From assembly GCA_029834535.1 (NCBI GenBank), contig JAQMWT010000046.1:1-64000 (forward strand): 64,000 bases of DNA. Reading direction: 5' to 3'. This document shows, in pieces, positions 1-64,000 of this stretch. This DNA comes from Chrysophaeum taylorii. Lineage: Eukaryota > Sar > Pelagophyceae > Pelagomonadales > Pelagomonadaceae. The translations under genes were made by a program, and so were the position numbers. Position 1 is the first letter of the stretch. The number at the start of each line of letters is the position of its first letter. Below the pieces are notes generated by a model. The model worked only from the letters and a program-made list of their open reading frames with translations, searched no databases and was not told where the DNA came from.

Positions 1-46
1 TATATCTGGTCGGCAACACCATCTGGACGTAGGCGAGTCCCGAGGT

Positions 47-1174
47 CTAGCACCCAGCACACTGCCGCCGGACGAGAGCGCGCCCCGTAAATAGGTCAGC
101 GACCTCTGCATCTTCGGGTTGTGTGTCGTGCAGCGGCGGAATTGTCGCGGCACTGCGCTCCACTTGCCCGCACGACGCACACGTCATCATCACGGTCTGT
201 GGGCTCGCGAGATGCAACATCGCGGGTGGTGGCGGGGCTTGGGAATGCTCCCTGTTCTGAATGATGTACTCATACAGAGTCATTTGTTTCTTTAGCTCGA
301 AGGCAACAAGCCACCTCCCCTTGCTGGTGAGCTCGTATGTCGTCCACGACGGTTCGACGCCAATCGAACGAGCGTCGAGCGTTTTGATGACCGCGACGCC
401 ACAGTCTTGATAAGCCTGACGCAGCACGTGTTGAAGATGGCTGCCCAATAGTGGGTTATACCCACCATCCTCGACGGTTTCATTGAGTTCTGGTTCAGGC
501 GACCCTGATTCCCGTCTCCTCCTTTTCGGGGCTGGGTTCCCATCGGGCGAGGCATCCCTGCGGAGACAAAGGCCGGTGGCCAAGGCCACGACCTTGACTA
601 TGTTGACCAAGTCTGAGTCTATTGGCGACTCGTTGTGGTGCCGCGCCGAGTCCCAGCACGTAAGGTGCCATTCCCACGTCTCTCCTCGGTTAGTTGGGAG
701 AGGAGGAATGTCCATTTCCAGGAGGGTCCAATGCTCATTTCGACATCTCGCCACAAGTACTTTCACTGGACCGTCTTCGGTGCGAAGAAAATCAAGCAGA
801 CCACATAAGTGGTTCATATGGCCATTTCGGATCAGCCCGTTGGCTTTATCGAGCTCGTTTGTCACGTTTCCTAAAAAAGCCGGATTTGTAATCGCGTTCT
901 CCACAAGGGCCCAATTGTAGAGAATATCGATGATGTAGGTCCCTTCCCCGAGATCGAGTTGCTCGTTGCGCCTTTGAATGAGTTTGGCGCATTCGACGAT
1001 AATGACGTCGATGAGATAGTTCTGGTTGCTGAGAATGTCCCGAAGTTCACCACGATGACTTCTGAGGTACTCGTGATCTATACCGTCGTTTATCACCGAT
1101 GAGGACGGTCCGCGTCGTTTCGGTTGCTTCGGTGTTGCGCCAAAAATTGGCGATTGTAACCGCGTCTTGGGCAT
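47..1174 (-). CDS. Ulp1-like (C48) cysteine peptidase domain protein
   Basis: The frame carries the order of features expected of Ulp1/SENP SUMO peptidases: an N-terminal stretch like the WLND-type region (NYLIDVIIVECAKLI), a His box (NEHWTLLEMDI), an Asp box (TCWDSARH) and a Cys box (YQDCGVAVIK). A basic patch KRRRR lies between the Asp and Cys boxes and could be a nuclear signal. The C-terminus has two CxxC pairs (MTCASCGQ and RQCAGC). The first in-frame ATG is at 1174, but the frame is open to about 1210 and overlaps the preceding frame, so the true N-terminus may come from an upstream exon. The role would be cleaving SUMO-like modifiers; activity is inference. Sequences of this kind are also common as transposon cargo. 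Confidence 0.6.
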   Translation of the reverse strand: MPKTRLQSPIFGATPKQPKRRGPSSSVINDGIDHEYLRSHRGELRDILSNQNYLIDVIIVECAKLIQRRNEQLDLGEGTYIIDILYNWALVENAITNPAFLGNVTNELDKANGLIRNGHMNHLCGLLDFLRTEDGPVKVLVARCRNEHWTLLEMDIPPLPTNRGETWEWHLTCWDSARHHNESPIDSDLVNIVKVVALATGLCLRRDASPDGNPAPKRRRRESGSPEPELNETVEDGGYNPLLGSHLQHVLRQAYQDCGVAVIKTLDARSIGVEPSWTTYELTSKGRWLVAFELKKQMTLYEYIIQNREHSQAPPPPAMLHLASPQTVMMTCASCGQVERSAATIPPLHDTQPEDAEVADLFTGRALVRRQCAGC

Positions 1175-2888
1175 CGCGGGTCGCCGACAACTCCCTGTGC
1201 CCGTCGTCACTGTTGTTGTTGGCGATGTCTTGAAGAACGTTAAAGGGATTTTCGCCCCGGGATGAAGCGCCCAAAATTTCGCGCATGGGCTGCCACGTCA
1301 CTTCTTTTTTTTTTGTCGCAGGAACATCCACAAGCAGTGCCTTAGCAAGTGGACTCAGACCACTTTCGTTTTCAACACGGCCGAGCGCGCTGGAAATTCC
1401 GACGACGTCTGCCCACGCGCGGGCCTCTTGCATGGTGGTCACGACATCAGACAACAGTTGACTCAGCGCATTCGAACCCGACGCCGTGTATGTCAAAGCC
1501 CGACGTCGACACTGGGGCTGCCCCGTGTTCGTCGGAATCGGTGCTACTAGCACGAGTTTTTTGTATTCGTCGACGCTGTTACCCAAGCCTGGGTCGTCGG
1601 TAACTTCCCCGTTGTCTAAAAAGCGGCACGTTCGCCAGTTGTTCACCGCCGTGGCGACTGCGGCGCCACCTATCCGCACATTTGCACGATGGCCATCTTC
1701 GTCAATGTCGAGGAGGATCCAGTTCGCGTTTCCACAGTTCGCGTTTCCGCAAAGCAGCACCGATATTGTGAACCATAATTTTCGTCTATTTCCTTCGAAA
1801 GACACGAATGCGCGCGGCAAGGGTTGCATCGCGTCAATTTCAAGAATCAGGCCCATGGTAGGAAACTCAGAGGTTTCAACAGAGATGTAAACAGTCGGGC
1901 GGAGGATTTGGCTGTCGCAGTAGGGACAAGGTTGGCCGTCGGATGGGGGTGGGTGCGTCGGGCAATTTCGGAGACCAACGATCTTTTCTGTGTGGAAGAT
2001 GCACGTCTCAACGCGACGTTCAGTACGTGCATCTTCATTTAGCATTCCGTTGAGTTCACCTTCATCATCGCCCATCGTCCCAGTACACGGGAGCACGACG
2101 ACGTTCTCCGGTTCCCCTCTTGACTCGATGTCGTGTTCGAGATGACAGGCGCAGTCAACTTGGAGCCCCATTCTTTGAACTCGGGTTTTTTTGACAATTG
2201 ACTTTTTCGCCATATTCGTAGTTTTGATTTCCTGACGAAGAGTCCAAATCAACTCGACGGCATGGGCACGTTCAAATAGGTGCATGGACATCTCGAAAAG
2301 TTCCTTCACACGCTCAGGTATGTTTTTTGGTTGCTCGCCACTTTTTGACGATACGAGTCCCCCAATGCCGAGAGCCTGAAATTTGCCCTCGATCATCCTT
2401 CCTATTGGGCCATTGCCCCTCTTCGTCAGTTGAGCGTGTAAAACCCGGTGCGCCACTGGGTGGAGTCCCAGGAAACGCAAGAGGGCGGATCGCCTGTCTT
2501 GCTTGGCGACAAGCTCATCGCTCGCGCGCGTATTTGGTTCTGGCGCGACTACGTATTCGAGGTGAGCGATGTCGAGCACGTTGTTTGGCGAAAGTGCCTC
2601 GTCGCGACCCCGCCAAGAGCGCGAGCCCGGCGTCCCGTTTGGTTCCTGGTCCTCAACGAGCACGGCGTGTACGAGGCATTCGGAGGAATTGGCGCCCGAG
2701 GCACATTCGTCGCACACGTCGGCGTTTTCATTGAAGAATATGTCGCTCAGCGTTGCCTTAGGACCGCTGGATGTCCCGCCTCTGCCGTCGATCACCCGCC
2801 ACCCGTCTTGGTCGCGGCATAACGCTACGTTGTGGGCGCCAGTGACTGTCGGGCAGTGCACGATGACTCCACGGGTAGCATATGTCAC
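1047..2888 (-). CDS. Middle part of peptidase-like gene; USP-like C-terminal motifs
   Basis: This 613-codon frame has no ATG at its start (GTG at 2888) and begins mid-domain. Its first residues (VIVHCPTVTGAHNVALCRDQDGWRVIDG, split here as VIVHCPTVTGAHN and VALCRDQDGWRVIDG) resemble the His-box end of ubiquitin-specific peptidases, where a His is followed by a W...D strand. A second W-ILLDIDEDG stretch near residue 390 and a CPYC motif near residue 322 suggest another peptidase-like or zinc-binding module. It overlaps the frame upstream (2758-5190) and the one downstream (47-1174). The upstream crossover lies near a run of six T (minus strand), so a frameshift, sequencing slip or short intron are all possible. 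No confident full-length function. Confidence 0.4.
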   Translation of the reverse strand: MTYATRGVIVHCPTVTGAHNVALCRDQDGWRVIDGRGGTSSGPKATLSDIFFNENADVCDECASGANSSECLVHAVLVEDQEPNGTPGSRSWRGRDEALSPNNVLDIAHLEYVVAPEPNTRASDELVAKQDRRSALLRFLGLHPVAHRVLHAQLTKRGNGPIGRMIEGKFQALGIGGLVSSKSGEQPKNIPERVKELFEMSMHLFERAHAVELIWTLRQEIKTTNMAKKSIVKKTRVQRMGLQVDCACHLEHDIESRGEPENVVVLPCTGTMGDDEGELNGMLNEDARTERRVETCIFHTEKIVGLRNCPTHPPPSDGQPCPYCDSQILRPTVYISVETSEFPTMGLILEIDAMQPLPRAFVSFEGNRRKLWFTISVLLCGNANCGNANWILLDIDEDGHRANVRIGGAAVATAVNNWRTCRFLDNGEVTDDPGLGNSVDEYKKLVLVAPIPTNTGQPQCRRRALTYTASGSNALSQLLSDVVTTMQEARAWADVVGISSALGRVENESGLSPLAKALLVDVPATKKKEVTWQPMREILGASSRGENPFNVLQDIANNNSDDGHRELSATRDAQDAVTIANFWRNTEATETTRTVLIGDKRRYRSRVPQKSSW

Positions 2889-5190
2889 ATCGCAAAAAAT
2901 CGACAGTCTGAGGCACGCTTATTGCGTGGTTGGTGCTCTCGGAAAAATGTGATTGCCCAACCGCACATCGGCGTTCGAGGACGAGCAATGCGACATCCCC
3001 AGCATTGGCGACGCTCGCCATGTTGACGCACTCTTCCAATGATCCCAGCTGCCTCGATTCATTGCGCACGGGGAGGTTGATCGTGTACCGTATGCGAAGG
3101 GTCGACGGCTCGCCGATCAGCGACGCACCGTGCAGCACGCGCAGGTGGCCGTCCTCGTCCGCAGCCACGCACACAGGTGACGCTTGGTTATCGTCGTCCG
3201 CCCGCTTGTTGTTTAGCACGTACGCATGATGATACCAGCACGCATCGAGCATCTCGACCATGTAGCAGCGATCCCTCGCAAGAGTGACGTGCTCGTACTC
3301 GAGCTTCCCGTTGTTGATTTTCCTGGCAAGAAGGGCTCTGAGCAGCACGTTGCGTCTTCGTCCTTGGTCGGGTTTGAGCGCATACGCGAACTTCGCGACC
3401 TCGTCCTCGACGTCCTCGGCATTTTCGAAAACTTCACCGCCGTCATCGTCGAAGCGGTTGTTGTCGGGCAATTTGGCAAACGTGAGACCTGTAGTCGCAT
3501 CGTTGCCCTCGCCCTCCGGCATATGCAAAGCAGGCGTCACGAGGCGACCAAGCCCGTAGGCAGTGCTGGGTTTTCTGCCAGACAGCTCGCACTGCACGAG
3601 AGCGATAAGCGTGTAGAGCAATAGCCCGCAACACCCGGGCCCTGATTTGGGTACTTGGTCGCGCTCGTCCACTCGCACTGCCAGTGGCAGCTGTCCCTGC
3701 TTGGCGACCACAACAGCGCGGAGCGTCGAAACGAGCGAGCGCGCATTCGAGTCGTCGAGGATTTTCTTGTTCTCTCGAGCGGCCAATTCAATCTTCTTGA
3801 AGATGTAATAGAGCACGCCGCTGACAGTCAGGCGCTGGGCATCCCAACTGCGCGGTATATCGGAGAGGAAAGCGCCGTCGTCTCGGAAAAAATTGCGCAC
3901 GAGCGTCGAGTATGCGAGAAGCTCGAGGGTCGTCACGAGGAAGCAATCCTCGCCCGAGACGTTGCGCAGCGCTACCGGACTCGGCGACGACGACGGACTC
4001 GTCCCCGCGCACGGCCATCGTGGCACCCCTTTCCCCCCCCTCTCCGACACCAGCTTTGTGCACAGGGTGAGCGCTGAGCTCACGCGTGTCTTAAGCACCC
4101 GAAGCTCCCGGATGACCCTTCCGGCAGTAACGTCGCCTTGCTCAAGCGCACGCTCGCCCTCGGCAGCCAGCACGTCGTGGCTACCGATGAGCGATTTTAC
4201 TAGGGAGGATTTCAGTTCCTGCTTTTGCTCGTCTGGCACGACGCCGGCCTCGATGATTTCGGGCTGTGGCCGCTGCTCGATGTTCCCGCCCGCGCGTCCG
4301 TCGGCACACAACCCCTGGGCCTCCCGCCGGCGCACCAAACTTTCGCGGTCAAATTCGTCCTCGTCTGTGTCGTCAACGAGGGAAGCAACTTCGGAGTCGT
4401 TGTCTGAGATCAGACTCGCGGCTCCCGCACATGCCTCGCCACGCTTGGTCGTCCCGGGCGATGCGGTGCCCCAGTGGACGGCAATCTCCCGCCACTGGTC
4501 GTTAAAAATCTCGTCATCATCGATGACGGTTCTTGCTTCATCGTCGCCGTCTGGCAAATGCTTGTCGTCGTCGTTCGGGTCATCTTCGCCCTGGTGGACA
4601 GCCTCATCGCCTACCGCGGTGAACGAGGCTTGTCTTTCCAAGTCATCGGCGCCCGGAACAACGTCGCCACCCGACTCGTTCCCGTCGAGAACCGAGTCAC
4701 TCGTCGACGACGCACGATCCGCGTGACCCATGCTTGATGGCCCCTCGCGGCCACCGCCCGCACTGCATGTTGCCTCGGCAAGGTTGGGGGCATGCTCGTC
4801 CCCGAGTGCGCTGAAAAGCGGCCTGGCCGGCGAACTCCGGCCACGTGCGACGTCGCTCAGAGCGTCGGTACTGCTCGGCATCCCGTCGCTCGACTCTTGC
4901 AACGTGTCGTTGCTAGATCGCGCAGAATTTTCTTGGAAGGTGGACACCGCGCACGACGGCGGCTGGTCTGACGAACCCACCTGCTTCGGTCGACCACGAG
5001 CCGCGTCGAGGTCTTCGTCGACGGAATCAGGTGCTTTCCAACAGGCACGCCGTCCCTCGAGCGCGGACTCGACGATTTTGATCCGGCGCAACAGTCGCGG
5101 TCTGAGATGGGCCGCGATGCGCTTCTGCAGTCCCTCGCGAGACTCGAGTTCGCATTCCTGTGCGTCGAGCTCTTTAACTTCTGCGCACAC
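2758..5190 (-). CDS. USP-like (ubiquitin C-terminal hydrolase-like) protein, N-terminal frame
   Basis: The 810-codon frame has an acidic, Ser-rich, probably disordered first ~300 residues, then a segment NVSGEDCFLVTTLELLAYS at about residue 410 that resembles the USP Cys box (usually NxGNTCYLNxxLQ). Downstream lies YEHVTLARDRCYMVEML and a W-Y-HHAYVLNN stretch. The His-box end appears in the next frame (from 2888), so the domain is probably split between frames. There is no ATG at the start of the frame (GTG at 5190; first Met is near residue 104), so an upstream exon is likely or the gene is decayed. The domain call rests on motif order only. Predicted substrate would be ubiquitin-like conjugates. 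Confidence 0.45.
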   Translation of the reverse strand: MCAEVKELDAQECELESREGLQKRIAAHLRPRLLRRIKIVESALEGRRACWKAPDSVDEDLDAARGRPKQVGSSDQPPSCAVSTFQENSARSSNDTLQESSDGMPSSTDALSDVARGRSSPARPLFSALGDEHAPNLAEATCSAGGGREGPSSMGHADRASSTSDSVLDGNESGGDVVPGADDLERQASFTAVGDEAVHQGEDDPNDDDKHLPDGDDEARTVIDDDEIFNDQWREIAVHWGTASPGTTKRGEACAGAASLISDNDSEVASLVDDTDEDEFDRESLVRRREAQGLCADGRAGGNIEQRPQPEIIEAGVVPDEQKQELKSSLVKSLIGSHDVLAAEGERALEQGDVTAGRVIRELRVLKTRVSSALTLCTKLVSERGGKGVPRWPCAGTSPSSSPSPVALRNVSGEDCFLVTTLELLAYSTLVRNFFRDDGAFLSDIPRSWDAQRLTVSGVLYYIFKKIELAARENKKILDDSNARSLVSTLRAVVVAKQGQLPLAVRVDERDQVPKSGPGCCGLLLYTLIALVQCELSGRKPSTAYGLGRLVTPALHMPEGEGNDATTGLTFAKLPDNNRFDDDGGEVFENAEDVEDEVAKFAYALKPDQGRRRNVLLRALLARKINNGKLEYEHVTLARDRCYMVEMLDACWYHHAYVLNNKRADDDNQASPVCVAADEDGHLRVLHGASLIGEPSTLRIRYTINLPVRNESRQLGSLEECVNMASVANAGDVALLVLERRCAVGQSHFSESTNHAISVPQTVDFLRCDICYPWSHRALPDSHWRPQRSVMPRPRRVAGDRRQRRDIQRS

Positions 5191-5227
5191 CGTGCCTAGC
5201 GCGTCATCGATCGCTCTGAGCTTGGAT

Positions 5228-6790
5228 TTATCCTGCGGCTTGCGAAGCGCCGGTGTTACATATTTTTTTTTTTCGGCAGAAGTGACGCTTCGTCATGTTG
5301 AACTTGGTATGATTCAGGCGAATCTCATTTTCTGCCAGAGCCCCTCGCCTGCGTCGGATCTCGAAGAGCTCGCGTTCGGCGGCGCGCCGAACCACCACCT
5401 CCGCCGCATTCCAAGACGGCTGGAGCCCGCTCCAGCCGTCTTTCGTCGCAGCTGCATTGATGTCGGCGAGAGCTGCAAGCGCGCCGCGAAGTTCGCCGAT
5501 AAGCTTCTCGCAGTATCGCTCCGCGCCCTCCGCCGGCGACTGAGTACTCTTTTGAACCTCCGAAGGCGATGCTGCCTCGTCGCGGGCGCGGGGCTCGATG
5601 ACCACTCTCGTGGTTTTGCCCCACGAGAAATTTGCGCCGTTTCCACAAAAGACTCCCACAGCGCCCCCGCGGATCTTTTTGCGCCAACGCTGGGACGCCG
5701 GACCGACTCGGCCGCAGCACCACGCTACAAAGGCAATGAATCGGCCCCAACACGCTGCTCCACAAGCAAAGGGACCCATCGCCAAGACGGCAACAAAGCA
5801 CAACGGCGGACGCGTGACGGGCGCTTGGAACGCATCGCTCGTAGCGCTGGCTGACCGATCGGCACCTTGGGCCACTGTCTGTTCTGCATGCGCGGCGAGG
5901 TGACCCCAGTCAAGGTTCGTGGACTGCGCCAGCTCCGTCGTCGACATGCAGCGACGCGGCGCCCCTTCCTCGCCCGTCGAAACAGCGTCATCCGCAGTTG
6001 AGCATCGAACACGACTCCTGATTTCCTTTCGGCGACGGCGAACATCGCGCTCATGACGCATAATCCCCCAGCGCGCTGCGTAGAGCCAGAATACAACGAA
6101 GTATCCTGAGAGCGCGAGGACGGAGGCGCAAATTGCGAGGGACTCGATGAGCACGGCAATGGTGAAGAGACCCCTCGATGCGTCCGTGCCTCGCGAAATG
6201 ACTGCGTGATCTCGCGAGCCAGTCTGCGCCGCCAATGCAGGTAATGCTGGTGTTGTGTGCAGACTTTCGCAAGCCTAAACCGCGATCGCGCAAGCGACGA
6301 TCACCACCTCGTTCGCCGTCGACGCCCACGCGGCCCTGCACATCGCAAACCACATCGCCGCCCAGCGGGCCTCCAGCACCGCGTCCAAACGCCCGGCCGC
6401 CTCCTTGTGCACGGAGGCCTTGCGCTTGCGGGAGGGCCTTTTTCTCCGCCGCTTGCGCTTCTTCTTTTTCTTCTTCTTCATCCTCTTCTTTGCTGCCAAC
6501 ATCTCGCTCGACAGCCGTTCGCTAGCGACCACATCGGCGCCCGACTCGCCCATCTCACCGCGACCAGCCGCAGACCCCGTTGCCACGTCTTCCGTCACAC
6601 GTGCTAAACCGGCGCGCTTCTTGTTCTCGCCGCCCCCTTGACGCCGACGCCGACGCCGGAGGCGACGACCGCGGCGACGGCGGCGAGGCTTGGTAACCGT
6701 TCGACGGGGCGTGAGAATGGAGCGCTGAAAGAGCCGCCGCGGGTCGTGGAAATAGTCTGCGAGGTCGCCGTAGACGGCTTGGAGGATCAC
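5228..6790 (-). CDS. Membrane/coiled-coil protein with Lys/Arg-rich N-terminal part; likely one intron
   Basis: Two frames (6790-6275 and 6235-5228) join in phase across a plausible 57 nt intron at 6280-6224 (minus-strand GTTTAG...GGCGCAG). Joined, the protein has a Helitron-helicase-like start (VILQAVYGDLADYFHDP), a long basic region (RRRR and KKKK runs), a hydrophobic span (ANEVVIVACAIA), a clear membrane segment (IAVLIESLAICASVLALSGY), a second hydrophobic span (PLCFVAVLAMGPFACGAACW) and a C-terminal Ala/Arg/Glu coiled coil. The frame opens with GTG and no Met, so the start codon is unknown. Function not recognised. The helicase-derived residues at the front suggest a chimeric transcript formed by transposon capture; this is inference. 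Confidence 0.4.
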
Positions 6791-6909
6791 TTTCTGGCTC
6801 TCACGCCTACCTGATCCTTACTCTCGCGCCTACCTGATCCTTACCCTAAATCGAGGGACAGACAAACAAACAGACAAACAAACAAACATCTGTCGATTAG
6901 TAGTTAAGA
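6690..6909 (-). mobile_element. 5' terminal fragment of Helitron-like copy A
   Basis: Near-identical to the 5' ends of copies at 8179, 33074 and 37971. Contains the terminal motif, the (ACAAAC)-rich run, the tandem GATCAGGTAGGCGCGAGAG unit and the start of the PIF1/Helitron helicase-like frame (LFQRSILTPRR). Similarity stops at about 6690. Confidence 0.8.
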
Positions 6910-8179
6910 TAAGTTCACCTGGTCAGTAAGTTCACCTAGCTCACACCAACTCCTTTGAGCTCGTCGCTCTCGCCTCCGCCAATCTAAGCTGCTTTGGTCC
7001 GCACGCGCCGCCAACCTTTGAGTTTGCTCTAAAAACCCTTTACTCTAAAAACCCCAGTATGTTCACCTGGTCCCAGTTTCACCTGGTCACTCAGGTCACC
7101 TAGTCCCAATCTCAAACCCCAGTAAGTTCACGTGGTCCCAGCAAGTTCACCTATAGTGCGCGTGTAGACGCCGGGAGGGGGCTTATCGGTATTGCGCAGC
7201 ACGTGTGGGGTAGGGTGGAGTCGTCGACCCAGATGAGTATATCTCCTCGGGGATGCCGATCGACAGAGAGCCACGACGTGGCAGAAGCCGGGCTTGGGAA
7301 AGAGGACGCCGACCTCGCGGGGCGTCTGGCCCTGGCTCTTGTTGATCGTTTGGCGTAGGCGGGCCTTAAGGGATACAGGTTGGAGGAGCCTCGGTGACAA
7401 CGACACGATCGATCATGTATCTGGTACCGTTGCAGTGGCCGTGCGACGGGTCGAGATTGCGAAGACCTTAAGCTCGCGCTCAAAGTCAGCACGCCGTTGG
7501 TTGTCAGGGAGTTGAAAACTCTACTGTAAAGAGCGAGGCGTCGTCTTCCGACCCAGCCTAGTCAGCCGAAAAGAACTCCGACGCCTCGTCTCCGGGAAAA
7601 AAAGGCCGCGGTCATGCGCGCGTTGTCAGCATCGACAACATCGTTTCGACGGGGCGTGAGAATGGCGCGCTGAAAGAGCCGCCGCGGGTCGTGGAAATAG
7701 TCTGCGAGGTGGCCGTAGACGGCTTGGAGGATCACTGTCTGGCTCTCGCGCCTACCTGATCCTTACTCTCGCGCCTACATGATCCTTACCCTAAATCGGG
7801 GGACAGCCCGTCAGGCACATCCCTCATACCCCACAAACCCACCCACATCCTTCATGCTCCCCACACACACCCCCCCCTCTTAGCAGTCGACATTTAAAGA
7901 CAGACAAACATCTCTGCATCTCTGCCCGTCAGGCACATCCCTCATACCCCACAAACCCACCCACATCCTTCATGCTCCCCACACACACCCCCCTCTTAGC
8001 AGTCGACATTTAAAGACAAACAGACAAACAAACAAACACACACACCCCCCTCTTAGCAGTCGACATTTAAAGACAAACAAACAAACAGACAGACAGACAG
8101 ACCCCCACACACACCCCCCCCTCTTAGCAGTCGACATTTAAAGACAGACAGACAAACATCTGTTGATTAGTAGTTAGGA
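6910..8179 (-). mobile_element. Helitron-like element copy B, missing its 3' terminal ~75 bp
   Basis: Reading on the minus strand: 5' terminus TCCTAACTACTAAT at 8179, an expanded minisatellite (about 7800-8150), then decayed helicase C-terminal motifs seen in other copies (RAILTPRR-type block, TINKSQGQT motif V, LYVALxR-like motif VI), then the GTAAGTTCACCTGGTCCC tandem tract. It stops at 6910 exactly at the terminus of copy A. The helicase remnant is scrambled between frames, so the element is non-autonomous. Its right flank (CATTTAAAGACAAAC) is itself a minisatellite unit, meaning the copy inserted into related repeat DNA. Confidence 0.75.
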
Positions 8180-8205
8180 CATTTAAAGACAAACTTCACA
8201 GAGGT

Positions 8206-8450
8206 AAATGCGGCCCAAACTCGCCGCATCTACCGCGAGTGGGGGATCGCCAGCGCATTCGGCCGGGCTCGCTGCGCCCTCACCGCCCTCACCCATGTCG
8301 CCGCCTCGGGGAACCCCACCCAGGCCGCCCGATCCCAGCAGGACGTCACTCTTCGTCGCACATACGTCCGGCGGCAGCATGCGTACGACCTACGGGCGGG
8401 GTCCGTCCTCTCTTCGCCTGCCCCACGACTCGGCGATGACCCCGACTAGG
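8206..8450 (+). other. GC-rich open stretch of unknown origin inside repeats
   Basis: A plus-strand frame without its own ATG in phase (residues like RRIYREWGIASAFGRARCAL) stays open for about 80 codons and ends at a TAG near 8450. Its composition is like host coding DNA and unlike the surrounding minisatellite. It could be a captured exon fragment. No family recognised. Confidence 0.25.
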
Positions 8451-8660
8451 TCCCGCGTACTTATCTCCGCCCGTGAGGCACATCCCTCTTACCCCACAAA
8501 CCCACCCACACCCTTCATGCCCCCCACACACACCCCCCTCTTAGCAGTCGACATTTAAAGACAAACAAACTTCGCCTGCCCCACGACTCGGCGATGACCC
8601 CGACTAGGTCCCGCATACTTATCTCCGCCCGTCAGGCACATCCCTCCTACCCTACAAAAC

Positions 8661-8919
8661 TAGGGTCGGACAAGAAAACGAGACTAGCCCGCGCCGCAAC
8701 GACGGGTCCTACAACGCGTGGGCTTTTTCCTTTTTTTGCGTGAGGGGACGAAAGGATGCCGACTTCACTATGGGGACTAGTTCCATCGCGACGATCTCGC
8801 GGCGTGGCGGCACATACTGCTTGAGTACAAATGAACATAGCTCAGCGATCCGTTGAGTATGTCTTAGTACAAACTGAAACATAGTTAACGGCTCGTACGA
8901 ACTTTCTTATCCGACCCTG
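8661..8919. mobile_element. 259 bp MITE with 17 bp TIRs and 7 bp TSD
   Basis: The ends TAGGGTCGGACAAGAAA and TTTCTTATCCGACCCTG are inverted repeats differing at two positions. The element is flanked on both sides by ACAAAAC (8654-8660 and 8920-8926). It interrupts a minisatellite unit whose uninterrupted form reads ...CCACAAACCCACCCACATCC. No coding capacity. Terminal CAGGGTCGG resembles hAT-type ends, but the 7 bp TSD is one short of the usual hAT length, so the superfamily is open. Confidence 0.8.
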
Positions 8920-9326
8920 ACAAAACCACCCACATCCTTCATGCCCGCCCCACACACCCCCCTCTTAGCAGTCGACCTTTAAGGACAAACAAACTCTTAG
9001 CAGTCGACATTTAAAGACAAACAAACAGACAAACAGACAGACAATGCTCCCCACACACACCCCCCTCTTAGCAATCGACATTTAAAGACAGAAAATCTGG
9101 GACGGACGTTGTCTGTCTCGTTCTCAGAACAAACTCAGAAGCCAGCCAGCCAGCAAGCCAGGGGTTATTATTTAGGATTAATATAATAAAGCGTGTACCT
9201 TGTCGACTGCATGCAGGGTTTAGGACGAGTAAACTCACATATGGCGCGAAAAAAGCCCGACTCCCAAAAAAATCACCACCGTACGAAGGATTCCGCCTGA
9301 ACGGACGAAAAGGGTTTTAGTAAGGG

Positions 9327-9965
9327 ATGGCAATGATTTGGTGTTTTCTTGCAGCGGCGCATCGTGCTGCTGCTGCGGCGGTCGTCGTCTCGAGACGTTT
9401 GTTGGTGGTGCGCAGCCTGCCGATATTGGCGCCTAGTGTTGCGCACGCCGACTGGCGCGAAAAAACTGCCCTCGCCCCCTTGGGTCCCGCGACGCGGGAC
9501 TTGGGGGCCAAAGCCACTGGACTCTCCCGCGAGGAGATGGCACGGAGACTCATCGCCGCCGCAACGCGCGGCGCGACGGGTGGAGGGGGGTACCTCGTGT
9601 CGGGGGACATCGATTACGCAATTTTCGCCGATGACTGTCGCTTCGTGGACCCGACAAACGACGTGACTTCCCTCGCCCGATACAGCAAAGCCCTCTCGCT
9701 CCTCTTCGACCCCTCCGCGACCGGCCAGACCGTGAGCCTCGTCGGGGAACCGAGGGTGGAGGGTGACCAGGTCACCGCAACCCTCCACGTCTCGCCGGGT
9801 GTGCTCAAGTTGCCCTGGCGGCCGAGAATACGCGCCTTCGACACGTATATCACGTGGCACCTCCGTCCCGAGGACGGCCTCGTGGGGCTCCAGGAGCAAA
9901 CCTGGTCCATCTCCGCAGCAGAAGCCCTATACGAGACCTTCTTCGGCGTCGTCCTACTACACTAA
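9327..9965 (+). CDS. DUF2358-type (NTF2-fold) predicted thylakoid-lumen protein
   Basis: A 212-residue protein. The N-terminus combines a hydrophobic signal-like segment (MIWCFLAAAHRAAAAAVVV) with an SRRLLVVRSLPILAPSVAHA stretch that looks like a twin-arginine lumen-targeting signal ending in an AxA cleavage site; a bipartite leader of this kind fits import into a complex plastid and then the lumen. The mature part has the DUF2358 pattern: YAIFADDCRFVDPTND, an LFDP block, WRPRIRAFDTYITWHL, then a QTWSISAAEALYETFF tail. Members are conserved in plants and algae with unknown function. The next frame starts only 15 bp after the TAA and in the same phase. Confidence 0.75.
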   Translation: MAMIWCFLAAAHRAAAAAVVVSRRLLVVRSLPILAPSVAHADWREKTALAPLGPATRDLGAKATGLSREEMARRLIAAATRGATGGGGYLVSGDIDYAIFADDCRFVDPTNDVTSLARYSKALSLLFDPSATGQTVSLVGEPRVEGDQVTATLHVSPGVLKLPWRPRIRAFDTYITWHLRPEDGLVGLQEQTWSISAAEALYETFFGVVLLH

Positions 9966-9980
9966 ACCCGCAAAGATACA

Positions 9981-10877
9981 ATGGAACTTATTAGTGAGAA
10001 GCGCAGGAAGGTCCGCGAAGCCGTCGCCGCCGAGATATTGGCCGAGTACAAGGAGAAGCCCGAAGCGACGAAGAAAGATCCCGTGCGCAAGAAGCGGTTG
10101 TTCGCTCGGCAGCGGCGGTACTTTGGGTGTTGCTACGCGCGTAGCGTCCACGAAGCCGTCGTCGACGGAGACGGCCATTCGATACTTCGACAGATCACCA
10201 AGGCCCAGGAGAGGGACGAGGCGAAGATCCGACGATTAGGGGGGGTCGAGCGCGCCGAAAACTACAGCGAGGACCCCGAAAAGGGATTCGTTGGGGGCGC
10301 GACGGTGATCGCGAACGCTTACGACGTTGCGGGTCGCACTCCGCTATCGCTCGCGATCAAGGCCGAAAGGGAGGACCTGGCCGCTTTGCTGCTGACGCTT
10401 CAAGCGAACCCGAACAAGGGTGAGCGGTGCGACGCGGCGACGGGCGCGACGCCGCTCGCGACCGCGATTTTTGCCGATCTTCCCGCGACGGCTCTCGAGC
10501 TGACGAGGTACGACTGCGACGTCGACGTCCCCAATCGCTCGGGAATGTCGCCCCTCATGCTCGCCTGCTTGGTTGGGGACGTCGACGTCGCCGGCATGTT
10601 GCTCGAGCACAAAGCGGACCCCGATGCCCGCGACGACGCCGGATGGACGCCGCTGACGTACGCGGCGTACGGCGGCCACCTCGCCTGCGTCAAGCTCGTC
10701 TTGGACGCGGGCGCCGACCACCGCGCCAAGGACCGCAACGGTCACACGGCCAAGGACTGGGCCTTCTACATGCGTGTTTCCGCGCGACGACCCTCCTCCG
10801 GGACCGTCATCAACAGCCACGGGACGTGCGAGGCGTACCTCGAGACCTACCGGCCCAAACTCGTCGGGGATTGGTAG
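9981..10877 (+). CDS. Ankyrin-repeat protein
   Basis: 298 residues. A basic N-terminal region (to about residue 55) is followed by a linker and at least four ankyrin repeats between about residues 85 and 265. The clearest are GRTPLSLAIKAEREDLAALLL, GMSPLMLACLVGDVDVAGMLL and GWTPLTYAAYGGHLACVKLVL; the last repeat is degenerate (NGHTAKDWAFYM). Ankyrin repeats mediate protein-protein contact; the partner is unknown. The ATG lies 15 bp downstream of the stop of the lumen-protein gene and in the same reading phase, which is extremely tight for separately transcribed eukaryotic genes. The gene converges on the coiled-coil gene at 10926, with 48 bp between stops. Confidence 0.8.
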   Translation: MELISEKRRKVREAVAAEILAEYKEKPEATKKDPVRKKRLFARQRRYFGCCYARSVHEAVVDGDGHSILRQITKAQERDEAKIRRLGGVERAENYSEDPEKGFVGGATVIANAYDVAGRTPLSLAIKAEREDLAALLLTLQANPNKGERCDAATGATPLATAIFADLPATALELTRYDCDVDVPNRSGMSPLMLACLVGDVDVAGMLLEHKADPDARDDAGWTPLTYAAYGGHLACVKLVLDAGADHRAKDRNGHTAKDWAFYMRVSARRPSSGTVINSHGTCEAYLETYRPKLVGDW

Positions 10878-10925
10878 CTCAATACTACTACGTAATGGGG
10901 AAGCGAAACACGCGCCCCAGCCTAC

Positions 10926-11495
10926 TCACACAACAACGGCCTCGCGCTCCTTGGCCTTTTGCTCGGCATAGGCCTCTGCCTCTGCGCGCATGGAAGCGAG
11001 GAGCGATTTCGCCGCGAGCGCCGCGCTCGGGTTAGAGGTGGTCGTCTCCTTTCGCGGCGGCGTCACTTTCACCTGGCTCAAAAGGTGGTCGAGACGATCG
11101 CGGGGCTTCTGTTCGGTCGCGTAGGCGCGCGCCTGCGAGCGGATAGCCTCGATAGTTATCTTAGCTGCCGCGTTCGCCGGCGCGCCGTCGTCCTCTTTGT
11201 CATCAGAAGTTTCTGAAAAGGTGTCGAGGGAGCGCGCGACGGAGGGCGTCACGACGCCCGCCGACTCCATCAACTCCGCATACGAGGGCGCCTTCTCGGC
11301 GACGTCCGTACCGTCGTCGACGAGATGAACCAGCGAGCTCATCACCACGTCATCGGTGCTGGGAGACTCCTCGGGGGCGAGGTCCTCCTGCTCGTCGATC
11401 TGCCGCTTCAACACTTCTCCCTCGCGCTGCGCCTTCTCGAGGAGACGCTTCAGGCGCTCGCGCTCGACATCCATGGCCACGAGGTCGCTCCTCAT
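10926..11495 (-). CDS. Small coiled-coil protein, unknown function
   Basis: 189 residues starting at a clear ATG at 11495. Residues 1-40 form a charged helix ([25 protein letters not shown] split around the Met) likely to be coiled coil; the middle is acidic and Ser/Thr-rich; the C-terminal third repeats a short helical motif ([16 protein letters not shown] and [18 protein letters not shown]), an internal duplication. No signal peptide or membrane span. It is divergent from the bS16 gene with 83 bp between start codons, so the two may share a promoter. No family recognised. Confidence 0.65.
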
Positions 11496-11578
11496 TATCT
11501 ATCTACTCTGAGATTAATAATTTTTCCTTTTTGAGGCGTTTAAAAATCGCCTCAACCGCAAGTTGCGGGAGGGTAAGC
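11496..11578. promoter_or_regulatory. Short bidirectional intergenic promoter region (inferred)
   Basis: 83 bp separating the start codons of two divergent genes. It is the most AT-rich stretch here (ATTAATAATTTTTCCTTTTT and TTTAAAAAT) in a GC-rich neighbourhood, as expected for a compact bidirectional promoter. No specific factor site is recognised. Confidence 0.4.
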
Positions 11579-12062
11579 ATGATTTTGGCCGCCGCGAGGA
11601 CGCTCGCGGTTCCGAGGGCCGTCCAGATGACAGCCTCGAGGGAGATGGTCAGGCTGAGGCTGGCGCGCTTCGGCCGCAAGCACCGTCCCTTCTACCGCAT
11701 TGTCGTGGCCGACGCCAAGGCACCCCGCGACGGACGCCACATCGAAAGGGTATGCCACTCGCGCGGTCGGTCCCCCGTCTCACCTCCGCACAGGTCGGAA
11801 CCTACGACCCCATCCCGGCACAGGACGGCATCAAGGAGGTCAGGCTCAACGTCCAGCGCATCAAGTACTGGCTCTCCGTCGGCGCCCAGCCGACCAAGCG
11901 CGTCGCGTGAGCTCCGTCTTCCGGCGTAGACGCCCTCCTCATCTTTCCCGCAGGTGGCTCCTGGGCAAGGCGGAGGTACTCCCGCCGACACCACGAGTAA
12001 TGCCGTTTTCCGAGGCCCGCCCTGCCACTGCGAAACTGCCGAGCCCAACGCATGGGGCGTAA
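11579..12062 (+). CDS. Organellar ribosomal protein bS16 (three exons)
   Basis: Exons are 11579-11749, 11794-11906 and 11954-12062, giving 130 residues. Both introns are tiny (44 and 47 nt) with GTATGC...CACAG and GTGAGC...CGCAG borders. The core has the S16 signature [20 protein letters not shown], then [14 protein letters not shown], then VGTYDP, then [24 protein letters not shown] (split here at the second splice site). S16 is an early-binding 30S protein. The 23-residue leader ([23 protein letters not shown]) is Arg/Ala-rich without acidic residues until its end, suggesting mitochondrial import, though plastid import cannot be excluded. Splicing is inferred from conserved protein continuity. 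Confidence 0.88.
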
Positions 12063-12324
12063 GTAAACGCCGTGGCGCTCGGGCGGGTGCGCCATCGTTC
12101 CTTGATGTTGAGTCCTCCATGTGGGGACCCACGGGGGGCGTTGGTTTGGATGCGCACCAGGTGGTAAGTATCTTCCGACGCGAAACGGCGGTTCCACGGC
12201 ACGCGGGCAGCGTGGTGGCCAGCGGGGGGGTCGGCGCTCTCAAGATATATATATATCGATGGTCCCCAGGCCGTGGCGAAAAAGCCGGGTTGTTGTAAAG
12301 TTTTGAGATCTGCACTGATCGTGT

Positions 12325-12610
12325 GCGCACTGTGCGTGACGGAGCGTCGTTCGGAGGAGGCAACCTCGGTTGTGCTTTAACGCAAACCATGGAGGAGGAT
12401 GTGGCGAGGATGAGACCGACGTATCCGTAGTCCGCTTGCTTCCCTTGTGCGGAAATTAAATATTTATCTCAAAGCAAAAACGAATTATTATCGAGCTCGG
12501 GAAAAAAATTGACCCTTAAAAACAAAAACGGAATATGACGTCTAAGTCGGAGAGGTCGACATCATCTTCGTAGGTCGTCGTCGGGTTGTTGTTTTAGAGA
12601 ACGTCTGCAA
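12325..12610 (-). mobile_element. Degenerate LINE reverse-transcriptase fragment
   Basis: Shares blocks in the same order with 61812-62140: the ACTGTGCGTGA...CAACCTCGGTT block, a GGAGGAGGATG...GAGGATGAGA block and, further on, GGAGAGGT...CATC..CGTAGGT. In the better-preserved copy these encode LINE RT C-terminal motifs on the minus strand. Here no frame is left. Confidence 0.55.
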
Positions 12611-13247
12611 AAGATCGGGAAAAAAACGCCGGTAGCGCCGGAAACAATCGGAAGCCCACTCTACAGTGGAGCGCATGGATGGGGCGTAAGAGTCCTCCTG
12701 TGGAACACCGATCTTCGATAGCACTGCCCATAGTTGTTCATGCGGGACACTGTCGAATTAATTAATTAATGAATCAATCAATAGGACCCACCTTTTTTTC
12801 ATACCATGCTCATAACGCTTCTTCAGTGCGTTTGTCTTCGGGCAAAATTTTGGGAGCGACGAGGCTCCGGTATTCGAAAGCTGCACCGCGGATCCTGGTC
12901 GAGCTCAGCGGAAATGACACCGAGACGCGCACGTCTGACGTTGGAGATAATCTTCTTCGCAAGCATCGTGCCTGCTATGAACCATATACCTGGCAGCGAA
13001 AAAAAAAAGGACACCACATTCCTTCTTGGGTAAAATAAATAAATGAGAAGGAAGTAACCAACAACCCGAATGTTCCTAGGATAGGTGTTGTTCTTTCCTG
13101 GGCCATACTTTCTTTTTGGGGGACCAGAAAATCGGGTTTAAATAAAATTACAATAAACTCATTAACTTTAGGATAAAGTAAAATTCATTTGAAGCACGTT
13201 GGGCTGAACGAAAACTAACGCCCTTTTCCGTGGGCGTTAACGCCCTT
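12611..13247. other. Intergenic stretch, no gene recognised
   Basis: AT-richer DNA containing an (AATT) run at about 12758 and a poly-A stretch near 13001. The last ~60 bp before the MYB gene contain a short inverted repeat around AACGCCC...GGGCGTT (13217-13240) that could form a hairpin in the 5' leader. Confidence 0.4.
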
Positions 13248-14165
13248 ATGACATCGAACCCTGTTGGCATCGTCAAGCCCATCATGCCATTGGAGGAGCC
13301 CAAGGAGCGCAACGACGAGGTCGCTTCAGTCGTCTCTTCGATGTTCCCGCCCTCATTGCACACCAACAAGTCGCTCTCGTCGTCGTCAAGCAAGAAACTG
13401 CATTTTTTCGTTGGGTGCCCCGAGCTATCCCAAAAGGCGCTCGTCGTCATCGACGAGCGGCACACGATACGGCAAGTGGGGCGTAAGGCGGCGCGCATGT
13501 TTCGTCGCGAAGACGCGGCGGCTTCGGTATCGCTCTGGCAGGAGTTTGGCGGCCGCACGGAGCTCGCGCTACTCGACGACGACGACACCATCGGCGATGT
13601 CATGGCCGCCGTCGGCGGCTTGGACGCCGACGAGTGCCGCTTTGTGGTGGCCTTTGGCTCACACATTGACGACGACAACGACGACGAGCTGCCATCGCCA
13701 CCGAATCCATCGGTCGCCGCGCCGGCCGCGTGTCCCGCGGGTCCCGCGACGCGCCAGGGCCACGTCAAGCGCCGTTGGACAGCCTGGGAGGACGACCAAC
13801 TTCGACGAGCCGTCGTCTCGGGCGGACCCGTCCGGTGGTCCACCATCGCGCAGAACCTCGGCACGCGCGATGCCAAGCAGTGCCGCGACCGCTGGCAGTA
13901 CCAGCTCAATCCCCAGATAAAAAAGGGCAGGTGGACCCCCGACGAGGACGCGCGCATCATGTCCCTTCCCCAGGGCCAGTGGGCCAAGGTGGTTCACGCC
14001 TTTCCCGGTCGCACCGACATGGCTATTAAAAATCGCTACCATGCACTTATCCGCCGCAAACGTCGCGCCGCCGACATGGCCTCCTCGGGGGGATCCAATA
14101 AGGGCGACGACGACGACGAGGACGAGGACGATGACGACGAGGACGGTTCCCCGCTGTGCGCCTGA
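13248..14165 (+). CDS. R2R3-type MYB DNA-binding protein
   Basis: 305 residues from the first ATG at 13248. Two MYB/SANT repeats lie at about residues 175-275: repeat one RRWTAWEDDQLRRAV...W..IAQNLGTRDAKQCRDRW, repeat two KGRWTPDEDARIM...WAKVVHAFPGRTDMAIKNRYHALI. The regularly spaced Trp residues and the basic recognition helices are intact, as in plant and protist R2R3 factors. The N-terminal half contains a possible PB1-like segment (alternating DDDDTIGDV and basic patches); the C-terminus is a long Asp/Glu tract that may be an activation region. Expected role is sequence-specific nuclear transcription control; targets unknown. Intronless. Confidence 0.88.
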   Translation: MTSNPVGIVKPIMPLEEPKERNDEVASVVSSMFPPSLHTNKSLSSSSSKKLHFFVGCPELSQKALVVIDERHTIRQVGRKAARMFRREDAAASVSLWQEFGGRTELALLDDDDTIGDVMAAVGGLDADECRFVVAFGSHIDDDNDDELPSPPNPSVAAPAACPAGPATRQGHVKRRWTAWEDDQLRRAVVSGGPVRWSTIAQNLGTRDAKQCRDRWQYQLNPQIKKGRWTPDEDARIMSLPQGQWAKVVHAFPGRTDMAIKNRYHALIRRKRRAADMASSGGSNKGDDDDEDEDDDDEDGSPLCA

Positions 14166-14404
14166 TTATGGTTTTCGATTTTGACTACTTGGGGAAGACA
14201 TCCCTCCTCCCGTCGTCGTAGCTCTGTCTCTCGATAGGTCGCACGTTTAAAAATATGTTTATCTCTCCTCTAAAAGAGTAAGACCGACCCGACGAAGCGT
14301 CCGGAGAGTCAAAAACTACGCCCTCCTCCTCCTCGTCGTCGTTCCTGGATGATGTTCCCGACTGCGTAATTTTTTCCTGAGGAATCGAGCTCGTATTGAC
14401 GAAC

Positions 14405-15196
14405 CTAGACCACCGCGGTGGCTCGGGGGATATTCTCATCATAAGCACCAGGTTGGTGGTCCTCCCCAACGGCGGTGAAAGCAGCAACGACGGTCGTCGC
14501 GGCGACAACTTGCGGCACGACGGGAGTGCATTTCGTATCATTGCCGAGCCGCATCAAGCGGCGAATCGTCCTCGGAGACGAGAGGCGGCGGCGTGGCAAC
14601 AAAACCACCCCGTCCTCTTGAACGCGCTTATTGTCGAGTTGTTTGAAGGCGGACCTGACGTAGGAGCTGACGATGCAACAAAAAAGCACGCTCCAGAGTG
14701 CGGCCAGAGCAGTCGCGACGAGCCGGTCGGCGAGCGTCAACAAACACGCCCACGTTGCGGTCGCGAGGCACACGAATCCCGCGATGCGTTTCGCGAGGGC
14801 ATGTCGCGCTGCCCGCGTCGCCGCGCGCTCGGACCCCACCGCGCCGACTTTGAGGAGACGTCGGCCGCGAAGAAGAAGAAGGTACCTGACCTCTCGCCGC
14901 TCTTCGAGAGAACAACACGCAAAGTTTTTCTTGCAGACGAGGAGGGTGCGATCGCGGACCCAAAAGTAGATGGTGTGCCCTCTCACGACAGCCCACGTGA
15001 CCGTGCCCGTGGCCGCCCAGGTCTCGCATATCTTGAGCTTGACCCAGGCCTCGAAGATGTCGCACAGCAAGGCGAGCGAGGACGCGAAGAGCAGTTGCGC
15101 GAGAAACAGAGCGTGCAGCAAGGCCAACAACGCCCCCAAAGCGACGACGACCAGCGCCAGGCGCCAGAAGGTTTTTATGTCTTCCGTAGCTGCCAT
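14405..15196 (-). CDS. Multi-pass membrane protein, unknown function
   Basis: 263 residues from an ATG at 15196. An N-terminal long hydrophobic region (residues 11-50, room for one or two spans) is followed by a soluble, Arg-rich loop and two further spans near residues 140-190 (IAGFVCLATATWACLLTLA and TALAALWSVLFCCIVSSYV). A Cys-rich patch (CKKNFACCSL) sits in the loop. The C-terminus is uncertain: another minus-strand frame (14541-14185) with a DDEEEEG tract overlaps and could be a further exon, but no splice pair in phase is convincing. Divergent from the HAD gene, 98 bp apart. Family not recognised. Confidence 0.6.
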   Translation of the reverse strand: MAATEDIKTFWRLALVVVALGALLALLHALFLAQLLFASSLALLCDIFEAWVKLKICETWAATGTVTWAVVRGHTIYFWVRDRTLLVCKKNFACCSLEERREVRYLLLLRGRRLLKVGAVGSERAATRAARHALAKRIAGFVCLATATWACLLTLADRLVATALAALWSVLFCCIVSSYVRSAFKQLDNKRVQEDGVVLLPRRRLSSPRTIRRLMRLGNDTKCTPVVPQVVAATTVVAAFTAVGEDHQPGAYDENIPRATAVV

Positions 15197-15294
15197 GCCC
15201 TTCTTCTGATTGTTTTGAGTTCCCTATGATCAACCGTGTCTTTCAAAAGACATAGCTCACCGCCCTTTCTCCCCTTAACCCCCCTCTACCCCAA

Positions 15295-16077
15295 ATGCTT
15301 ATCGCGGTGGTCGTATCTTCGGTCGCGGCGTTGAGAGTCGTGACGTTCGACCTGGACGACACGCTGTGGCCGACAGAGCCCGTTGTCCAAGCTGCGAACG
15401 GCGCGCTCGAGGTCGCCATGGCGAGCGTGGGCGTCGCGGGCGTGGATTCGGCGACAATGCAAGCGCGAATAAAGCTGTGCCGCGACGAGGCCGACGGCAC
15501 GTACAGCGAGCTACGGAGACGCGCGATCGCGAGCCTCGTGCCGGAGGGGGTAGACGCGGACGCGCTGTTTGCCGTGTGGCTCGCGGCGCGGCACCGCGCG
15601 TCGGCGGAGCTTCTGTTTGACGGCGTCGTCGACGCGCTCCGGGAGATTCGGTCGGATTTTGTGATTGGCGCGATCACCAACGGCCGCGGCAATCCTCGCG
15701 AGATGCCGGCGCTTCGAGATTACTTCGACTTTTGCGTGAGTGGTGAGGACATGTTTCCCCACCGCAAGCCTTCGCCCCGAATCTTCGAGGCGGCTCTCGA
15801 AGTGGCGAGACGACACGGGGGCGATGTGGGGTGGTGGGTCCACGTGGGCGACGACCTCGTCAACGACGTCCAGGGAGCGGCTGCTGTTGGGGCGCGCACC
15901 GTTTGGTTCGACGATCCCAATCATTTTGGGGACGCGGGGTTCACGACAAAGTCGCCGGCGGAGCGCGCGGAACGCCAGGCGCGCGCGGCGCAGATTCTCG
16001 CCTCCGAGGTCGTCGGCGCGCGCATCCTGTCGATCCCCCAACTCCCGGGGACGCTTAAAGGGTTTGGGAGTTATTAG
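15295..16077 (+). CDS. HAD-superfamily hydrolase (subfamily I phosphatase-like)
   Basis: 260 residues with all four HAD motifs: I FDLDDTLW with the nucleophile at Asp19 and acid/base Asp21; II TNGRGN; III the Lys in PHRKPSPRIFEAAL; IV HVGDDLVNDVQGAAAVGA with the metal-binding acidic pair. The helical cap lies between motifs I and II, fitting subfamily IA (haloacid dehalogenase/phosphoglycolate-phosphatase-like). Probable substrate is a small phosphate ester; which one cannot be read from sequence. The first ~13 residues are hydrophobic (MLIAVVVSSVAAL) and could be a short leader, but motif I begins immediately after, so an uncleaved cytosolic protein is also possible. Confidence 0.88.
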   Translation: MLIAVVVSSVAALRVVTFDLDDTLWPTEPVVQAANGALEVAMASVGVAGVDSATMQARIKLCRDEADGTYSELRRRAIASLVPEGVDADALFAVWLAARHRASAELLFDGVVDALREIRSDFVIGAITNGRGNPREMPALRDYFDFCVSGEDMFPHRKPSPRIFEAALEVARRHGGDVGWWVHVGDDLVNDVQGAAAVGARTVWFDDPNHFGDAGFTTKSPAERAERQARAAQILASEVVGARILSIPQLPGTLKGFGSY

Positions 16078-16123
16078 CTCAAGAATAGAGCGCAGGCAAC
16101 CGTTGCGCGGGGTTAGTGTGTTG

Positions 16124-16825
16124 ATGGTTTGTGCTGGCGTCCGCAGGTTGTTTGTTGGAGCGTTGGTGGGTTTGAGTTCGCCGCCGTCGCCCGCGCGCGG
16201 CGCGCGGGGGGCCGCCGAGCTGGACCTCGAATACTACGCGCGCGGGGTCCTGGGCCTCGACCGGCAGAGAGACATTTTCTCTCTCCGCGAACCGCGGGAG
16301 GAACCGCGAGCGTCGCCGCGTCGCAGCGTCGATCCAGGCTTCGCCGCCGCCGTCGTCGCGGCGCTCGGAGAAACCGGCGATGATCTTGAAACCGCGTGCC
16401 GGCGGTTCTACGAGAAGCTGAGCCCTGATGCAGCGAGCGTCGGTGACCGCCTCTTCGCCCGCGCGAACGCCGGGCAAGGCGAACTTCGAGACGCGGCGCA
16501 GGAAATTGTCGACGCATATTCGAGCGCTGGGTGGATCGAGAGCGGCGTCGTCGCGTTTAGCGATGGGGATAACGATGACCCCGAGCCTCGCGCGCTCCAG
16601 GTGACCTTGAAGGGGCCAATCACGGCCCCCGTCGCGGCATCCCTCGAGCAACAGAAGGGGATTGCCTACCACCCCGACCTCGTCGGTCTCACGATCGCCT
16701 CCTTGTGTCGACGCCGAAACCTCAACCCCGCCTTTGACGAGTATCTCCTCGACGACACCTACAAAACGGATCCCCGCGCCTTCGTCGCCTCCTCTGTCCT
16801 GCTCCTTTTCCCCATCTTGGATTAG
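16124..16825 (+). CDS. Predicted plastid-targeted protein, unknown function
   Basis: 233 residues starting at the first ATG after the HAD gene (gap 46 bp, same strand). The N-terminus (VRRLFVGALVGLSSPPSPARGARGA) looks like a signal/transit leader with an AxA-like end before ELDLEYYARGVLGLD, a pattern seen in lumenal or stromal proteins of algae. The mature part is helical and acidic with a C-terminal segment LDDTYKTDPRAFVASSVLLLFP. No domain recognised. The short spacing to the HAD gene suggests compact gene packing rather than an operon. Confidence 0.55.
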   Translation: MVCAGVRRLFVGALVGLSSPPSPARGARGAAELDLEYYARGVLGLDRQRDIFSLREPREEPRASPRRSVDPGFAAAVVAALGETGDDLETACRRFYEKLSPDAASVGDRLFARANAGQGELRDAAQEIVDAYSSAGWIESGVVAFSDGDNDDPEPRALQVTLKGPITAPVAASLEQQKGIAYHPDLVGLTIASLCRRRNLNPAFDEYLLDDTYKTDPRAFVASSVLLLFPILD

Positions 16826-17190
16826 TTCGACGACGACGTAAAAGGATTATCATCAGACTGAACGACCGCCGATGCGAGTGGGCTCTTTATTTTTCTACAA
16901 GGACTTCTTTTTTCTCCAAGCTAATAATAATGTGTGTTGGCGCCCGCAAAGCAACCTGCCCAAGAGGAATATTTTTGATCTGTGTTCTCAGAACTACTAA
17001 ACCTGCCCGTCCCCATAAAGTCTTTTTTTTTTTTTTTTTCTCGACTAGTTAACTCCCACTGAGAATCGTAAAGTACCTCGAAGGACGTAGATTTATCCAG
17101 GTTTTCCGAAGTACAAGTTGCGGACATACTAAAGTTTGTTTATAATTAAAATATTGTCGGTTGCCTTGTTCCTTGAAGTCCCACCATCCA
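16826..17190. other. Intergenic, T-rich
   Basis: About 360 bp with a run of 17 T near 17022-17039 and AT-rich flanks before the next gene. No gene or element recognised. Confidence 0.5.
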
Positions 17191-18045
17191 ATGTGGCACC
17201 CTGGATGGCAGTGGACAGCCTGGGGCTGGCAGCGCGTAGAGGCCTGGCATTGTCCTCCCCCGCCTCGCGGCTGCACGTGCTCTCTCTGTGGCCGCTCGGA
17301 CATCCTCGTCGGAGCCTCTCGGAAGGAAGCTCGACCATTCGTTTTGCGGGACCTCGCGGCCATCAACGCGGCGCTCGCGCTCAGGGGCCGCGACCCAATT
17401 CCGCAAAAAGTCCTCGACCGCAGACTCTGGAAGTGTCAGGCTTGCTGGAAGGCAATGGACCAGGCGGCCAAGCGGTTGGACACCCACGCCAACCACTACG
17501 AACCCGCGCGGAACCGAGGCAGGGCCCCAAAGAAGCCCAAGCCCGCCAGCGACAGCGAGAGGGGCTGCCACCTCCGAGCCCCGGATGGGACCGCCCTCGA
17601 GAGGGACGTCATCCTCACCTTCGTCAAGGCAAAGCCCTCGTCTGTCGATGACGCCGTCGCCGCCCTCATCGCCGGGCAGCACCAAGCCTCCCCGAATAAG
17701 AAGCCCCCGTCGCCATCAAACTCCGCGCGAAGCACCTCTTCCTGGACCAGTTTGCTCTCAAGCGCCGACGCGGAGCGCACCAGGCTCGCGCAGTCCGAGG
17801 CCCAGCACCAGTACCACCAGCGGCAGCATGACTTTATCCCAGCGACGTCTCCCCTTGCCCCCGCTTGCACGACCCCGACGCGCGGAAACACCACCACCAC
17901 CACCACCACCACCACCACTACCACCACCGATGTCGACAACGACCCACACCTCTCCCCTCCGACTCCGCAGGAGAAGCGTCCTCTGCAGCGTGGACCTCGC
18001 TACATATCCACCTTGCTCCCGAAGCGACCGCGCCTCGGCGATTGA
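17191..18045 (+). CDS. CxxC zinc-ribbon-like protein with low-complexity tail
   Basis: 284 residues from the first ATG at 17191. Residues about 25-100 hold a pair of CxxC motifs (CTCSLCGRSD and WKCQACWKAM) separated by about 45 residues with His near the second, consistent with one structural zinc site. The rest is Lys/Pro/Ser-rich and ends in a (ACC)n-encoded poly-Thr run and a basic tail (PKRPRLGD) that could be a nuclear signal. A trinucleotide repeat makes its length likely to vary. Role unknown; a nuclear nucleic-acid-associated protein is a guess. Confidence 0.5.
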   Translation: MWHPGWQWTAWGWQRVEAWHCPPPPRGCTCSLCGRSDILVGASRKEARPFVLRDLAAINAALALRGRDPIPQKVLDRRLWKCQACWKAMDQAAKRLDTHANHYEPARNRGRAPKKPKPASDSERGCHLRAPDGTALERDVILTFVKAKPSSVDDAVAALIAGQHQASPNKKPPSPSNSARSTSSWTSLLSSADAERTRLAQSEAQHQYHQRQHDFIPATSPLAPACTTPTRGNTTTTTTTTTTTTTDVDNDPHLSPPTPQEKRPLQRGPRYISTLLPKRPRLGD

Positions 18046-18151
18046 ATTTAGGTGCCGTTTGATTTTTGTGCGCCGGCCGTTTCTGGCAACGGCCTCAAAA
18101 CACACCAGCAAACCCATAACCTCTGTGTTTTTGTTTGTGTTTGTAAAACCC

Positions 18152-20446
18152 ATGGGCGGCGGCCACCACCACCGCAAGGTCGTGATCTGCGGCGTGCCCG
18201 TTGATCCACAGCACTTCGACCGCTGGCAGATGCCCCTCGTCTTCGAGGTCCCTCGGAGATCGATGCCCGTCGTCCTCGACGTCGCGTCCTGGCACGTCCG
18301 TACCGGGTTTATAGCGCCTATGATGTACAAGCGTCCCGAATCGGCGCTCGAACCAGCGTGCCGCGCGCCACCAGAGCCACCTCGATGCGATGAGCCCCGG
18401 CCCGCGCTGCCGCCCGAGCACGACAACCAAGCCTCCGCCGCATCCCAGCTACCGTCGCGAGAAACGTTCGATCGTCGCCGACCGCCGCGGTCTTCTTCTT
18501 CTTCTCGCGACGAGGGAGAACACGCGCCATCACATGACGCGCTGCCGTCGACCGCCTCGAAAGAGCGTCGTGTGACTAGCAACTCCGCGGCACATCGAAC
18601 CTCGCAATCTACACCGTTCGAACGCGACGAGCCATCGCGCGGCGCGACGCCGAGGGACGTCGACGAGGAGCCGTCGAGCGCGTCGCGCGGCCCGGCTCGA
18701 GAAGTGTCGCGTGACTCCGAGTCTGGCGAGCTCGGATCTTCTGGCGCGCGGCGACCATCGAGCGCATCTCGCGCGGCGCTTTCGCCAGACGCGGTCTGCG
18801 GAATTTTCGAGGGAGCATCACGCGACGATCGCGTGTCAGAGCAGCAGACGCGGCAGACGGGCTCTCCTCCCGCGCAGCGCGACGGGCGGCCATCAAACGC
18901 GGTGGTATCATCGCACGACGACCGCACAGATCTAGAACGCGACGAACCGATATGGGACACATCTCGTCAGCCACGTCCATTCAATGCACAGTTCACAGGC
19001 GGGCCCGACAGCAGACGGGAACCACGACAACAACAGCGTCGAGGGACGCGGGACGAGACCGCGCGTGCTGTCGCGGCAGCCCAGGTGGCGGCGAGCGCGG
19101 CGCGGGCTGCGGTGGTGCGGTCTGTGGCGTCAGCCTGCGAGCAGGCGAGGGCCGGGCACGAGGGGCGACAGCTCCGGCGGACGCGGCGGACGCTCGAGCA
19201 GGAAAAGCGGGCGCTGCGAGAGGCCGTCGTCGCCGAGCGGGCCCGCGCGGCGGTGGAACGCGAGGAGCGGTCGCGGCTGCAGGCGATCTTCGAGGTCACG
19301 CAGAGACAGCACAAAGACCATGTCGACGCGGTAAGAAAACTGCAGACCCTGGAACGACGTCCGTACGAAGAGCGACTGCGGGTAGCCGAAAGAGAACGGG
19401 AAGCGCTGGAGGCCGACTGCGTTCGGCTCGAGCGCCAGCTTCGGCGCGAGCGCCAGGAGGCGGTAGAGGCCGGCGACGCGCTGCGGCGCACCTACAACCA
19501 GTTAGCGAGCCAACTCGTGCAGGAGCGCTGCAACAACTCGGCGGAGATTCGCGCGAGTCGTCGCGACAGGGCGAAGGCCGTCGCCGTCGCTCAAGTGGCG
19601 GCTGCCGTCGCGCGCTCCGCCGTTCTTTGCTCTCCTTCCCTAGCCGCCGCCGCCGCCGCCGCCGCAAAAGAAAAGCCGGAGACCGAGATGATGCTCGAGA
19701 AACCTTCCGCCGCTGACGCTTCAGTCGTCGTCGAGAACGGCCTTCCTCGGAATCCTCCTCGAATAGGCGACGACGAGGACGTCGTCGACGCAGGTCTCCG
19801 GCGCGACGACGAGGACGTCGTCGACGCAGGTCTCCGGCGCGACGACGAGGACGTCGTCGACGCAGGTCTCCGGCGCGACGACGATGAGGAGGAAATCACG
19901 CTCGGGCGGTGGCGGGGGCGGACTGAGTCCGGTAGCCCCGTCGGAGCGAGGCGGACCTCCGCGGACGGGCTCCTCGAGACGGCGGCAGTCGCGAGTGATG
20001 ATTGGTCGCTCGAGGCTGATGAACGCGGAAAGCTGCGCGCAGCGCAGCCTTCCTCCGACGGCACGATCACGCTAGAGACGAGAGAAGACGACGACGAGGA
20101 GCTGACGCTAGAGACCGAACCGGACGAAAATCCAGCGAAAGAGCGGCATTCCTCTGTCGTCGTCGTCGTCGTCGATGGTCCGCCGAGTCTCGCCAAGGTC
20201 CCGGGCGGTGACAGGTTGGCGTTGGAGACCGAGCCGGACGATATCATTATCAACAATGTCGCGAGGCGCCGCCGACCTTCGGAGACGATGAGCAGCCTCG
20301 ACGACGACACAGGGCGGAGTTTCGAGCTGAGAGTCGCGGCGCCGCCCGTCGCGGCTTCGGTCGACGAGACGATAAGCCTCGGAAGCGAGGAGTTGACGAC
20401 GATAAGAAGCAGCATCGAGGAGGAGACAACAACATCTTTCTTATGA
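18152..20446 (+). CDS. Large Ser/Arg-rich coiled-coil protein
   Basis: 764 residues from ATG 18152. The first ~70 residues contain PVVLDVASWHVRTGFIAP, resembling the start of the actin/Arp fold (VVxDxGSxxxRxGFAG), but the rest of the actin fold is absent. Residues ~90-290 are low-complexity and Ser/Arg/Asp-rich; ~290-490 is a long Ala/Arg/Glu coiled coil (DETARAVAAAQVAASAARAA, later repeated as KAVAVAQVAAAVARSAV); the remainder is acidic, with a three-fold 12-residue repeat (RRDDEDVVDAGL) and repeated LETEPDE motifs. No enzyme domain. Likely a structural or scaffold protein; the actin-like start may be chance. Confidence 0.6.
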   Translation: MGGGHHHRKVVICGVPVDPQHFDRWQMPLVFEVPRRSMPVVLDVASWHVRTGFIAPMMYKRPESALEPACRAPPEPPRCDEPRPALPPEHDNQASAASQLPSRETFDRRRPPRSSSSSRDEGEHAPSHDALPSTASKERRVTSNSAAHRTSQSTPFERDEPSRGATPRDVDEEPSSASRGPAREVSRDSESGELGSSGARRPSSASRAALSPDAVCGIFEGASRDDRVSEQQTRQTGSPPAQRDGRPSNAVVSSHDDRTDLERDEPIWDTSRQPRPFNAQFTGGPDSRREPRQQQRRGTRDETARAVAAAQVAASAARAAVVRSVASACEQARAGHEGRQLRRTRRTLEQEKRALREAVVAERARAAVEREERSRLQAIFEVTQRQHKDHVDAVRKLQTLERRPYEERLRVAEREREALEADCVRLERQLRRERQEAVEAGDALRRTYNQLASQLVQERCNNSAEIRASRRDRAKAVAVAQVAAAVARSAVLCSPSLAAAAAAAAKEKPETEMMLEKPSAADASVVVENGLPRNPPRIGDDEDVVDAGLRRDDEDVVDAGLRRDDEDVVDAGLRRDDDEEEITLGRWRGRTESGSPVGARRTSADGLLETAAVASDDWSLEADERGKLRAAQPSSDGTITLETREDDDEELTLETEPDENPAKERHSSVVVVVVDGPPSLAKVPGGDRLALETEPDDIIINNVARRRRPSETMSSLDDDTGRSFELRVAAPPVAASVDETISLGSEELTTIRSSIEEETTTSFL
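19769..19876 (+). repeat. Three tandem 36 bp units inside the coiled-coil gene
   Basis: Three identical in-frame units (19769-19804, 19805-19840, 19841-19876), each encoding DDEDVVDAGLRR. Identity between units points to recent slippage or unequal exchange; copy number probably varies between strains. Confidence 0.9.
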
Positions 20447-20526
20447 CGACGCGACGGGGGTTCGGATTAATGAAAAAATGAGTCAGTCTCGGTCGGTCGA
20501 AACCCTCCAGAATCCCTGAAAAAGAA

Positions 20527-21636
20527 ATGCCGTCGATACGGCGGCACAAGAAGGAGTGCGCGCGGGGGAAGAAGGATCCGGAGCGGTCGCAGTACAGCGT
20601 GAGCGTGGTGTTGTACAAGCTGGTGTCGAGGTCGTGGGAGGCGCTGGGAGGGGGGGCGTGGGCGGAGATGCACCTGTTCTTCCGACCGCAGGGCGATAGC
20701 CGCGCTTTCCGGCTCGTGGCGTGGATTCCCGAATCGCAGGACGTGATTCTGAACCTGAAATTGAGCCCCAGCACGCGGCTCGAGGTGGAGGCCTCGGGAT
20801 TCGGGGAGCTCGAGGGTTTTGGGATGTATTTCAGCTCCCGCGAGGAAGCGGGAGCGACGGCGGACGCGATCGCGGCGGCGGCCGACGAATTGAATACCAA
20901 GCAGAAGCGGCGGAGCCTCGCCGAGATCCAGGAAGTGCAGAGCGTCTCGCACGACACCCACGTCGTGTTCAACGCCGAGGAGTCGAGGTTCGAGGGGCTC
21001 CCCGAAGGCTGGCAGACGGCGAACAAGCAATTCGCGGTGCCGGTCGGGGCGTTGCCGCGCGTCGACGTCGAGGGCTACGACGACAAGATTCCGTCGGTGG
21101 TGGTGATGCTTGCCCGGAAGCTCGACGAGCTCAACGGCCACGGTACGCTCGGAATTTTCCGCGTCGCCCCGGACCAAGAAGATTGTCGGGAGGCTCGAGA
21201 GGCGATCGACCGAGGAGGTCTCTGGGACACCCAAGATCCCCACGTGGTGGCCACGCTGATCAAGGTCTTTTTTCGCGAACTCCCGATCGGCCTCTTGAAT
21301 TGGCTCGGGGACGCCTCCTTGGCCAAGTTGGCGCGACACGAGCCGTGTGCCGACGTCGTTTCCGACCTCGCCGATCCCCACAGGTCCCTGTTGTTGTGGC
21401 TGCTGGACCTCATGGCCACCATCGTCACCAACGAGCATACGAACAAAATGTCCGCAAAGAACATGGCGATCGTCATGTCGCCCAACTTGTATTCGACGCA
21501 CGCGGAGAACCCGATGGCTGCGCTCACCATGGCCCAGACGGTCGCCGACGCGACCAAGAACCTCCTCGCCTGGCGACTCGCCGACCACCACAACTACGCC
21601 GACGACGACGACGACGACGAGGAGCACCACCGTTAG
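20527..21636 (+). CDS. WH1-CRIB-RhoGAP protein
   Basis: 369 residues. Residues ~22-118 fit a WH1/EVH1 domain (WAEMHLFFRPQG, AWIPESQDVILNLKLSP). Residues ~133-162 form a CRIB/PBD motif (VSHDTHVVFNAEESRFEGLPEGW), which binds GTP-loaded Rac/Cdc42/ROP. Residues ~175-355 are the RhoGAP domain with the catalytic arginine finger at Arg212 (GTLGIFRVA) and the conserved K.FFRELP and N.M...NMAIVMSPNL blocks. It should accelerate GTP hydrolysis by Rho-family GTPases at the cortex, controlling actin. The CRIB+GAP pairing is like plant RopGAPs; a WH1 in front is typical of stramenopile and amoebozoan forms. Intronless; converges on the ETF-QO gene, 40 bp between stops. Confidence 0.9.
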   Translation: MPSIRRHKKECARGKKDPERSQYSVSVVLYKLVSRSWEALGGGAWAEMHLFFRPQGDSRAFRLVAWIPESQDVILNLKLSPSTRLEVEASGFGELEGFGMYFSSREEAGATADAIAAAADELNTKQKRRSLAEIQEVQSVSHDTHVVFNAEESRFEGLPEGWQTANKQFAVPVGALPRVDVEGYDDKIPSVVVMLARKLDELNGHGTLGIFRVAPDQEDCREAREAIDRGGLWDTQDPHVVATLIKVFFRELPIGLLNWLGDASLAKLARHEPCADVVSDLADPHRSLLLWLLDLMATIVTNEHTNKMSAKNMAIVMSPNLYSTHAENPMAALTMAQTVADATKNLLAWRLADHHNYADDDDDDEEHHR

Positions 21637-21676
21637 CTTCTTCTTCTTCTTCTTCTTCTTCTTCTTCTTTGTTTTA

Positions 21677-23320
21677 TTAAGTGAGCGTGTAGTTCGGGCC
21701 GCCGCCTCCTTGGGGCACGGTCCAGTCGATATAGTCGTAGGGCATCTTGATGGCGCAGCACTTGCAGTGGACACAGTTCTGGCTGTTGATGACCAAAGAG
21801 GGGGTTTTGTTGTCGTCGACGTACTCGTACACACCGGCGGGGCAGAAGTTGCGCTCGGGCCCGCCCCGCTCCTTGAGGGACTTGGCGTTCCCGAGGACGT
21901 CGTCCTTCAGATGGTCTCGGACGCGGAGGTGGGAGGGCTGGTCGTCGTGGTCGACGCCGCTTCGCGCGAGGTTTGTCAAGAGGGGAAAGCTGAGGATTCC
22001 ATCGGGTTTGGGGTAGTCGATTTTCGGTCCCGACGGTTTGGTCGTTTCAGAATCGGCGTGGCGAGCTCCCGGAAACGTCCAAGGTTCGTTACCGCGCAAC
22101 GCGTAGGCAGACAAGCCAGAGTAGACGAGTCCCGGGTACAAGCCGCCGTAGTCGAAGGACGGTTTGTAATTTCTGACGGCCCGCAGTTCCTCGTAGACCC
22201 ACGAGGCGCGGAGTCGCTCGTCGTAGCTTTCGAGATTTCCATCCACAAATGCCTCGGCGGCGAGCATGGCCGACTTCATCGCGGTGTGCGTGCCCTTGAT
22301 TTTCGGCACGTTGAGAAAACCCGCCGAGCACCCGATCAAGGCTCCGCCGGGGAAGGTCAAGGACTGCGGAATCGCCTGGAAACCGCCTTCGTTGATGACT
22401 CGCGCGCCGTACTGCACGCACTCGCCGCCCTCCAGATGCTCGGCGACGGCCGGATGATGCTTGAACCTCTGGAACTCGAGGTAGGGCGAGAGGTTGGGAT
22501 TTTTGTAGTCCAACCCCACCACGAATCCGACGTGAACGAGGTCATCCATGTGGTACAAGAAGCTCCCGCCGTAAGTCCCAGAGTCCAACGGCCACCCGAT
22601 CGTGTGCTGGACAAAGCCGGGCGTCGTTTTGCTGGATCGCCATACCTCCTTGACGCCGAGGCCGTACGACTGGCGGTTCGGCCGCAGGCCAAACTTTGAA
22701 ATCACGGCCTCCGAGCACGAGCCGCGCGCCCCTTCCGCAAGCAAAACTGTGCCGCACAGCTCGACCCCCCGCTCGTAATTCTCCTTTGGTTGCCCGTTCT
22801 TGTCGATGCCCGCGTCCCTCGTCGCGACGCCGCGAACGCCGCCCTCGTCGTCGTACACGACCTCCGAGGCCGCAAACCCAGGATAGATCTCGACCTCGGC
22901 CTCCTCGGCCTTAACCCCCAGCCACCGCACGACTTGCGACAGCGAAGTCACGTAGTTGCCGTGATTGTCGAGAGTCGGCGGAGTCGGAAGCGGAGCGGAC
23001 CACTTCTCGGTCAGAAACAAAAACCGATCCCGCGTCACGGCCGTCTTTACGGGACACGTCTCGTCCCGACGCCACTCCGGGATCAGCTCGTCGAGGGCCC
23101 GGGGTTCGAAGACGTTTCCCGACACGATGTGGGCACCCACCTCTGACCCCTTCTCTACCACGCACACCGACAGCTCCGCGTTGAGCTGCTTCAACCGGAT
23201 TGCTGCGCTCAGACCCGCAGGACCAGCGCCCACGATCACCACGTCGTACTCCATCCGCTCCCGCGGACCCCCCACGCTCAGTAACCGTCGAACAACCCGC
23301 CTCATCATCATCATCACCAT
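21677..23320 (-). CDS. ETFDH: Electron transfer flavoprotein-ubiquinone oxidoreductase, mitochondrial
   Basis: 547 residues from the ATG at 23320, chosen because MMMMRRVVRRLLSVGGPRER is a good mitochondrial presequence directly before the FAD-binding GxGxxG (VIVGAGPAGLSAAIRL). Upstream the frame stays open but looks non-coding. Other family blocks: IVSGNVFEPRALDELIPEW, YGLGVKEVW, GGSFLYHMDD, GGALIGCSAGFLNVPKIKG(THTA). The C-terminus has the 4Fe-4S ligands: FCPAGVYEY then CVHCKCC, then the IDWTVPQGGGGPNY motif. It transfers electrons from ETF (fatty-acid and amino-acid oxidation) to ubiquinone on the inner membrane. Full length and intact, no introns. Confidence 0.95.
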   Translation of the reverse strand: MVMMMMRRVVRRLLSVGGPRERMEYDVVIVGAGPAGLSAAIRLKQLNAELSVCVVEKGSEVGAHIVSGNVFEPRALDELIPEWRRDETCPVKTAVTRDRFLFLTEKWSAPLPTPPTLDNHGNYVTSLSQVVRWLGVKAEEAEVEIYPGFAASEVVYDDEGGVRGVATRDAGIDKNGQPKENYERGVELCGTVLLAEGARGSCSEAVISKFGLRPNRQSYGLGVKEVWRSSKTTPGFVQHTIGWPLDSGTYGGSFLYHMDDLVHVGFVVGLDYKNPNLSPYLEFQRFKHHPAVAEHLEGGECVQYGARVINEGGFQAIPQSLTFPGGALIGCSAGFLNVPKIKGTHTAMKSAMLAAEAFVDGNLESYDERLRASWVYEELRAVRNYKPSFDYGGLYPGLVYSGLSAYALRGNEPWTFPGARHADSETTKPSGPKIDYPKPDGILSFPLLTNLARSGVDHDDQPSHLRVRDHLKDDVLGNAKSLKERGGPERNFCPAGVYEYVDDNKTPSLVINSQNCVHCKCCAIKMPYDYIDWTVPQGGGGPNYTLT

Positions 23321-23641
23321 CAACTTCGACCTGCAGCAGCACAAGCAACAGTTCCTTCGCGACGAGGGTTGTTGTTGTTGTTGTTTCCCACTTGATAGAT
23401 AGCGCCGCGATTTGACGTTGCATTGAAGATGAAAGAGGTCCCCGACCCGAACCGCCGCGTCAAAAAAAATGCCGCCGCCGCTCGCACTGGCGCCCCTAGA
23501 GGTCGGTCCTGGTACTCGTGCCATTCGAGGGGATCCGAAGCGAGCGAGGTCCCACTTGTGGGAGCACGCGAAATACGTCGACTCCGAGGCGCCAATCAAA
23601 CAAAAACGCCGCCAACGCGTCGATGATGGGGTACGTGCATT

Positions 23642-24386
23642 TCATTCGTCCGGGTTCTCGACGTGGTAGTGTGCCTGAACGACATCAAACCTGCGGCCGC
23701 AGATCTGGAGCGCGCGAATCGACGTCTCGTTCGGTTGGAAGTACTCGAGCATTGCCCCGGCCGTTCGAATAAACGGCGCGTCAACGTCGCGGTGGTCGTC
23801 GAGAAGACGCGCCTCGTTGGCGACGACAAGCTTATTTTCCCCCAGCAACCGCTGAAGCTCGTTGTGGGCTTGGACGTGACCCGATAAAAGGTAAGCGGTG
23901 GGGTCGGGGAGATCGCACGAAGGAAACCCCGCCGCGCGGTCCGAAAAACAACCGTCGGCACCTGCTTTCGTAGCGTTCAAGCACTCATCGATCCACAGCT
24001 CCCTCGCTGCTCGGAGAGACAGACATATCGAGGGAACGCAATCTCGTATTATTCGGGAACGAATAATCGCCGTCTGTCTCGCAAGGCGCGCCAGTTTCGT
24101 CGACCGCGACCAGGCCCTCGGCCATGTCGTACATTTCGTAGTAAGGCCAGTCGAGGACCGAGTTGTAGTAGAACAGGGTCGTCACCGACGGGCTCTTCTC
24201 CTTGACAGCACGAAGGGCCTCGACAATCTTAGACTCGGCGTACCCGGCCTCGTACACGCCCTGCCCCTTCTCGATAGTCACCAAAGGAAACCGCCCAAGA
24301 ATCGACACGGTCCCCGCGTCCAGCGGCCCGCTCATGTTGCAAGTGCGCGCAAACATGGGGATCCGCTCCCAACTAAACACGACCAT
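23642..24386 (-). pseudogene. GHL15-like (TIM-barrel glycosidase-like) gene, two frames
   Basis: Two minus-strand frames form one protein of about 245 residues. The first (ATG 24386) has VVFSWERIPMFARTCNMSG, RFPLVTIEKGQGVYE and SVTTLFYYNSVLDWPYYEM; the second continues with RELWIDECLNATKAGADGCFSDRA and the tail ANEARLLDDHRDVDAPF. This is the pattern of hypothetical glycosyl-hydrolase-like family 15. The frames do not meet: the shift falls between about 24000 and 24040 and no intron of believable size fits, so a frameshift (or sequence error) is likely. No signal peptide is visible, so the N-terminus may also be lost. Confidence 0.6.
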
Positions 24387-24389
24387 CAA

Positions 24390-25003
24390 GTGTCCGGCTT
24401 TTTTAATAGTTGTTACTGTATAGCAGCAGCATGTGTGACGTCAAAGGATGACGCATCGAGGGGACTGACTACGCGTCGGCTGTCGCCGCCCACCTCTTCC
24501 ACTCGAAAACGGCGGCATGGACGTCAACCAGGCCACGAACAACGGCGTCTCGACGCTCGACATCGCGATCTAGGAGGAGGTTCAAGTCGATGTCGACAAA
24601 ACGCGCCTCGGCAGTCTTCATCGAGCAAGAGCGTCGATGTTGGGTACCTACTGCTCGCGCAAGGTACAAAAAAGTCATCCACCAGGTCGATAGACAAAGC
24701 ATCTCGTCGCTTTGCTCGCCGCCGTGGCGATGCCGACGTCGCTATCTTCTTGAGCACAACCTGGTTGAGAAGAGGCTCGCGCATCCGCCGGCGCGAATGG
24801 CTGGGTGGAGACAGTGAGAATCCTCCTCGCTCATCGTCACGACATTCGGCACGAGACAATGGCGAAAATGAGGTCGAGTAGAGCATTGGGCGCATGCGAG
24901 GGTTTGCCGTGGCTGGCGCACGCCGACACTCAGTAAAGGAGGTCGGATTGTTCGGATGTTGGCGTTCAATCACCCTCCTGTTATTAAACAACTTCTCGAC
25001 GTC

Positions 25004-25035
<32 letters not shown>

Positions 25036-28000
25036 CCAAGTCACCCGCCCGAGCAAGCGCGCCAGACGACATACGTTGTCGTAGGACTCGATCGCTGGCC
25101 ACCTCGGGATTGTCGCGAACTGTATTGATTGGGCTTCGAACACAAATCCCGATGCCTTCACGCGTGTAGCCGAGTTCTGGCATCGTGTGCACGCGTGAAA
25201 ACGGCGTGAGCGTTCTTGTTCAAGGTGCTTTGAAGCGCCGTCGGACCAGTCCCGCTGCGTCTCCTGGGTGGCGCGAGTGCGGTATTTCCCACGATAAAAA
25301 TGGGTTTAAGCATGTGAATGAACGGCTCCGGTTCTCGGGCAGTGAGCTTGACGCGCGTTGCAATGGTTTTGTCGGCCATCGCGACCCGCCTTCTTCATGT
25401 GCCTGTACTCATTATGGTCGCAGTTTCCAACGTCCGAGTCTATTGAGTTCTTGTGTTCAGCGTGCAGGTGTGGACAGACATTGACTTTCTCTTCCTGGAG
25501 TTGCAAAGCCAGATGATGGCCACACTGAGCAATTCCATAATGGCCTATTTGCGACTGATGGTCGCTCGAAGTTTCTTGTAAGCGACGGAAGCTCCGGCCC
25601 AAACCTCGACACGCCGTAACAATCGCCTTCTTCACGGGCGAGATCATGCAAATCGCTCGCTTGGAGTGAGATGCTACCAGGAGAGCCCTTTCAAGCACTC
25701 ACTACGGTGAATCCGTGTCGCATGACCTCGCTTTGGAACCGATGCACTCGTTATTCAAGGGGGATCGCGTGACCCGCGCGCACGTGGGAATGGAGCTCTT
25801 CAACATGCAACGTGCAAGTTCCAAGGTGCTGCCCTCCTCTTTCAGCGTCGTGGCGTCGTCTACGCAAGGAATCATGCTTCTTGACAATTTTATTTTCGAG
25901 GAAGCTGTCGCTGCGGCACGAATTCGAATCCGAGGCTGGCGCGAGCGATTTCGGCCGGTGAAATGATCCCGCAACAAACCGCCACACTTGGGGTGTGCGC
26001 CGGAAGGTACCCCACAATCGAAGCTGGCGGAATTTGTCATCGACGCTATTGGAGACGACGCGTCGCGGACGAGCACGAGCTTTTTTACCGGCGCAAATAC
26101 CGCAAGATTTTTTGGCGGGGGAGTGCACAAGAGCCACCCGTCGTGTTTTGGCTACCGCGCTTTCGCCGCCGATCGCACCTCGAACGTGGTGCTTGAGCTT
26201 GCAGTGGAAGCAATATGCTCCTTCGTTATTCCAGCCGTGCTAGCCATCGACACGGCGTTTACTGCACTCGAGTTGAGAGAAAATATCACGCTGACAAGAG
26301 ATAAATCACGGCGGATCGATCTTGGGAAGGTCGGTTTCGTAGAAGTCGCTACCGCTCTACCAATTGTCATCGAAGCACTATGAAGGCTGCGCGAAAGCTA
26401 GCGATTCGACAACACTACTGCGAACACGGCGGAGTCGACGAATGTCTTTTTTTCGCACTTGACTCGTTGACCCAAGCTCAGCGTGAGTCTCTCGGCCAGA
26501 ACAAGCAAAAAATGTCAAAAAATATGCGGAAACATACGAGCCTGAGACCTTACCGAGGCGAGTAGGTCAAAGTCACAAAAAAACAGTTGACTGTCGCGGC
26601 GATTGTCGAAGCGTGGCGTCTGTGACATTGCTCGTCAAATTCTCGATCCTAGCGCGAGGACATCGTCAGCTGTTGTTCGGCTATACTTCGCCGCCGCGAA
26701 CACTGCAAGGGGCGAACACGGGCAGCACACATCGAAAACACTCGAGATCCCTTTCGGCGACGAGGCCGCAGGGACCATCGACGTTGATTTTTCGTGTCAC
26801 CACGAAGGCTATAAACCCGACAATCGCCCGTATAACGTCACGACGCGCTCCGTCTATTGCGAAGGAACTCTCACCTCACTTGAGTTCTCCTCCAATAGCT
26901 CACGATCGGCATGCGCGACATATCACAACGGAAACCGGGTCGTTTCTGAAAAGCGCAAGATCACGGACTTAGAGGACGGTATCTTGACCTGCGAACGTCA
27001 CATCGAGTTAAGTTTGGCTGGTGCCAGCACTCGACCACTGACGAATCTGTTGACATGTTCGAAATTCTCGCGCAAACGGATGTCCTTGAGAGCCTCGCTC
27101 TCGATGGTCCTCTCGACATTCCTTGTCTTCTTGGAGACTCGCATGCTTGCCGGAAATGAAGAGACATATCTCGTCTCATATCATTGCGTGGCATGCAGGA
27201 GACACGAGTTTCGCCTGCTCCAACGTGAAGCGATCACGGATATCCCTCGTCAATCGACATCCTGCGGTCATCAACAGCCCTGAAGAACCACGGTCCCTGC
27301 GCGTCTGGAAGTTTTGTGTCGACGTCTTCATCATTCCGGACTCACGCGCACTCGAAGTCGCTTGAAAACACCAAGATGGAGACTGCCACGAGTGCGCTTC
27401 GAGACATTGTCGCTGTTCAGAAACCCACCTTTCCAGCAGATACGATTGGCCTTTAGCATGCGCCAACCCCAAGTCGCGTGCTCGAGGCATCGCCAGTGCA
27501 AGTGAGATGTTTTTTCAGCGCGCCGCGCGTCCTCTGCCGGCGCCTCTGCCTGCATCCTTGAAATCTCGCCTTCTTGCTGATACCCTCGTTTGTTCTCGTT
27601 GTGCGGCTTGGTTAGATCTGTATCGCAGGACGAGTAAAACGGAGCTGGCACAACACCCGATCATGCGATCGCAGTCTTTTTGATCGTTGAGGACGACACT
27701 CAAGTCCCCAAGCCCCCGGGTTCAGTGGCCATGCAGAGAGCTTGGATCCGTGCTTCACTGGAGCATGACGAGGAGCAACAGAGTCAACTACAAATCTAGT
27801 TTCACTGGAACGCGACGAAAAGCAACGTCGTGGCGCTAAAGAGTGGCTGACTGCTGTTGACGGACTCAAAGACACTGGGAATCGAATCAGAGCGGCATAG
27901 AGAGTCGAGGCGCGTGCTCACATCTTGGAGATCCGCGATTCTTCCCATCATCGATATCGGCGAGTATGACTGAGCTTATCTCATTCGTCAAAGTGAAAGT

Positions 28001-28841
28001 CGCATCTTTTTTGAATTCCACAAGATGCGCAGTCATGCGTTGCAGCAAGTTCGTGTGTGCGAAAGCGCGAATGCAATCGAAATTGCGGGGCTGCTTATAC
28101 GGAGAAGTTCGCTGCTGCAATTGTCACATGTGAGGACTCGGTGCTTCTTGAGGAGGTCGTCGCGCGCTAGGTTCGGTGCGCTGTCGTTCCGCATCAGCTG
28201 GAGCTTCATGATGCGACGGTCGCTACATGACCTCAGAACTTGCTGAAAGATGCTGTCGGTTAACATGGCCTGCACACCCACAAGGTGGTTGGTTGATTAA
28301 TAAACAGATGTTGCTGTAGATCCCGACGTCGTCGTCGGTCCTGCGGGAGATAGCCAAGGGAAACAAGCAACATGTTGATGCATCTGGCTGTACAAGATGC
28401 CGTTGGAGGAGCTAGTGTGGACGGCGGTCGAGCGTGTGATCGCCCGGGGAGAATGTATACCGAAAGCAGTGTGCATGCCAAGACGCAGGCCTGGTTTCAA
28501 CTCCATCTCCGGGAGGGAGGGAGGGAGAGATAGAGGGAGGAAGAGGCACCTCCGGTTCGCACGTCCGTGCTCGCTCGCGTTGTGCCTCGCTTCCCGTGTC
28601 CTCGTGAGAAGATCAGTTTCGGGTATCGGCAAGTTTGAGTTTGCTCTCTACGTGGCCTTTGTCTGTCGTCACGCTCCTCTAGGTCTGGTCTCGTCTTGCC
28701 CATCGTGAGAAAGGAAGAGGGAGAAAGTTCGTGTTCTTTTTCTAATAATGTCTGGCTCACACGTGGGCTGCTGCTGCCGCTGACTGAGATTCGTCGCTTG
28801 GGCCCAGGCGCGGCGGCGGCGGCGGCGGCGGCGGCTGTTTT
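24390..28841. other. 4.4 kb without a recognisable gene
   Basis: Base composition is nearer to balanced than in the gene island to the left, and short frames open on both strands with no domain seen. It contains a (CGA)n microsatellite at about 25000-25037 and a GCG run at 28809-28834 just before the hAT element. It is probably decayed mobile or intergenic DNA. Confidence 0.45.
25715..27283 (+). other. Run of plus-strand frames, possible decayed gene
   Basis: Four consecutive plus-strand frames (25715-25966, 25988-26383, 26380-26565, 26603-27283) follow each other closely. The last encodes 226 residues with scattered Cys/His (VFSCHHEGY-like, YHCVACRRHEF). No family is recognised and minus-strand frames are equally open, so this may be chance. 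Confidence 0.2.
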
Positions 28842-30873
28842 CAGCGTTGGGAATTCACTTCAGCAAATGAACGTGAACCACTTCACCAGCCACGGAATAT
28901 TGGTGAATTGATTTGAAGTGAACACGTCACCCTACGTGGCCATCGTGAACCTTTGTGAAGTGAACGCCACTTTTTTTTTTTTTTTAAACGCCAGCGCCGG
29001 TCCCTGCCGCGCCCCGTCAGTTCCGTGCCCCCCGCGCGCTATTGCCTAGGTCTGGTGCTCTTAGATTCATTCGCGTTTCGCGGCGAAGGAGGAGATACCG
29101 TGGATGGGGTTCACTGTTTCTTACTTTAGGCGATGTGAACGACCGACCTCGGTATTTTCGTCTGGTTCTTCCTCATTAACCTCCATCTCCCTCTACCTGC
29201 TCTCGTCGTTTTTGAACTCGGTCTCGTGTCCGAGGTCCCTGTACTTAATGCGGGCCGCCGCAATGAAATTCTTGTTCATGCGCAGTAGGGCAACTTTGTC
29301 CGTCTCGTCCGCGCCGAGAAACGTGTTTCCCTCGGTCAGGACAAGATTTCCAATGCTCAGGCAGCGCTCACAGTAGCTCTGCGCGCCATGTGTACCAATT
29401 AAAAAAACCCTTAGAGGTTCTCGCCATATCCGGAAGGAACCCATACTGCTTCTTGGTGAGCGGTCGATACAGTTTTCCAACGTCGAGCACAGCCAGATCT
29501 GTGAAGCCGACTTCATCCTTCTTCTCAAGTTCAGGATAATGCTCTTTCCAGTTGAGCGATCTCGAGAGCCTGATCCATAGAGTGAAGGCCTGTTCAAATT
29601 CCACATTGAAATCGGGCATCTGGTTCTCAGGCATAGCAATAGAAGGCACGTCGCCACTAATGTCGTCCCAAGCGTCGGGTGCGTTGAGTGCCGCCAAGAG
29701 GCTGCGGGCAGGCGCAGGTTCGGAGGGCGGCGCAGACTCGGAGGAAGTCTTTGCCCTTTCGTGGTGGAATACAGTCCGTGCGTAAATCACATATTCTTCC
29801 TTGAGCAACTTCCTGGCCTGAGCTCTTTGATTGGACGACAGGTGCCGGCAGTTGATAGTCCGAAAGTCAAGAAGGAAGGCAATCAGCTCGCGATCGTTGA
29901 ATTCGTAGTCGAAGTGACGCACGTAGTTTTCATTATCCCCGCAAAACCGACGCTCACATTCGAGAATAGCCCGTTAAAGACAGATTTTGCCGGTCTCGCT
30001 GAGGTCGTCAACATCGACAGTCTTACGTGGCATGGATTTCGCAGTTATGTTCGGGAGATTGATGACTTCTAGCGTCCCAGCTCGCAGAGACTCGATCATG
30101 TTGTGCTTGATCAATGCGGCGCACGCCCCCAGGTATAAGTGTCCATGTTGCACGAAAACAACGGCCTCATCCGTTATAGCAAAAATCGCCTCGAATTCAG
30201 CCAACGCCACCCATGCTCATCACTGATTGTTCAGGGGAGTCCAATGTCGGTCGCCGTGTACAGTTTGAGCACGTGGTGCATACGCAGCAAGGAACGACTA
30301 AGTTGGTATCGCGCCCGGAAGCTCGTCTTATTGAGGTCGAACTTGAGCTTGAGCTTCGGCGATTTCCCCGGCTGTAATGGCAAAAGCGCATGCAGACTTC
30401 AAACTCCTTCAAACGTGTGTGCCGTAAGAAAAGTACTTGGCTCCGTCGTGGGCACTGTTCAGCAGCTCCTGGCCTGCTGGGAATGGATTAATCACCTACT
30501 TGCCTCTGGATCGTGTCAAGTCGCCACATGCCGCTGCCGAGATCTTTAAGATATCATGCACATGTCACACGCTTCGACCTCAACAAAAAATGCTTCGGCG
30601 ACGCCAATTGCAGCCCGGTCTTGAACATGGTTACTGCCGCCAAATCGATATCGATTCCCGCACGCTCCGCGACCACAGAACGGAGCAGGGAAGCCGTGCC
30701 GGAATCGGTTCCGTCGTCAGCTGGAACGAGGCCCACGCACACCGTCTCAACGCCACTCCAATCGGGCCAGATGAAGGATAGGCAAATGGCCTGTCGCTTG
30801 AACTTATCCTTGGGTGTCCCGCCGTCATGCAGCACCTGGGCGAATGGATTGCCGAAAGCCGCTTCATAAATAA

Positions 30874-33074
30874 CAAGTGCAGGCCAGTAAGTTCACCTAG
30901 TCCCAATCTCTAACCCCAGTAAGTTCACCTGGTCCCAGTAAGTTTCATATAAGTTCACCTTGTCAGTAAGTTCACCTAACTCACACCAACTCCTTTGAGC
31001 TCGTCGCTCTCGCCTCCGCCAATCTAAGCTGCTTTGATCCGCACGCGCCGCCAACCTTTGAGTTTACTCTAAAAGCCCTTTACTCTAAAAACCCCAGTAT
31101 GTTCACCTGGTCCCAGTTTCACCTGGTCACTCAGTTCACCTAGTCCCAATCTCAAACCCCAGTAAGTTCACGTGGTCCCAGCAAGTTCACCTATAGTGCG
31201 CGTGTAGACGCCGGGAGGGGGCTTATCGGTATTGCGCAGCATGTGTGGGGTAGGGTGGAGTCGTCGACTCAGAAGAGCATATTCTCGGGGTTGCCGATCG
31301 ACAGAGAGCCACGTAGAGCTGGACGTGACAGAAGACGGGCTTGTGGGCAAGAGGACGCGGACCTCGCGGGGCGTCTGGTCCTGGCTCTTGTTGATCGTTT
31401 GGCGTAGGCGGGCCTTAAGGGATACAGGTTGGAGGAGCCTCGGTGACAACGACACGATCGATCTGGTACCGTTGCAGTGGCCGTGCAACGGGTCGAGGTT
31501 GCGAAGACTTTAAGCTCGCGATCAAAGTCAGCATGCCGTTGGTTGTCAGGGAGTTGAAAACTCGACTGTAAAGAGCGAGGCGTCGGCTTCCGACCCAACC
31601 TAGTCGGCCGAAAAGAACTCCGACGCCTCGTCTCCGGGAAAAAAAGGGAGCGGTCATGCGCGCGGCGTTGTCAGCATCGACAACATCGTTTCGACGGGGC
31701 GTGAGAATGGCGCGCTGAAAGAGCCGCCGCGGGTCGTGGAAATAGTCTGCGAGGTCGCCGTAGACGGCTTGGAGGATCACTGCCTGGCTCTCGCGCCTAC
31801 CTGATCCTTACTCTCGTGCCTACCTGATCCTTACCCTAAATCGAGGGGCAAACAGACACAAAAACGGGCAAACAGACACATCCTTCATGCCCCCCACACA
31901 CACCCCCCTCTTAGCAGTCCTAACTACTAATCGACAGATGTTTGTCTGTCTGTCTGTTTGTTTGTTTGTCCCTCGATTTAGGGTAATGATCAGGTAGGCG
32001 CGAGAGTAAGGATCAGGTAGGCGCGAGAGCCAGACAGTGATCCTCCAAGCCGTCTACGGCGACCTCGCAGACTATTTCCACGACCCGCGGCGGCTCTTTT
32101 AGCCAGCGCGCCATTCTCACGCCCCGTCGAAACGATGTTGTCGATGCTGACAACGCCGCGCGCATGACCGCTCCCTTTTTTTCCCGGAGACGAGGCGTCG
32201 GAGTTCTTTTCGGCCGACTAGGTTGGGTCGGAAGCCGACGCCTCGCTCTTTACAGTCGAGTTTTCAACTCCCTGACAACCAACGGCATGCTGACTTTGAT
32301 CGCGAGCTTAAAGTCTTCGCAACCTCGACCCGTTGCACGGCCACTGCAACGGTACCAGATCGATCGTGTCGTTGTCACCGAGGCTCCTCCAACCTGTATC
32401 CCTTAAGGCCCGCCTACGCCAAACGATCAACAAGAGCCAGGACCAGACGCCCCGCGAGGTCCGCGTCCTCTTGCCCACAAGCCCGTCTTCTGTCACGTCC
32501 AGCTCTACGTGGCTCTCTGTCGATCGGCAACCCCGAGAATATGCTCTTCTGAGTCGACGACTCCACCCTACCCCACACATGCTGCGCAATACCGATAAGC
32601 CCCCTCCCGGCGTCTACACGCGCACTATAGGTGAACTTGCTGGGACCACGTGAACTTACTGGGGTTTGAGATTGGGACTAGGTGAACTGAGTGACCAGGT
32701 GAAACTGGGACCAGGTGAACATACTGGGGTTTTTAGAGTAAAGGGCTTTTAGAGTAAACTCAAAGGTTGGCGGCGCGTGCGGATCAAAGCAGCTTAGATT
32801 GGCGGAGGCGAGAGCGACGAGCTCAAAGGAGTTGGTGTGAGTTAGGTGAACTTACTGACAAGGTGAACTTATATGAAACTTACTGGGACCAGGTGAACTT
32901 ACTGGGGTTAGAGATTGGGACTAGGTGAACTTACTGGCCTGCCCTTGTCGACCTTTAAAGACAAACAGACAAACCACACACACACACACCCCTCTTAGCA
33001 GTCGACATTTAAAGACAAACAGACAAACAAACAAACAGACAAACAGACAAACATCTGTCGATTAGTAGTTAGGA
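30874..33074 (-). mobile_element. Helitron-like element (copy C) inside the hAT, itself split by copy D
   Basis: On the minus strand it starts TCCTAACTACTAATCG (33074) and ends GGCCTGCACTTG (30874). It lies between hAT codons: host G^T on the minus strand, no duplication. Net of copy D it is 1171 bp. It has the 5' minisatellite, the helicase remnant (ILQAVYGDLADYFHDP, RAILTPRRNDVVD, TINKSQ) and the 3' GTAAGTTCACCTGGTCCC tract. Decayed, non-autonomous. Confidence 0.85.
31918..32947 (+). mobile_element. Helitron-like element (copy D), opposite orientation, nested in copy C
   Basis: Starts TCCTAACTACTAATCG at 31918 and ends GGCCTGCCCTTG at 32947 (1030 bp). It interrupts a minisatellite unit of copy C: left flank ...CTTAGCAG, right flank TCGACCTTTAAAGAC, restoring CTTAGCAG^TCGACC. 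Target again G^T. Because C and D are near-identical and opposed, the locus forms an inverted repeat with ~1 kb arms. Confidence 0.88.
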
Positions 33075-33943
33075 CACTCCGTAACGACGTGCTTCAAGAT
33101 TCGAACAAAGCAACGATATTCAGCGTCCACCCATTCGAACAGCGCTTTTCGAGTCATGATCGGGCACTTGGCTTTCCCGCCACCGCCGCGGTAATACGCC
33201 TCAATTAGGTTGCGATGATCTTCGTCGTCAAATGTGCGCTTGGAAATCCGCTGCGACGTGTACACGTAGTGCCGAGCCGAGAACGCCATCAGGGAAGAGT
33301 GCTTTGCCTGGCTGGGCATGGCCATGAAGTATCTCGTAATATCCGATTTGCCCTTCGAGGCCGCCACAACGCCCACGGTCGTCGTCATAACGCCCTCCTT
33401 TTCTTGGTCTGTCTTCAGTTTCTTGGTGAGCTGTTGACGTCCCAGCTCATCCTCCGGATGCGCAGCCTTGAAGTGGGCAAGAGGCTTTGTCGTCTGCCAC
33501 GTGCCTTTCTTGAAGTCTCTCGTCACCTTCAGGCGCTCCCAGCACCGGATACACACATGCGTCGCCTTCTCACTGACGCGGTCAGGATGATATTCCTTCA
33601 GTCGACGCACGCAGTCCCACACCTTGTAAAAACCTGGTTGATCGTCCACTTTTGCCGGGTGTGTTCCACGTCACAACATCGACGTCGCAATCGGCTCGTT
33701 CTTGTGAACTTCCTCCTTCTGTTCCGCGTTTAAATTCCTCCTCATCATCGACATTATTCTCCACCTCCAGGTAGCGCGGCTCGAGTTGGCTCATCATACG
33801 GGGTCGTCAGCCAAAGTGAATGAACGTGAAGTGAACATTGGACTTCGGACGGAAGTTTTCGGTGAAGTGAAGTGAATTGAAGTGAAGTGAACCAAATTGA
33901 GTGAACCTATTTGTGAAGTGAGCCCAGTGAATTCCCAACGGTG

Positions 33944-34302
33944 GTTGTTTTTCATTTTTTTTTGTTCTTACGTCAAAAATTTCGTTGATAATGTGGTGAC
34001 GTCAAGAATGGTCGTTACCCCTCCACCAAACTCTTTCATTTGAATGCTCCCAAAATTACAGAATCATACTAGTCTACTACATTAGCAATTCAATTGACCC
34101 GAACGTCCGATTGTTTAAAATGGCCAGATATGTACAGGAAATTCGAGAGGGTAAGCATCAGGGAAGTGGTGTCAGCGTAGGCGGTCGGATCTTCGGGCTG
34201 GGCTGAGGTGGTTGACAACCAACCCAAGCTTTCGCTACCGCCTTCGCCTTCGCCACCGCCGCCTTCGCCTCGGCCGTTGTTGCTGTTGTTGTTGTTGTTG
34301 AT
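33944..34302. other. Intergenic, no gene recognised
   Basis: AT-rich 5' region of the following gene, with a (GTT)n run at 34275-34300 right before its start codon. Confidence 0.5.
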
Positions 34303-36435
34303 ATGCATGTGCGGGTCGTGTTTACCCTCGTGGTCGTACAGTGCTCGACGGTGCAGCGACGGCGCGAGATCGCGCGCCGCGGAGGGGGGGTGGACGTGCT
34401 CGAGGAGGATGAGGAGGAGGAGGTGTTCAGCTGGCGGTCGTGCGAGAACTGGGAGAAGGTGTTGACGCAGGCGCAGCGGCACGTGTCGGCGTTGCGGTCC
34501 CAGCTGGACAGCTACCTGCGGATCGGGTACGCGACGGCGGAGGACGCGTCGGCGGCGTGCGGAGCCTTGTACCGGTTGGCGGAAATCTGGGACGACGACG
34601 CGCGGCTCTTAGAGGAGCGCGGCCTAGCGCAGTTGCTGGAAGTGGTCGAGTTGAGGGCTGGGGAATTGGGGGCCGCCGATGCGGCGCGGTGCGCGTGGGC
34701 GCTCGGGGTGCTGGGGTTCCAGGGGCCGGAGTCGGTGCTGGGCGAGCTCGAGTCGGCGTGCTCGAGGGCGGTGTCGGAAGGCGAATGCGACGCTGGCGTC
34801 GCGGCGGCCGCGTGCCGGGCGTTCGCGTGCGCGAGCGCCGTGTTTGGACCCGAGGTCGGCGCGACGCTGCGGGGGGCGGTCGCGCGGGCGCTTTTGGAGC
34901 GTCGCGTGGCTCCGCGGACTTCGACCGAGCTCGCGGACCTCGCGGCGAGCTTGACGGCGGCGAGGTCCGACGAGGAGGACGCCGAGGAGGACGAGCGGGT
35001 CGTGGAGGCATTGGGGGCCGCGACCATCGACGACCTCGAGCTTCCCGCGCTGCCGACGCTCGCGGTCGCGCTGGGAAAGCTGACCCCGACGAACGCGACG
35101 TGGCTCGGCGGTACTCTAGACCGGCTCGCGGCTCGCGCGGCCGCGCTTCGGGAGCTCGTCGCGGCGGACGAGCGGTTGACTGCGTCGGTCGCCTGGGGCC
35201 TCGCGAGGGGGGGAAGGACCGACGAGGCCGGCCGCCTCCTCGACGTCTTCCTGCACCGCGTGTTTCGCGACGACAAGCTCGTTCTCGACGACGCGACCGA
35301 CGCGACGAGGCTCGCGTGGGCTCTCGCCACGGCGTTGCCGTCGAGCGACCGAGCGCGATTGGTGTGTCGCGCGGCTGTTGCCGACGCCGCGGGCCGCCTC
35401 GACGACTTCGACTACGCCCAACGCGCGCGCATCTTGTGGGCCGCGGCCGTGATGGAGGCCGGCCCCGCCGACGGCGGCGCTCGTTGGCTCGCGTCGCTCG
35501 ACGACGACGCCGACGAGGCCGACCGGTTCGCTGCCGGCGTCGGCAGCCTCCGTGCCTCTCTCGAGGAGAAGGGCGGCACCTTCGCGGCCGTCTGCCGCGC
35601 CTCCTGGGCTGCGACGACCCTCGGCGCGCCGAGCGCCGTTCTCTGCTCTCTCGCGGACGATCTGGCTGCCGACGAGGCCGGCTTTTTCGTCGACCCCGTG
35701 GATGCTGTCGGGGCACTGTGGGCCTCGGCGCGCCTCGCGGGACCCGCTGCCTTTGGCCTGCCGGCGCCCCCCCCCCCAGCGGCACGCCTGGCCGCGCGCG
35801 TCCTGGACGCCCTCGACGACCGCCTCGACGACCGCCTCGTAGCTCGCGCGGTCGTGTCGGCCGCGGCCGTCGGCGCGCGCGCGCCCGCGCGCCTCGCGTG
35901 CCCCCAGCGCCTCGTGCGCCTCGCGCACCACGACGTCGACGAGGCCGCCGCATTCGCGCGCGCTGTCTCCGTCTCTTCGCGGGACGTCGTCGAGCCCCTG
36001 ACGCTGCCGCCCGCCGACGCCGCCGCGCTCGCCGAGGCCGCTCCAGCGCTCGTCGCCGCCCTCGACGAAACTGCCGCCGAGGCCGTCCCCGAGCTCTCGC
36101 CCGACGCCCTCGCCAAACTTTCGCGCGCCTACGCCGCGAGCGGCCGCCGCGCCCCCGCCCTCGCCGCGGCGCTCGACGCCGCGCTCTACGCCGACCGTCT
36201 CCGCCCGCAAAAGCGCGACCTCGTCGAGCTCGCCGCTGCCAAGACCACTCTAGCGAGGCTCCGCCACCTCGACGACGAGCCGAGGCCGCGCTTCAACCGC
36301 ATCCACAACTTCCTCCGCTCCATGTTCAAGCTCTCCGGCAGACCGCCCCCCCCCGACCCCATCAAACACGCCAGAAAGACGCGAGACGAGACCCCGACAC
36401 TTCCGGAGAGACAAGTCGAGACAACGTCCGCGTGA
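34303..36435 (+). CDS. Helical-repeat protein, OPR/FASTK-like organelle RNA factor (tentative)
   Basis: 710 residues from ATG 34303. The N-terminus (MHVRVVFTLVVVQC) could be a signal peptide, followed by a basic stretch, consistent with complex-plastid import. The bulk is a run of Ala/Leu-rich helical repeats with the recurring phrase AxxAWALxxLG: AADAARCAWALGVLGF, TDATRLAWALATALP, AQRARILWAAAVM, DAVGALWASARL. This phrase is typical of octotricopeptide/FAST-kinase-like and related organelle RNA-binding proteins. No C-terminal RAP domain is visible. GC at third positions is extreme, producing long antisense frames. It is the only intact host gene between the hAT and copia elements. Function in organelle transcript processing is inference. 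Confidence 0.6.
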   Translation: MHVRVVFTLVVVQCSTVQRRREIARRGGGVDVLEEDEEEEVFSWRSCENWEKVLTQAQRHVSALRSQLDSYLRIGYATAEDASAACGALYRLAEIWDDDARLLEERGLAQLLEVVELRAGELGAADAARCAWALGVLGFQGPESVLGELESACSRAVSEGECDAGVAAAACRAFACASAVFGPEVGATLRGAVARALLERRVAPRTSTELADLAASLTAARSDEEDAEEDERVVEALGAATIDDLELPALPTLAVALGKLTPTNATWLGGTLDRLAARAAALRELVAADERLTASVAWGLARGGRTDEAGRLLDVFLHRVFRDDKLVLDDATDATRLAWALATALPSSDRARLVCRAAVADAAGRLDDFDYAQRARILWAAAVMEAGPADGGARWLASLDDDADEADRFAAGVGSLRASLEEKGGTFAAVCRASWAATTLGAPSAVLCSLADDLAADEAGFFVDPVDAVGALWASARLAGPAAFGLPAPPPPAARLAARVLDALDDRLDDRLVARAVVSAAAVGARAPARLACPQRLVRLAHHDVDEAAAFARAVSVSSRDVVEPLTLPPADAAALAEAAPALVAALDETAAEAVPELSPDALAKLSRAYAASGRRAPALAAALDAALYADRLRPQKRDLVELAAAKTTLARLRHLDDEPRPRFNRIHNFLRSMFKLSGRPPPPDPIKHARKTRDETPTLPERQVETTSA

Positions 36436-36699
36436 CGTCGATGATGATGATGCTGATGATACTACCACCCCGCGCGCGCGACTTTTTTTTTCGAGGGAGA
36501 AAGAGGGAGAGAGAACGCGCGCCGCTCTTCTGACGAATCATTTTGGAAAGGAGCCCAACAAAATCGAGACCCCTTGAGGATATTATGACTGTTGTTGTTA
36601 TGATGATGATGATGATGATTGCTTCGGTGCGGTAAACGGCGGGAGGGCAGAAGGTACTGTATGGCGAAGTTGTCACTTGGGACTGATGAAAATGTGTCC
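36436..36699. other. Gene 3' flank with low-complexity DNA
   Basis: Contains a (GAT)n run, a T-run and a second (GAT)n run up to the start of the copia LTR. No gene seen. Confidence 0.5.
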
Positions 36700-38149
36700 T
36701 GCAGAGCATCTAGCAAGCAGTGGTAAGTCACCTCTCGGGAAACCATCCCGTCTCATCGTGACTGGGAAACCATCCCGTCTCATCGTGAACGTCTGGCAGG
36801 TTAATTCGGGGAATGAAAGGTATGTTCCCTATATCCTCAGAACACGACAGGCGGCATCTAGCAGTGTAGTGTAGTAGCACTACAAGTGCAGGCCAGTAAG
36901 TTCACATATCTCTAACCCCAGTAAGTTCACCTGGTCCCAGTAAGCTCACCTAGTCCCAATCTCTAACCCCAGTAAGTTCGGAGTAAGCCCACTCGTGCTC
37001 ACACCCACTCACCCCACTCTCCTTCGAGCTCGTCGCTCTCGCCTCCGCCAATCTAAGCTGCTTTGATCCGCACGCGCCGCTAACCTTTGAGTTTACTCTA
37101 AAACCCCCAGTAAGTTCACCTGGTCCCAGTAAGTTCACCTGGTCACTATATTCACCTATCCCAATCTCAAACCCCAGTAAGTTCACCTGGTCCCAGTATG
37201 TTCACCTACAGTGCGCGTGTAGACGCCAGGAGGGGGCTTATCGGTATTGCGGAGCACGTGTGAGGTAGGGTGGAGTCGTCGACTCAGAAGAGCATATTCT
37301 CGGGGTTGCCGATCGACAGAGAGCCACGTAGAGCTGGACGTGACAGAAGACGGGCTTGTGGGCAAGAGGACGCCGACCTCGCGGGGCGTCTGGCCCTGGC
37401 TCTTGGTGATCGTTTGGCGTCGGCGGGCCTTACGGGATACAGGTTGGAGGAGCCTCGGTGCCAACGACACGATCGATCATGTATCTGGTACCGTTGCAGT
37501 GGCCGTGCGACGGGTCGAGATTGCGAAGACCTTAAGCTCGCGCTCAAAGTCAGCACGCCGTTGGTTGTCAGGGAGTTGAAAACTCGACTGTAAAGAGCGA
37601 GGCGTCGGCTTCCGACCCAACCTAGTCGGCCGAAAAGAACTCCGACGCCTCGTCTTCGGGAAAAAAAGGCCGCGGTCATGCGCGCGTTGTCAGCATCGAC
37701 AACATCGTTTCGACGGGGCGTGAGAATGGCGCGCTGAAAGAGCCGCCGCGGGTCGTGGAAATAGTCTGCGAGGTCGCCGTAGACGGCTTGGAAGATCACT
37801 GTCTGGCTCTCGCGCCTACCTGATCCTTACTCTCGCGCCTTGATCCTTACCCTAAATCGAGGGACAGACAGACAGCCCACACACACCCCCCCCTCTTAGC
37901 AGTCGACATTTAAAGACAGACAGACAGACAAACAGACAAACAGACAAACATCTGTCGATTAGTAGTTAGGACACGAGAACGGTTAAGTATATAGTGCTAC
38001 ATACCTTGGGACGGGCTATAGACCATGATGATGAGCGTAGGCAACAAATCAGAGGACTATTAGATTGTGTAAAAAGGAAGAAGAAGGGTAAGGAAGAGAT
38101 CACGTTCTCAACGGACGGATAAGGGTAAGAGGCAGCAGATTTCTCTGCA
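36700..38149 (-). repeat. 3' LTR of copia element 1 (split by a Helitron-like copy)
   Basis: Begins TGCAGAGCATC and ends TTTCTCTGCA on plus; about 361 bp once the 1089 bp Helitron insertion is set aside. Homologous in the same orientation to 50067-50380. Includes a local 27 bp duplication (GGGAAACCATCCCGTCTCAT). Confidence 0.85.
36883..37971 (-). mobile_element. Helitron-like element (copy E) inside the copia LTR
   Basis: 1089 bp; minus-strand start TCCTAACTACTAATCG (37971), end GGCCTGCACTTG (36883). The other LTR supplies the empty site: GAACTA^CACGAGAA at about 50203 against GCACTA[element]CACGAGAA here, so there is no target duplication and the minus-strand target is G^T. It keeps helicase C-terminal traces (RAILTPRRNDVVD, TITKSQGQT) in scattered frames. 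Insertion is younger than the copia element. Confidence 0.9.
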
Positions 38150-40687
38150 CCCCCTCGAGATGTCTTAAGTGCAAGGTGTGACTGTAGAGCATCTCTTGAG
38201 AAAGATGATGGTGAATAAGAAAGAAAGGGGAAAAAAAGGGGAAAAGAGAAAAGGAGGAGAATACAGTCTTGATGATCTCAGAGGTCACATAAGAGGCATC
38301 AAGAGTGTAACAGGTGTCTTGGGGCTTGGACTTGGTGGGGCTGAGAGTCGACTTGACGCTTTTGAACAGAGCATTACGAAACACAGGTACGACAGACAGT
38401 GTGTTATTAAAGCTATCTGAGGTAGTGGACGTTACTGGTTCGAGGGTATCGGTATCGTCTTCGTCAGCTTCTACTGTCAGGCGGTGAACGCCAATAGTAG
38501 AATGGTGTGGTACCATACGAAACGTGAGTTCAAGTAAAGCATTCAGTAGGGATGGCACTAGTGAGTCAAGTTGTATGGTGTCCAGTTGGTTTTCCAAAAA
38601 GTTAGACTCAGCGAACGGATCCGAGAGGATAGAAGGGTCTTCCAGTTCACATGCAAAGGGAATGCTTTGAATACACGAGAGCAAATTATCACGTAGACGA
38701 TGGAGGTGATCGTCCGTGGAGGAATGGTTGGCGGCATATTGATCATGAGCTGTTAGCGTTAAGCGAGACAGTAGCTCTGTGATCTTGAACAGTGTTACAA
38801 GCAGCACGTGTGCATTGGCTGTAGGAGGAAAGAGCCGGTTTTCCAGGGAGGTAATTGAAGCAATGGCTGCCTGTAGATCTGTGTGCAGAGATAGATTCTC
38901 AGCGCTAAGGGTGTTGACCTTGCGAATATATAACTAACTAACTAACTTCAGACCTCTCCCGAGCATGGGAGCCAGGCCGGACCGACAGGAGCCAGTCCGG
39001 AATCACGGGCCTGTAGACGAGGGGCGCCGAAAGGTGGGTCGGCGGAGAGTGATCATCAAGCTTGTCGCCATGCGACGAGGACACCGCGATGTGACTGACA
39101 ACCAACTCGTCGATAACCTTCCGTCTGCGCCCCCCGGCCATACCCCGTCCCACTGCGAACGTTCCGGCTGCCAACCGGCCCGCCCGAGAGGCGAATAGGT
39201 GCCAACCTACGCCGGGAGGGCGGATGCCCTCGCAAGGCTCAGGATTCATGAGACACCGCCCTCCATCGCAACCATGCGGTCGGCGATCAGGGTAAGGGAA
39301 TATATAGGCGAAGAGTTTCCTGGAGTTGTTCGACTTGTTGACGCAATGCATCGACATCATCAGGCGAGGCAGAAGGAGCAGGGTGTGTCGATGGTGAAGA
39401 CATTTCCAGAGTAGATTCTGATGAGGGAGGTGAGTAGTTAGACGGCATTTCGGTCAACACATGCTGTGCGAGTGAGGGGTATTTCGTGTTTAGGAAGTGC
39501 AGAAAGTCTTGACGTTCGGCCGAAGTATAGGTGGGACCGAACATTACATCCAAGAGTGATGGCGGCTTTGTATCGTCTAAGGATGATACGTAGTCGTCAA
39601 GGTGTTGTACCCACGATTGGATAACAGTATGAATCACATGGTGGTATTTGGTGGCTTTGAACATGGCCTGATGTTTACGAGCTTGTGTTCGCTCGAGCGT
39701 TACAATAAAGTTAAGATGCTCCAGGTGCATCTGAGTAATAAGCCGAAGATCCAGTGCCAATGGTAATTGAGTATTGGTGGATTCTGTGGTTGCATCGGTT
39801 ACTGATAAGACTAAATGAGCAAGTGACGAATGTTGCGTTAGGTTTCTGGTCAAGAGAGCATGTAGCTCCTTTGGCAAGTGATACGTACGCATGATGGTTG
39901 CACGTATATGACCGGCTGAGCACCCATTGCAGGAAGGTTGGAAGGAGGTAGCATTACGTGCACATACGTTAGGTTGTATGGGCGCCTGATCGGTGTTGTG
40001 ACAAGCACAACAAATGTTAGCGGTGATAGTTGAGATGGGAATATGACCATTCTTCTTGTGGTCATCTGTGTTGAGATGACTCAGTACTTCAGTGGGGAGT
40101 TCACTAGGTGCTTGTGACTTCGAATTATATGTGGTAGAAGCAAGAAATGTAGGCTGTCCTAAATTATTAAGACACTGCGTACAATAGGATGACAGGATGA
40201 AGCGTTCACGTTTGGGGCCTCTGTAGCAGCCAATAGAAGTAATAGCAGGAGCAGCTTCCCAAAATGTAGTAAAGGGTAGACGCATAGATATGAAGGTCGT
40301 AAGTTCCACAAACAATAAAGAGTCAGCAGATTCATATATCGAGTTGAGTGCCGTAGAGATTTCCGCTCGCATAACAGAAGAGAGAAAGGGCGTAGCAGGA
40401 GTACGGAAGCTCTCAAAAAGAGAGAATCCTCGTTCAATCAGGGTAAACTTCATGTTGAGGCCATCTTGGAAAGTTAGGGATTGCAGTGAAACAGGCTCAG
40501 CTGGTGTCGATGAAACAGTAGCAGCCTGAGAGGTAGTAGGAGTGACAGTGGTTATGGGTTGTCGCTTGTGAACCAACTTGGGAGAAGGCTCAGCCGTGGA
40601 GAGCGAGCGTGGAATTGTCCTTCGAACGACTGGAGAGATGCCACGGCCACGGCCATGGGAGTGCCAAGAAAAAAACATGAGTGACAC
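38150..40687 (-). CDS. Accessory region of copia element 1 (fossil), unusual for copia
   Basis: Downstream of RT/RNase H and before the polypurine tract lies an extra coding region in sense orientation. The upstream part has clustered Cys pairs (CTQC, CCACH, CARN, CNGC) that could bind zinc, then helices; the downstream part has coiled-coil-like heptads. A LINE-derived insert (38932-39297) splits it. A related helical frame lies at 54930-55637. Most copia elements have nothing here; some plant lineages carry an env-like frame. No signal peptide or fusion-protein feature is seen, so I do not call it envelope. Function unknown. Confidence 0.6.
38932..39297 (-). mobile_element. LINE-derived insert with 9 bp TSD
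   Basis: 366 bp flanked by GAATATATA on both sides (38923-38931 and 39298-39306). On the minus strand it ends GGGAGAGGTCTGAAGTTAGTTAGTTAGTT, the AGTT-type 3' tail shared with the copies at 51119 and 61647. The body is nearly identical to 61304-61647. Confidence 0.85.
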
Positions 40688-40783
40688 TCACACGACACGT
40701 ACAAAAAAAATGTGGCAAAAGAAGGTTGGGCCAGGGCTAGTTTGCTAGTTTAATGACGTTGCGGTCACTACGGTTAGACAACT

Positions 40784-43700
40784 TCAATCCTGTAAAGGAT
40801 TGTCGTCAGAGGCATGATGCATACCGAGTAGAGAGCGAAAGGTGGAGAACTCAGCAGCAAGTGGCTTAGTAAAACCATCCGCCACGTTCAGCTTGCCGGG
40901 AACATGATGGACTCGTATTTTCTGAAGCGATATGTACTCACGAATCTTAAACCATCTAGTCGACAGTGCCTTGGATTGAGAGGACCCATCTGGGTTATTA
41001 GAGGTGTGAACAGCCGCAGCATTGTCAGACAAGAGGGGTAGGCTTCTGATGAAGCGCATTTCTTCAGCAATTGGGTTGTCATTGTCATCAAAGTCAACAG
41101 GGTCAGCGGTGTTCTCACCATTAGCATTATTGACGTAGAAGGTGGGGTTGACAACAAAGGAGAGTTCCAACAGCAGCTTGCGTAGCCAAACGGCTTCATC
41201 AACACAAATGCTGAGGGCAATCAACTCAGCTTCGTGAGTTGAGCAGGAGACAATCGGTTGAAGTTTGCTTTTCCAACCAATAAGGCAGTTGAAAAGATAG
41301 AAGACAAACCCGGTGGTAGATTTCCTGTCTTCCTGTGCTAAGGAAGGGGCATTGTCAGCGTTAACCATGGCAACTAAGGGGTCAAACTGTCCAGTAGATA
41401 CATCCTGTGGTTGGTAGTCGACCACAGTGGATAGATCAATTCGATTAGCGGAGACAGTGCGAAGGTGAGCTTCAATGGCATTACCTTTAGGGTGAAACCA
41501 GAGGCGAAGTGAGCGGTTTTCCGGCTTCTTGAGGTAGCGAAGTAAATGCTCTAGCATTTGAACGTGAACATATGTGGGTGCATGCATACCACGCGAACAT
41601 CTGCCCAAGGCTTGCGAGAAGTCAGGTCTGCAGGCAACTTGCATGAACACCAGCTTGCCAAGGAGGGTGGCAAAGTGCGAGTTGATGTACAACTCGGTTT
41701 CAGTGCTGGGAGTGCCATCTTTATACTTGAAGGACGATGACATAGGATATTTGAGTGGGGTCAGTTGCTGCAAGACTGGGTGATCAGCGAAGAGTTCATC
41801 CAGCTTGGCTTGCACATCCAGAGAAATGGAGCCGTCAGATGTGCGACACACACGCATGCCTAGGAGGGTATGGACAGGTTCAAACTGCTCTACAGCATAC
41901 CGTTTGTGGAGGGCATCCTGTAATTCTGTACGAAGAGGGTCGTCATTGGACACAATAACAATGTCGTCTACAGACAGACTGCATACGACGAACTTAGCAT
42001 GTGCGGATACTCGAGCATATAGGCAAGAGTCCGAATGCAGGCGTTTGTAGCCAAGGCTACGGAAGAAGCCGTCTATCTCTTTGTTCCAAAGGGATGGTGA
42101 TTGCCGAAGTCCATAAAGTGACTTCAGCAGTTTCGGTAGACGTCGGCCCTTGTACTTAGCGTCATCGGGGTCGATAAGCTTGATGCCGTCTGGTAACTGA
42201 ACATAGACATTGGCATCGATGTCAGACTGAACGAAGGCGTTCGGGACGTCTGCATGGTAGACAGGCAATTGCTTGTATGCTGCAATAGCTAGTAGTACCC
42301 GGATTGCGGTCATGGTGGCCATGGGGCTGAAGGTACCAAAGAAATCGGCGCCAAGAGATGCTAGGAAGCCACGTAGTACGAGGCGAGCCTTGTGCTTAAC
42401 GTATTTGCCTGCAGAGTCGGTTTTAATCTTCAGCACCATCTTGCTGTCAATAGGACGAGAGACACCGTCGGGTAAGGAAAGTTTGAAGCAGCCAAAGCGG
42501 ATAATGTCGTGGAGTTCCTTGGCGATGGCCTTGAGGTAGGCGTGCCTGTTTTCAGGCGACAAACCGTGGAGGCACTTAAGTTTATATTCGTCAATGGAAA
42601 CGTCCGCTTCTTGGACCTTATATTCGTCAGGACCAACAATGGCTGGTGAATTATAGTTTAGCGACGTTGCGGTCGAGGCAGTGTGCGCAACTTCGGGATA
42701 AGCGGAAACAGCGTCAGTAGGAGTAGTAGGGGCAGATTCCAGTTGGATATGGATAGTAGGGTCGGTACGTAAGACCTGGGTGATAAACTCTGTAGAGACC
42801 AGAAGGTATTCCTCCAAGTCAGCCAGAGATGCAGAAGTAGCGCCAAACTCGGATGAGTTGTGATCAATAAAGCTGGTCGGCGCCAGGTACGTAAGTGCAT
42901 ATTGTAAGGAAGAAGTGCCGAAGGCAGCAGCGTGTTCAGTGAACGCAGATAAAAGGGGCTGAGGAATAGGGCACGCAGGTGAACCATCAGCAGTTAAAAA
43001 GGTTGCAGCTGGGATGCTGGATGCGCACTTGGCGTGGGCGAAGTAACCATCGACGTGCGGGTAGCGGGCAAGTAAGTCAGTGCGCAACGGGAGAAGAAGA
43101 CGAGCTAACAACGCATGTTCCCCCTCTGAGCAGATAGCAGACCAGAGGATACCACCACGGAGATGAAGGGCGGAGAGGGCGGGAGACTTGAACGTAAGAA
43201 AGTGGTGGCGAAGATCCCAGCGGAAATCGGCGAGCTTGCCACCAGCGGCTTTGTAAGCACCAATAGTAGACGCTTGTAACCGGGCTCGGATAGTTTTCAT
43301 AGAAGTGGCCTTGCGAGTGTTAGGCTGTTTGGAACCTGGGACAAGAATGAGATCATCTTGTGCAAAAAGGTCTTTGTAAGAAGGAAGCAAGGGCGGTGAC
43401 ATAGAGCCAGATTCGTCGGCGAGAGCGTCAGAAGAGGGAGAAGAGGCAGGAGTAGGGGACGAAGAAGGAGCTGAAGGAGGTGGGGAGTGCCCCCTCTGAG
43501 GATGAGGAGTCCTTGTCCCCCTCTGAATGACATGGTCTTGGATAGTGGTGTGGGGTGTGAGCGAGAAAGGCGCGGGAGGAGCGTGAGGCGGAGGAGCTAG
43601 TTCAGGATCAGGAGTAGGATGCTGCAACATGTAGAGGAATTGCAGCTTGGACGAAACACGAATTTGTCCGTTTTCAGGGTTGAGGACGACGTCAGCGAGA

Positions 43701-43804
43701 TGGTCGACGCGTGGGGAGACGAGCGGGTTTTGCGCGTTGGCGCAACAGAGATACAGATATTTGCGGCGGCACGGTTCCCACTTGTGGTGTTCATGGGGCT
43801 CCAA
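40784..43804 (-). CDS. Reverse transcriptase and RNase H region of copia element 1 (fossil)
   Basis: Copia-type RT signatures: ADVPNAFVQSDI, KSLYGLRQSPSLWNKEI and CSLSVDDIVIVS. RNase H motifs follow (STHEAELIALSICVDEAVWL; LSTRWFKIREYISLQKIRVH; LNVADGFTKPL). Order and motifs place it in Ty1/copia. The N-terminal third is Pro/Ser-rich. Confidence 0.9.
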   Translation of the reverse strand: MEPHEHHKWEPCRRKYLYLCCANAQNPLVSPRVDHLADVVLNPENGQIRVSSKLQFLYMLQHPTPDPELAPPPHAPPAPFSLTPHTTIQDHVIQRGTRTPHPQRGHSPPPSAPSSSPTPASSPSSDALADESGSMSPPLLPSYKDLFAQDDLILVPGSKQPNTRKATSMKTIRARLQASTIGAYKAAGGKLADFRWDLRHHFLTFKSPALSALHLRGGILWSAICSEGEHALLARLLLPLRTDLLARYPHVDGYFAHAKCASSIPAATFLTADGSPACPIPQPLLSAFTEHAAAFGTSSLQYALTYLAPTSFIDHNSSEFGATSASLADLEEYLLVSTEFITQVLRTDPTIHIQLESAPTTPTDAVSAYPEVAHTASTATSLNYNSPAIVGPDEYKVQEADVSIDEYKLKCLHGLSPENRHAYLKAIAKELHDIIRFGCFKLSLPDGVSRPIDSKMVLKIKTDSAGKYVKHKARLVLRGFLASLGADFFGTFSPMATMTAIRVLLAIAAYKQLPVYHADVPNAFVQSDIDANVYVQLPDGIKLIDPDDAKYKGRRLPKLLKSLYGLRQSPSLWNKEIDGFFRSLGYKRLHSDSCLYARVSAHAKFVVCSLSVDDIVIVSNDDPLRTELQDALHKRYAVEQFEPVHTLLGMRVCRTSDGSISLDVQAKLDELFADHPVLQQLTPLKYPMSSSFKYKDGTPSTETELYINSHFATLLGKLVFMQVACRPDFSQALGRCSRGMHAPTYVHVQMLEHLLRYLKKPENRSLRLWFHPKGNAIEAHLRTVSANRIDLSTVVDYQPQDVSTGQFDPLVAMVNADNAPSLAQEDRKSTTGFVFYLFNCLIGWKSKLQPIVSCSTHEAELIALSICVDEAVWLRKLLLELSFVVNPTFYVNNANGENTADPVDFDDNDNPIAEEMRFIRSLPLLSDNAAAVHTSNNPDGSSQSKALSTRWFKIREYISLQKIRVHHVPGKLNVADGFTKPLAAEFSTFRSLLGMHHASDDNPLQD

Positions 43805-43955
43805 TAGGAGGTAACATTCAGCGCCAAAATCTTGAGCATATCGTGTTGGGGAGTGTTGAGTTGGTTGTAGAGTAGCTGTTGCGGACTCAGAATAGCATGA
43901 TGAATGCGCTCGAGCGTGGCGTTCGGGAGAAGGTTATAGCTTTGAACGGTGTGTA

Positions 43956-46740
43956 TCACCGCCCATGGGAACATGATAGTTGTTCCACGATCTTGGCGCC
44001 ACGATAGTGAGCATTAAGGAGAGAACGAAGGCGAGTTGAGGAGGCGGAGGCGATGAAACCGATGGCAGACTCAACTTCAAAGTTAAAGTGGTGCATGTAC
44101 GGCGGGAAGGCAATGAGTTGAATGCCCTTATCGACGCGGTACGGGGAGGTAATGTGCTGGCTAAAGTAGGGCTTGAATGCATCGGAGTAGAGGGTGCGCA
44201 TGTGCACGTTGAGTTGTGTACGACAGAAGTCATACACAAAATCCAGAGCTTGAGTGAACTCCGTGGCGTTGGTGGTGCGTGTAAAGTACACCAAGAGAAA
44301 TTTCGAAATGAGTTCCTTGAAGACGATGATATGTGTGAAGCCTCCCCATTCGGATGGGATGGTCACATAGCCGCCGTCGCACGCCCAGACTTCGCCGGCT
44401 TTGTGAGTTTGCTCAAAAGAAGGCTTGGTCGCATTGAAATGCTTGTGCGGGTGGCGCTTGTTGTGTGCGATGCAGTCGGTGCATAAGTCGCGATATGGTA
44501 TGTCAGAAGCAGAGAATCCAGGGCGAGCAAGTACGTTGGGGGCCTTGGCAGCGACGTTGTCGGGGCAGTGATGCACCCGGTGAAAGCGATTGGCACGTTC
44601 TTTGGCATTGAGATATTCGGTGGATCCGTGTGCGAGGGACTTACGAGGAATTGGATGAGCGGGAATGTGCCGTTTGCGCCGAACATCGAACTTGAGTTCG
44701 GTGTCTAAGGCAGGGGAAGGCGGTGCGTCGTCATCCTGGTGCGCAGCAGGGTCACTTGGAGGTGCATCCTCATCATCACGAGTAACGAGAGTATCTTCGT
44801 AGGACGAAGATATATAGTTTAACGACATTTCGGTCAAGCAGTTGCTGGAAATAGACATCATAAAAGCTTGTGCCAAAGACAAGGTATCTGTGCTGCACGT
44901 GGTGGAAGCTTGATCAATGGTCATGAAATTGGATACATAGGATTTCTTAGTCACGGCAGCAGTATGTTGGAAGGTAGGGTCCAACATAAGGGATTTAATA
45001 TCGGCAACGAGGAGCGAAAGGTGCTTGTACAGAGTGCTGTACGTACCGGCAGGCAGAGCATTGCTGAGCATGTCACAGCAAAGGTCATGGCGTAGAGACA
45101 AGAGGAAGGACTCCTGTTGTTTGGTGTGGTTGTTAGCACGAATCAACTCCGGTCGAGTGGGGTAGCGTAATTTCCCGTTGCGAGGGTCGAGTAAAATAAT
45201 ATTGGCATACCCTCGGACGGTTGGCAATGGAGCAAGCATTGAGTGGATTTTAGAGCCGAGTTTGCGGTCACTTCCACGAAGGTACCCTATATAGCGACTA
45301 TGAGATAGGTGGTGATCTTCCAGAGCAAAATGAGAATCCTTGTAATCGAAAGAGTTGTCGGTGGCCTTGTAGGTAAGGCAGCCAGGCATCACAAGAGCGC
45401 ATCTGGACAAGAGTTTTTTTGTATGGCGGTGCCATAGGTGGCAGCGAAGCCAACTTGGGGAAGGGCTTGGACTATCCACAAGTAACCCATAAACGGCTCC
45501 AAATATATGGACCTGTCCCGGTCGCGGGGGATGTCGGAAGCAGTGAACGTATACGTGCTTCCAAAGGCGTTGATGGGGGTTTGATGTTGGTGGTGGCGTT
45601 CTCTATGGTGAGGTTGCCGTCGGAATGGTGGCCACCAGTTAAGAAGTAGGAGTTGTGTGATGTTGATGAGGTTGTAAGTAATAACCTGTGTGACGGTTGG
45701 TTAGTTTCGAAAACGGTTATGTAATAGGACACAGGAGTGGGCGAGTTAGTGTGTAAGCTGGCAAACAAGTTATAGAGGATTGTAAAAACCTTGACGTGTA
45801 TAGGATGTGTTGCATTGGGTAGTGGCTCCATAGAGGAGCGTTTAAAGCACAACTGATGATAAGTACACTCGGATTGAACAGAGTGAGTACGTTGCTCGTG
45901 AGCCTGTTGTGAGTGAAGGCGAAGTAGTAACATATTGAGGGATTCAAGGTCAGCCATAGTAAGCTGAGCAGAACCTGTGCGAGAGTAAGGTGCAAACGTT
46001 TTAGGAACGGGAATATATGGAGGATCGGGGAACACCCGGATCCAGTCTTTGGTTAGGTGGTGAGGTAGCCAAAGGCGCTTGGGAATAGCTTGTAGATCAT
46101 CCACGATCTTTAGGAAGGGGCGTGGATGGAGGATGGGCCACGATAATAGTTTAATTGGTCCAGTAGAATATCTGCGTGCGATGCATATCCATCTTTCTCT
46201 AGATTGGTAGTCGCCACAGAGGTAGGTCGGGAACCTATCAACAACATCGACACAGTAATCAAGTGTAGTATGGATAAGGTTGGCCACTGTGATGTGGTCT
46301 TGATGACAGTACTTATGCGGAGGCGTCATCTCAGCCAGTAGTACCAAGGGCTGGAGTAGCTTGATGACAGACAACATGCTGTCGAAAAGAGAGTCGTCCA
46401 GCAGGCTGTGTAAGTCTTCCGTCTTATGCTGTTTTAGTAAATTCCTGTTTGTGCATGGAGGAGTGATCTCAATTATATCACAATAGAATGTGCGCCTTTC
46501 CTCTGGTGAGATTAGGTGAAGGTGGTTAATAAACGCGGGGAGAGATTCAAATAATAGTACAGTAGGAAAACGGTGGCGTAACATACGAACAAGCGTATCA
46601 TCAGACTCAACAACAACTTTTGCATTGATATTTAAGCCTGAGTCATTAGTGGCTTGAGACAGGAACGCCGGAGTTGACAAACCAGAACAAAGTAACATGA
46701 CAGAGGGTTTGCGGAGATTGGACTCTTGTGAGAGAAACAC
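43956..46740 (-). CDS. Integrase region of copia element 1 (fossil)
   Basis: Contains an HHCC-like zinc module (HRVHHCP...CTDCIAHNKRHP) and a DDE integrase core (VWACDGGYVTIPS; LYSDAFKPYF). Upstream sequence up to 46740 links to the protease end of gag and is matched by part of element 2. Confidence 0.75.
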
Positions 46741-46755
46741 TGGGCGTGAGAGTAG

Positions 46756-49636
46756 TCAATTTAATGGCTGCGTATTTTGCTGAACAAATTTGTTCTGTTT
46801 CCGAAGATTGAGAACCAAAGGGCGAATCCACGGTCGATCTGGTAAAACTCGTTGGAGTAGGTAATTGTAATATGCTAGTAGCTCCCTGTTTTCATGGTAT
46901 CGCTTGAGGGGAAATGCAAGGGAGCGAAGTTCCAGCCGCTTGTCGCGCGCGATGTTGTAAGTGATACAAGGGAGAGCGGGTAAATTAGCTGCTACATCAT
47001 GTATGGGTATACGTACATCTTTGTCTATGCGGCTCGTGACAGCGCTGAGCTTTGGCTCAGCTCGATCATTGAACACAGTGGTCAGGTTCGTCTGGTTCCA
47101 CTCGAGCATGCTCATAATAGCGAGATGTCGGTCATGTACTGGCTGAAGACATAAAGCGAAGTCGATCTTAACATAGCCAACTTGTGGATGATCTGGTAGG
47201 GGAATAACGATGTTACGTGTTAACATCATGTATGATGCCCGTTGTTGTCCTGTAGCCGTCTGAATAACAATCGGCGCGTATTTGGAGTCCAATGGAATTA
47301 TATGATTGGGTATTGCAAAGTCGTAGGTAGACATCAATGAGATGGTAGCACAAGAGTCAAAATATAGAAAAGAGCAATGTGGAGGGACACTGTTTCCCTT
47401 CATGTAGTTGGTGAGGAAGGCGTTTTCCGAATGTGGGGAAGTAGTGGAGAGGCTGGCTGTGAAGAAATTCTTCAGCAATAACAGATTCGTTGGAATAATG
47501 ATCGGTTGAACAGGTGGTGATGGTTCGTCAGCCTCATCAGCCATGCCGTGCTTTTCGTCAAATGACGATAGCGAAGTATGATCGGCATCCCTTTTGGTTT
47601 CGGCTTGTGATGGTAGGTTGAGGGCAGATTGGACCTGTGAAGATAGCGAGGACAATAATGCTGGTGGTAAAGCCGAGATGGCGGAAGCGGTAAAGAGGTT
47701 AGACACAGTATTGGAAGAATTACCCTGTGTGTTTGTAGTAGGAGGAGTTGCCTTTGGGGTGGGAGCAGTAACAACAGTATGGTGTTGTGGCTCCACGTAG
47801 TTTAACGACTTTTCGGTCGAGGATAGATGAACGTCTACATCATAAATGATGTCTTCTGCAAACATGAGCTGTTCGTTTAGACGAAGTAAACTACTGTTGT
47901 CCTCAGTAGATGTCGTTGACAGAATGTCAGCTGATTGTAATAGAGTCTCAAATAACTTGTTGATATTCTGTTGTAGCTGAGCCGTGGTATCATTATCTGT
48001 CACATGCTTCGTAAGTTCACTACACTGTTCTCGCAGGGTGTTTAAGGTGTGGTTTGTTCGATCTAATAATTTCATGTTAGACCGAGAGGACCTGTCAAAA
48101 GTGCGGGGGTAAATTGGACGGTCATGGGACTGTCCGGCAGTTTTCTTGGTGACGTAAGAATCACCAGGACGATAATACGATAAATCGCTGCGAGAGAAAG
48201 GCTGGCGAGCATCATTAGAGTTACGCAAGCGTCTAGCATTAAACGTGGAAGATGTACCAGGTTGGGACGAAGTGATGAAGGCGAGTGTGTTAGCAGTTTG
48301 AGTCAGACTTTTGTCTGATGAGTCCAAAGTGTTTGTAAGTAGTAACTTTGGCTTTGGTTGAGATGATAAACCTTCGACATAGGGTTGCCAAGAAACAGGG
48401 CGTTCTAAGCGTCTTTTGTTCGACCCATTTGATACTACATTGTAAAGGTCTAATGCGTATTCTAAAATGTAGCTAGGGTTGGTAGGGTGACACAATCGTT
48501 CAGCTTCTGGCACAGGCCGAGATGAAGATCGGGTTTCGTACATATAACACCAATCTACCCAACCACGATCGTAACGGTTGTTGCTGGTATTATCGGCATA
48601 ATGCCGATGTATCTCTTCATAGATTTTTCTACAAAGAGTGCCAAAGTCGAATTGAAGGTCAGTCTCTTCCTGGTTAAGTTGGTAAGAGAGTTGCCTAAAT
48701 GCTAGGACAGCTTCGATAAATACATGGACATACCAGTTAGGATTATTAACAACAGAGTTAAATTGCTGTTTCAAGTAAGACACAGTCGACATTTAAAGAC
48801 ACATCAGTAGTCGTAACAGACTCGTAGTGACTAAAGGCGATGAGCATAATAGCTCGAGCCTTGTTGGGTAAATAACTTTTGTTGTATATCTCATTGATGG
48901 CGGGCCAGGCCGCAAGTGCCGGTTTTCCAACACTTTCAAGATTGAAGTAAGTATGCAAGAATGTAGCGTACGTGTTCTGGTAAGTGTGCCAGTCAGCTGC
49001 AGTTAACGAAAACATGGTAACCGGGGCACGAACACGAGTGTCGAAAGCTAGTGCCTTCGGGTGCGCGCGATTTAAGATTCGTTCCTCTTCTAAGAAACGA
49101 GCATTGATTTCAGGACGTAATGCCTTGACTTCATAGTCGTAACAGACAGTAGCTAGCTGAGCTACTTCTGCATCAGGTAAGTGGGGGAAAGCTTCGTTGG
49201 TGAAATGCCATTCCTGATACTCAGGGGGCAATTCATCAACAGCTAAACGGAGATCAGCAGCCCTATCGGTCTTCCATTCCAGGAAAACGCGATCGAGAAT
49301 TTGATTCCGGAGGATCTCGTAGTCCTTGCATGACCGAGTATATGCTTCGTACGAGTCGTACTCGAGGAAAGCATCGGCATGACTGGACCGTAATAATTGC
49401 TTAATGTGTTTGATTTGCAAGGATACCTTGCGAGTCTGAAGCTGAAATCGATTTCCATCGTTAAGGAACTCAACTACAGGAGCTTCGAGCTTCAATATAT
49501 CCGCACCTGTCGCCTTGGGTGCGGCTCGTGCTGCGTGTTCTGCCATAGCAGTTGACGGGGAACCTGTGGGTTCAGTCACGCAGTTGACACTGTCTAGACA
49601 TTCTAAGGGGGTCTGTCTATCGGTGTCTATGTACAC
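46756..49636 (-). CDS. Gag and protease region of copia element 1 (fossil)
   Basis: Capsid-like helical region with NWYVHVFIEAVLAFRQLSYQ, matched by NWYAHVFVEQLLSFQSQAKQ in element 2. A possible aspartic-protease active site is FDSCATISLM. No CCHC zinc knuckle is seen. Confidence 0.7.
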
Positions 49637-50052
49637 TCATCGTTTTCGATGGAAAGATGTCTATTTGACGACTGTGCAAGCTGTGAGTCCAGAGTAGTGT
49701 CGCTAAGCGTAGTCACTCAGGCAGCTGGTTAGTTTTGGTGCTCTCAAGGAGCTTGTTAAGTGCATTGCCCTGGAATGTGCGAGTGGACGTACCCATATAT
49801 TCCATAACACGTGTGCAAGAGTACAGGTTAGCCAATTACACACACATCAACATTGACATGGCAATACGATGCTATGGACAGGTGCACACAAGGTTACACG
49901 ATCACGTGTGCAAAAAGGTATTATATACAGCCCAATGGTAATGGCGTTGTATTTACAAGTGTGTTTTCGTGGCGGGGCTAAACAGGCGCGGTAACTGTTC
50001 AAAACCCATAGGTTACGTGCGCGTTTTAACACATGGTTTCTCAGGGACCCGC

Positions 50053-50066
50053 CTGGGCCCATAACC
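50053..50066 (-). promoter_or_regulatory. Primer-binding site of copia element 1: initiator tRNA-Met anticodon half
   Basis: CTGGGCCCATAACC directly abuts the LTR on its internal side. This equals the anticodon stem-loop of many eukaryotic initiator tRNA-Met genes, so the transcript would pair with a half-tRNA, as Drosophila copia does. The same string recurs at the matching place in element 2. Confidence 0.8.
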
Positions 50067-50380
50067 TGCAGAGCATTAGCAAGCAGTGTTAAGTCACCTG
50101 GGTAACCATCCCGTCTCATCATGAACGTCTGGAAGTATTTAATTCGGGGAATGAAAAGGTATGTTCCCTATATCCTCAGAACACGACAGGCGGCATCTAG
50201 AACTACACGAGAAAGGTAAAGTGTATAGTGCTACATACCTCGGGACGCGCTAGACCATGATGATGAGCGTAGGCACAAATCAGAGGACTATTTGATTGTG
50301 TAGAAAGGAAGAAGAAGGGTAAGGAAGAGATCACGTTCTCAACGGACGGATAAGGGTAAGAGGCAGCAGATTTCTCTGTA
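50067..50380 (-). repeat. 5' LTR of copia element 1
   Basis: Starts TGCAGAGCATT and ends TTTCTCTGTA on plus; 314 bp. Direct repeat of the LTR at 36700-38149 and provides the Helitron empty site. Confidence 0.85.
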
Positions 50381-50695
50381 TCTCCACATAGATAGCATGG
50401 AAATCGGTCACATATGTCCACCGTGTAGTGCATCGTTGAGAAGATGAGATTAGCAACTCGTATATGGTCTTCGTACGATGCGGAGTGTGGTGGTGTCATT
50501 TCCATGAAAAGAACAAGCGGCTTTAAAAGCTCAAGTACACTTAGAGCACTTGGAAACAAGGAATCATCCATATCGCGTTCGAATGTGGAAATGGATCTCC
50601 CATTGATTATGTTGCGATTTGTGCATGGTGATGTCAATTCCACTATGTCAGTGTAATATCGTGCACGTTCAACGTCCGATGCTCGATGGAGATAT

Positions 50696-51119
50696 AACTA
50701 ACTAACTTCAGACCTCTGGAGGGCGGATGCCCTCGCAAGGCTCAGGATTCATGAGGCACCGTCCTCCATCGCAACCGCAGTCGGCGATCACCGCTGGGCC
50801 GGTCACGTCGCCCGCATGCCCTTCTCCCGACTCCCTCGCAAGATGCTCTCGTCTTGGGTCCGCTCCAAGCGCCCACCGGGGGCTCCGCAGATGACGTACA
50901 GGAGGTCGCTCGCCAAGGCACTCCGGAAATGCGACACCCCCTTCAACTCGTGGCACGACCTCGCACAAGACCGCGCGCAGTGGCGGTCCGCCATCCTCGC
51001 ACTTTCATCCCTCGCCTCTACCCCAACTGTGTGATTTTTGCTCTGTGATCCTGGACCGGCTACTGCCGGCCCAGCCTGGCTCCCATGCCCAGGAGAGGTC
51101 CGAAGTTAGTTAGTTAGTT
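50696..51119 (+). mobile_element. LINE fragment with 3' tails at both ends
   Basis: Plus-strand reading gives the C-terminus of a LINE reverse transcriptase: RWAGHVARMPFSRLPRKMLS and SWHDLAQDRAQWRSAIL. It ends GGAGAGGTCCGAAGTTAGTTAGTT at 51119. The left end is the same tail inverted (AACTAACTAACTTCAGACCTC) followed by ~80 bp matching the start of the 61304 insert. So two family members lie head-to-head. Confidence 0.8.
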
Positions 51120-54100
51120 AAAAACTTAGGGATGGGAAAACTTCGATGGAGTTACCAAAATGTCTTCGTAGCATGTGCGTGATATTGTCGTCGCTCTCAA
51201 CAAGAACTTTGACGTTGATGTTGATTTGCAAGTCATTAGAAGCGCAAGCCAAGAATGCAGGAGTGGATATCCCAGAGCAAAGTAAAGTTACTGTAGGTAT
51301 TCGTGGGCTAGTAGATGAAGTTACTGTATGGAGCAAACGTGTTGTAACCTTGCGTCATACTGGAGGTGGGAAGTGCTTGCGTATATAAGGCAGCTGCGAA
51401 TGCATTGACTCCAAAATGGTTTTAAGCCATGGGACATAAATTACTCGTTCCATGAGGGTGGAGTATAGTTCGAGCATTTCGTGTTGTTCATTAAAAGCAC
51501 ATAGTCTGAACTGTAGTGAGCGAAGTTCCATTTTACGCGCTTTTGCTTGTTGTAGCGAGTAAATTGGTAGAGTTGGCAACAGGTTACTGAGTCTAAACAA
51601 AGTAATCTTGACAATATCATCAATTTTACTCTGGATAGATGATTATCCTTTAAATTCGACTCCATAAAGGTATACCAAGTTTATCTTCTCCCCATTGAGT
51701 CATACTGATGATGTGCAGATCGGGATCGTTGTGGTCGTTTTGCTTGGGTAGGAAAAGCGCAACGTGTAGCTTTAAATATCCCACATTTGGATGCTTTGGC
51801 AAAAGCGGGAATGACGGTCCTTATAATCATAGCATGTGTGATTCTCTGCGTATCCGTAGCAGTCTGGATAGCAGGTGATAAGGACTCGGGTAACTTTACG
51901 ATGTGGATAGGATCAGCATAACGTTTGAAGTTAATTACATGTTGAGAAGCACATGTGTCAGCATATCCTGGCATAGTCATTAGCGGCAAATTGTACTCGT
52001 TGTACAATTTAAGCATTGTTGCATAACAGGCATATGTTGAGCTTTGACCAAACACGTACTGTGTCATGAAACTTTGCGTTTGTTCAGAAGGCACAACGAC
52101 AAGTGTAAAACCAGTATTTAGTTTTGGTAGCAACACTGGGGGATCTGTACCATCTTCGTTGGTTAAATTACTGGGGAGCTCAGAGTGCAAAGAAGTTTCC
52201 CGAGCTTGACGACGAACAATAGCATTCTGAGCTTTAGCATTTATGTGCTGCAGTAGCGGCTGAGGGATGTTATCGATTTCATCATCTTTAATTGACAGGA
52301 AAGTGTGGAACATTTTCTCTGTATCAGCAGTCCCCCTCTGCTCCGCATCACTGGGGGACGCTTCAGGAGCAGATGTTTCAGTTTGATACTTTTCTTCTGA
52401 AACAAGAGATTCCTTATCGGCTTCCAAGAGGTTCGATATGGTATTGGACATAATATCAAGTCGAGATAAATAGAGATGAACTTGGGTGGCTTCATCAGGA
52501 TCTAAGGACTGTGTCGAAGCTTGAGAAGCGGTTGTCCAGAGGGTACTCAATAAGCTTTTCATTTCCTCCTGTACCATTTTAGAGTCGGTGGAAGGATTGG
52601 GATTCGCTTCCTGCAATTTACCAAACAGGTGGCGAAGACGATCAACTTGATAAGTAGCCCGGTCCTTAAGAGACATATTAGAGCGTGCATTACGGTTGGA
52701 AGAAGATGAGTAGACAGGACGATCGAAGCTGGTACCTTTGACGTTATAATTTGAAGGTGGACGATAGTACGACGTGTCACGGGGTGAGATTGTCGATGCT
52801 TTATCTTTAGCATTACGAAGCTTACGAGTATTGAAGCCAGACTGTCCAGCTACAGTAGCTAACAATGAGTAAGCGTTGTTTAGAGAATCGTGGGATTGAT
52901 GAATAGTGTCCATCAATAATACCTTAGGTGGCTTGGTAGCGGTAGTGCCAGGGATGTAAGGGATCCAAGAAGCGGGTTTATCCAATCGTCGGTTAGAAGA
53001 AAACTTTGTCTCATTATATATCTTTAACAAGAATTCCAATAGTGGACGAACGTCGTTGGGATCAACTAGCTTTAACAATTCGGGATCGTGACTTGAGTTG
53101 TTACTAGAGCGTGTCTCGTAGAGTTTACACCATTCCAATAAAGATTGAGCATAGCGCTCGTGATCCGATGGATTGGCATATAGACGGTAGATCTCCTCGT
53201 GAGCTTTAAGAGTGATTATGGAGTTATTAAATTGGATTGATGCTTCATCATTATTTAATTGCTTTGCCTGAGATTGAAAGGAAAGGAGTTGTTCGACGAA
53301 TACATGGGCATACCAATTAACATTTAGAGACATTCGATTAAACTGAGATTTAAGCTCAGTTACATCTGTACAAGACACTGTCTCATAGCAATGATAGGCT
53401 AAAAGCATTACAGCACGTAATTTATTGGGATGTGCAGGGATTGCATAAATTTTCTTTAGTTGAGGCCACATAGCGAGAGCGGGCTTTTCCTGGGACTCGA
53501 GGCAAAAGAATATGTACAAAAAACCAGCATAAGTTTCGCAGTGTTTGATCCAATCGACATTAGAAAGACATGTAAAAGGATATGTTAGTTAAAGATGAAT
53601 CATACACAATTGATTTAGGAAATCGGGTATCTGATAAAGTAAGGACATTTTCAACATCCTCATTTAATTCAGGACGGACAAGGTTGTACGACTCTTGGTA
53701 GTAAAGTCGTTCAAGGCTATTACGGGCATCAACCGTTAGTTGATGAGAGGAGTTGACGTGCCAAGTCTTTAAATATTCCGGCAGGGCATCTTCATCAGGT
53801 AAGTTTAAATCGTTAACTTGTTCAGCTTTCCATTGAGCGAAGATGATATCAACTTCTTGTTCAAGGATTTGATTATTTTCCGGAGCATTCCGGGTGTAAG
53901 CTTCATATGAATCAAATGAGAATAACGCTCCACATATGGACTTGTCATATGCCTGCGAAGCGTTTCAATTTGCAAGCTCACCTTAGTTGAATTATCTTGG
54001 AAACGTAATCCTGCGTTAATCTTATCAACGAGGATTTGTTCTTGTTTGTAGATATCAGTGGTAGATATTGTTTTTTGTTTTGACATGATTGTGACCTATT

Positions 54101-54558
54101 AAGAGATAGGTTAGAGGATTGATAGACAGATTCAACACATAAGAATGAAGGGTTTCTCAAGTGCGGGTTCTATGTACAATACGCAATTTTTTAAACGTAG
54201 GCTTATTGACAAGACCAAACAAATCAAAATGTTATTTAAAACAGGGTGACTTGAGACTGAAGAATGGATTAGTTCTCGAGCAGTCAGTCTTTTGTTGGGG
54301 AGTGTAAGGAAAAACCCATACAAGTTTCCGCGGCTTGTATAGGGAAAACTTTAATTTTATTGGTTATGCGAGTGCATATGACCAGTGACCGACCCAACTC
54401 GGTCACAAACCAATTTAACTGGTTGGCACATGCCGTCACACAACAAATATGTACAGTAGACCACCGCCAAGCACATTGTCGCATTGTACTCGTGATCAGG
54501 CGCAAATTGATCATTCGATTTAGACGTACAACACAGTTGGGCTGACACACCTACGCAT

Positions 54559-54571
54559 CTGGGCCCATAAC
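54559..54571 (-). promoter_or_regulatory. Primer-binding site of copia element 2
   Basis: CTGGGCCCATAAC one base inside the LTR, the same initiator tRNA-Met anticodon-half match as in element 1. Confidence 0.75.
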
Positions 54572-54572
54572 T

Positions 54573-54975
54573 TGGAGAGATTTGACCCTCTCCGGGTATA
54601 TGGTAGAGACTGCGTGCAGTCTTAGGCGTGTACAGACCATTCCGCTTGTCACATGCTACTACACAAGGTAGGGATTTAGGCCCTAACTCCTTAAGGACAT
54701 TAGGTCCCATAGAAGCGTTTACACTGACAACGGGGAACGAAGTCTCTGTTAATTAAACAGAAAACCCCGTACCCGACGGTACGCACCTGGAGGCCTACTC
54801 CATGATGGAAAAGAGCTTCAGATTGGGTTCTTCATAATCTGAGATAAAAGGGGGGCGGAAAGGGTAAGGGAAGAAGAAGAAAGAGGGAGAGCCGTATTAC
54901 GGAGAGAAAACCCTCGTGTAGAGATAGGTGTGAAAATGTTCCAGTGTCGCACACATAATAGTGTAGCTCTCTGGA
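54573..54975 (-). repeat. LTR of copia element 2
   Basis: On the minus strand it runs from TCCAGAGAGCTACACTATT (54975) to CTCTCCA (54573), 403 bp. Related LTR sequence recurs at 55773, 57984-58400, 61660-61712 and 62568-62682. Confidence 0.75.
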
Positions 54976-55990
54976 ACGACAATGTGGTTGAATCTGTACG
55001 CCAGTTAAAAGGAGAGATTCAGTCTTTATCCTCACGTCTCACTAACAGTGAGCAGCAATTGATGGCACGAGATCGACAACTATCGGTTGCGCTAAAGAAC
55101 TCAACCCAGGTACAAGAAGCTTACGACACCTTAAACGCTCAAGTAACCGAGAATATTAAACACGTCGCGCTCTTGGATAACATACAATCAAGCCACCAAA
55201 TGCACCAGGATAATTTAATACCGACCCTTGCTGTCTTTGTCCACGTAATCTCACGATCGCTCATTTCGTCTATTGGACAGTTTCCTCCAAATACATATGA
55301 TGAGGCACAGCAAACTCTAATCGACGATGCAGCTCATAACTTACATACTGCTATGTCTGATGCACAGGATCAAGTTATCCCAGCAACAGACCTGCATACC
55401 ACGACACCGGACGCAGCTATGTCCTTCCTCTCATCTGTTATGGCACCCCTGGTTAGCCTCAGTGATGCTATTACTACAAACAATACTGCTAACGACCAAT
55501 CCGAAGATCACAATTCTTCCTCTCCAGAGTTAAAGGAACTGGAAGATAATAGCGATGATAAGCTGGACCACACATCTGATGATGTGGATGCCGCTTCTCT
55601 ACGCAATCTCGCGACTCGCCCAACCTCATCCTCCTAAATTGATCTGTCATGTTACCTTCCCCTGTTTTATTGTTGTTTGCTTAATTTGTCCGCTGCTCTC
55701 TTGTACATTACACAAGTTCCGCCCTCAAGAACGTCTGAAATGCACAAACAATTCTTTCACACGTTGAGGGGGTCCAGAGAACTACACTATTATGTGTACG
55801 ACACTGGAACATCGCACTCCTTTCACACCTATCTCCGAAAGAGGGTTTTCTCTCCGCAATACGGCTTTCCCTCTTTCCTTCCTTACCCCCTTCCGTCATT
55901 ATTATCTCAGATTATGAAGAATTAGATCTGCAGTTCACTTCCAACAAGGAGTAGACCTCCAGGTGCGTACCTAGAGGGTATGGGTAGATT
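54976..55990 (+). mobile_element. 3' end of a third copia element, plus strand
   Basis: A plus-strand accessory-type frame (54930-55637, helical/coiled-coil, with the phrase NSEQQLMARDRQLSVALKN), a polypurine tract GAGGGGG at 55766-55772 and an LTR beginning TCCAGAGAACTACACTATT at 55773. It abuts the LTR of element 2 in opposite orientation, so two LTRs form inverted repeats of about 140 bp around the frame. Everything upstream of the accessory frame is missing. Confidence 0.65.
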
Positions 55991-57983
55991 CAACATAGTC
56001 TGCATTGTCTCTAGCCCTGTTGAGAGACGTTCTCCCTTGTTTCCCCAAGCTTGAGAGACTGGACCGGGACGGAAGGTGTTCAAGGTTGGTATTAGCGCCG
56101 CAGAGGCCACCAAACATGTGCTCAAGATCCTTCGTGACCCCTAGAGGCACAGAGACCGTCGATACGACTGGTGGCAGTTTTGCTTTCCGCCTTGGTTTCA
56201 GCCAATCATCCAATAGAGAAGAAGGTATGCCCTGCGCGCCGAGGCGATGGGCCCAGCGAGCATCGATATGCGGGGACTCACTGCGGGAACTCGCGAGGTT
56301 ATCGACCCTACATTAGCGCGATGCACATGTTGGTCGGCTTTATGCACGCTTCAGCACAACCAACCTGACTCGGCATCGATCAAGCGTTCCGAGCCTCGCG
56401 GAGAGCGTCTGCGTCTGCGGACAACTGTCGGAAATATCGTTCTCACCGCAGTCGCCCACCTTATCGACCGTCTTATGCCGCAACGTGAACACCGATGAAC
56501 AACAAAAGTGGTCATTGCGCACCCCTGAATATTATAGTAACATCGACCAGCCTTCCCCTAATATACGACTCACAGCAAGGAGGCAGCAGCGATGCAGGTC
56601 GCACCGTAGGTATCTGTCGATAGATCGACGAGGTGGAGGCCCTCGGGGACTGCCACGAGTGCGCGTAAATACGGGCTAGCGGGTAGAGTCCGCGTCGGGC
56701 ACGGCATGTGCGTAGCAATCCGCTTTGCCCCGGACAAGTTACAGGAGACACTTTACACAGTAAATTTGTACAAAGTTCAAGGCAAAATGTTTCCATCAAA
56801 GACAGTATAAGCTCACCAATACCTACGTAATACTGCTATGTCGTAAAATAAGGTCTCTGGAGTATTATGGGGGGCTCAAGCAACGGGATTGGACACGGTG
56901 CTCACCAACGCTGCCTGCACGACACATAGTACTAGCACGCGCGCGCGCGTGCAGACTGCACTAAACCAGACCCACGCCGACCCTCCCCGAGCTCCCCAAT
57001 TCCCACTTCCCTGGAGTAGTCGGTGCTTAGCATATTATTTGTCGGTAGTCTCGAGTGGAGTGAGCTGTGGTTGGCGCTCGCATGGAAGCCCCTCGGGCAG
57101 AGCAGAGCAGGCCGTTTCAACGCGCCACGATGATCAACTTACACGACGACATCACGACATCGTCCTGGTTCAACGCGAGTTCAGCCTTCTTGACCTTGGG
57201 CTTGAGGCCAGGATTGGCTCGCTTGACGTCGGATTCAACACGCGTGGCGGGAATCCTGTTGCGACAAGGCCCGATAACGACAGCCAGCCTCCCTGGGCGG
57301 CCATTGCACGACGAGGACTTGTGCATGGTGTTGTGCTTTTGGAGTCGAGAGGACGGATCGTATGAGGATCCACTGTACACCTAGTGGTGGTGGTTTTCGA
57401 GGACGAAGACGTAGTAAGAACCGTTGTTTACGGACTCATCGTTCATCATGCCCAAGTCGGCTCGACGAGAGCGGCGCGGCATCCTTCGTCGCTATGGCGG
57501 CGTACCTTCATCGCATCGCAGTCGGTCGCCTCGGCTACAGGTTTGCGCTTGGAGAGCTTGATGCAAAGGCGCAAACACGCCAGCAGTGCGATAGAGTCGT
57601 CGCTTCGCTGGGGCGCTCGTCTTCGTTATCGAGGAATGTGCAGTCATCACCCTTATAACATCGTCGACATCGCTATCACGGTCGCTCCATTTAATGGAGT
57701 CCATACTGCTGTCAAATCGAAGCGCTCTGGATCCCCCATATCTTCTTCTCTGAAACGGCGTCCGTTGCGCCAAGAAGACCGTGGTTTTTTTTTAAGTCGA
57801 CTACTCAGAGGGGGGGCAAGGGCGTCGAGGGGTTTTGGTTGATTGCGCGAAGACGTGAGGGATGCGGGAAAAGCGAAGGTATCTCGTGCACGGGTGGGGC
57901 TCTGCAGACCCGGCTTCAGGACCGTAGCTACGAGCTGGATTCCGCCAAGCCAGCATGGACCGGCGAATTCGTCAGAGGCGGTC
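55991..57983. other. 2 kb with no recognised gene
   Basis: May include diverged LTR sequence at its left. Short frames on both strands (for example 57384-57842) show no domain. A (CG)n run lies near 56938. Confidence 0.4.
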
Positions 57984-58400
57984 CAGAGAGTTATTATGTT
58001 TATATTTGTGTATGACTTTCTGGAACTCCGACACTTCACTCCTGATGCCCTAGACCAACTTCAACCTCTCTTTCTTTGCGGATTTTCTCTCCGTTCAGTA
58101 CGGCTTTCCCTCGATTCATACCCCGGTCCTTCCTTCCCGTTTTCCACTTTTAAACTAGGCATTTAGCCCGTCTGGCCCTTCCTCTTTCTCGAAGCGTTCC
58201 ACCATGCTTGCCGAAAGATGCAGAGTCCTCTCGTGAAGATGACGGTAGCTATGTGTCTCTCTGACAGTGTGAAAGCTAGCAGGTCACTGTGTACCTGTGA
58301 TGTCAGGCACTCTATTTGTCCCTCGCACGTAGCATGTGGTGAGGCGGAATGGTCTAGTGCCACCTAAGACCGCACGCGGTCGCTACCCACCTCTCGGGAA
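57984..58400 (+). repeat. Solo-like copia LTR, plus orientation
   Basis: Begins GGTCCAGAGAGTTATTATG and later matches the element 2 LTR closely: GTAGCATGTG..GCGGAATGGTCT and CCTAAGACCGCACGCGGTC. No internal region follows. Confidence 0.65.
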
Positions 58401-58465
58401 GCGGGGGAAGAAGGATCTATCGCCGTAGTAACGGTAAGGAACTCCCAGGCTAAAGAGCCAGCAGT

Positions 58466-61290
58466 TTAGTCGTTCGTCCTCGACGCGTGCGGCACCACGC
58501 GCTGGCGCTTGGCATCCCGCGTCTTGGCTCGCGCCACCTGAGCACGCTTGCTGTTCTTTTCGAAGGATTCGGGACGGAGTTCCTTGATAATCTCCGGGAG
58601 GAGATCACAGATGGCCTTCCAGTTGGATTCTTGACCGGGTTGCAGACGCGCGTTGACGCGATCCTTGAGCAGTTTGACACCCTGCTGCTCGCCGTGCTTT
58701 TCGAGATAGTCGAAGATAGGCTTGCGCTTCTCGTACGCCGTGTTAAACTTGCGGCTTTTGCCTCTCGGATCGCGCGCTCTGGCGCTGCGCCAGGAGAAAC
58801 CCGTTTTGCCGGTACCCGGGCGCCTGATGGGACCGTAGTACTCGTCAAGGTACTTGAGAGGAGCACCGCCGCCGACGCCGCGGAAGTACTCTTCGGCCAA
58901 CTCCCCTATGGTCGCTGGGCATGAGGCGAGCTTCGTCGCAAGAGCGAAGTTTGGAAGCGCGGGGGGGTCAACCGGCCAGGTCGATTTATCCGACACAACC
59001 AGTCTTTGTTGACCAAACAGAAGGGCGTCGTCTGAGGCGTCGTTTGAGTCGGCGGCCGAAGCCCGTGGCGGTGTCTCTGGAAACAAAGCGGGAGTGGTCG
59101 CAGGGGGTCCGATATCGCGCCGGTGAGACGCCGCGGCGCGTCATTGCCACATATTTGGTCGTGGATCTCGCTGATGTGCCTAGCAGGCGTTCCGCTTAAT
59201 CGCATCTGGATTGGCTGCGCAGGTGGACCGCTGGCCGAGCCTGTGACCTTGTGCTGCTCCAGCATCGTCGCGACCGAACCAAGCACCTCGCGAGCGAAGG
59301 CGGCGCACTTCTCATCTCCCCGTTCCTGCGCTGCCTCCGCAGTGCGCTGCAGCTGGTTGGCGCCTTGGTCCGTCATGGCCTGGAGGAGCTCCTGTCGGAA
59401 TGTTAAGAAGCCGTAGGCGTCGTCGTTGAAAGGTGCGTGAGAGAAGACGTGGAAGTGCTTCATTTTCCCGTAAAGGACCGCGAGGTCCTGGCAGAGTACG
59501 ACGGCGAGATGCTCGACGACCTCGACAAACTGCTTCGTGGCGAGGTCGAGGTCGTCCTTATTGAAGTCGGGCGATTCGAGCCACTCGTAGTATGAGTCCA
59601 GCAATGTCGCGAAAACCTTCTTCACCAACGGCTCGGGAGGTTGGACCAACGCACGCAACAAGAAGAAGTATCCGGATCGGGTCGGGAACCCGGCGGTATG
59701 CCGGATCATATCCCACGGCAGGTCGGTGAGGTAGCTTCGGTTCAGCGCCGTGAATCCACGATAATTCCCGGCGCGCCCAACTTGCTGCTCCGAGACGCCG
59801 CTGGCAATCCCGTCTCGCAACGACCTCCCGCGATTGAGGTGGACTTTCTTCGGGGCATTCACCAGCGGGTTGCGAATGTTCGCGTACATCCAGCTGCAGT
59901 GGTTGGACATCGTCTGCGGCGTGAGGCTTGTGCGCACGTTAAAAATGCCGTTGCGACAGTTGCAGCCCGGGAGCACGTGGAAGGAATAAAAATCTCGATG
60001 GAGGCAACCCTCCTCGTCGAGTTCGGGGCGCCGCCGGGGCACGTCCACCTTAAATACGACGTACAATTCGAAGAACGACAGCGCCAAGTGGAATTGCAGG
60101 CACAGCTCGGGCTTCGTCGCGTGTCGCATCGACGCGCTTAACATAACCTTGCCGTCGAGGTTGGATTTTCCGTTGTTGAGCGCAAAGACAACTACCCGTC
60201 ACGGTTGCGGTCCCTCTCTCGCCATCGCGCACGCCAGAAATACGTCGGCCAGCTGGAGTTTCCTCGCGTCGTCCCCTCGAAACGAAAGCGAATCGCGAAG
60301 CAGCTGCGACACGCGCATGAGCATCGCCTGCTTTTCGGCAAGCTTGTGAGGGCGAGCGGAGTCCTCGAACAGCCCGATCGTGCTCAACTGGTACTTTTGC
60401 TCGTCGTCGTAGTCGCCGTTGATGTTACGACCTGAGGCCCTATCTCCGCAGAGCTCCTCGCGCCGCATTGCCGTCTGGTGCGCGTGCTCCTCGAGAATGG
60501 CTTTGAGCTGCGAGGACGAGACGCTGTCAAGACGACGGCTGATCGGCCAAAACGCGAGGCGTACCTGGCCACCAGCGCGAGGCGCGGGGACGCCGTCCAG
60601 TTCCGCGCGGAACTCATCGTCGAGCCTCTGAGCCGCTTGCAAGTCGGTCACCGCCTTGATGGCCTGGCGCACGGATTCGATCCCGACCCCCCTCCCGGCG
60701 CCGCCCGTGCCGGGCGCGGGTAGGCCGTTCTTCAGCTTCGGCCGAACCGTTACGAACGCGGCGAGCCAGAGCTCGACCGTCGACGGCACCGCGGCGCCGG
60801 AGTACACCTGCTTGTCGACGGGCATTGTCATGCCGCAGACGACGTCGCCCGGCCTCGCGTGACACCAAGCATACCAATGCCTCGCCCAGAGGTCGTACGC
60901 CTCCGCCGTGCCCTTTTTCTTTCGATGCGCCTCGACAACTTCGCGGCGCGCGAGACGCGACGCGCGGAGAGCGTCGTCCGTCGGCGCCGTCGCGGCGTCC
61001 GCCGGCCGCTCGCCGCGTTCGTCCATCGCTCGAGCGCGCGCGGGTTCTCGTTGACTGCGCGTTGAAGTGTCGCCGACGGCATCAACGACCGGCCGCCCGC
61101 GCAGCGTCAGCACTGCAAGTTTCTCGTTGTCGCTGCGACTCTGGGTTTCGGACCGGTCGCCTTGGGACGCCTCAACGGCTCGAACGCGACGCGTCTCCCG
61201 GGAGACAATCCGTTGGTTTGGGAGACGCGCCGCGCGTCTCCTGGCTTTATTTACCGTCAGGTATGGGGTTGTCTGTTTAATTAATGGAGG
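58466..61290 (-). mobile_element. Crypton (tyrosine recombinase DNA transposon) with GCR1_C domain
   Basis: A minus-strand recombinase in three pieces. N-terminal part (61296-60199) ends in LLRDSLSFRGDDARKLQLADV with the first catalytic Arg; it continues in the same phase after a single TGA codon at about 60199 into the frame to 58906, which carries H102 and R105 (VHLNRGRS) and the nucleophile Tyr138 (NRSYLTDLP). The last frame (59086-58466) holds a GCR1_C DNA-binding domain (LAEEYFRGVGGGAPLKYLDEY, then WRS). One stop and one frameshift (near 59100-59150) break it, so loss of activity is recent. Cryptons leave very short repeats, so the ends are not fixed. Confidence 0.85.
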
Positions 61291-61303
61291 CTTCATTCCT
61301 CAT

Positions 61304-61647
61304 GCGGTTGCGGTTGCGATGGAGGACGGTGCCTCATGAATCCTGAGCCTTGCGAGGGCATCCGCCCTCCCGGCGTAGGTTGGCACCTATTCGCCTCCAA
61401 GGCGGGCCGGTTGGCAGCCGGAACGTTCGCAGTGGGACGGGGTATGGCCGGGGGGCGAAGACGGAAGGTTATCGACGAGTTGGTTGTCAGTCACATCGCG
61501 GTCTCCTCGTCGCATGGCGACAAGCTTGATGGTCACTCTCCGCCAACCGACATTTCGGCGCTCCTCGTCTACAGGCCCGTGATTCCGGACTGGCTCCTGT
61601 CGGTCCGGCCTGGCTCCCATGCTCGGGAGAGGCCTGAAGTTAGTTAG
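61304..61647 (+). mobile_element. LINE-derived insert with 12 bp TSD
   Basis: 344 bp flanked by TTCATTCCTCAT (61292-61303 and 61648-61659). Ends GGAGAGGCCTGAAGTTAGTTAG. Near-identical to the insert at 38932-39297 and lacks the RT C-terminus seen at 50696-51119 while sharing its 3' tail, so it is either internally deleted or a non-autonomous companion. Confidence 0.88.
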
Positions 61648-61659
61648 TTCATTCCTCAT

Positions 61660-61712
61660 TGTCAGTGTGAGCGCTTCTATGGGACCTAATGTCCTTAAGG
61701 AGTTAGTTGTCG
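61660..61712 (+). repeat. Copia LTR fragment
   Basis: TTGTCAGTGTGAGCGCTTCTATGG and CCTAATGTCCTTAAGGAGTTAG match the element 2 LTR (54686-54735) in opposite orientation. Confidence 0.7.
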
Positions 61713-61811
61713 ACGAGAGATGTAAGGTATCGATAGTCCCCAGGAAAGGCGTTGGAAGAGGGTTAAAGTTTCTATATGATTTTTCCAGGTCTGGCGACGA
61801 CGTGCAGCGCG

Positions 61812-62140
61812 CTACATCGCCCCTGCGTACTGTGCGTGAAAGCATCGCATTCGATCGTAGACAACCTCGGTTAAGCACCGTTTTCCCGCACCGTGGAGGA
61901 GGATGGTGAGGATGAGATCGACGTAGGCAGTTTGCTTGGCTCTAGCAGCAGGGACGTGTCTCGAGGCGAAAGCCGCTGCCTTCATCTTTAGACGAGAGGT
62001 CCATTTCAGCAGAGTCATTATTGCAGTTGCGAGAGATTACCGAGCCCAGGAACTCGAACGTCGCCACCTCGGTTAACTACGTCTTAGTTGGAGAGGTTGG
62101 CACCATCGTAGGTTGCCGGGTCATAGTAGAGAAGGCGTGG
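61812..62140 (-). mobile_element. LINE reverse-transcriptase fragment
   Basis: Minus-strand residues show late RT motifs: LTEVATFEFLGSVISRN (the F.YLGS block), then ILTILLHGAGKRCLTEVVYDRMRCFHAQY (LLYG.E.W..T...RL..FH block, given here in two parts: ILTILLHGAGKRC and LTEVVYDRMRCFHAQY). Frame breaks between them. A more degenerate relative is at 12325-12610. Confidence 0.75.
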
Positions 62141-62567
62141 CTTGGCAGCAAACTAGTATCTCGAATTTCGACTCTTTAGTTTAAACCTGCATGGCTGTCA
62201 CCCGTGTGGACTTTCATATCCTATCTGGCAGCAACGTGCGCCTGATGAGACGGGGCGTCTCCTCCTCATTCACAGCGCGATGATGGTCGGTGAATCCAAA
62301 GGCCACGTCATCTACTGATTTTTCGAGTGCGACTTCCTCAGTGCGGCGTTTTGCGTTGTAACGACGTCCAGAGATTGCATCATCTTGCTTCGTCTTGGAA
62401 TCGCATACTGGTCCCGACCTATACGTCGTCGCCATGAGACGGTCAAGAACGAAAATAAACCGGATCTGAAGGACTTCACTCTGCTTTACGTCGATGATTG
62501 AGTCGATCGAAGCAGTAGCACCGGGGGTACGGACGGAGAACCGCACTTGTGTATTGGTAGAGCGCTG

Positions 62568-62682
62568 TAATTGGAGAGATTTTACCCTCTCCGGGTACAT
62601 GGTAGAGACTGCGTGCAGTCTTAGGCGTGTACAGACCATTCCACTTGTCACATGCTACTACACAAGGTAGGGATTTAGGCCC
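62568..62682 (-). repeat. Copia LTR fragment
   Basis: TTGGAGAGATTTTACCCTCTCC through AGGTAGGGATTTAGGCCCTA is nearly identical to 54572-54683. Confidence 0.8.
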
Positions 62683-62689
62683 TACGCAA

Positions 62690-63015
62690 GGCGGGCCATG
62701 TCATGCCCTGGAACCCCCTTCCTCGATTCAAAATGCGATGCTCCCCTCCTGGCGCGCCTCCAAACGCCCCAGCGGGTCCCACTGTTCACAAACGGCCGAG
62801 GTCTCAAAAATGAACCCCGAAAATTGCCCGTATTAACCGAGTCCTGGTACTCCCTCGCTCAAGACCGTGGCATCTGGCGACAGATCACCAACTCGCCCTC
62901 AGTCTCCTTTCTATCCCCACCCGTCTGAACGCCCCGTGACTCTGATCCCACGCGCCACGTTGCTGGAAGGAGCCTACGCCGCATGCACTGAGCTGGCCTC
63001 TACTTAGGTAGTTAG
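62690..63015 (+). mobile_element. LINE 3' end fragment
   Basis: Plus-strand residues include GHVMPWNPLPRFK and LTESWYSLAQDRGIWRQITN, the GHVxRM and W..LAQDR..WR blocks of the LINE RT C-terminus, then a TAGTTAGTTA tail near 63005. Broken between the two blocks. Confidence 0.65.
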
Positions 63016-63084
63016 TTATGGTTATGGTTAACAACTCCCAGGCTCAGAGAGTATTCAGTTAGCTAGTTAGGAAAATGGTGACTG

Positions 63085-63891
63085 CTACGCGTAGTATCCC
63101 CAGGTCGCCGCCGTCATGGGGTAGACGTGGTCCTGGTTCTTGACGTCATCTTTCGTGGCCACGACCTTGAGGGGATCTGTCGAGAGGGGGCCGTACCGCG
63201 TGCCCCGCCAGTCGTCCGTCGACGTCCACCAGTCGGGCTTGGGCGCTTTCGATTTCTCCACCACCTTGGGCGGCTGCGCCTCCCACCAGTTGGGTTTGTT
63301 GAGCCAGAACTTTGACTTGCGGGTCGCCGTAGTCTCCTTGAGGGTTCCATAGGTCTTCGACGCGGGATCGATGTCAACCTCAATTTTTGCCCTCGTCAGA
63401 TTCAAGTGCGTTTCCTCTATCGCGCGCTGCAGAGTCACGAGTCTCCAGAAGGCGGCCTCGCGGTACAACTCAACCACGAGCTGCCGCGACGTCGGCAGCA
63501 CCCCATCTCTGAGGAAGATGAGTACGTACCTGAACACCCACCAGTCGCGGTCGACGTGTGGAATTTCGCCGTTTCCAAACGGACTATCCGCTGAGGTCAA
63601 CGCCGCAAGCAGCGACTCGGGGTCCTGATTGACAAAATCCTCTGAAATCTCGAAGATCTGCCCTCCGACGTTGACTCGCAGCCGCTTGTTTGATTTCGGA
63701 AAGTACGCGCCTGGCCACCAGTCCCGCTTCTTCAAATGCTTCAACGCCGCCTTGTCCTTCTCGATCAAGTCTTTCTCCTCGCGGGCCTTCTTCCTCTCCT
63801 CGCGGAGAAACGCGCGCTGCCGCGCCTGCTTCCGTGCTTCCCTCCGGAGCTCGACAGCACGGTTCTCCAGGACAACTCGTTCGAGCTCCAT
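63085..63891 (-). CDS. KCTD-like BTB/T1-domain protein
   Basis: 268 residues from the first ATG at 63891. Residues ~1-55 are a highly charged Arg/Glu/Lys helix, probably coiled coil. Residues ~70-170 are a BTB/POZ fold of the K+-channel tetramerisation (T1/KCTD) type: LRVNVGGQIFEISEDFVNQD, then HVDRDWWVFRYVLIFLRDGV and LPTSRQLVVELYREAAFW. The C-terminal part has repeated Trp-containing motifs (NKPNWWEAQ, KPDWWTSTDDWRGTRYGPLS). There are no membrane spans, so it is a soluble KCTD-like adaptor rather than a channel; some relatives bind cullin-3. Intronless. Confidence 0.85.
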   Translation of the reverse strand: MELERVVLENRAVELRREARKQARQRAFLREERKKAREEKDLIEKDKAALKHLKKRDWWPGAYFPKSNKRLRVNVGGQIFEISEDFVNQDPESLLAALTSADSPFGNGEIPHVDRDWWVFRYVLIFLRDGVLPTSRQLVVELYREAAFWRLVTLQRAIEETHLNLTRAKIEVDIDPASKTYGTLKETTATRKSKFWLNKPNWWEAQPPKVVEKSKAPKPDWWTSTDDWRGTRYGPLSTDPLKVVATKDDVKNQDHVYPMTAATWGYYA

Positions 63892-64000
63892 ACTGTAAAC
63901 GAATCTTGATCCGTTGGGCAACGGATTTTTTTCAAAACAACTAACTGGGGAATAATGTACTCGCGGCAGCAGATCGATGCTAGGTGGCCGTCGAAAGACC
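63892..64000. other. Upstream flank of the BTB gene
   Basis: Short 5' flank reaching the window edge. Contains a short T-rich run; nothing else recognised. Confidence 0.4.

What the first reader, a model, noticed from the sequence alone, without database searches (positions are those of the whole stretch)
36883..37971. Helitron-like family with exact ends fixed by an empty site inside the same window
The two copia LTRs are direct repeats, one with and one without the insert. Comparing GCACTA[insert]CACGAGAA with GAACTACACGAGAA sets both boundaries. The element reads TCCTAAC...GCACTTG on the minus strand and inserted at G^T with no duplication. The same ends and target appear at 30874-33074 and 31918-32947. 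Known Helitrons start TC, end CTRR and enter A^T; here the end is CTTG and the target G^T, with no obvious 3' hairpin, so this looks like a variant lineage.
Basis: partly seen in the sequence, partly recalled or inferred. Interest (0 to 1): 0.85.

Follow-up and report, generated by a model that had tools for sequence, protein, structure and literature searches.

The report
Abundant Helitron variant ending CTTG
The insert is a small, non-coding passenger of a rolling-circle jumping gene (a Helitron) whose ends occur about three thousand times in this genome; the class is well known, but this branch ends in a slightly unusual sequence, lacks the usual 3' hairpin and has its own landing-site rule.

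Summary
In detail: 36883-37971 is a precise 1,089-bp insertion, on the minus strand TCCTAAC...GCACTTG, in one of two copia LTRs. Each end has about 3,000 matches genome-wide. Longer relatives in the same genome carry these ends and a Rep-helicase protein that matches bat Helraiser (E = 9e-185) with HUH and two-tyrosine motifs. It is a non-autonomous Helitron, nearest Helitron1 by protein, cut down from a coding element; by its ends it misses three classical features (CTRR, near-terminal hairpin, A^T).

(1) The target is not G^T: the upstream base is A 39%, G 37%, T 23%, C 1.5%; the downstream base is T in 98%. (2) TAA starting 7-10 positions downstream is a further target signal. (3) CTTG ends are in print (Pleurotus HELPO2; some Helraiser products). 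(4) A sister element here ends CTAG behind a GC hairpin. (5) The filled LTR also has 16 extra bases three bases from the junction; two cleaner empty sites confirm the ends.

About 15% of exact 3' ends directly abut another copy's 5' end. Verdict: real, a variant of a known kind, low to moderate interest.

The parts
36883..37971 (-). Non-autonomous Helitron copy, 1,089 bp, TCCTAAC...GCACTTG
37949..37971 (-). 5' end (left terminal sequence) TCCTAACTACTAATCGACAGATG
   Evidence: 2,950 matches genome-wide at up to 3 mismatches, control 0; shared with coding element A
36883..36906 (-). 3' end (right terminal sequence) ...CTTACTGGCCTGCACTTG
   Evidence: shared with coding element A
37840..37971 (-). 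5' 132 bp, 92% identical to coding element A (L028), with GTTTGTCTG-type microsatellite
37443..37812 (-). Remnant of the helicase-coding region, 81% identical to element A
37212..37443 (-). Second remnant of the helicase-coding region of element A, 83% identical
36920..37212 (-). Array of degenerate copies of the subterminal motif GGTGAACTTACTGG; no hairpin near the 3' end
   Evidence: (self matches)
36864..36879 (.). 16 extra bases in the filled LTR, 3 bases beyond the 3' junction, absent from four other LTR copies (window 50162-50263, L035, L043, L083)
36698..38147 (.). Filled copia LTR (interrupted by the insert), limits as matched to the other LTR
50065..50378 (.). Second copia LTR, empty site (junction near 50200-50206)
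40784..43933 (-). copia reverse transcriptase ORF (RVT_2) of the host retrotransposon
30874..33074 (-). Second Helitron copy, split by a nested copy
31918..32947 (+). Third Helitron copy, nested in the second at AGCAG^TCGAC
6700..8179 (-). Two decayed copies (5' ends at 8179 and 6909); no matching 3' end found

Best explanation
The insert is a non-autonomous (passenger) rolling-circle transposon of the Helitron superfamily, nearest Helitron1 by its coding partner though not canonical in its ends. It arose by internal deletion from a relative of coding element A. It keeps the 5' end, two pieces of the helicase region and the 3' end, and is moved in trans by the Rep-helicase of element A or a close relative. 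Inferred steps: the HUH/two-tyrosine nuclease nicks the 5' TC end, the strand is peeled off to the CTTG end, a head-to-tail circle forms, and it is inserted in front of a T with a TAA motif starting 7-10 positions into the downstream flank. Shown here: ends, number of ends, no target duplication at the usable empty sites, target preference, homology to coding copies, head-to-tail neighbours. Inferred: trans-mobilisation, circles and order of steps, by analogy with Helraiser.
For: Same 5' and 3' ends on coding copies. At least 40 PF14214 matches in this genome, 39 over the curated cut-off; several rows are pieces of one element and the list may be capped. PF05970 and PF21530 in the same elements. 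Helraiser match E = 9.2e-185 with GLPHAHILLILD and the KYxxKYxYKGHD two-tyrosine motif aligned. Insert collinear with element A at both ends and over two helicase pieces. Empty sites without duplication and without a gap at the junction for two other copies and for the nested copy. 3' neighbour T in 2,419 of 2,469. 363 direct CTTG|TCCTAAC junctions.
Against: No hairpin at the 3' end of the insert or of the three A copies folded, CTTG instead of CTRR, and an upstream base not restricted to A. The closest coding relative held is only 81-83% identical over the helicase pieces, so the true partner may be an element not fetched. The 5' end of element A was found in L028, L030 and L034 but not in L024 or L026. 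No activity was measured.
Confidence: 0.95

Rival explanations
1. It is a Helentron/Helitron2-type (HINE-like) element, the other eukaryotic rolling-circle group, which has non-CTRR ends and inserts at T-rich sites.
For: Non-CTRR 3' end, microsatellite next to the 5' end and insertion before T are reminiscent of DINE/HINE elements (passages of PMC4067079; PMC3627910).
Against: The coding relative L024 matches Helraiser over 1,045 residues at E = 9e-185; the sister element ends CTAG behind a hairpin and starts TC. No endonuclease domain was found by Pfam (E up to 0.001) in the three frames of two elements scanned. Asymmetric terminal inverted repeats were not searched for, and no Helentron protein was compared.
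Confidence: 0.04
2. It is a CACTA (EnSpm) or other cut-and-paste element; the focal flank reads CACTACAAG.
For: The junction GCACTA/CAAGTGC in the window looks like a CACTA end.
Against: CACTA is flank, not element: of the 56 other 3' flanks listed one (L006) has it. There are no terminal inverted repeats by eye and no 2-3 bp duplication at the usable empty sites, and the coding copies encode Rep-helicase.
Confidence: 0.01
3. It is not mobile: a satellite or tandem repeat unit spread by recombination.
For: About 15% of exact 3' ends directly abut another copy (363 of 2,469). The pair in L037 is 97% alike.
Against: 61 of 93 distinct 3' flanks in hand are not element sequence; precise empty sites exist. 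In the L025 array the units are 86-93% identical (adjacent pairs 91% and 86%), below the median of 96% among the 16 copies compared, so unequal crossing-over alone does not explain that array.
Confidence: 0.01

Closest known systems
Helraiser / Helibat (Myotis lucifugus Helitron1)
   Same: Rep HUH + two-tyrosine + PIF1-like helicase protein; TC 5' end; T downstream; no duplication; AT-rich 3' side of the target; head-to-tail circle junctions (passages of PMC4778049). Some Helraiser products from donors without the hairpin or right end terminate in CTTG next to a T.
   Different: Normal Helraiser ends CTAG after a hairpin 11 bases upstream and inserts at A^T; here the 3' end is CTTG without hairpin, the upstream base is A, G or T, and a localised TAA signal lies downstream.
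HELPO2 of Pleurotus ostreatus
   Same: Rep-helicase Helitron whose 3' end is CTTG (passages of PMC4289320).
   Different: HELPO families are said to have AT insertion specificity and a subterminal hairpin.
Maize HelA-type Helitrons
   Same: 5' consensus TC[TC][CA]TA[CT]TA... resembles TCCTAACTACTA; adjacent copies with a G/T junction described (passages of PMC2267711).
   Different: Maize elements end CTAG after a hairpin and normally sit at A^T.
Element B of the same genome (L038, L040)
   Same: 5' end (seen in L038 only) like that of A apart from one base that also varies among A copies; 3' end GGCCTTACTAG resembles GGCCTGCACTTG.
   Different: CTAG end with a GC hairpin about 37-57 bases from the end in L038, which is farther than the canonical 10-15; about 66% nucleotide identity to A.
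Helentron/DINE-1 and Helitron2
   Same: High-copy non-coding rolling-circle elements with microsatellites; tandem arrays are known among Helitrons (passages of PMC4067079).
   Different: Different protein group, asymmetric or subterminal inverted repeats, TT targets (passages).

Membership tests
Helitron1 (canonical Helitron) | Rep (HUH, two tyrosines) fused to PIF1-like helicase in coding partner | tested here: met
Helitron1 (canonical Helitron) | 5' end TC | tested here: met
   70 of 71 5' ends with 30 bp of flank (one TT), found with a pattern that includes TC and allows 3 mismatches
Helitron1 (canonical Helitron) | 3' end CTRR | tested here: not met
   CTTG in 111 of 112 (pattern includes CTTG, 3 mismatches allowed); a genome-wide count of CTRR variants of this end was not made; the sister element B has CTAG
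Helitron1 (canonical Helitron) | Hairpin 10-15 bp from the 3' end | tested here: not met
   last 60 bases of the insert and of three A copies fold no better than mononucleotide shuffles, z +0.5 to +1.8; two B copies z -1.7 and -3.0
Helitron1 (canonical Helitron) | No target duplication | tested here: met
   no gap at the junction for the L025 minus copy vs L031 and L058, the L032 minus copy vs L022, and the nested window copy. A 1-base T duplication cannot be told from none
Helitron1 (canonical Helitron) | Insertion between A and T | tested here: not met
   downstream T 98%, upstream A only 39%
Helitron1 (canonical Helitron) | No terminal inverted repeats | tested here: met
   ends TCCTAACTAC / GCACTTG are not complementary (by eye)
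Helitron1 (canonical Helitron) | Rolling-circle transposition through circles | not testable with these tools
   only the indirect sign of 363 direct head-to-tail junctions
Helentron / Helitron2 | Asymmetric terminal inverted repeats and hairpins at both ends | tested here: inconclusive
   3' end has no hairpin; the 5' end was not folded and inverted repeats were not searched for
Helentron / Helitron2 | Protein groups with Helitron2 | not tested
   no tree was built; the strong match to Helraiser speaks for Helitron1
CACTA (EnSpm) | CACTA terminal inverted repeats and 3-bp duplication | tested here: not met

The most novel reading that the evidence does not exclude
A Helitron lineage that has dropped both the 3' hairpin terminator and the A^T rule. 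It replaces them by an array of GGTGAACTTACTGG-type subterminal repeats ending in CTTG and by a two-part target, not-C^T followed at a near-constant distance by TAA. Its ends have spread to about 3,000 places this way, next to a sister element in the same genome that keeps CTAG and a hairpin. If so, how Helitrons end without a hairpin, and how their nuclease reads the target, could be compared between natural siblings.
Probability: 0.35. Interest if true: 0.5.

Novelty: new variant of a known kind. Interest (0 to 1): 0.32.

Why it matters
In Helraiser the 3' hairpin acts as the stop signal; removing it lowers transposition and makes truncated or read-through 3' ends more frequent (PMC4778049, passages). 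Here a hairpin-less Helitron has about 2,500 exact copies of one 3' end, so something else must mark the end. Sister elements with and without hairpin share one genome, which makes the question testable. The TAA-at-a-distance signal is a sharper description of what was reported for Helraiser as AT-richness on the 3' side.

Tried and rejected
Rejected: G^T as the target rule; CACTA and satellite readings (rival list). A Helentron reading was considered because of the CTTG end and set aside on the protein evidence, without a tree.

Tried without result: the organism was not identified. Among the 120 listed protein relatives of element B (of 3,217 found) identity is at most 48%, and a paper search for algal Helitrons (a guess at the host) gave nothing that could be tied to this genome. 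I looked by eye for a resemblance between the downstream target motif and the element's own 5' end (TCCTAACTACTAA). TAA occurs in both but at other distances, so I do not claim it.

Error found and corrected: the junction scans used a best-match option that skips some copies (it missed the focal 3' end). One search repeats them by plain counting and is the one cited for sample counts; its raw totals still count places held in overlapping loci twice, the distinct-flank totals do not. Searches use the 24 paired copies plus the focal one, so they miss some; three of the 24 (L027) lie in a stretch nearly identical to L025 and are not independent. The own-sequence filter let a few element-derived flanks through; one search uses a 12-mer filter instead. 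The stretches were chosen from the listing after I had seen, whose listing overlaps it; the genome-wide count does not depend on that choice. No genome-wide control at another distance was run for the AA pattern; the control is the other positions of the sampled flanks.

Full report
WHAT IS THERE. The window (64 kb, contig C46 of an unnamed 70.8-Mb genome in 697 contigs) holds a copia retrotransposon on the minus strand (RVT_2). One of its LTRs (about 36698-38147) is interrupted by 1,089 bp; the other (50065-50378) is not. Read on the minus strand the insert is TCCTAACTACTAATCGACAGATG...CTTACTGGCCTGCACTTG. A second copy (30874-33074, minus) is split by a third (31918-32947, plus). Two decayed copies lie at 6700-8179.

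EMPTY SITES. Joining the flanks of the focal copy and comparing with the other LTR and with LTR copies in L035, L043 and L083 gives CTCGTG^TAG, but the filled LTR also has 16 extra bases starting 3 bases beyond the 3' junction. It leaves the 5' boundary firm and the 3' boundary with only 3-4 bases of support in that LTR pair. Of the 25 paired copies joined (three of them in L027, nearly identical to L025), better sites were: the L025 minus copy against L031 and L058 (TTTTGA^TGTATG, no gaps, 94% over 120 bp and 97% over 79 bp); the L032 minus copy against L022 (GCTGG^TAGTCG, no gap at the junction, one elsewhere, 95% over 109 bp); and the nested window copy against uninterrupted element sequence (AGCAG^TCGAC). 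One further copy (L006) had a related but poorly matching site (77%) that lacked four bases at the junction. Five of the 25 found no match, and the remaining ones matched element copies or tandem neighbours, not an empty site. No duplication is seen in the usable sites; a one-base T duplication cannot be excluded by this method.

ENDS. Genome-wide, 2,950 matches to the 5' 23-mer and 3,013 to the 3' 24-mer at up to 3 mismatches, controls 0 and 8. At about 1 kb each this would be roughly 4% of the assembly (estimate; end counts include fragments and coding copies). In the sequence held, by plain counting: 74 5' ends and 113 3' ends, coding copies and some doubly held places included; of those with 30 bp of flank, 70 of 71 start TC and 111 of 112 end CTTG (one CTTA, the first of two adjacent repeats of the end in L028). 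The search patterns contain these letters and allow 3 mismatches, so strongly different ends would not be seen.

TARGET. Exact 3' ends followed by T: 2,419; by another base: 50. Exact 5' ends preceded by A 502, C 19, G 841, T 292. 363 exact CTTG|TCCTAAC junctions account for much of the G. Their pattern differs in length from the others, so subtractions are approximate. Without them A is 39%, G 37%, T 23%, C 1.5% of 1,291. So the rule is not-C^T, neither A^T nor G^T. In 61 distinct non-element 3' flanks, T is at +1 in 59, A at +10 in 39 and A at +11 in 38; AA at +10/+11 is in 23 of 61 against 9% at positions +14 to +29 (p = 2e-9), and TAA starts at +7 to +10 in 36 of 61 against 4 of 61 at +15 to +18. 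These windows were chosen after seeing the first logo. Genome-wide 843 of the 2,419 T-flanked ends have AA at +10/+11, about 41% of those that are not direct tandem junctions. Part of the 843 are insertions into the family's own sequence (for example TCGACATTTAA, seen repeatedly in the listing). The upstream side shows no C at -1 (0 of 28) and few at -3 (1 of 28); a C excess at -6 (14 of 28) was not followed up.

CODING RELATIVES. PF14214 gives 40 listed matches, 39 over the cut-off, some of them pieces of one element. Several are long elements. A (L028 1871-8651, 6,781 bp; also L024, L026, L030, L032, L034, of which L024 and L026 are 99.5% identical stretches and not independent) has the insert's 5' end in L028 and L030, and with one base changed in L034; no 5' end was found in L024 and L026. 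It ends ...ACTTACTGGCCTGCACTTG|T in L024, L026, L032 and L034; L028 has the end duplicated, and in L030 it is altered and followed by C. B (L038 minus, 6,775 bp, whose 5' end abuts a passenger copy; L040, where that part is missing) ends GGCCTTACTAG|T with a GC hairpin; only two distinct flanks of this end are in hand, both starting with T. The 3' ends of A and B look homologous (GGCCT..ACT[T/A]G), so CTTG reads as a one-base change of CTAG; this is my inference. The long A frame of L028 has Helitron_like_N and PIF1; Pif1 2B domains are in the second frame of L028 and in B. L024 ORF 4971-8183 aligns to Helraiser residues 435-1374 at E = 9.2e-185 with identical GLPHAHILLILD and KYIHKYVYKGHD against KYLFKYIYKGHD. 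L028's frame is split (1,868 + 293 aa), so not every copy is intact.

THE INSERT AS A DELETION PRODUCT. Insert 1-132, 160-529, 529-760 and 1052-1088 match element A in order (92, 81, 83 and 87%); the middle pieces lie in the helicase region (tblastn hit over 119 residues, 45%, frame decayed). Between 760 and 1052 are degenerate copies of the subterminal motif. Pairwise identity, gaps not counted, of 16 passenger copies (those of 900-1,150 bp, L027 left out) has median 96%, range 86-99%. The 81-83% identity to A means that the direct parent was a relative of A, not one of the A copies held.

TANDEM COPIES. 363 direct junctions equal about 15% of exact 3' ends. Five distinct junctions in hand have spacers of 3, 4, 5, 6 and 6 bases, which put the CTAA of the resident copy's 5' end near the preferred positions; these look like insertions just upstream of a resident copy (inference). 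In the L025 array units are 86-93% alike, below the median between copies, while the pair in L037 is 97% alike. Direct junctions may thus have more than one origin: read-through, circle concatemers, or separate insertions at G^T as discussed for maize (passages of PMC2267711).

AGAINST WHAT IS KNOWN. CTTG ends: HELPO2 in Pleurotus, in a family set described with hairpin and AT specificity (passages of PMC4289320); Helraiser products from donors lacking hairpin or right end, and maize as cited there (passages of PMC4778049). AT-rich 3' side: reported for 1,751 Helraiser insertions, 46 of them not at AT. Head-to-tail circles. A hairpin 10-15 bp from the end and AT insertion are given as canonical also for an active wheat Helitron (passages of PMC13286980); Fusarium Helitron2-type elements have other ends and targets (passages of PMC5148889). 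What I did not meet in the passages read is the combination of a CTTG end without hairpin, free choice of A, G or T upstream, and a TAA signal at a set distance. That makes it a variant of a known kind. Papers were read only as passages found by term; whole texts were not read.

Noticed in passing
36864-36879: Sixteen extra bases in the filled copia LTR, three bases from the Helitron 3' junction, absent from four other LTR copies; filler made at insertion or an independent indel.
   Followed up: partly
6700-8179: A 3'-truncated copy abuts the 5' end (TCTTAAC) of another inside the subterminal GGTGAACTTA motif, perhaps an alternative 3' end.
   Followed up: no
L037 3174 (minus), the same place as L016 169: TTAGCAG followed by TCCTG and then a whole copy: the five bases look like the remnant of a nearly complete deletion of an earlier copy.
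   Followed up: no
C496:58261, C605:4328, C58:52855, C472:20641: A second, weaker class of Helitron_like_N hits (37-64 bits), possibly another rolling-circle lineage in the same genome.
   Followed up: no
L034 3277-3949: A 69-base (23-codon) tandem repeat inside the open frame of element A, of different length between copies.
   Followed up: no
L024 and L026 (C268 and C6): 10-kb stretches 99.5% identical with the same insertions: unmerged haplotypes or a recent duplication in the assembly.
   Followed up: no
28 host 5' flanks: C at position -6 in 14 of 28 upstream flanks; may be chance.
   Followed up: no
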